Shown here: positions 1 to 25,965 of the stretch, piece after piece
Numbering within the stretch: position 1 is the first letter of the stretch
Layout: each line of letters starts with the position of its first letter
The notes under the pieces: generated by a model
Databases searched by the model: none
Told to the model about the DNA's origin: nothing
What the model saw: only the letters and a program-made list of their open reading frames with translations
Program-made: the position numbers and the translations under genes
Source: a virus
Virus record (IMG/VR): IMGVR_UViG_3300025120_000479
Coordinates: 1 to 25,965 of that record
Length of the DNA: 25,965 nucleotides
Strand: one strand, 5' to 3'

Positions 1-360
1 GTGCGTACTAGTTCGGCGGCTAATGCCCCACTGGTGCGGTCCTACGAGATAAACCAATCAACCGGCGGTCTGTCGGTCCTGATGACTAACGAGACCAGCA
101 TTTATATAGATTACCAGAAGGCGGTGCCAGAAGCGCAGATGCCGCCGTATTTTATCACGCTAATGGTGTACCAGCTTGCCTGGCACTTGGCCGAGGTTAT
201 CACTGACCAGACCACCAAGTCACAATACTGGCGCTCCATTGCTCTTGGCTCACCGTCTGAGAACTTTCGCGGCGGCTGGCTGCGTCAGGCCATGTCTATG
301 GATAGCAGCGGCACACCGCCCAGCGTTATCTCTGATTACTTGTTGACTGACATCAGATGA
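1..360 (+). CDS. Tail tubular protein A-like, C-terminal part (5' truncated)
   Basis: The reading frame is open from the first base, so the true start probably lies upstream of the window and only the last ~119 residues are seen. The tail-tube A protein (T7 gp11 type) forms the ring linking the portal to the tail nozzle in podoviruses. The fragment carries aromatic and helical stretches (PPYFITLMVYQLAWHLAEVI) and a C-terminal RGGWLRQAM segment that I recognise from marine podovirus proteins annotated this way. Strong support comes from position: it overlaps the tail tubular B-like gene by ATGA, the order T7-like phages use. The alternative is a head-completion or adaptor protein in the same place. 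Family assignment is from memory of the pattern, not a search. Confidence 0.6.
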   Translation: MRTSSAANAPLVRSYEINQSTGGLSVLMTNETSIYIDYQKAVPEAQMPPYFITLMVYQLAWHLAEVITDQTTKSQYWRSIALGSPSENFRGGWLRQAMSMDSSGTPPSVISDYLLTDIR

Positions 361-2762
361 GTAGAACCCAACAATATCAAGCGTCCTTCACAGTCGGTGA
401 ACTGGACCCGTTGTTGCGCGGTCGCATTGACTTGCAACAATACTATTCAAGCGTGGACCTTGCCGACAATGTTGTGTTCGAACCCCAAGGCGGGTTCTCT
501 CGGCGCCCAGGCACCCGGTTCGTGCATGACCTCACTGCCGACAATCCCAACAACAGTGTAATGCTCATACCGTTTGAGTTCAGCACCACCCAAAAATTTA
601 TGATTGTGGCCTCTGCCTACAATACCAGTTCGACCATCCGCTTTCGCTTCTTTGCAGACCAAACAGCCCTGACTAGTCTCAACCAATCGTTCACAGTGAC
701 GGTCACAGATTATGCAAATATCGCTGTGGGTGCCGCCTTGGTATTTAAACTGGCTGATGGAACAGCACACACTCTGACTGCACTTGCTGGTGGCTCTGGT
801 AGCCCAACTGACACCGAAGGCGTCACCCGTGATTTTCGCCCGCACACTTCCAATGATGTCACGGCCCAGCGCCTGGCAACTGCCATTGATGGCATTGATG
901 GTTTCACTTGTGCCCAGCCCGCCGCCAACGTCATCACCATACAAAGAGATACACCCGGCACTGGAAGTTTAGACGTTACAACCAGCGATGCCGTGCGCTT
1001 GGCCAAAACAGATTTTACGAATAACAGCTATATAGATTTAGCGGTTGGCACCCTTTATAACGTCAGCGCCTTTGACCTCCAAAAACTATACTTTACGCAA
1101 AGCGCGGACACGCTTATCTGTACGCATGAGAACTTCGCGCCGTTTAAAATTACGAGAGGCGCTAACAACGAAACTTGGACGGTCGCGGCATTGACCCTGA
1201 CCAAGCCACAAAGCGCATTCACAATAGCAACGAGCAACCCTGCGGGCAGCATCACGCCTAACGCTGTCACCGGCATAGTCAAAGTTACCGCATCCAGCGG
1301 GGTTTTCACTACTGACCATGTCGGCCAGTACATTAACGTAACCAACAATTTTGGCCGTGCCCGTATTTTTGAGCGTAAGTCCAGCACTGTAGTCAATGTC
1401 ATAACCGAGGTGCCTTTTGCTGAAGAAGACACCGCAATCTCCAACGGGTCTTGGGAGCTAGAAACTGGCTATGAGGACTGTTGGTCGGACACACGCGGCT
1501 GGCCTAGAACGTGTACGTTCCACGAAGGTCGCTTGTATTTTGGTGGCAGTGCGTCAGAACCCGCAACGCTATTTGGTTCCAAAGTATCCGACTTCTTCAA
1601 CTTCAAAGCCTCAGAGGCGCTGGATGACGATGCCATAAAAGTCACCCTAGCCACCGATAGCGTCAACGCCATTACCGCCCTGCGCTCTGGCCGTGACTTG
1701 CAAATATTCACCACAGGGGCCGAGTTCTTTGTGCCTCAAGCCGACCTCACGCCAATCACGCCGAGCAATGTCACGGTCAAGTCTGCCACACGGCGCGGGT
1801 CCAAGCTGGGATTGCGCCCACAAGCTGCCGAAGGCGGTACGCTGTTTATGTCCAAAGAGGGCAAAGCATTGCGTGAAATGTTGTTCTCTGATGTGGAACT
1901 GTCCTATGTAGCCAACAACATCAGCTTGCTTTGCAGTCACATGATACTGGACCCGCGACGCATGGCGCTTAGACCGGCTACAGACACCACCGAGGGCGAT
2001 TTGCTGATGGTGGTCAATGGTTCCTCAACAACGGGCTACAGAGCGGCTTCCACAGGCTTTGCGGGCAATATCGCGGCGTTCATGCTGAACCGCCCACAAC
2101 AGATTGTGGCGGCTAGTACGTTTAGCACTGACGGTGATTTCATCGATGTCGCGGTTGATGGTGACACCATCTATTGCATCGTTAAAAGAACCATCGGTGG
2201 CGCGGCCAAATACTACATAGAAACATTCGACGATGACCGCACGACCGATTGCAGCTTGCAGTATTACGCCAACCCGGTCGCGCCTGACCAGGCACTGCCC
2301 AGCAACACAACGGCGGGGTCTCTCAGCCATCTTGAGGGCGAGGTGGTCAACATAATCCGCGATGATATTGTTGATGCCAACGACACGGTCGCATCAGGCA
2401 ATGCCACATTGGGCGGCGTTCCGGCAAGCTATGCCGAGGTGGGCCTTCCATTCACGCCTACGGTAACCACCCAGCCATTTGAGCCAAGGGCCGCATCTGG
2501 CTCCAGCCAATCAGCCCGGCGGCGGGTGGTCGAGGTAACGCCAATTTTAGACAGAGCGCAGAACCTAACGGTGCAAGGCAAAGAAGTTCAGTTACAAACC
2601 CTGCCCTTGTCTGGCACCGGGTCAGTACCGACCTTCACCGGCGTCAAAAAGCAAATGGGGTTTCTTGGCTATAGCCGTGATGCCCAGATAACAATTAGCC
2701 AGAGCAAGCCGGTTTTCTTCACGGTCCTGGCCCTTGATTACAAAGTGAGTGTTGGAGCATGA
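357..2762 (+). CDS. Tail tubular protein B-like (nozzle) protein
   Basis: 801 residues, close to T7 gp12 (about 794), which forms the nozzle of the short non-contractile tail. The N-terminus has the hallmark FTVGELDPLLRGR followed by a tyrosine-rich stretch and PQGGFSRRPGTRF (residues ~11-53), a signature shared by many podovirus nozzle or stabilisation proteins. The rest is rich in beta-strand-like, Thr/Val/Asn-rich sequence with no signal peptide or membrane segment, as expected for a beta-propeller-like structural protein. It starts by ATGA overlap with the preceding tail gene and ends by ATGA overlap with the small core protein gene, so it is translationally coupled in the virion operon. 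Function is inferred from the family signature, length and context. Confidence 0.8.
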   Translation: MSRTQQYQASFTVGELDPLLRGRIDLQQYYSSVDLADNVVFEPQGGFSRRPGTRFVHDLTADNPNNSVMLIPFEFSTTQKFMIVASAYNTSSTIRFRFFADQTALTSLNQSFTVTVTDYANIAVGAALVFKLADGTAHTLTALAGGSGSPTDTEGVTRDFRPHTSNDVTAQRLATAIDGIDGFTCAQPAANVITIQRDTPGTGSLDVTTSDAVRLAKTDFTNNSYIDLAVGTLYNVSAFDLQKLYFTQSADTLICTHENFAPFKITRGANNETWTVAALTLTKPQSAFTIATSNPAGSITPNAVTGIVKVTASSGVFTTDHVGQYINVTNNFGRARIFERKSSTVVNVITEVPFAEEDTAISNGSWELETGYEDCWSDTRGWPRTCTFHEGRLYFGGSASEPATLFGSKVSDFFNFKASEALDDDAIKVTLATDSVNAITALRSGRDLQIFTTGAEFFVPQADLTPITPSNVTVKSATRRGSKLGLRPQAAEGGTLFMSKEGKALREMLFSDVELSYVANNISLLCSHMILDPRRMALRPATDTTEGDLLMVVNGSSTTGYRAASTGFAGNIAAFMLNRPQQIVAASTFSTDGDFIDVAVDGDTIYCIVKRTIGGAAKYYIETFDDDRTTDCSLQYYANPVAPDQALPSNTTAGSLSHLEGEVVNIIRDDIVDANDTVASGNATLGGVPASYAEVGLPFTPTVTTQPFEPRAASGSSQSARRRVVEVTPILDRAQNLTVQGKEVQLQTLPLSGTGSVPTFTGVKKQMGFLGYSRDAQITISQSKPVFFTVLALDYKVSVGA

Positions 2763-3325
2763 GTGGCGTAGAAATAGCTCTTCTTGGGGCACTTGCTGCC
2801 TCATCAGCGGCGGCAGGGTTTGCTAAGGTTAAGTCGGCCAAGTACCAGCGCAACAGCTACTATTCGCAAGCGCGACAGGCTGAACTAAAAGGCCGCACTG
2901 ACGCCCTTGCATACAAGCGCGAAGGCATAGACATCTTGCGAAACGTGCAGAAGACAATGGCCACGGCCAATGTTCGTGCCGCCGCTGGTGGCCTTGCGCC
3001 GTTTGTGTCGGGCGAAAGCAACGACTTAATTAACATAGCGAGTATGCGGGGGGCCGCTGACGAGTTCTCGGTGCAAACTGACAATGCCTCGCTGGCACAA
3101 AGCATGTCCCAAGCACAAGCCGACAATCTCCGCACTGCCGGTGACGTTGGCGTTAAAATGGCGCGGAAAAATGCCAAAATATCGTTTGTGCAAACAATGG
3201 TTCAAGGCGGTCTGATGGCGGGCAGCGGGGGCGGTGGTAGTAATTTTGCTGGAGGTTACACGGGCAACGCTACGGGCGTAGGCTACGGCTCAGGGGCAAC
3301 ACTTGATGCGGGACAAGTGGGCTAA
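2759..3325 (+). CDS. Small internal virion protein (T7 gp14-like)
   Basis: 188 residues, near the ~196 of T7 gp14, and in the gp14 position just after the nozzle gene. Internal virion proteins sit in the capsid core and are ejected to build a channel through the host envelope. The N-terminus (residues 4-22) is a small-residue hydrophobic segment that could enter membranes. It is followed by a long Ala/Gln-rich helical region with charged residues (about 25-140) and a glycine-rich tail (GSGGGGSNFAGGYTGNATG, about residues 155-175). It overlaps its upstream neighbour by ATGA and its downstream neighbour by TAATG. No enzyme motif is visible. Confidence 0.7.
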   Translation: MSGVEIALLGALAASSAAAGFAKVKSAKYQRNSYYSQARQAELKGRTDALAYKREGIDILRNVQKTMATANVRAAAGGLAPFVSGESNDLINIASMRGAADEFSVQTDNASLAQSMSQAQADNLRTAGDVGVKMARKNAKISFVQTMVQGGLMAGSGGGGSNFAGGYTGNATGVGYGSGATLDAGQVG

Positions 3326-3969
3326 TGGCTGAACGTCCCACATATCAGCGTCGAGGCGCACAACTGCGAATGCCGACATTCCAGGATGCGGTGGGTCAGG
3401 TTGCGGCTAGAGGTGCGGCACAAACAGGGCAAGCACTAGACCGTATGACCCAGTTCTTTTTGCAACAAACTGAGCAACAAGCTGAAATTGCGGGCGCAGA
3501 ATATGGGGCACTACACGCGCCCACAAAGAAACAAATTGAGGATGCGTACAAATCAGGCGGTGCAGTAGATATGCCCGGTGGCAATCTGACTGTGTTCGAC
3601 CGTGCCGCCAAGCGGGCCGCATACAATATGGCCAGCGACCAACTGGAAATGCTGACCCGCGAAAAAATATCAGAGATTGTGCTGGGCGCTTATCAAAGCA
3701 AAATACCGGCAGACGATTTGGCCGAGAGTATTGACGCAGTGATTGCTGGCTATGCGGGCACGTTCGACCAAGAAGCTCCAACGGTTGCGGTTCAGTTCCG
3801 CGCCAAAATGGGCATCTTCGCCAATAACGAGTTTGAGGCATACAGCAAATGGAAGATTGGTCAGAACAAGACTAATTTCTTAGCAACTATTTTGGCCGCA
3901 CATAAACAAGAAGACATGGGCAATACTTTTGAAAATGGCCTGACCAATACGCTACCGGGGGGGAACTAA
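3325..3969 (+). CDS. Internal virion protein, N-terminal half or separate ORF
   Basis: 214 residues, mostly predicted helical, Ala/Gln-rich, with an N-terminal basic stretch (TYQRRGAQLRMP) and no membrane segment. It sits where T7 encodes core protein gp15 and probably supplies the first third of a gp15-like core protein. It starts at a TAATG overlap with the gp14-like gene. Its last codons are CCG GGG GGG AAC TAA. The seven Gs at 3957-3963 lie in the phase needed for a -1 slip into the next ORF, giving a product of about 655 residues, comparable to T7 gp15 (about 747). Either the two ORFs are separate, or they are joined by programmed frameshifting, or one G is missing from the assembly. I favour a joined product. 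Confidence 0.6.
   Translation: MAERPTYQRRGAQLRMPTFQDAVGQVAARGAAQTGQALDRMTQFFLQQTEQQAEIAGAEYGALHAPTKKQIEDAYKSGGAVDMPGGNLTVFDRAAKRAAYNMASDQLEMLTREKISEIVLGAYQSKIPADDLAESIDAVIAGYAGTFDQEAPTVAVQFRAKMGIFANNEFEAYSKWKIGQNKTNFLATILAAHKQEDMGNTFENGLTNTLPGGN
3957..3963 (+). other. Candidate -1 slippery heptamer (G GGG GGG)
   Basis: Seven consecutive Gs. In the frame of the upstream 214-residue ORF they read G GGG GGG, the X XXY YYZ arrangement used for -1 ribosomal frameshifting, just before an AAC TAA end. The downstream 440-residue ORF is in the -1 frame. Its frame is open only from 3933 upstream of its ATG (TGA at 3930-3932), so a shift has to occur in a short window that contains this run. The run also lies at the right place to act as a G-rich ribosome-binding site for the ATG at 3969. 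Confidence 0.5.
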
Positions 3970-5291
3970 TGGCTGAACAACCGGGCGCTATTAGACAATA
4001 CGTTAAAAACGTAGAGGGCGAAATTAGAGGGGTTGGTAATTACCCTGCAGGACTACGAGACCAATATTCGCGAGAGTCAGCCGCTGGAATAGATACCAAT
4101 TATTATTATTACAATGACGGTAAAAGAAATACCGGTGAGCGTATTGTTAAGCCACGGCTTAGACCTATTCCAACATTTGTTGAGCTTGTGCAAATGGAGA
4201 AGCTAGAGAGGTTGCAGCTGTACGCCGGTGCGGGCATGACCGCCTCGCAAATGACAGCTGCGGCTAACAACTTTGACAACGTACGCAAAGAAAAAGCGTT
4301 GAAGGTATTGGTTGACCAAGCGTTTGCTGGAAAGGTCAGCGAGCTTGTGCCAGTTATCCAAGCGGGCAATGTTGATAAACTACGCGACAATAACGGCGTG
4401 TATAATTCTGTGACGTACTTGCACAGTATTGGAATGCCTTACAGAGACATTGCTACTGAATTGCAAAAGCGAGAGATGGCAGAACTAAATTACCAAGAGG
4501 CGTTGGAAAGACAGAGCAACGCAAAAGCTGAAAAAACCGAAACAAAGCTTACCGGCGATGCGACCCTCGCAATGCTTGCGGGCGATGACGGTGCCTTCGC
4601 CGCGGCAGTCAACCAAATAGCTTTGACAGACAAAAACAAAGCAGCGGACTTGGAAAAGCAATATGCTGAAGCGGGCAACGACCGGCTGACCAGTGATTCA
4701 GGAGCCATAGACTTCTTAGACGGCAAGGGCATTGAATTGTCTTATGCAGATGTGTTTAGCCAACTTCTTAAATTAAGCGATGCCGACAAAAAAAAATATT
4801 CGGATATTGTAAAAACATATGAGAGCGATGAGTTCACCGCCGCAAAAACAATTATTGCTGGCCAAATGAAAATATCAGTTCGCATACAAGACATGGCGGC
4901 TGATGATAAGAACCTAGCCCGGCATGGCATATTCAGACAAATTATAGGTGAACTCCAATTGCGAAAGGTTATGGCCGCAAGAAATAATGAAAACTTTGAC
5001 GCGATAGAAGTGGGCAACGCTCTGGTGAAACAAATGTTTACTGAGCATCAGGCTATAGAGTTCCAAGAAGACAAGAACTCGGCGCGGAGCATTTTAGGCG
5101 CAGTAAATAGCGACGAACTGAAGGGCACTGACAACCAACTTGACCTTGATGATTTTGCAGGGGCACAAACATATTTTGAAAGTGTTTTAACCAGCCTCAA
5201 AGACGGCGATAGGGTGGGAAGGTTTAAACCAAACGACATTCAACTTGTTGAAATGTACATTAACGCAATGAAAAAGGCGCAAGGGCAATGA
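3969..5291 (+). CDS. Internal virion protein, C-terminal half or separate ORF (gp15-like region)
   Basis: 440 residues, hydrophilic and strongly helical, with Lys/Asp/Glu-rich stretches and no membrane segment or recognisable enzymatic motif. By position, between the gp14-like and larger ejected proteins, it belongs to the capsid inner core. An ATG overlaps the previous stop (TAATG), so it could be translated alone by coupling. The reading frame is also entered by a -1 slip at the seven-G run at 3957-3963, adding Glu-Leu before the Met. The ORF is visibly more A/T-rich at third positions than the genes on either side (runs such as tattattattacaatg near 4100), which suggests a different history. 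It ends by ATGA overlap with the next gene. Confidence 0.65.
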   Translation: MAEQPGAIRQYVKNVEGEIRGVGNYPAGLRDQYSRESAAGIDTNYYYYNDGKRNTGERIVKPRLRPIPTFVELVQMEKLERLQLYAGAGMTASQMTAAANNFDNVRKEKALKVLVDQAFAGKVSELVPVIQAGNVDKLRDNNGVYNSVTYLHSIGMPYRDIATELQKREMAELNYQEALERQSNAKAEKTETKLTGDATLAMLAGDDGAFAAAVNQIALTDKNKAADLEKQYAEAGNDRLTSDSGAIDFLDGKGIELSYADVFSQLLKLSDADKKKYSDIVKTYESDEFTAAKTIIAGQMKISVRIQDMAADDKNLARHGIFRQIIGELQLRKVMAARNNENFDAIEVGNALVKQMFTEHQAIEFQEDKNSARSILGAVNSDELKGTDNQLDLDDFAGAQTYFESVLTSLKDGDRVGRFKPNDIQLVEMYINAMKKAQGQ

Positions 5292-7309
5292 GCGAACTAT
5301 TCAACGCCCGCGAACAGTCACACGCGACTAGGCAGCAAGTGGGCCACAAGGTCTATATCACCGGCAAAGGCGCATCCTACACCCCGCCACCGCCACCGCC
5401 TGGTCTTCTTAGCAAAGCTGGTGAGGTTGCAATGTCTGCCGGTGAGGCTGTGGTTGATGCAGCAATGGACCCGGTTGGAACTGCAAAAGCAACTGGCAGG
5501 GCCGTGGCTGGGGGTCTGCGCGATTTCTCCCAAGGCGTCATTGACCTCAGTTCAGAACTTGGTGGCATGATTGAGACAAACGTGGGCAGCTTGGGCTATC
5601 TCAACGTGGATGAGAACGGCGTAAATTGGAGCAAAGAACCGCCCGCCGGTGCCCAGCCAGGACAGCTTGGCGATTTACCTGATGTGCCAAAAGGCGATAG
5701 CATGGCCGAGGGCTTTGCGCGGGGGCTAGTTCAGTTCGCGGCGGGCATGGCAGCGGCCCCGGTTCGCGGTGCGGGCATGGGCGCAAATATGCTGCGTTCT
5801 GGTTTTGCTGATGCTTTGCTGAACCCAGAAGAGGGTAACCTGTCATCATTGCTCAAAGGCATGGGTTTAGACTACGCCGTCTTGGATTACTTAGACAGCA
5901 AAGTTGACAGCGATGCAGGGCCAGAGGAACGACTAAAGGCGCGGATATTGCAAGCGGTTGAAGGCACAGCCATCGGCGTTCCAATCGATGTGGTCATGTA
6001 CGGGTTTCGCCTCATACGGTCTAACAAGGAAGCGGTCGAGGCAGTAAAAGAAACACTGGCTCAAGCACCACCGCCAACTGATACGCAAGTTATGCCTAGC
6101 CAATCGTTCTTTGATAAGGCGGGTGAAGCAACTGACAGGTTTGTTACTCAGGCCGCAACTACAACAGATGAAGTGGCAACAAGTGCCGCCCGCGCAACTG
6201 ATGAATTTGTATCACCGACCGCGCAGCCACCAGCGGGTCAGGCTGTAACTGGTGACCTTAGCAAACAGATAGATGAGGCGAGAGCCGCTTACGAGGCGTC
6301 ACCGAATGACCCCCAGCTACGCCTAGACTATTTTGATTTACGCAAGCAACGCGATGCTGACCCTGTTGCACAAGTCCAGCCGCCCACTGACGCAGAACCG
6401 GGCATCATTGCGTTTCACGGTTCGGCGGCTGACTTTGACCAGTTTCGGCTTGAAAAGATTGGCACCGGCGAAGGGGCGCAAGCGTATGGCTATGGGCTTT
6501 ACTTTGCTGACAAAGAGGCCATTGCAGACTTCTACCGTGGCGCATTAACTGACGCACCATTTGACTATAAGATTGACGGGCAGTCTGTCAGTGAGATGTA
6601 TCGCAATGCCGTCTATGCTGAGAATTACGAACTTGCGGACGTACTTGAACAAGTGCAATTGCATGACACGCCTAAGACAATAAAGGCGAAGTTCACAGTC
6701 GAGAACGGCTATACCCAAGAGACTGCCGACTTCGTTGCTGACCTTGATTATGACAAACTGACAGGCGTTGATGTTGATGGCAAAGAGATACCGCTTGGCC
6801 GCATATACAAAGTTGGTTTGACGCCCAAGCCAGATGACTTGCTTGACTATGACAAGCCGCTAAGTTCTCAGTCTAAGAACGTGCAAGCTGCATTTAAAAA
6901 GGTATTTTACGATAATTTTATAAAAGGTGATGCTGATTTAGAGGCGCTGTTTGCAAGCCCTAACGCATTATCAATGCAAGACATGGGCCTTTTCAACAAA
7001 AGCACAGGGGCACAGGCTTATAGGGAATTAGCTGACAGGCTTGGCAAAACAATAAGACCGGTGCCGCTTTCAGCGGATGGCACCATGATGCCAACTGAAC
7101 AAATAGCTTCAAATGCTTTGTTTGAAGCTGGCATTCCCGGCATCAAATACCTTGACGGGAACTCCCGTAACTCTGGGGCGGGTTCAACAAACTACGTCAT
7201 ATTTGATGACAGCATGATTAAGATTTTAGAGAAATACGGCATTGTCGGGCCTGTCGCCATATCGGCAGCGGCGGCGTCAAAAGGCGGGCAAAAGGATGAC
7301 GAGACATGA
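5288..7309 (+). CDS. Internal virion protein with C-terminal polyvalent-type ADP-ribosyltransferase domain
   Basis: 673 residues. The N-terminal ~330 are Ala/Gly-rich and helical after a proline run (TPPPPPPG, about residues 32-39). A coiled, charged linker follows. From about residue 372 the protein matches the ART-PolyVal pattern: IIAFHGSAADFDQF (His377-Gly378), GTGEGAQAYGYGLYFAD (392-408), then EAGIPGIKYLDG (613-624), NYVIFDD and a C-terminal IKILEKYG. ADP-ribosyltransferases move ADP-ribose from NAD+ to target proteins. In phages and conjugative elements this domain sits on large proteins delivered to the recipient cell. The location among ejected core proteins fits delivery with the genome. 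Which residues complete the catalytic triad (His377, the Tyr400-405 segment, a later acidic or polar residue) cannot be fixed by eye. Both ends overlap neighbours by ATGA. Confidence 0.75.
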   Translation: MSELFNAREQSHATRQQVGHKVYITGKGASYTPPPPPPGLLSKAGEVAMSAGEAVVDAAMDPVGTAKATGRAVAGGLRDFSQGVIDLSSELGGMIETNVGSLGYLNVDENGVNWSKEPPAGAQPGQLGDLPDVPKGDSMAEGFARGLVQFAAGMAAAPVRGAGMGANMLRSGFADALLNPEEGNLSSLLKGMGLDYAVLDYLDSKVDSDAGPEERLKARILQAVEGTAIGVPIDVVMYGFRLIRSNKEAVEAVKETLAQAPPPTDTQVMPSQSFFDKAGEATDRFVTQAATTTDEVATSAARATDEFVSPTAQPPAGQAVTGDLSKQIDEARAAYEASPNDPQLRLDYFDLRKQRDADPVAQVQPPTDAEPGIIAFHGSAADFDQFRLEKIGTGEGAQAYGYGLYFADKEAIADFYRGALTDAPFDYKIDGQSVSEMYRNAVYAENYELADVLEQVQLHDTPKTIKAKFTVENGYTQETADFVADLDYDKLTGVDVDGKEIPLGRIYKVGLTPKPDDLLDYDKPLSSQSKNVQAAFKKVFYDNFIKGDADLEALFASPNALSMQDMGLFNKSTGAQAYRELADRLGKTIRPVPLSADGTMMPTEQIASNALFEAGIPGIKYLDGNSRNSGAGSTNYVIFDDSMIKILEKYGIVGPVAISAAAASKGGQKDDET

Positions 7310-10300
7310 GCGTAGCTGACAGCCCAATACTTCCCCAGCCAGAAGCGCAACCACCAATGGTTGACGCCGGTGTAGCCGGTGACATGACGCCAGCAACTGA
7401 GGTCGAGCCGCAAGGCGTCGAGGTCGCGGGTCCACTCAAGGACGCGATTGGCGCGGCGGTCGGTGCAGTAGTTAAGCCGATTGATGAGTTTGTGGGGCGC
7501 GCTGAAGAGCGAACATATGGGCCACAGTCTGATGTGCCTATGGAAGCCGGACCCGGTGGCAGTATTATTATCCCAGCCTTGCCCAACCAAGACCTGGAGA
7601 CATTCAACAGAACTCTTAGCGAAGGCGGTTTTCAAAGCGGCATTAACTTGGGCCGCATTGGCGAGATATTTGACCAGCTAGACGCAAATACGCAAACGCG
7701 CATAGCCGGTGATGGCGGGTTCGACCTTGAGACAGTTCTAGACAACATCAAGCAAAACAATGTTGAACTGTTCCAGCACTTGCGCCGTGACAAAAAGACA
7801 ATGGACGAACTGGTAACGCTGGCAAATGCGACCGGCTTTGAAAACATCATGTTCAAGTTTCTCAACCGCAAGCCTGGCGAACTCGCGCCAGCCGAGGACG
7901 TTCTAGCTGGGATGGTTGGGGTCATTAAGTTGAGCCAAGAACTACAAGCCGGGGCAAGGTCCATTGTAAATGCAGCGGGCGACGATGCGCTTGAAGCCGC
8001 CGAGTTTAAAAAGTGGCGATTAATGCTCAGTTTGACAACCAACCTTGCCGCGCAGGTGTCCGGCAATGTCAGTGAAATGGGCCGAGGCCTTGCGGTCATA
8101 TCTAATATGTCCAAGTTAGATTTAAACTCAGGCGAATACGCAGAGCAACTTGATAGGTTTATTGCTGATTTAGACGAAGGTGAAATGCAATATCATGCCC
8201 ATGCGTTTCTTAGCATGGAGAACCCCGCCGCCCGTGCCAAGTACGCCGAAAAAGGCCCGATACAAAAGGGCTATGACTTTGCGATGGAGAACTACATTAA
8301 CGCTTTGCTGTCTGGCTTTCAGACCCACGCCGTTAATGTCGCGGGCAATGTAGGCTTTCAAATACAAACATTGGCCGAGACAGGCCTTGCAGGCGTTTTT
8401 GGTAACATTCGCACTGTCGGCGGGATGCGTGGCGAGATTGGTGACCAAGCGTATATGGGCGAGGCCACCGCTGAAGCGTTTGGCCTTTTAATGGCGCAAA
8501 AAGATGCCATGACCTTAATGGCCAAGACCTTTGTCACCGGCGAGAGTTCGGACGTAATCAACAAAATTGACTTACGAACCCAGCGGGCACTCGGCAGCAC
8601 TGACAATATGATTGATATTAAGAACTCACTGTTTGCCGGTGACTTCTCTAAGTCAGCCTGGGACACGTTAGGCATTGCCACCCGATTGTCGGGCCGGTTC
8701 TTAGCAACTGAAGACGAGTTCTTTAAGGTCATCACCCGCCGCCGAGTTCTATACCGTGAAGCGCACCGCGCTAGTCAGATGACGTACCAGAACGCCCGCA
8801 AGGCTGGGTCTAGCCGTGCTGACGCAAAGCAGCTTGCCAGCGATACATACACCAAAACAATGATGACCCCGCCTATTGCTGTTCAAAACATGATGACCGC
8901 CGAGGCCCGCAAGATGACGTTCCAAGGGCAACCGGCTGGGTTCTTCGGCAAAATGGGGCCAATGATTAACGACATACCGGGCATGAAAGTGATTGCGCCG
9001 TTCTACAACACGCCAACCAATATCATCAATGAAGCATTCGACCGCACTCTTAACTGGTCACCGATATACAAGGCGTTGAAGCAGAAGGTTACCGGCGAAG
9101 ACCTTATCTCCGGCAAAGAGTTCGACCGAGCTGCAGCAAAACTGGCTCTAGGCAATATGATAGCATTAACAATGTTTGGCTTGGCAAGTGGCGAGGACCA
9201 ACCTGACCGGAACATTATCATCACCGGGTATCTGGATGGGATTGAGGGCGTGATGGGCCTTGATGGTCTGGACTACAAAGTCACTGGCTCTATCGGCAAC
9301 TCACTTGAAAGCCGAGCATCTATTGCAGCCGCTGCCGGTGTGCCGCCCTACTCTATCGGTGTGTGGAATGACGAACTTCAAACCTATGAGTGGACTAGCT
9401 TCAGCCGCTTTGACCCGCTGTCGGCACTCTTGGCAATGGGCGCGGACATGGCTGAATATTCGCGGTACGGTGATGAGGCTGGCATGGTCGAACTGACGGC
9501 GGCGTATACGTTAGCCGTGGCAGAGTACGCAGAAAACATGCCGTTCCTGCAAGGCGTGTCAGAACTTAACAATGCGCTTTTTGGGCGCGGTGGCAGTCAA
9601 GAGAAGTTCATAGAAAGAATGCTGGCTTGGGTTGGCGAGGACTACGTTGGCAACCTTGCCACCAATGTTGCGGGCAACCTAGACCGTTCAACCTTTGGCT
9701 TGCTGTCGTATGCCGCTGAAACAATCTCAGGCGGCGAATATCCGCTTATTTCTCAAACCTCATACTTGGCGCAAATGGAGCGTATGCAGTACCCGACCAA
9801 GTCCAGTACTAAGTTGCCAGCCGGTGACATGCCTGGGACAGATATTCGATACACAGAGGCACCTGAGTTTATGCAGGGGTTTTACCGCGCATTACAAAAG
9901 GCCAAGGCAAGAAACCCGTTCTTCTCGCCAGAACTTAAACCCGGTCTCAGCTTTTGGGGTGATGAAATGGTGGCCGGTAATGGCACCCGCGCTAACCCCT
10001 TCAACCCGATGCGAACTAGCCAGGGCGAACTTAGCCGACTAGACGAGGAACTGATAAGATTGGTTGAGATTGGCGAGGGCCGGTTCGGCTTCCACCGCAA
10101 TCGCATTGGTGAAACATTATTAAATGATGAGCAATTTGACATGTTCATTAAAACAATAAACACGATTGATGAAAGCGGAAACATGCCGGGTGATGATGGC
10201 TATGACGCCGCCGAGACATTAAAGCTTGCAATGAGAATGCAGCTTAACAAAGAAGAATACATAGTAGCAAGTACCGATGCCGATAGGTTCGACCAATTGC

Positions 10301-10431
10301 ATAAAATTCTGAGCAATCGCAGGGGCAATGCAAGGAAGTGGATGGCTGGGTCACCGGGCGATGACTTTGGGTCTGGCGGTGACATCCTGCTTGATGCCCT
10401 GCGAGTTAAAGACGAAATTAGGAACCAATGA
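7306..10431 (+). CDS. Large internal virion protein (gp16-like position; polyvalent-associated type)
   Basis: 1041 residues, the largest gene, at the place of T7 gp16 (about 1318), the core protein that leads ejection. The N-terminus (1-90) is Pro/Ala-rich and low complexity. The middle has SGFQTHAVNVAGNVGFQ (about 336-352), of the type seen in large polyvalent-protein-associated regions of podovirus core proteins, then several weakly hydrophobic helices such as LALGNMIALTMFGLASG (about 610-626) that could associate with membrane. I see no lytic transglycosylase motif, unlike T7 gp16 itself. The start overlaps the ADP-ribosyltransferase-domain gene by ATGA, so the two are likely made and packaged together. 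It ends at a TGA inside a sigma70-like promoter for the fibre genes. Confidence 0.7.
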   Translation: MSVADSPILPQPEAQPPMVDAGVAGDMTPATEVEPQGVEVAGPLKDAIGAAVGAVVKPIDEFVGRAEERTYGPQSDVPMEAGPGGSIIIPALPNQDLETFNRTLSEGGFQSGINLGRIGEIFDQLDANTQTRIAGDGGFDLETVLDNIKQNNVELFQHLRRDKKTMDELVTLANATGFENIMFKFLNRKPGELAPAEDVLAGMVGVIKLSQELQAGARSIVNAAGDDALEAAEFKKWRLMLSLTTNLAAQVSGNVSEMGRGLAVISNMSKLDLNSGEYAEQLDRFIADLDEGEMQYHAHAFLSMENPAARAKYAEKGPIQKGYDFAMENYINALLSGFQTHAVNVAGNVGFQIQTLAETGLAGVFGNIRTVGGMRGEIGDQAYMGEATAEAFGLLMAQKDAMTLMAKTFVTGESSDVINKIDLRTQRALGSTDNMIDIKNSLFAGDFSKSAWDTLGIATRLSGRFLATEDEFFKVITRRRVLYREAHRASQMTYQNARKAGSSRADAKQLASDTYTKTMMTPPIAVQNMMTAEARKMTFQGQPAGFFGKMGPMINDIPGMKVIAPFYNTPTNIINEAFDRTLNWSPIYKALKQKVTGEDLISGKEFDRAAAKLALGNMIALTMFGLASGEDQPDRNIIITGYLDGIEGVMGLDGLDYKVTGSIGNSLESRASIAAAAGVPPYSIGVWNDELQTYEWTSFSRFDPLSALLAMGADMAEYSRYGDEAGMVELTAAYTLAVAEYAENMPFLQGVSELNNALFGRGGSQEKFIERMLAWVGEDYVGNLATNVAGNLDRSTFGLLSYAAETISGGEYPLISQTSYLAQMERMQYPTKSSTKLPAGDMPGTDIRYTEAPEFMQGFYRALQKAKARNPFFSPELKPGLSFWGDEMVAGNGTRANPFNPMRTSQGELSRLDEELIRLVEIGEGRFGFHRNRIGETLLNDEQFDMFIKTINTIDESGNMPGDDGYDAAETLKLAMRMQLNKEEYIVASTDADRFDQLHKILSNRRGNARKWMAGSPGDDFGSGGDILLDALRVKDEIRNQ

Positions 10432-10456
10432 CAAATCACCCAAAACAGTGTACAAT
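10428..10456 (+). promoter_or_regulatory. Sigma70-like promoter before the fibre genes
   Basis: ATGACA at 10428-10433 (5 of 6 to the -35 consensus), a 17-bp spacer, and TACAAT at 10451-10456 (5 of 6 to the -10 consensus). It lies at the only real gap (46 bp) in the long virion operon, so transcription would begin near 10463, directly upstream of the fibre ribosome-binding site. It overlaps the stop codon of the preceding gene. Confidence 0.55.
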
Positions 10457-10462
10457 CATTAA

Positions 10463-10470
10463 AAGGAAGG
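10463..10470 (+). promoter_or_regulatory. Strong ribosome-binding site deciding the fibre start
   Basis: The purine run AAGGAAGG lies seven bases before ATG 10478. This favours that ATG over the in-frame TTG at 10472, which would be only one base from the run. Confidence 0.6.
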
Positions 10471-10477
10471 ATTGGTA

Positions 10478-11902
10478 ATGGCCACTTTTGCAATCAGCGC
10501 AGTCACGCGCAAAGCCCAGGCCACGGCCAATGGCTCAACCACTCAGTTCGCGTTTAGCTTCTCAGTCAACACTGAGGCAGATGTTGCGGTGTTTGTCGGC
10601 ACTACGCTCAAGACAATCTCAACGCACTACACGGTAAGCATCACATCCTCAACCGGCGCGGGGTCTATCACCTTCACGTCAGGCAACACGCCAACGAATG
10701 GCCAGATAGTCACCATTATGTCCAAGACGGCACTGGCCCGGTCGAGTGTGTACACATCCGGCGGCACGATAAATGCCACCTCATTAGAGACAGATTTCGA
10801 CACAAATATGATGCTGTTTCAGCAACAAGACGAGCGCCTAGACCGCACCTTGATTGCCCCGGTTGATGACGCCACCAGCATCGACATGACCCTGCCAAAC
10901 AAGGACGCCCGCAAAGGCAAGTCACTGGGCTTCGACGGCACCTCTGGCAATCCAACAGCTATTGAACAAGTCACCGGGGCGGCGGTTAATGTGTCCACTG
11001 TATCGGCTGGTGGTTCAGCCACGGCATCTGTGTCTGTATCAGGCGGCACGGCTACCTTTGCTCTAGGCATTCCGACCGGCGCAACAGGTGCCACTGGTGC
11101 CACAGGCGCAGCGGGCGGCGGCATGGCTAATCTTGTTTCAGATACTACGCCACAGCTAGGCGGCAACCTAGATATGAATGGTAAAGACATTGTTACAACG
11201 TCTAATGCTACATTAGATTTGGCACCTCATGGCACAGGTACAGTTGTTGTTCGCGGCAATACAAACTCTGGCACTATTGTATTTAATTGTGAAGATAACA
11301 GTCACGGTCAAACTGTAAAAGCGCAGCCTCATAGTGCATCTGTTACTAATACTATGCTTTTACCTGCCGGTGCTAGTTCTACTTTGGTATCACTTGTATC
11401 TACAGACACACTTACAAACAAAACTTTAACCTCTCCTAAAATTAATGAAGACGTAGCAGTAACTTCAACAGCTACAGAATTAAATTACCTAGACATAACA
11501 ACCCTTGGTTTGTCTCAAGCAAGCAAAGCTGTTACAGCAGACGCCAACGGTGTTATTACATTGGACAATGGATTTAGCGAAGAGTACGCGGAGCCAACAT
11601 CTAGCAGCAACGCGATGGCAATTGATTTAAGAACAGCAAACAACTTTAGCCATACGCTGACAGAGAACACCACAATCAGTTTTGCCAACCCAGCGGCGTC
11701 AGGCAAGGTATCTGCGTTTACTTTAAAAGTTGTGCAAGCAAGTAGCGCCAAAACAATAACATGGCACTCATCCATAAAATGGGCTGGCGATACAGCGCCT
11801 ACGTTAAGCACAGGCAATGGTGAAGTTGATGTGTTTACTGGCTACACGGTAGATGGCGGGACTAATTATTACATGTTCACCGCTGGTCAGGTAATGTCCT
11901 AA
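10478..11902 (+). CDS. Tail fibre with T7-fibre-type N-terminal attachment domain
   Basis: 474 residues from the ATG chosen by the AAGGAAGG site. Residues 1-~135 match the N-terminal domain that anchors T7-like fibres to the tail (QATANGSTTQFAFSF, YTVSI, GSITFTSGNTP, ARSSVYTSGGTINATSLETD, then a Gln-rich helix). A short collagen-like segment follows (TGATGATGATGAAGG, about 200-213), then a repeat-rich shaft (LGGNLDMNGKDI, LDLAPHGTGTVVVRG, TNKTLTSPKIN) common in marine phage fibres, and a compact C-terminal domain likely to trimerise or bind receptor. About 11180-11560 is clearly more A/T-rich at third positions than the N-terminal part, consistent with a swapped shaft. The gene ends by TAATG overlap with the LamG-like adhesin. 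Confidence 0.8.
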   Translation: MATFAISAVTRKAQATANGSTTQFAFSFSVNTEADVAVFVGTTLKTISTHYTVSITSSTGAGSITFTSGNTPTNGQIVTIMSKTALARSSVYTSGGTINATSLETDFDTNMMLFQQQDERLDRTLIAPVDDATSIDMTLPNKDARKGKSLGFDGTSGNPTAIEQVTGAAVNVSTVSAGGSATASVSVSGGTATFALGIPTGATGATGATGAAGGGMANLVSDTTPQLGGNLDMNGKDIVTTSNATLDLAPHGTGTVVVRGNTNSGTIVFNCEDNSHGQTVKAQPHSASVTNTMLLPAGASSTLVSLVSTDTLTNKTLTSPKINEDVAVTSTATELNYLDITTLGLSQASKAVTADANGVITLDNGFSEEYAEPTSSSNAMAIDLRTANNFSHTLTENTTISFANPAASGKVSAFTLKVVQASSAKTITWHSSIKWAGDTAPTLSTGNGEVDVFTGYTVDGGTNYYMFTAGQVMS

Positions 11903-13920
11903 TGAGCATTGTAGCTAAAAAAATCATGATGGGGTCGGGCGCAGTAGCCTTGCCTAGTGATTCAGAATTTAATCGCACAAGTTTCCTCAGTCATTTTGAC
12001 GGGAGCAACGATGGCGTGAACAATCAGTTCACCGACGCCTCTAGCAACCACACAGTCACAGCCGCTGGCAATGTAACCCAAGGCTCCTTTGGGCCATTTG
12101 CAAGGCCTGATGGTGAGTGGGGTGTGTCGTTTGATGGAGTAAATGACAGTTATTTAACTACGCCTAACTCGTCTGATTTTGCATTTGGTACTGGGGATTT
12201 TACTGTTGAATTTTGGTTTAATCCCAACCATACTGACACTGGTTACATTCTGGATAGTCGTGGAACAGGTGTAAATGGTTTTCGTTTGTACCGTACTGGT
12301 GGTTCAGGTGGGGATTTAGTATTTTCAACGGTGGGTGGTGGTAATTCGAGCACTACTGTAGATGTAAATACTGTAAATAATAATTGGTATAATTTTTGTG
12401 TGACAAGAGCGAGTGGGGTAATTAAATTTTTCCTTAACGGCTCTCAAGTTGGGTCTGACGTAAACGACACTGCCAATATAACAAGTACAGATTTAAACAT
12501 CGGGGCAGGATACACTGGAACCCTTGCGTACACTGGAATAATTAGCAACCTTAGAATTATTAAAGGCACTGCGGTTAATCCAACAGGTTTGCCCACATCT
12601 CCTGCAACGAATGTAACAAACACTGTTCTACTGACATGCCAAAGTAACAGGTTCGTTGATAACTCTTCTAGTGGTCACACAATAGAAGAATATGGCGGTG
12701 TAGCCGTCACAGCATTTGGCCCATTCCTGTCCAGTGCAGTGTATGACCCTGCGGTGAACGGGGCGAGTGCACACTTTGAGGGAGGCGATGATGACTACTT
12801 ATCACTTTCACCACAATCTGATTTTGCTTTTGGCACAGGGGATTTTTCTATTTCTTTATGGGTTTATTACCACAACGTAGGGAGTTTTGATTATTTAATT
12901 GATGGTCGCAACTCTGGTCAAACAAGTGGCACATGGACACTATCAATCAACTACACTAACGGTTCTTCTGGTAAGTTAATGTTGGCAAGTGGCAATAGTG
13001 CTATACTAACATCCGACACAAATTTAAGCAAAAATCAATGGTATTATATTACTGTTTCACGTTCTGGAACTACTAGCCTCATGCATTTTAATGGAACTCA
13101 AGTTGCTATAAATTCGTCAGATTCAACAAATTATTCTACTGCTCCTAATACATCTTACATCGGAACTAGATATAGCACTCAACACAGCTTTGACGGGATT
13201 ATGGGTGATGTTAGAGTTGTAAAGGGTACGGCCTTATCTAGCTACACCCCACCAACTGCTCCCCTCACAGCCATCACCAACACCAAGCTGTTGCTAAACA
13301 TGGCAGATGGTCAGGCGATTGACAGTACTGCACAACGTAATTTGTCTTTAGAAAACGGCACAAATATATCTACCGCACAGGCTAAGTTTGGTAATTCTTC
13401 TCTTTATTTTGATGGGACTACTGACACAGCTACAGTCATAGGCTCAGAGAATGTTAACTTTGGTACAGCCAATTTTACTGTTGAGGGTTGGATTAGACCC
13501 GCTAGTTTTTCTGGGTACAAGCCCAATATTATATCCAAGTGGACTAACGGCAGTCGTGGCTGGGCGGTAAGATTGGTGGCTAGTGGTTCTGGATTTGTAA
13601 TGAGATTTACGTTTTCCACTGATGGCAGCAACGATTTCAACTTAGATGCTACAACTGTTTTAGCTTTTGATACATGGCAAAACTTTGCGTTTGTTCAAAA
13701 TAGCAACACCGTAACTTGTTATGCTAACGGGACAGCTAACGGAACAATAAGTTGCAGTACAATATTTGCCAGTACCAATCCTATAATACTCGGAGATTGG
13801 GATACCAATCAAGCTGATTACAATGGTTATATTGATGACATAAGAGTGACCACTGGCGTTGCACGTTACACCAGCAATTTCACAGCACCGACAGAACCAT
13901 TCCCAGACAAAGGACAATAG
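11902..13920 (+). CDS. Triple LamG-like (concanavalin A-like) adhesin
   Basis: 672 residues built from three jelly-roll lectin-like units, approximately residues 28-245, 280-455 and 465-665. Each has the pattern of a Trp/Phe strand after a GTGDF or GTANF turn (FAFGTGDFTVEFWFNP, FAFGTGDFSISLWVYY, FGTANFTVEGWIRP), a W(Y/Q)xF strand, and a closing I(S/D)xxRI(I)KGTA or DDIRVTTGVARYT strand followed by a proline-rich link. LamG-like units bind carbohydrate. On a phage tail they suggest receptor or capsule recognition. There is no signal peptide, as expected for a virion protein. It is coupled to the fibre gene by TAATG and followed by an assembly chaperone-like gene. Much of it (about 12130-13250) is A/T-rich at third positions, unlike the virion core genes. 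Confidence 0.8.
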   Translation: MSIVAKKIMMGSGAVALPSDSEFNRTSFLSHFDGSNDGVNNQFTDASSNHTVTAAGNVTQGSFGPFARPDGEWGVSFDGVNDSYLTTPNSSDFAFGTGDFTVEFWFNPNHTDTGYILDSRGTGVNGFRLYRTGGSGGDLVFSTVGGGNSSTTVDVNTVNNNWYNFCVTRASGVIKFFLNGSQVGSDVNDTANITSTDLNIGAGYTGTLAYTGIISNLRIIKGTAVNPTGLPTSPATNVTNTVLLTCQSNRFVDNSSSGHTIEEYGGVAVTAFGPFLSSAVYDPAVNGASAHFEGGDDDYLSLSPQSDFAFGTGDFSISLWVYYHNVGSFDYLIDGRNSGQTSGTWTLSINYTNGSSGKLMLASGNSAILTSDTNLSKNQWYYITVSRSGTTSLMHFNGTQVAINSSDSTNYSTAPNTSYIGTRYSTQHSFDGIMGDVRVVKGTALSSYTPPTAPLTAITNTKLLLNMADGQAIDSTAQRNLSLENGTNISTAQAKFGNSSLYFDGTTDTATVIGSENVNFGTANFTVEGWIRPASFSGYKPNIISKWTNGSRGWAVRLVASGSGFVMRFTFSTDGSNDFNLDATTVLAFDTWQNFAFVQNSNTVTCYANGTANGTISCSTIFASTNPIILGDWDTNQADYNGYIDDIRVTTGVARYTSNFTAPTEPFPDKGQ

Positions 13921-13922
13921 AA

Positions 13923-14411
13923 ATGAAGATAGCAAAACTAGATGGCTCAACAGTAGGCGAGATAGCAGACCACAAGTCTTTGTTTCCCAACACTAGCTTT
14001 CCAAAGTCTGGCCCTGACAGTGATTGGCTGGCGGTTAATAGCTGTGCCGAGGTGGTGGTGTTCCTAGCTTATGACTCAGCCACACAGAAAAACGAGGCAG
14101 TCACGCCTTATCTGTCGGGTGGCAAGGTCTACACTCGCCGTGTCACTGACATGACTACTGAGGAACGTGCGGCGGTGGTGACAGCGGCTAACGCAGCGAC
14201 AGCACAGCGCAACAGGGCAGAAAGAGATAAACGTCTAGCGGCATGTGATTGGGTGGTGACTAAGGCATTGGAAGCTGGTGGGTCTGTGCCGTCTGCTTGG
14301 GTTACTTATCGCACCGCCCTGCGCGACATCACCAAACATGCAAACTGGCCTAACTTGGCAAACCCTGACATGGAAGGCAACGGCGGTGATTGGCCGGTTG
14401 AACCTAGCTAA
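13923..14411 (+). CDS. Tail assembly chaperone-like protein
   Basis: 162 residues. The C-terminal third has the pattern of the phage tail assembly chaperone family: NRAERDKRLAACDWVVTKAL (about 98-117), WVTYRTALRDITKH (about 126-139), then NWPNL and a closing DWPVEP. The N-terminal part (SDWLAVNSCAEVVVFLAY) may be a fibre-interacting domain. Such proteins are encoded next to fibre genes and help them fold or attach, which fits its position two bases after the LamG-like adhesin. It ends by TAATG overlap with the next small gene. The family match is by recalled pattern. Confidence 0.65.
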   Translation: MKIAKLDGSTVGEIADHKSLFPNTSFPKSGPDSDWLAVNSCAEVVVFLAYDSATQKNEAVTPYLSGGKVYTRRVTDMTTEERAAVVTAANAATAQRNRAERDKRLAACDWVVTKALEAGGSVPSAWVTYRTALRDITKHANWPNLANPDMEGNGGDWPVEPS

Positions 14412-14599
14412 TGGATAAAAGAACTGTAGCTTCAGCGCATGAGCGCATCGATGGAATAGACAACAGGCTGGTGGCCTTAGAGGTTCGCCTTGAGGAGCGG
14501 TGGCTGGAGCAACTGCACCGTATGCGTAGGCTAGAGCATATCATACTGGGGTCAGCCGCCGCCACAATCGCCCTGCTTCTCAGCCTGATAATGGAGTAA
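14411..14599 (+). CDS. Small coiled-coil protein with C-terminal membrane segment (XhlA/holin-like)
   Basis: 62 residues. The first ~45 form an amphipathic helix rich in Glu/Arg/Leu (RLVALEVRLEERWLEQLHRM), and the last ~18 (IILGSAAATIALLLSLIME) form one transmembrane helix. This is the architecture of XhlA-type haemolysin or holin-accessory proteins, which act at the inner membrane during lysis. It opens the lysis region by TAATG overlap with the chaperone-like gene. A structural or regulatory membrane role is also possible. Confidence 0.55.
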   Translation: MDKRTVASAHERIDGIDNRLVALEVRLEERWLEQLHRMRRLEHIILGSAAATIALLLSLIME

Positions 14600-14603
14600 C
14601 GAG

Positions 14604-14726
14604 ATGGTAACTATCGTGGACCTTAACCCTCACTTGCGTACAATTAACAAACGTGACGTTGATATTGAACAGCCCAAGCCTGGAAAGCGGAAACGCGGAC
14701 GGCCCAAGAAAACTGACAAGAAGTAA
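14604..14726 (+). CDS. 40-residue basic protein with AT-hook-like motif
   Basis: A short ORF from ATG 14604, four bases after the previous stop, to TAA 14726. The product has a neutral N-terminal half (MVTIVDLNPHLRTINKRDVD) and a basic tail containing KPGKRKRGRPKK, where GRP flanked by Lys/Arg is the core of AT-hook minor-groove DNA-binding motifs. The setting, among small late genes with a start right after a stop, supports translation, although the ribosome-binding site (GTAACGAG) is weak. Possible roles are DNA packaging, nucleoid interaction or RNA binding. No family is recognised. Confidence 0.5.
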   Translation: MVTIVDLNPHLRTINKRDVDIEQPKPGKRKRGRPKKTDKK

Positions 14727-14731
14727 ATGAT

Positions 14732-15235
14732 ATGGTCGCTGAGATACTAGCCGGGATAGCACTTGTTAAAGCGAGTGCGGCGGCAATCAAGGAAGGCGTT
14801 TCAGCGGCCAAGTCAATGGGCGAACTGGCGGGCGACATTGATGCCCTGTTCGAAGGCAACAAGCAGTGTCAAAAGGCGCGGGCGAAAAAGTCCGGCATGT
14901 CTCTCAAGGACCAGCTTGGTGCAGGGTCAGCGGCCCAAGAAGTGATTGATGCCCGGCTGGCCAAAGAGGCATTGTGGGACGCCCGCATGGCTATCAGCAT
15001 GAGATTTGGGCCAAAAGCCTGGGACGATATTGTTGTTTTACAGGCCGAGAGAGACAAGGAAGCAAAGCGTTTGGCGGCGATTGAGAAACAACAACGGCTT
15101 GAAAAGCGTGAGCGGATACAGGGCATCTTCATCCTCATTGCTTCATTGCTCATAGGTATCACCATCATTGGGATTGTTCTTGCGGTCATTTGGGCAAGCC
15201 AGCAAGTGCCACCGCCAGCGGAGGGGGTGCGATGA
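14732..15235 (+). CDS. Helical protein with C-terminal membrane anchor, unknown
   Basis: 167 residues. The Ala-rich helical N-terminus (AGIALVKASAAAIKEGVSAA) and a charged middle with KAWDDIVVLQAERDKEAKRL lead to a C-terminal transmembrane helix (GIFILIASLLIGITIIGIVL, about 131-150) and a short Pro-rich tail. Proteins of this pattern occur in the late regions of marine phages without a firm function. Its place in the lysis region and its ATGA overlap with a secreted small protein suggest envelope action. The topology (tail-anchored) differs from a classical Rz i-spanin, which has an N-terminal anchor. Confidence 0.65.
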   Translation: MVAEILAGIALVKASAAAIKEGVSAAKSMGELAGDIDALFEGNKQCQKARAKKSGMSLKDQLGAGSAAQEVIDARLAKEALWDARMAISMRFGPKAWDDIVVLQAERDKEAKRLAAIEKQQRLEKRERIQGIFILIASLLIGITIIGIVLAVIWASQQVPPPAEGVR

Positions 15236-15495
15236 TACCGGCATTGGTTCTCGCTGTGACCTTGGCCGGGGTGGCGAACCCTACACATGTGCCGTGCAGT
15301 TTATGGAAAAGATACACCGACCATTCCGGCCAGCGCGTGTGCGTCTATCGCTTCACGGCGGGGTTCGGAGGTCTCGGTTACCACTTTCCAACCTTGTCCT
15401 TTAGCGAGTGCCCCAAGGTGTTCTCATGCGTCTACGAAAAGAAGGACAAGCGCCCCACCCTGTCCGAGATTTTAGATTCACTGAAGAGGAACTGA
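15232..15495 (+). CDS. Small exported cysteine-containing protein
   Basis: 87 residues. The first ~16 are a signal-like hydrophobic stretch (MIPALVLAVTLAGVANP). The mature part has four cysteines (22, 37, 60 and 66) that could pair in the periplasm. There is no lipobox (the residues before Cys22 are HVP), so it is not a typical Rz1 o-spanin. It starts by ATGA overlap with the membrane-anchored 167-residue protein, and the pair may act together on the envelope at lysis. I do not recognise the family. Confidence 0.6.
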   Translation: MIPALVLAVTLAGVANPTHVPCSLWKRYTDHSGQRVCVYRFTAGFGGLGYHFPTLSFSECPKVFSCVYEKKDKRPTLSEILDSLKRN

Positions 15496-15499
15496 CCCG

Positions 15500-15706
15500 A
15501 TGACCATAGCAATGGAAAAAATTCTGGCGTGGAAACTAATGCCGCGCCTTATGATGTTGGTAATGACCGTGATGTATATTCGCGTGATTGAATGGTTCAT
15601 GTCGCTGCCTCAAGACGTTGTCAGCACACAGGCCACCGCTCTGACCGCGACCGTCACCGGCGCACTTACGGGAGCCTTTGCCGTTTGGGTGGGGCACGAG
15701 AAATGA
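15500..15706 (+). CDS. Small two-helix membrane protein, holin candidate
   Basis: 68 residues with two membrane segments (MPRLMMLVMTVMYIRVIEWF, about 14-33, and LTATVTGALTGAFAVWVG, about 48-65). The pattern MPRLMM...EWFM...TGALTGAFAVW is one I recall as widespread in T7-like marine phages near the lysis genes, usually annotated as a membrane protein or holin. Two helices and length fit a class II holin. The next gene begins inside its stop codon (ATGA), so the two are coupled. Confidence 0.65.
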   Translation: MTIAMEKILAWKLMPRLMMLVMTVMYIRVIEWFMSLPQDVVSTQATALTATVTGALTGAFAVWVGHEK

Positions 15707-16089
15707 TTGCCGCATTGATAGGCCCGCTGGTCGAACTTGCTGGGGGCGCGTTGAAAAACCGTGCCGCGAAGGGACAAGCCGAGGCGCAGTTAAAGCTCAC
15801 AGAAGCTGAAGCGAAGAGCCGCATTATGCTTAGTGAAAAAACATCGGTTGCGGATTGGGAACGCATTATGGCCGAGGGAACGCAGTCCAGCATCAAGGAT
15901 GAGGTGGTGACTTTTGCCGTGCTTACGCCTGTTTTGCTGTGCTTCATTCCAGGCATGGAGGACACCGTAAAGAATGGCTTCGACCGCTTGGCCGAGTTGC
16001 CAGAGTGGTACACTTGGTTGGTCTTCACGGTATGCAGCGCCGCCATAGGCATACGAGGAAGCAAGCACTTTTTCGGGGGCAAGAAGTGA
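15703..16089 (+). CDS. Three-helix holin-like membrane protein
   Basis: 128 residues. The N-terminal hydrophobic segment (1-16) is followed by an amphipathic Ala/Glu-rich region, then membrane segments around residues 68-86 (VVTFAVLTPVLLCFIPGMED) and 101-116 (YTWLVFTVCSAAIGIRG). The segment W-E-R-I-M-A...KDEVVTF...CFIPG...PEWY resembles holins of the three-TM type used in phage and gene-transfer-agent release. It overlaps the preceding two-helix membrane protein by ATGA and is close upstream of the endolysin, so holin or antiholin is the likeliest role. Confidence 0.65.
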   Translation: MIAALIGPLVELAGGALKNRAAKGQAEAQLKLTEAEAKSRIMLSEKTSVADWERIMAEGTQSSIKDEVVTFAVLTPVLLCFIPGMEDTVKNGFDRLAELPEWYTWLVFTVCSAAIGIRGSKHFFGGKK

Positions 16090-16211
16090 CAAGCGACAAG
16101 GTCATACCAATGCCCAAGCGGTCGGACCTAGATGAGCAGTTCATAATTTTGGAAGCCCAACGGCGTCAAGTTGAGCGCCAGAAAAAGCTAATTGAGGAGA
16201 TGTACAAATGA
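16086..16211 (+). CDS. 41-residue coiled-coil protein (GTG start)
   Basis: Short ORF beginning with GTG 16086 overlapping the previous TGA. An internal ATG at 16110 is an alternative start. The product is highly charged (LEAQRRQVERQKKLIEEMYK) and forms a single amphipathic or coiled-coil helix with no membrane segment. It ends by ATGA overlap with the endolysin gene, and the AATTGAGGAG before that ATG would also serve as the endolysin ribosome-binding site. It may be a lysis regulator or simply a coupling ORF. Confidence 0.55.
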   Translation: MTSDKVIPMPKRSDLDEQFIILEAQRRQVERQKKLIEEMYK

Positions 16212-16678
16212 CATACAAATTAGGCAAGGGTTCACTGGCCAAGCTGGTTGGCGTGGACGAGAGGCTGCAAGATATTGTTCACCGCGCCATCAAGGTAACC
16301 TCTCAGGACTTCAGCGTCATCTGTGGCTGCAGAACTATAGCCGAGCAAGAGGCCTTGGTGGCAAAGGGTGCCAGCCAGACTATGAAGAGCAAGCACCTGT
16401 TGGGCTTGGCTGTTGACCTGATGGCCTATGTGAATGGTGGCCGGTGGGAACTGAACCTCTACGACGAGATAGCAGACGCCATGATTAAGGGGGTCCGCGA
16501 ACACAACAGAGAGCGAGACACCAAGGTCAAGCTACGCTGGGGTGCGGCTTGGACCGTGGACAGCATTGGCAATTGGGAGGGCAGTGCTGAGAATGCAATG
16601 AACTCTTACATTGACATCAGACGGTCACAATCAAGACGCCCATTTATTGATGCCCCACACTTTGAGTTGAGACTGTAA
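16208..16678 (+). CDS. Endolysin, M15-type peptidase (VanY / L-Ala-D-Glu endopeptidase-like)
   Basis: 156 residues, the length of single-domain M15 phage endolysins. It contains the zinc-site pattern: CRT at 41-43, SKHLLGLAVDL at 61-71 (His63 and Asp70), RWGAAW at 110-115 (RWGGDW in relatives) and DAPHFEL at 148-154 (Asp148 and His151). The enzyme would cut peptide cross-links or stems of peptidoglycan in the periplasm at the end of infection. There is no signal peptide, so release needs a holin, and candidates lie directly upstream. It starts by ATGA overlap and ends by TAATG overlap, inside the lysis operon. The Gly-Asp to Ala-Ala change in RWGGDW is a small oddity. Confidence 0.85.
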   Translation: MTYKLGKGSLAKLVGVDERLQDIVHRAIKVTSQDFSVICGCRTIAEQEALVAKGASQTMKSKHLLGLAVDLMAYVNGGRWELNLYDEIADAMIKGVREHNRERDTKVKLRWGAAWTVDSIGNWEGSAENAMNSYIDIRRSQSRRPFIDAPHFELRL

Positions 16679-16878
16679 TGGGAGGCCCAGAAAGTACGGG
16701 GGATGGCCCGCGAAGAGCCGCTTTTCTCCAACGTATGGGACGTATGCGCGGTCCAGAACGCAGGAACGGTAAGCCGACTCCGCTACTGAAAAGCTTGATG
16801 GATTGGGGTGCCAACTCTAAGCGCGAGGCAGTGGCCAAAGGCAAACGAATAAGTGAACGCAACCAAAGGAAAGGATAA
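16678..16878 (+). CDS. Basic 66-residue protein, unknown
   Basis: Starts by TAATG overlap with the endolysin gene. The product is Arg/Lys/Gly-rich (RRAAFLQRMGRMRGPERRNG, then WGANSKREAVAKGKRISERN) and probably nucleic-acid binding or structural. It is followed three bases later by another very basic small protein. I do not recognise a family. Support comes from operon packing and the absence of a competing frame. Confidence 0.5.
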   Translation: MGGPESTGDGPRRAAFLQRMGRMRGPERRNGKPTPLLKSLMDWGANSKREAVAKGKRISERNQRKG

Positions 16879-16881
16879 CAA

Positions 16882-17034
16882 ATGGCTAAACCACCTGGTT
16901 TGTATAGAAACATCGATAGAAAGAAAAAACGTATCGCCGCCGGTAGTGGTGAGAAGATGCGAAAACCTGGCAGTGCGGGCGCGCCCACGGCCAAGGCATT
17001 CAAGCAGTCAGCCAAGACAGCAAAGAAAAGATAG
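16882..17034 (+). CDS. Basic 50-residue conserved phage protein
   Basis: ATG 16882 to TAG 17034, preceded by AAAGGATAACAA, a good ribosome-binding site eight bases upstream. The product begins MAKPPGLYRNIDRKKKRIAA and continues with GSGEKMRKPGSAGAPTAKAF and a Lys-rich end. I recall this GLYxNI...KRIxAGSGEKMRKPG pattern from many marine cyanophage and pelagiphage genomes, where it has no assigned function. It is a strong sign that the contig is a phage of that broad group. It is coupled to the next gene by TAGTG. Confidence 0.7.
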   Translation: MAKPPGLYRNIDRKKKRIAAGSGEKMRKPGSAGAPTAKAFKQSAKTAKKR

Positions 17035-17219
17035 TGCATCTCTTCGTCCTGTTCGTATTTATTGGGCTGGGCGACGAGCGTGAGCTTGTGTCAAATACTC
17101 TCGCGTATCAGTCAATATATGATTGCAATGAAATGGCCCGGCAAGTGGTGAAGCGTTACGGTTTTGCGAACTCGCCGGACGATTTCGTTGTGGCATACTG
17201 TTTGCCAAAAAAATTTTAG
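17034..17219 (+). CDS. Small exported or membrane-tethered protein (GTG start)
   Basis: 61 residues starting at a GTG that overlaps the previous stop (TAGTG). A short hydrophobic N-terminus (MHLFVLFVFIGLG) could be a signal or anchor. The mature part has two Cys (DCNEMARQVVKRYG and AYCLPK) that might pair outside the cytoplasm. Similar small proteins ending in AYCLPK occur at this spot in marine phages. It is the last plus-strand late gene and its stop overlaps by four bases the end of the convergent minus-strand operon. Confidence 0.55.
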   Translation: MHLFVLFVFIGLGDERELVSNTLAYQSIYDCNEMARQVVKRYGFANSPDDFVVAYCLPKKF

Positions 17220-17458
17220 AGGAACTTGATGGCCCGCGATTTACCGGGCAACCTTTCTATCCAGCCCCGCTCCTCAAGGCATCCTATTGTTCTGGCAATC
17301 TGACCGGGGTGACGCATGACAGTTGCCTTCTCACCGGCCACATAGCCAGCGCCCATTTCGCGCCAGGTTGGTGCAACGCCATGCACTTTGACGAACCGTT
17401 TTAGGAAGTCGTAGAACTCCCGCTGTTCAACCGTCAAGGTTACTTTACCGTCAGTCAT
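17216..17458 (-). CDS. LexA-like winged-helix DNA-binding protein
   Basis: 80 residues matching only the N-terminal DNA-binding domain of LexA: LTVEQREFYDFLKRFVKVHG, then APTWREMG, and ARTIGCLEERGWIERLPGKS ending RAIKFL. It lacks the C-terminal Ser-Lys autoprotease domain of LexA (about 200 residues), so it cannot self-cleave. It may compete at LexA-type operators or control the recombination operon. It starts inside the end of the RecT-type gene (eight-base overlap), being the last gene of the minus-strand recombination operon. Such small LexA-like helices are common near phage recombination genes. Confidence 0.7.
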   Translation of the reverse strand: MTDGKVTLTVEQREFYDFLKRFVKVHGVAPTWREMGAGYVAGEKATVMRHPGQIARTIGCLEERGWIERLPGKSRAIKFL

Positions 17459-18374
17459 CAGCGGCCTCTTTTTCTTCAGCGCCTAGACCGGCATTGTACT
17501 GCAGCCGCTTGTCGTGCAGTTCTTTGGCAAGGTCTTCATCAAGCATAGCAAACGTGTCAGCATTGGCCTCTTCCAAAGCCTTCATCTTTGTGCGCCTCTC
17601 GGCTTCCGGCAGTGACCGAGCGCGGCGAACCTTAAGCAACAGGTCATTGTAAGCATCAGCAAAGTCCATTTGCACAGTAAACGATTGCGGAGGCTTGCCA
17701 GGGATGCGAAGGGCGAACCCCTCAACCGGCTCTGGTGGAGCTTGTGGAACTTCCACAGCCTCTTGCGGCGGCTCAATTGCAGCCATTGCTCTCTCGGCTA
17801 TGGTCGGCCCTGACGGCGCTGGTTGGGGCTGTACGGGCTTCATTGGCGCGGGCATGTCCTGCGCTTCCTCGACACTAATTAACCCCTTTATCACATCGGG
17901 AAAGCCGTCACGTATAGCCAGCGACCTGGCCCGCATCTGGAGCATCCGCTGAGGGTACTGCTTCCAAGGCCCCTGCTTGCCCCACAGCCCTGCCCGCTTG
18001 GCGTCATCGACCGAGAACTTGCGCTCAATTTCTTCGACCTCACCGGCATTGTGCGACCGGGTGATAAGGCAAACGGCTGTCTCCCCGTCTAAGTATTCTT
18101 TCACGCCACGGCAGCGGTGGTCTGCCCTGACCATAGCCAGCAAGGCATCACCATAGATTGACGGCTTGCCATTGATGACGGCAATGTTCTGCAAGGCTTG
18201 CATTGGAGCCAGACCTAACTCCATGCCCCATTGGATTGCGACCAAGGTATTGGCGGGCTTGCCTTGATATTCACGGGGCACCATTGCGCTCTGGCTAAGA
18301 ACCTCACTAAACTGCATGGCCTCGGACAAGGTAGTCGGCACCAGACTATTGCGGGTGGTTACTGCGTTACTCAT
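17451..18374 (-). CDS. recT: RecT-family single-strand annealing protein
   Basis: 307 residues. The core at about 14-175 matches the RecT family: REYQGKPANTLVAIQWGMEL (34-53), GLAPMQALQNIAVINGKPSI (54-73), YGDALLAMVR (74-83) and RMLQMRARSLAIRDGFPDVI (143-162). It anneals complementary single-stranded DNA during phage recombination and usually works with a 5'-3' exonuclease, here encoded directly upstream and overlapping by eight bases. The C-terminal tail from about 175 is Pro-rich and then charged and acidic (EEKEAADD at the end), as in relatives, where it may bind SSB or regulate annealing. Family assignment is confident. The host partner and role in replication are inferred. Confidence 0.85.
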   Translation of the reverse strand: MSNAVTTRNSLVPTTLSEAMQFSEVLSQSAMVPREYQGKPANTLVAIQWGMELGLAPMQALQNIAVINGKPSIYGDALLAMVRADHRCRGVKEYLDGETAVCLITRSHNAGEVEEIERKFSVDDAKRAGLWGKQGPWKQYPQRMLQMRARSLAIRDGFPDVIKGLISVEEAQDMPAPMKPVQPQPAPSGPTIAERAMAAIEPPQEAVEVPQAPPEPVEGFALRIPGKPPQSFTVQMDFADAYNDLLLKVRRARSLPEAERRTKMKALEEANADTFAMLDEDLAKELHDKRLQYNAGLGAEEKEAADD

Positions 18375-19302
18375 TATTCAATTCCTTCACAGAAAATTTT
18401 AGGGTCTCGGTGTAGTCCTCGGTCTCAACCATTTTTTTCTTTGGCTTGCGGACGAATTCGCTTTTGATGCGGTAGCCATTGACATCAACAACCTTGATGC
18501 CAGCGTCATACATCTTATCAACCAACTCGTTCTTTATGTCCTCGCGCTCACGCTCAACCTCGCGCACCCTCGCCCGCGCTAGTGCGACCTCGGCACTTTT
18601 CTCAACGTAACCATTGGCCATGCCAGGGATGTCCGCATTCGTATCCCAGCCTTCCGGCCAGCAAACTGCAATGACATCATCGGGGTCACGGTCAGGCGGG
18701 TACTCGCCGTCATTGTCAACCAAGTCCCAAAACTCAGCGTACTTGTCTTTCATCATATCGATGCGATGGGTTGACCGTTCGACCGGGTACAGGTGCAGTT
18801 TAAAATCTTGGTCAAAGCAACCAATGATGCCCCAGTTTATGTCAGCGCAATACATTTGATGTAGAACTTGGTAAGTCCATTCAGGCTTGGGCCGACCGTG
18901 ATGGTAACGGTCCGACTTTATCTCACACACGCCGGTGCCCGACATGGTCACCTCTTCGCCATCACCATTGACCAGTGTAATAGGGTCAGCCAACTTTAGA
19001 ATGCGGTCAATGCTTGCCGCTGCCCTTGGCTTTTGAAACGGTTCAGTCGGCTCCCACATCTCGCAAGGCTTCTCACACATGCGGTTGATTCGGCTCTCCA
19101 CCATCCCGGCAATCGCTGGCTCCAAATGGTTGCCGCGCTCAAAGGCCCACTTGTATGGTTGCTCTAAGGTTTCGACCCCCGCCTTCGCCAGCTTGTGCGC
19201 CTCAAGCACTTCATGCCGGGTCTGGAATGCGGTTGCGCCCATGATGATAGCCCCTGCCTCAGAGCTACCAATCTCATATCCTGTACGTGTTAACTTTGGC
19301 AT
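18367..19302 (-). CDS. YqaJ-type viral exonuclease (PD-(D/E)xK)
   Basis: 311 residues with the YqaJ/lambda-exonuclease pattern: IGSSEAGAIIMG (11-22), FERGNHLEP (54-62, Glu61), AAASIDRIL (94-102, Asp99), VCEIKSD (125-131, the E-x-K core Glu127 and Lys129) and WTYQVLHQMY (142-151, Gln145). It would digest 5' ends of linear double-stranded DNA to expose 3' single strands for the RecT-like partner. The C-terminal half has a long charged helical stretch (ARARVREVEREREDIKNELV). Its ATG overlaps the stop of the upstream membrane protein gene (TGATG), and it overlaps recT downstream, so the three are coupled. Confidence 0.85.
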   Translation of the reverse strand: MPKLTRTGYEIGSSEAGAIIMGATAFQTRHEVLEAHKLAKAGVETLEQPYKWAFERGNHLEPAIAGMVESRINRMCEKPCEMWEPTEPFQKPRAAASIDRILKLADPITLVNGDGEEVTMSGTGVCEIKSDRYHHGRPKPEWTYQVLHQMYCADINWGIIGCFDQDFKLHLYPVERSTHRIDMMKDKYAEFWDLVDNDGEYPPDRDPDDVIAVCWPEGWDTNADIPGMANGYVEKSAEVALARARVREVEREREDIKNELVDKMYDAGIKVVDVNGYRIKSEFVRKPKKKMVETEDYTETLKFSVKELNNE

Positions 19303-19547
19303 CAGAACGGCCCCCCGTTGGCGGCGGTGCAGACGTCAGACAGCGCACAGAAAAACCAAGACGAGGCCATCAGGCCCACGCAGAACAGCGTGAAGCTGAC
19401 ACCGTCTAATATCAGGGATAAGTTGGAACTTGCTCGACTAACCTCTTGACCCTGCACGACAGGGTCAGTTGGAACTTGTGAAGATAAACTACTGTTATCA
19501 TTACACTCAGGCAGTCTCGTACGGGCTGCCACATTACAATTACTCAT
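19302..19547 (-). CDS. 81-residue membrane protein, first gene of the recombination operon
   Basis: Start ATG at 19547 with AAAGGA seven bases upstream (reverse strand). The product has a polar N-terminal half (SNCNVAARTRLPECNDNSSL) and one membrane segment near residues 50-68 (DGVSFTLFCVGLMASSWFFC), ending in a short Cys/Ala/Gly tail. It ends by TGATG overlap with the exonuclease gene. I do not recognise the family. It might anchor the recombination machinery, or be a superinfection or lysis factor. Within it are two identical 12-mers and a perfect 8-bp hairpin, listed separately. The same frame stays open upstream into the integrase gene, but the good ribosome-binding site supports the start given. 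Confidence 0.55.
   Translation of the reverse strand: MSNCNVAARTRLPECNDNSSLSSQVPTDPVVQGQEVSRASSNLSLILDGVSFTLFCVGLMASSWFFCALSDVCTAANGGPF
19421..19432. repeat. 12-mer AGTTGGAACTTG, copy 1
   Basis: Identical to 19467-19478. The two copies read in different codon phases of the 81-residue gene, so protein repetition does not explain them. Confidence 0.45.
19447..19467. repeat. Perfect 8-bp hairpin inside the 81-residue gene
   Basis: TGACCCTG (19447-19454), loop CACGA, CAGGGTCA (19460-19467). No T-run follows on either strand, so it is not a canonical terminator. It abuts repeat copy 2. Confidence 0.45.
19467..19478. repeat. 12-mer AGTTGGAACTTG, copy 2
   Basis: Starts 46 bases after copy 1, directly after the hairpin at 19447-19467. 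Related sequences are CTTGGAAGTTT at 19597-19607 and the palindrome at 19618-19632. Confidence 0.45.
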
Positions 19548-19608
19548 TATATAGTCCTTTGTTAGTAGGTTGTTTTTTGACGCAACATGCGCGATACTTG
19601 GAAGTTTT

Positions 19609-20694
19609 TTAATTAGAGTTGGAAGTTCCAACCCCTGTCTGCTCACTATTTGATATTGATAACGCCCTCCTTTTGTCAAACATTTTAATATAGCGACTCG
19701 CCTCAACCAGCGTTGAGTGACCCAACCAGGACATAATGGCTGTGGCTGACCCGTTGTTGGCCGCAATCTCCATGTCTCTGCTTTTTCTAAGGCCGTGCGC
19801 TGTTTTGCCTTGAACGCCCGCCGCCGATGCCTGTCGGCTAAACCATGACGATGCGCCTTTGACTGCACGGCTCTTTGCGTTGCCGCTGTTGGCGAACCCG
19901 CCGGTGACAATGTAGGTCATATGCTTGTCAGCTTGCGCCTCAATTGCTTTGTGCAATAGGTCTAGGTCGCGCTTAAAAGATTGTGCAAAGTGCGGCAATT
20001 CACGGTCAAAAGGTATCTCGACCAAGGTGCCTGTCTTTGACCGCCGGTATGACAGCCAGCCACCGGGGCGTATGCAGCCTGGTCCAAGCCTGACAGCGTC
20101 CACCATCGATGCGCCGGTGTAGTACAACAACTCAAACGCCATGCGCGGATGCGTGTTCAAAGCATGATGATTGCGGAACATCTCAACGTCATTGTGGTCC
20201 CACGGTATATGCCCATCAGACTTTACGACAGGCGCACGAACCATATCCTTGCTGGGGTCTACTTTCAGCGCATCAATGTGCATGAGATACTTACAGAACC
20301 CGCGCCACATTTTTAACTGCGTGTGCTGTGCGTGGCCGTGATAGTTTTTTAAATCAGCGCGGATAACGTCCGGCGTCAATGCTTTCTCAGAACCAGCGGT
20401 CTCCCTGATGCGTTCTAGGGCACGGCGGCGTACACCTTGGGTCAAGGGTGCCATTGTCGTAAAGTGCGAACTGGCGATATACTTGCTGACGGCAGCGGCC
20501 AAGCTGCCCTTGATGATTGGCCGTACAGGCTCGACGCCCGCCGCCTCAGTATAAGCTTTGAGAAACACAACAGACCCCATTGGTGCGTCAGGCATCGGGA
20601 TGCCCTTCTGCCCTACAGGCCGGTAATACCAACGCGGGTTACCTGACTTGTACTCGCCGGAGCGGTTCAGATGTTTAAGTCGTATTCCCCGCAT
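19609..20694 (-). CDS. Tyrosine recombinase / integrase with atypical active site
   Basis: 361 residues, normal for phage integrases. An N-terminal arm and SAM-like domain (1-~155) precedes the catalytic domain. Visible active-site elements are the beta-hairpin lysine YRRSKTGT (Lys220), HGLR (His300, Arg303), GHST (His326) and ASRYIK with nucleophile Tyr335. The first catalytic Arg, usually in TGxR near this point, is absent: the segment reads YYTGASMVDAVRLG (191-204), with Ser196 and Met197 where Arg is expected. Only Arg202 is near. The enzyme would integrate and, with the upstream excisionase-like protein, excise the phage. It overlaps that gene by 28 bases. Whether it is active is open. 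Confidence 0.85.
   Translation of the reverse strand: MRGIRLKHLNRSGEYKSGNPRWYYRPVGQKGIPMPDAPMGSVVFLKAYTEAAGVEPVRPIIKGSLAAAVSKYIASSHFTTMAPLTQGVRRRALERIRETAGSEKALTPDVIRADLKNYHGHAQHTQLKMWRGFCKYLMHIDALKVDPSKDMVRAPVVKSDGHIPWDHNDVEMFRNHHALNTHPRMAFELLYYTGASMVDAVRLGPGCIRPGGWLSYRRSKTGTLVEIPFDRELPHFAQSFKRDLDLLHKAIEAQADKHMTYIVTGGFANSGNAKSRAVKGASSWFSRQASAAGVQGKTAHGLRKSRDMEIAANNGSATAIMSWLGHSTLVEASRYIKMFDKRRALSISNSEQTGVGTSNSN
19618..19632. repeat. Palindrome GTTGGAA-G-TTCCAAC at the integrase 3' end
   Basis: Two perfect 7-bp arms around one central base, within the last codons of the integrase gene. The half-site GTTGGAA is shared with the two 12-mers at 19421 and 19467 and approximately with 19597-19607, so this may be part of an integrase arm-site or operator array. 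Confidence 0.4.
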
Positions 20695-20906
20695 GACACA
20701 GTACCCCGCTGGTCCTGTTCCAGTTCAAGCAAAGCATACTCAAGTTCGCTTCTCAGCCATATCTTAACGCCAGCCGCAATTCTTGGCGCGGGCATAAGGC
20801 CATCGATTACTAGCTTGTCAAAGTGGGCGGCAGAGATGCCAACAAATAAGCTGGCTTGTCCTCTTCGCATACCCTCTGGAATTATAAATTGATTATCTAA
20901 AGGCAT
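20667..20906 (-). CDS. Excisionase-like / AlpA-type HTH protein
   Basis: 79 residues with one winged-helix or MerR-like HTH: PEGMRRGQASLFVGISAAHF, then DKLVIDGLMPAPRI and KIWLRSELEYALLELE. This pattern is common in small regulatory proteins next to alphaproteobacterial integrases. AAAGGAG lies ten bases before the ATG (reverse strand). It overlaps the integrase start by 28 bases, so they are co-expressed, and it would bind att DNA to direct excision, or regulate int. It also overlaps the end of the 66-residue ORF upstream by 14 bases. Confidence 0.7.
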   Translation of the reverse strand: MPLDNQFIIPEGMRRGQASLFVGISAAHFDKLVIDGLMPAPRIAAGVKIWLRSELEYALLELEQDQRGTVSCGEYDLNI

Positions 20907-21093
20907 TGTGTATTTGCTCCTTTATCCTCGGCGGTGATACTAGTTCAATTGCATTCCTATTCTGTGTACGCCGACATTCACTCGGCGTAATGTGCATTGC
21001 TTGTTGAATTGATGGCATGACAATGTTGGCGGTTGTCCAACTGGGAACAACTAAACTCCAAACCAAGCCGGTTTTATTTAACTGACGTTTCAT
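20893..21093 (-). CDS. 66-residue ORF upstream of the excisionase-like gene
   Basis: Probably real because a strong GGAGG (plus-strand CCTCC at 21103-21107) lies nine bases before its ATG, and its end overlaps the next gene by 14 bases. The product (start MKRQLNKTGLVWSLVVPSW, middle PSIQQAMHITPSECRRTQNR) is basic, with no clear membrane segment and no family I recognise. It may be a small regulator of lysogeny, or a leader ORF for the int operon. It contains an 8-bp perfect hairpin at 20967-20989. Confidence 0.5.
   Translation of the reverse strand: MKRQLNKTGLVWSLVVPSWTTANIVMPSIQQAMHITPSECRRTQNRNAIELVSPPRIKEQIHNAFR
20967..20989. repeat. 8-bp perfect inverted repeat in the int-operon leader ORF
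   Basis: TACGCCGA (20967-20974), loop CATTCAC, TCGGCGTA (20982-20989). It may be an operator or RNA hairpin controlling expression of the excisionase and integrase. No T-run follows. Confidence 0.45.
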
Positions 21094-21111
21094 GTGTAAT
21101 TTCCTCCAAAG

Positions 21112-21132
21112 CCTAACCCAACTGTCGTTAGG
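21112..21132. repeat. 6-bp inverted repeat in the int-operon 5' region
   Basis: CCTAAC (21112-21117) and GTTAGG (21127-21132) with a 9-base loop. On the minus transcript it lies just before the GGAGG of the 66-residue ORF, so folding could affect that ribosome-binding site. Confidence 0.35.
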
Positions 21133-21159
21133 GTTCTCCGATTAATTGCAGTTTGATAT

Positions 21160-21188
21160 GTAATAGCATACACAAAATTATCTTTCTA
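21160..21188 (-). promoter_or_regulatory. Extended -10 promoter candidate for the int operon
   Basis: On the reverse strand TAGAAA (plus 21183-21188) is followed after 17 bases by TATTAC (plus 21160-21165), with TG one base before the -10 (extended -10). Transcription would begin near 21153, about 60 bases before the 66-residue ORF. Matches are 4 of 6 in each box. Confidence 0.4.
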
Positions 21189-21201
21189 AATTAGTCAAGA
21201 A

Positions 21202-21996
21202 TTACTTATTGGAACTTATGACCCCAGCTTTGATGAGACGTTTGACATAGTTGCGGGTGCTAGACGCATGCCATTTAAATGCTTTGAGCGTGTCAGGGTC
21301 GGCCGCTTTACGTGGCGTCAAGATACCTATTTTGTTAAGTTCTGACGCCATTTCGCGGTACGACATGTCTTGCTTTACAAAGGCTTTGAACAGGTTCTCA
21401 AGCTGGGTTGCATACACCAGCGCCTTGCGAGCATTTGCGGCGTTACCAGCCAGAGATGCCTCTGTTGTATCGGTCGCGCCGAGCTTGCTGATGGTGCGGC
21501 CAGACTTTGTGACATAGCTGCCCTTCTCTGCAATCTCAGCTTGGATGCGGGCCAAAGACATTTTGGTACGCTGTTTAATAACTTTGCGCTCTTGGTCTGC
21601 AAACATGATGCGGAACTTAAGGCTCGTTTCATCCAAGGAAGGGTTATCAAGCACAACGAACTTGATGTTGCCGGTGCTGACCGATTTGTCCAAGAAGCGC
21701 AAGACTTCCCAATCTTTACGCGCCAAGCGTGACAAACTGTAGACCACCATAGTCGCGCCTTGCTTCTCAGCATAGGCCATACAGTCTTTGAGGCCGTGGC
21801 GCATATCCCAAGGTGTACCTGATGAACACTCATCTTCAAACCATTCGACCGTGTAGTCACCACCATTGAGGTAAGCCTTGATTGCGGCCCGCTGGTTCTC
21901 ATTGTCTTGCTTGTCAGTGGACACACGCACATAGGCCGCGAACTTTCCCGTGTGCATTGCACCGTGGTCAGGTCTAGTTTCAATCAAGCCGGTCAT
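21202..21996 (-). CDS. Serine recombinase (resolvase/invertase family)
   Basis: 264 residues. The resolvase domain begins FAAYVRVSTDKQDNENQRAA, with Arg24 and nucleophile Ser26, and continues with FEDECSSG, GATMVVYSLSRLARKDWEVL (the S-x-x-R-x-x-R helix) and ERKVIKQRTKMSLARIQAEI (long E helix). The C-terminal part has the short recombinase or HTH region with ILTPRKA and STRNYVKRLIK. This size fits resolvase or invertase enzymes rather than the ~450-600 residue large serine integrases. GGGAG lies eight bases before the ATG. Together with the tyrosine integrase it gives this element two site-specific recombinases. It could resolve multimers, invert a segment, or be the real integrase. It is transcribed away from the RHH gene. 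Confidence 0.85.
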   Translation of the reverse strand: MTGLIETRPDHGAMHTGKFAAYVRVSTDKQDNENQRAAIKAYLNGGDYTVEWFEDECSSGTPWDMRHGLKDCMAYAEKQGATMVVYSLSRLARKDWEVLRFLDKSVSTGNIKFVVLDNPSLDETSLKFRIMFADQERKVIKQRTKMSLARIQAEIAEKGSYVTKSGRTISKLGATDTTEASLAGNAANARKALVYATQLENLFKAFVKQDMSYREMASELNKIGILTPRKAADPDTLKAFKWHASSTRNYVKRLIKAGVISSNK

Positions 21997-22048
21997 CTGT
22001 CTCTCCCGAAATTAATTTGAGCACTCACGTTTTGCTCACCTAGACAGA

Positions 22049-22077
22049 CATATAGCAACGCGCTACACATTGTACAA
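22049..22077 (-). promoter_or_regulatory. Extended -10 promoter candidate for the serine recombinase
   Basis: On the reverse strand TTGTAC (plus 22072-22077), 17 bases, then TATATG (plus 22049-22054) preceded by TGC, an extended -10. The -35 overlaps one of the two GTACAA sites, so a protein bound there would block this promoter. Confidence 0.4.
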
Positions 22078-22093
22078 GTATTAAATGGTACAA
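22070..22093. promoter_or_regulatory. Paired GTACAA operator-like sites in the divergent gap
   Basis: TTGTACAA (22070-22077, a perfect palindrome) and TGGTACAA (22086-22093), starting 16 bases apart, lie between the divergent serine recombinase and RHH genes. Spaced short sites like these suit a ribbon-helix-helix dimer of dimers. A weak rightward promoter (TAGACA 22041-22046, 17 bases, TACACA 22064-22069) would start at the first site. Binding could therefore control both directions. Confidence 0.45.
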
Positions 22094-22110
22094 ATGTTGA
22101 GGACACAGAA

Positions 22111-22305
22111 ATGACAGATAAGGCAGTCATACATTTAAGGGTCAGCAAGGAACTCCGCGACGAGTTAGAAATGACCGCAACCCTACAGCGCCGGTCAATG
22201 ACCTTCGTAGCAAACGACCTGTTACGTGCTGGACTAGACCGTCTGAACAAGGACGTTGATGCCGACATGCTGAACCTGGTCAAGATGGCTAGAAACATTG
22301 CGTAG
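22111..22305 (+). CDS. Ribbon-helix-helix (Arc/CopG-like) DNA-binding protein
   Basis: 64 residues. VIHLRVSKELRDELEMTATL followed by QRRSMTFVANDLLRAGLDRL is a typical RHH fold: one beta-strand and two helices with a conserved turn. Such proteins act as dimers that insert the strand in the DNA major groove. TTGAGGA lies about ten bases before the ATG. It is the first rightward early gene, directly after paired GTACAA sites that could be its own operators, so it is the best candidate for a lysis-lysogeny or early-gene repressor. No classical CI/Cro-type gene is visible in the window. It overlaps the next gene by eight bases. Confidence 0.7.
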   Translation: MTDKAVIHLRVSKELRDELEMTATLQRRSMTFVANDLLRAGLDRLNKDVDADMLNLVKMARNIA

Positions 22306-22681
22306 TAAGTTCGGCAATAAAAAGGTGGAGTTCGGCGGCTACAAGTTCGACAGCCTCGCTGAAGCCAAGCACTATTGGTGGACGCTGAAGCCGCGCCTTG
22401 ATGCCGGTGAAATCACGCACCTTGAAATGCAGACCGCCTTCCAGATTGAGGTGAAGGGCAAGAAGATATGCAAGTACAAGGCAGACTTTCAGTACTTCGA
22501 CCGTACAGCCACTGGCCCAGATGGCCAGCGGGGTGCTTTGGTGGTCGAAGATGTAAAGGGCATGAGGACAGCAATATATCGCCTCAAGAAAAAGCTGGTC
22601 GAGGCACAGTTCGTTGGCACCAAGATTATAGAGGTGCCCGCAAGCAAGTACCGCTCAGTTAAGTTCGCACTGCCTGAGTAA
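22298..22681 (+). CDS. DUF1064 family PD-(D/E)xK nuclease-like protein (TTG start)
   Basis: 127 residues from TTG 22298, which overlaps the end of the RHH gene. The next in-frame ATG (Met44) would cut into the conserved core, so the TTG is chosen. Pattern: MRSKFGNKKVEFGGYKFDSL at the start, AEAKHYWWTLKPRLDAGEI, then KADFQYFD (Asp63) and VVEDVKG (Glu84, Lys87), ending in YRLKKKLVEAQF. DUF1064 is a phage family with a nuclease-like core and a proposed junction-resolving or endonuclease role. Its place at the start of the early region fits replication or recombination. Confidence 0.75.
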   Translation: MRSKFGNKKVEFGGYKFDSLAEAKHYWWTLKPRLDAGEITHLEMQTAFQIEVKGKKICKYKADFQYFDRTATGPDGQRGALVVEDVKGMRTAIYRLKKKLVEAQFVGTKIIEVPASKYRSVKFALPE

Positions 22682-22682
22682 T

Positions 22683-22949
22683 ATGGAGTATTGGACCGAG
22701 ATGACAGCGAGACATAGGCGTGAGCGTCTGGAACTCGTTCAATCACTGGCCCCCTCATACTGCATCAAAGACGCCGCCAGGATACTCGACGTGGCAGAGC
22801 CAAACCTAAGAAGATACGCCAACTACTACAACATCACGTTCCAAAAAAAGCAGTACGAAAGGGAGACACATGACCTTAAACCCGTTTGCAGGAGCGCCAA
22901 GACCGGGCGAGAACGAAGAACAATTTGGCCTGAGAATGCTGGAACATGA
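22683..22949 (+). CDS. Small HTH protein
   Basis: 88 residues, starting one base after the DUF1064 stop. LVQSLAPSYCIKDAARILDV followed by AEPNLRRYANYYNITFQKK is a clear helix-turn-helix of the kind found in small phage regulators. The last ~27 residues overlap the next gene by 80 bases in another frame, which is unusually long here. A run of seven As (22843-22849) lies just before the overlap, and a +1 slip there would enter the next frame. More simply, the coding signal after residue ~55 is read-through of a small HTH gene. Function unknown beyond DNA binding. Confidence 0.5.
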   Translation: MEYWTEMTARHRRERLELVQSLAPSYCIKDAARILDVAEPNLRRYANYYNITFQKKQYERETHDLKPVCRSAKTGRERRTIWPENAGT

Positions 22950-23304
22950 ACGCCGTGACGCCAAGACAACAACGCCCCGTGGTACAATGTACCCCGACCG
23001 CCAGACCAAGCGCATCACCTTGCGCGAACCACTGCCCTGCGATGCCCGCACCTATTTGAAAAAGTTGAGCGCACAACAAAAAGAAATTGTCAGCTTCCTT
23101 ACAAACAAAGGACCGGCAACAGTCACAGCCGTATCTGAGGGCACCGGCATGAACGCCAACTCAGTAGCAGCCAACATGTCAGCCCTCGCCAACGTCAACC
23201 TTATCGTAAAGCTCCACACCATCCGCAAGAACGGGAAGAACGTGGCCGCTGGACGCAGAGATTGTTGGGTGTACGGCGCAGCATCAGCGCAAAAAGGGGT
23301 CTAG
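22870..23304 (+). CDS. Winged-helix protein, probable early regulator
   Basis: 144 residues from ATG 22870, preceded by AAGGGAG. The N-terminal ~60 are Pro/Arg-rich and acidic (NPFAGAPRPGENEEQFGLRM), and residues ~65-125 form a winged helix: LSAQQKEIVSFLTNKGPATV, TAVSEGTGMNANSVAANMSA, then LIVKLHTIRKNGKN as the wing and DCWVYG as the final strand. This is a MarR-like or replication-type DNA-binding fold. It is followed two bases later by a nuclease-like gene. Target unknown. Confidence 0.6.
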   Translation: MTLNPFAGAPRPGENEEQFGLRMLEHERRDAKTTTPRGTMYPDRQTKRITLREPLPCDARTYLKKLSAQQKEIVSFLTNKGPATVTAVSEGTGMNANSVAANMSALANVNLIVKLHTIRKNGKNVAAGRRDCWVYGAASAQKGV

Positions 23305-23306
23305 TC

Positions 23307-23804
23307 ATGGCACCAACGTACAATTACGAAATGTCACCTATGGAACAGTTCAATCATCAGCGCAAACTAGGCGAAGAGTTCGAACGCAAAGTCATCAAGC
23401 TGCTAAAGAAAGCCGGACATGAAGCGTGGAAGCGCAAAGACCACGACTATGACCTGACGGTCGTTCTAGATGTCCCGCTCTATGGTGCCCACCGCATCAA
23501 GGCAGAATGTAAAATGGATTTCGCCGCCAGCGGTTCCGGCAACCTGGCACTGGAAACACAAAGCCAAGGCAAGCCGTCAGGTATTCACCCTGCAGGGCCG
23601 AACCCTGAACTATGGATACACGGTGTGGGCGATGAGGTCTGGCTAATGAAGACCAGCGCCATCCAAGCACTCTGCGACACACACGCCACAAGCTGGGGAG
23701 GTCGGCACGTCCCGGTCGGTGACAAGGAAACAGGTGCCAAGGCAATCCTGATGCCCATCACAGTGGCCAGAAAAGCTGTCGGCGGGGCATGGGTGAAGCT
23801 ATGA
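23307..23804 (+). CDS. PD-(D/E)xK nuclease-like protein
   Basis: 165 residues from ATG 23307, chosen over an in-frame ATG at 23262 because AAGGGG lies eight bases upstream and the earlier start would overlap the previous gene. The order LGEEFERKVIKLLKKAGHEA, HDYDLTVVLDV (Asp49), IKAECKMDF (Glu67, Lys69) and ETQSQG (a later Gln) matches the PD-(D/E)xK core of restriction or Holliday junction-type nucleases. Later WIHGVGDEVWLMKTSAIQAL resembles the edge strands of that fold. The exact family is unclear. It ends by ATGA overlap with the PP-loop gene, suggesting linked function. Confidence 0.6.
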   Translation: MAPTYNYEMSPMEQFNHQRKLGEEFERKVIKLLKKAGHEAWKRKDHDYDLTVVLDVPLYGAHRIKAECKMDFAASGSGNLALETQSQGKPSGIHPAGPNPELWIHGVGDEVWLMKTSAIQALCDTHATSWGGRHVPVGDKETGAKAILMPITVARKAVGGAWVKL

Positions 23805-24607
23805 AGCATTACACCCTGCCAGATGGTAACGTGCTAATCTCGTTTAGCGGAGGCCGCACCAGCGGCTATATGCTGCACCAGATACTGGAAGCCAATGGGT
23901 CACTGCCCACTACCTGCCGCGTAACCTTCGCCAATACAGGCAGAGAAGCGCCCGGCACATTGGACTTTGTGCAAGAGTGCGCTCAACGGTGGGGCATTCA
24001 TATTACGTGGCTAGAATATACCAGGGCAAACAATCGCTCCGCATTTAAAACAGTCAACCACAACAGCGCAGCCCGCAACGGTGAACCCTTCGAGGAACTT
24101 ATCAACAGCCGCCGTGGTTATCTGCCCAACCAACAAGCAAGATACTGCACAGCCGAGATGAAAGTGCTGACAATCAAACGCTACCTAGTCAATGAAGGTT
24201 GGACGCAGTGGGCAAACACAGTCGGCATCAGGGCAGACGAAGCACACAGACTTAAGCAATCAACAGATAAAAGATGGAACAATTGGTATCCTCTCAACGA
24301 TGCACAAGCCACCAAGCACACAGTCAAAGCATTCTGGGACACCCAGCCATTCGACCTCAACATAACGCCGGGTCACGGCAATTGTGACGGTTGTTTCTTG
24401 AAATCAGAGGCAACAATAGCCGCACTATTCAGAGACATGCCGGACAGAATGCAGTGGTGGTCAGACCAAGAAGAGAAGGTTGGGGCCACATTCCATAAAC
24501 GAGGCAGCTACGGTGCACTCGCTGAGTTCGTTAACAAGCAACAAACATGGCTGTTCAATGACGAGGCATTTCTTTGCCAGGCTTCAGACGGGGAGTGCAC
24601 AGGATGA
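23801..24607 (+). CDS. PP-loop enzyme of the PAPS reductase / DndC-like family
   Basis: 268 residues from ATG 23801 (ATGA overlap). An in-frame ATG 12 bases earlier is less likely. LISFSGGRTSGYML (12-25) is the SGGxTS pyrophosphate loop that binds ATP or a nucleotide, FANTGREA (43-50) is the next conserved strand, and RYCTAEMKV (114-122) and VGIRADEAHR (141-150) are family signatures. Cys116, Cys195 and Cys198 (CDGC) plus Cys259 or Cys266 could hold an Fe-S cluster, as in DndC and related enzymes. The family makes sulphate-reduction or sulfur-transfer intermediates. In phages the substrate is rarely known, and DNA or RNA sulfur modification or sulfur supply are the options. Neighbours are a nuclease-like protein and a zinc-finger protein. 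Confidence 0.75.
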   Translation: MKHYTLPDGNVLISFSGGRTSGYMLHQILEANGSLPTTCRVTFANTGREAPGTLDFVQECAQRWGIHITWLEYTRANNRSAFKTVNHNSAARNGEPFEELINSRRGYLPNQQARYCTAEMKVLTIKRYLVNEGWTQWANTVGIRADEAHRLKQSTDKRWNNWYPLNDAQATKHTVKAFWDTQPFDLNITPGHGNCDGCFLKSEATIAALFRDMPDRMQWWSDQEEKVGATFHKRGSYGALAEFVNKQQTWLFNDEAFLCQASDGECTG

Positions 24608-24801
24608 GCAGCGCCACAAATGAAGCCATGAAGATATGCCAGAAATGCGGGGGCACCGGCACCATACTGATAGAACTGTATCACCGGCAGTCTTTTGACG
24701 TTGATAGCGGATACATAGAGGAGCGGGTCGAGACCTGTACAGACTGTCTCGGCAGTGGTGAGCGCCTGACAGATGATGAGGATGACGAGGACGATGCGTA
24801 A
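24604..24801 (+). CDS. DnaJ-type zinc-finger small protein
   Basis: 65 residues, starting by ATGA overlap with the PP-loop gene. Two CxxCxGxG units, CQKCGGTG and CTDCLGSG, flank a beta-hairpin (ILIELYHRQSFDVDSGYIEE), as in one half of the DnaJ central zinc domain. An acidic tail (DDEDDEDD) follows. There is no J domain. Such mini-zinc-ribbon proteins are common in phages and probably bind one Zn2+. The internal ATG at 24628 is an alternative start. Operon placement suggests partnership with the PP-loop protein or the replication protein. Confidence 0.7.
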   Translation: MSSATNEAMKICQKCGGTGTILIELYHRQSFDVDSGYIEERVETCTDCLGSGERLTDDEDDEDDA

Positions 24802-25807
24802 GTCAGCCCTCAGTCCAGACCCAATAAGGGATGCGCCAGATGGCCACGGTGAGTACCAAGCACCCGGTCCATTCTGCCTCATACCGCCCAGAGCAACAGT
24901 GGACACACGCTTGCACAAATACGCCTCAACATTCGGTGTCCTCGCCTTCGTCTGCTCCTACGCCAAAGCACACACCGGCGTGTTCTTCATGAACCAACTC
25001 ACCGTAGCTGAAGCCATCGGCATCTCTCAGCAAGCAGTACACAAACACATGAAGAAGCTGGTCGAGTACGGCTACATTCAGAAGATACGCAAAGAAGATA
25101 ACAGAAGAGCATGGGGCAAAAGAGGCGCAGTCTGGAGGGTAATCTACGACCCCAGAATGTCACTGCAAGAGGTGCTGAACACCACACCAAAGACCGAGGA
25201 AGAACTCACAAGAGAGGCGCAAGATACAATGGCAGTAGCCAACCGAGGAGCCAAAGGACAGCTCACAAAGCAGCGTTCTAAGCCTGTGGATAAGTACGAT
25301 AGTCAACAACCTGCAGGTTGTAATAGTGATGAGGGCTATGTACGAAAAAACAACCTGCAGGTTGTACGAAAAAACAACCCGGAGGTTGTTAGTAGCTATA
25401 ACTTAGAACTAGAAGATAAGAATAGTATAAATGGTTTTGTTGAAGAAAGAAAGAAAAGCAAGTCTCACATGCCCACGCGCGCGCAAGGCGGTCATCAGCC
25501 TGAACGTGCATGTCGAGCCATCTGTGCAGCTTATGGTGTAGTATTCCAAGAGGCCACCGGGATACGCTGGCAGTACGATGACCGGCAGGTCTCAATAGCA
25601 GCGGCGGTGCTGAACATGGGATACACCGAGGACACGTTCATTGCAGACGCCACGGCAACAGCCGCATGGTTCATGTCTCAGGACAAGAAGCCACCTGTAT
25701 CGCTTGCATGGTTCACTCGTAAGGCTGAGAACAAGGCAGGGCACAAGACACCAGGGCCTGACATCAACGCCATTCTAGGCAAGGTCACGGGTGCTGCAAG
25801 ATGGTAG
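24794..25807 (+). CDS. Replication initiator-like protein with winged helix
   Basis: 337 residues from ATG 24794 (GAGG just upstream). In-frame ATGs at 24773, 24776 and 24782 are possible. The N-terminal half has a winged helix (TFGVLAFVCSYAKAHTGVFF, QLTVAEAIGISQQAVHKHMK, KLVEYGYIQKIRKED). A low-complexity charged linker carries the VRKNNxxV repeat coded by the iteron-like DNA. The C-terminal part (ERACRAICAAYGVVFQEATG, then WFMSQDKKPPVSLAWFTRKA) may bind host helicase or loader, as in lambda O and related initiators. Internal palindromic repeats followed by an A/T-rich stretch support an origin within the gene. It overlaps the PP-loop cluster upstream, and a truncated ORF begins in its last codons. 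Confidence 0.65.
   Translation: MRKSALSPDPIRDAPDGHGEYQAPGPFCLIPPRATVDTRLHKYASTFGVLAFVCSYAKAHTGVFFMNQLTVAEAIGISQQAVHKHMKKLVEYGYIQKIRKEDNRRAWGKRGAVWRVIYDPRMSLQEVLNTTPKTEEELTREAQDTMAVANRGAKGQLTKQRSKPVDKYDSQQPAGCNSDEGYVRKNNLQVVRKNNPEVVSSYNLELEDKNSINGFVEERKKSKSHMPTRAQGGHQPERACRAICAAYGVVFQEATGIRWQYDDRQVSIAAAVLNMGYTEDTFIADATATAAWFMSQDKKPPVSLAWFTRKAENKAGHKTPGPDINAILGKVTGAARW
25306..25321. repeat. Iteron-like palindrome copy 1
   Basis: ACAACCTGCAGGTTGT, a perfect 16-bp palindrome inside the initiator-like gene, preceded by TACGATAGTCA rather than the TACGAAAAA of the other copies. Confidence 0.6.
25341..25364. repeat. Iteron-like 24-bp unit copy 2
   Basis: TACGAAAAA followed by the same perfect palindrome (25350-25365). 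It forms a head-to-tail tandem with the next 24-bp unit. Confidence 0.65.
25365..25388. repeat. Iteron-like 24-bp unit copy 3
   Basis: TACGAAAAA then ACAACCCGGAGGTTGT (25374-25389), differing from the palindrome of copy 2 at two central bases. The A/T-rich stretch 25388-25460 follows directly. Confidence 0.6.
25388..25460. other. A/T-rich segment next to the iterons, possible unwinding element
   Basis: Strongly A/T- and purine-rich (TAGTATAAATGG, GAAGAAAGAAAGAAAA), unlike the flanking G/C-rich coding sequence. Placed directly after the three palindromic repeats, this is the arrangement of lambda-type origins within an initiator gene. The function is inferred. Confidence 0.4.
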
Positions 25808-25965
25808 TGTACAAACATCAATCGTTCCATTGGTATCTGTACAGGTCCACATTCCTGTGGTTTCTGGGGGTCAGCAACGCCACGTTTGCCGCTGGTCCTG
25901 ACCCACCGTTTTATACGGCGCGGCTGCGAGTGCGGGCCACGCCAAAAATCGGGCCTTGGGGGGGG
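25801..25965 (+). CDS. Truncated ORF at the window end, unknown
   Basis: Open from ATG 25801 (overlapping the previous stop by seven bases, with a GTG at 25807 as an alternative) to the last base, 55 codons with no stop. The start is MVVYKHQSFHWYLYRSTFLW and the later part is Pro/Arg-rich. No family can be assigned from this fragment. The last eight bases are all G, which may be an assembly or sequencing end effect, so the final residues are unreliable. Confidence 0.4.
   Translation, partial: MVVYKHQSFHWYLYRSTFLWFLGVSNATFAAGPDPPFYTARLRVRATPKIGPWGG

Follow-up and report, generated by a model that had tools for sequence, protein, structure and literature searches.

A marine phage in the IMG/VR collection, analysed here over its whole record of 25,965 bp (the window), very probably carries a lambda-type replication origin embedded within its own initiator gene. 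This reading draws on features evident at the sequence level, namely inverted repeats (dyads) in the middle of the gene, their upkeep as DNA across differing codon frames and peptides, the covariation of their half-sites with the predicted recognition helix of the encoded protein, and an A+T-rich tract adjoining the last repeat. These features are located as follows, with the basis of each assignment in brackets.

24773-25807, plus strand: initiator gene, 344 aa (ORF; HTH_36 match; PHROG replication-initiation or O-like matches; alignment A1)
24884-25147, plus strand: predicted winged-helix DNA-binding domain, residues 38-125 (AlphaFold2 model, pLDDT mostly 70-87; Pfam HTH matches)
25028-25069, plus strand: predicted recognition helix, residues 86-99 (AlphaFold2 model; covariation)
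25028-25030, 25031-25033 and 25043-25045, plus strand: Q86, Q87 and K91, respectively, the helix residues varying with the half-site (covariation)
25306-25321, no strand: dyad 1, ACAACC-TGCA-GGTTGT, read as QQPAGC (sequence)
25350-25365, no strand: dyad 2, ACAACC-TGCA-GGTTGT, read as NNLQVV (sequence)
25374-25389, no strand: dyad 3, ACAACC-CGGA-GGTTGT, read as NNPEVV (sequence)
25390-25464, no strand: A+T-rich tract, 72%, presumed unwinding element (composition; same place in 117 homologues)
25496-25738, plus strand: predicted helical C-terminal domain, residues 242-322 (AlphaFold2 model, pLDDT mostly 72-89)

The true start of the gene is probably the ATG at 24794 (MRKSALSPDP), a start kept in relatives. 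In a Pfam profile search the protein scored above the curated cut-off for HTH_36 (PF13730; 28.8 bits, cut-off 25), and the initiator of L053 reached 42 bits against the same family. The winged-helix part matched PHROGs 270, 391, 428, 345 and 678 (E 3e-7 to 2e-4), matches named replication initiation or O-like, with the likeness lying mainly over the N-terminal half of the initiator; all nine scanned members of the group of L053, given the working label freshwater-type, matched PHROGs 391, 270, 345 and 428. The AlphaFold2 model had a mean pLDDT of 58 and was therefore usable by domain only, and at that level it predicts a lambda-type plan of N-terminal DNA-binding domain, flexible linker and C-terminal domain, with the dyad codons (178-206) falling inside a stretch (163-241) predicted to be disordered. 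The C-terminal domain, which is of one type in window-like relatives and of another in freshwater-type ones, is presumed to be the partner-binding part. A PDB fold search returned generic winged-helix matches, none reaching E 0.001, and the Pfam lambda O N-terminal family, Phage_rep_O, did not figure among the 16 Pfam families listed for the window protein (E up to 0.1). An assignment to the iteron plasmid Rep proteins of the Rep_3 type was rejected, as Rep_3 was not among the Pfam families listed for the window initiator and the sites are inverted repeats within the gene, not direct repeats outside it.

Two perfect copies of the 16-bp palindrome ACAACCTGCAGGTTGT are present at 25306-25321 and 25350-25365, and a third copy, ACAACCCGGAGGTTGT (25374-25389), has two central bases changed and the six outer bases on each side intact, as an earlier note on this DNA had reported; dyads 2 and 3 lie, as it also stated, within 24-bp tandem units (25339-25362 and 25363-25386) that are 92% alike. 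The dyads are situated some 500-600 bp into the initiator gene, with a spacing of 44 bp from the first to the second and 24 bp from the second to the third. Because 44 is not divisible by three, the codon frame at site 1 differs from the one shared by sites 2 and 3, and the differing readings (QQPAGC as against NNLQVV and NNPEVV) therefore indicate that it is the DNA that has been kept and not the peptide. The VRKNNxxV peptide repeat described in the earlier note is accordingly found at sites 2 and 3 and fails at site 1, while its suggestion that DNA function may dominate over protein sequence is supported by homologues, which keep the dyads while the peptide, the codon frame and even the half-site letters change. 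Across the whole record, exact ACAACC-N4-GGTTGT occurs at these three positions only, and allowing up to two mismatches gave four matches, three of them the exact ones, against 1.4 expected from shuffling. Synonymous shuffling of the gene, which left protein and codon usage unaltered, produced three dyads sharing a half-site in 2 of 20,000 shuffles.

The A/T-rich stretch that had been claimed to follow the palindromes mid-gene was recovered, the 75 bp past the last dyad being 72% A+T, and the best 75-bp window at the tract (73% A+T) ranked fourth of 5,178 sampled across the record. Over 117 homologues, mean A+T is 69% in the 75 bp that follow the final dyad, compared with 47% gene-wide, and the A+T-richest 75-bp stretch of the ORF begins, at the median, +1 bp from where that dyad ends (quartiles -7 and 13); in two 33-kb contigs (G001 and G003) the tract is the A+T-richest 75 bp of the entire contig. 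GC skew, one of the checks proposed in the earlier note, was uninformative and gave no clear turn at the site, with a minimum approximately 2 kb before it in G001 and G003 and none there in G005 or the window.

Near relatives comprised twelve loci obtained by protein search, together with L021 obtained by alignment, and those with a complete region carry three dyads at identical offsets from the PVD codons (23, 67 and 91). The half-sites fall into an ACAACC version (the window, L001, L007 and L008), an ATAACC version with ATTACC in one arm of site 1 (L002, L003 and L004) and an ATTAGC/ATAAGC version (L005, L006, L009 and L021), with imperfect arms at some sites, for example in the ATWAGC class, and the recognition helices change in step, being ISQQAVHKH, ISQPAIAKH and ITQSAVSQH, respectively. 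The check proposed in the earlier note, namely whether homologues keep the repeats while the linker peptide varies, thus came out in favour of the DNA: number, offsets, symmetry and A+T tract are kept and the half-site shifts with the helix, and a search of the homologues for the reverse, a kept peptide with a lost palindrome, found the opposite. Between the window and L004, DNA identity is 88% in the N-terminal part, 82% in the HTH and 70% in the dyad region, as against 96% over the 183 bp that separate the HTH from the dyads and 93% in the C-terminal part. The HTH and dyads have therefore diverged jointly across nearly identical intervening DNA, for which an exchange of one block is no explanation. 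The C-terminal part recombines separately from helix and dyads, as seen in L008, whose class A dyads are joined to a C-terminal part closest to that of L006, and in L009 and L010, which combine class C dyads with a window-like C-terminal part.

More distant relatives were collected from IMG/VR by a pattern scan for pairs of ACAACC dyads separated by 2-32 bp and by two protein-homology scans, of which one found 121 relatives and the other 502, the top 80 being retained in each case; the homology scans were independent of the dyads, though one pattern of the 121-relative scan spanned the helix. The pattern scan returned 75 stretches, all of them within ORFs aligning with initiators of the window kind and with spacings mostly of 24, 36 or 48 bp, the cores being free. 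Relatives carry two or three dyads per gene, and helix class agreed with half-site class in 122/122 distinct initiators, and also in L222 and L268, under five motif classes that were defined partly on data also in this table:

QQ..K helix: ACAACC, 91/91
RQ..N helix: GGACAC (N6 spacer), 24/24
QS..Q helix: ATTAGC (class ATWAGC), 3/3
QP..K helix: ATAACC, 2/2
RQ..K and RQ..R helices: GCAACC, 2/2

A shuffled-motif control for the same table was weak, some shuffles recreating the motif or the register, and carries no weight. The spacer varies from 4 to 6 bp while the ACAACC half-site remains constant, being N4 in most, N5 with the helix VSQQAIGKQL and N6 with ITQQAVSKHL. The half-site opens with A where the second residue of the helix motif is Q and with G where it is R, and the simplest reading is that this residue would contact the opening base while residue 91 would contact the inner bases. 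A prediction was set before the last scan, that pairs of GCAACC-N6-GGTTGC would be accompanied by R as the second residue of the [ST]-x-Q motif, with K or R and not N farther along, and it held in 10 of 10 contigs, nine of them new and one (L279) being the contig of L268, seen before; the helices were VSRQAVQKQ (twice), ISRQAVTKQ, VTRQAVTKH (twice), VSRQAVGKQ (twice), ISRQAVSKQ, VTRQAIGKQ and VSRQAITKQ. Several RQ-helix genes at first seemed to be without dyads, and the five inspected closely carry imperfect dyads of the class predicted by their helix. A tree of the HTH region, built with the helix masked, shows 8 changes of helix class and 8 of motif, and independent pairs on supported branches agreed in 4 of 4 cases (p 0.125), short of significance because there were only four pairs. 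The weight of the covariation is in its freedom from exceptions and in the prospective result, rather than in the independent-pairs test.

In five related records, all two or three dyad copies were clustered. L045 and L061 each have one additional exact ACAACC-N4-GGTTGT 2,809 bp from the cluster. A class B pattern scan gave nothing beyond three family contigs already known and two unrelated matches (L106 and L108). Named phages yielded no relative of the window protein or of that of L080, and genome_contigs yielded no relative when searched with alignment A1 and one weak match, without convincing dyads, when searched with alignment A3 (L272, a Chloroflexi MAG contig).

Under the proposed mechanism, a dimer of the winged-helix protein would bind each dyad through its recognition helix, contacting two 6-bp half-sites separated by a 4-bp spacer; the twofold symmetry of the sites and their covariation with the helix both point that way. 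Three bound dimers would form a nucleoprotein complex that destabilises the neighbouring A+T tract, and host replication proteins, including a helicase, would be recruited by the C-terminal domain, so that replication would start at the dyads. Their placement in the codons of the disordered linker would put the DNA constraint where it is least costly to the protein. DnaB_C and IstB/DnaC-like genes had no match in eight records, some of them incomplete, and because no helicase or loader gene was found the recruitment step is without a named partner.

The same covariation would be given by dyads that serve as operators, at which the winged-helix protein represses or paces its own or downstream genes with the origin elsewhere, and MarR-type regulators have the same fold. 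The dyads lie some 500-600 bp into the gene, with no further copy in the record, the conserved A+T tract adjoins them, and the protein matches replication-initiation families, all of which make this alternative improbable, although an operator function could coexist with an origin. Still less probable is that the dyads form mRNA hairpins for attenuation, stability or translation control, with the arms kept for base pairing: the strand does fold well (-37.5 kcal/mol, z -5.5) and paired changes in both arms are also expected of a hairpin, but a hairpin has no need of one half-site common to all copies in a gene, nor of a half-site that tracks the recognition helix across distant relatives, and the arm mismatches ACAACA, ACAACG and AGTTGT are not pairable as G-U wobbles. 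That the palindrome is a coding by-product of a VRKNNxxV or HNxxVV peptide repeat kept for the protein is scarcely credible, given that the preponderance of one frame among exact ACAACC-N4 sites over the set (167/177, reading [HND]N[PL][QE]VV or similar) is set against 10 sites in another frame (QQPAGC as at window site 1, IQPEGC, LQPGGC and similar), the out-of-frame reading TTSRGC among relatives, the rarity of three dyads among the synonymous shuffles, the predicted disorder of the linker and relatives that alter the peptide and retain the symmetry.

An origin within the initiator gene has precedent in ori-lambda and the O protein of lambda, Stx phages, phi80 and 82, in which inverted-repeat iterons lie mid-O beside an A+T-rich neighbour and are bound by dimers of a protein with an N-terminal DNA-binding domain, a flexible linker and a C-terminal partner-binding domain (PMC7466680, PMC6022878). 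The resemblance to lambda O and its origin proposed in the earlier note holds for the inverted-repeat iterons in the middle of the initiator gene, the adjoining A+T tract and the predicted two-domain initiator with its linker. In contrast to the four iterons of lambda and the six of Stx phages, of 18-19 bp, the window family has two or three 6-N4/5/6-6 dyads of 16-18 bp, no DnaC- or IstB-like loader match was found in the eight records searched, some of them incomplete, and its initiator has no Phage_rep_O match among the families listed. The likeness appears to be one of layout, with kinship to lambda O limited to profile similarity. The nearest named phage by terminase is Methylophilales phage MEP301 (65.5%), whose gp55 is homologous to the freshwater-type initiators in its N-terminal part and has an HTH, but differs in being 201 aa long, in its helix (ITAPSVSRQ) and in being annotated as hypothetical; inverted repeats sought in and after the gp55 gene were not found. 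The replication genes listed in the MEP301 paper do not name gp55 (PMC8024684).

Several other features of the record were observed. A tyrosine integrase-like gene (Phage_integrase; 19609-20694, minus strand) and a serine recombinase/resolvase-like gene (21202-21996, minus strand) stand side by side, which is unusual for so small a phage, and a RecT-like annealing protein beside a YqaJ/RecE-like exonuclease (17451-19302, minus strand) makes up a recombination pair. A large ORF among the structural genes (5288-7309, plus strand) has a weak match, under the curated cut-off, to ART-PolyVal, the ADP-ribosyltransferase found in polyvalent proteins. A run of G (25930-25965) closes the record just after the initiator gene; in relatives a G/C-rich stretch follows at that point, with small-protein and terminase genes beyond it, and the record end therefore looks like an assembly break.

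An origin inside the initiator gene is already known from lambdoid phages, and so too is specificity that follows the initiator. The novel elements, as judged from the sequences compared, are the initiator family, its half-site classes with a variable spacer and a helix-to-iteron code that is free of exceptions in the sample; a literature search, largely without subscription journals, found no paper on this initiator family or its code. A more tentative proposition, held at somewhat less than even weight, is that the initiator together with its origin makes up a self-contained specificity cassette selected to diversify, in which the helix and all half-sites switch jointly, despite the conserved stretch between them, so that no origin type is shared by related phages in the same host, and that the code may be of sufficient generality for origin specificity to be predicted from sequence. 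For a large group of aquatic phages, most of them uncultivated, the analysis offers a predicted initiator together with its predicted origin; one IMG/VR scan returned 502 relatives. As protein and sites share one gene, each relative sequenced supplies a protein already matched to its sites, and recognition by this winged-helix family would therefore be decodable. The initiator gene further appears to record switches of origin specificity, as between the window and L004, so that how such specificity changes becomes testable.
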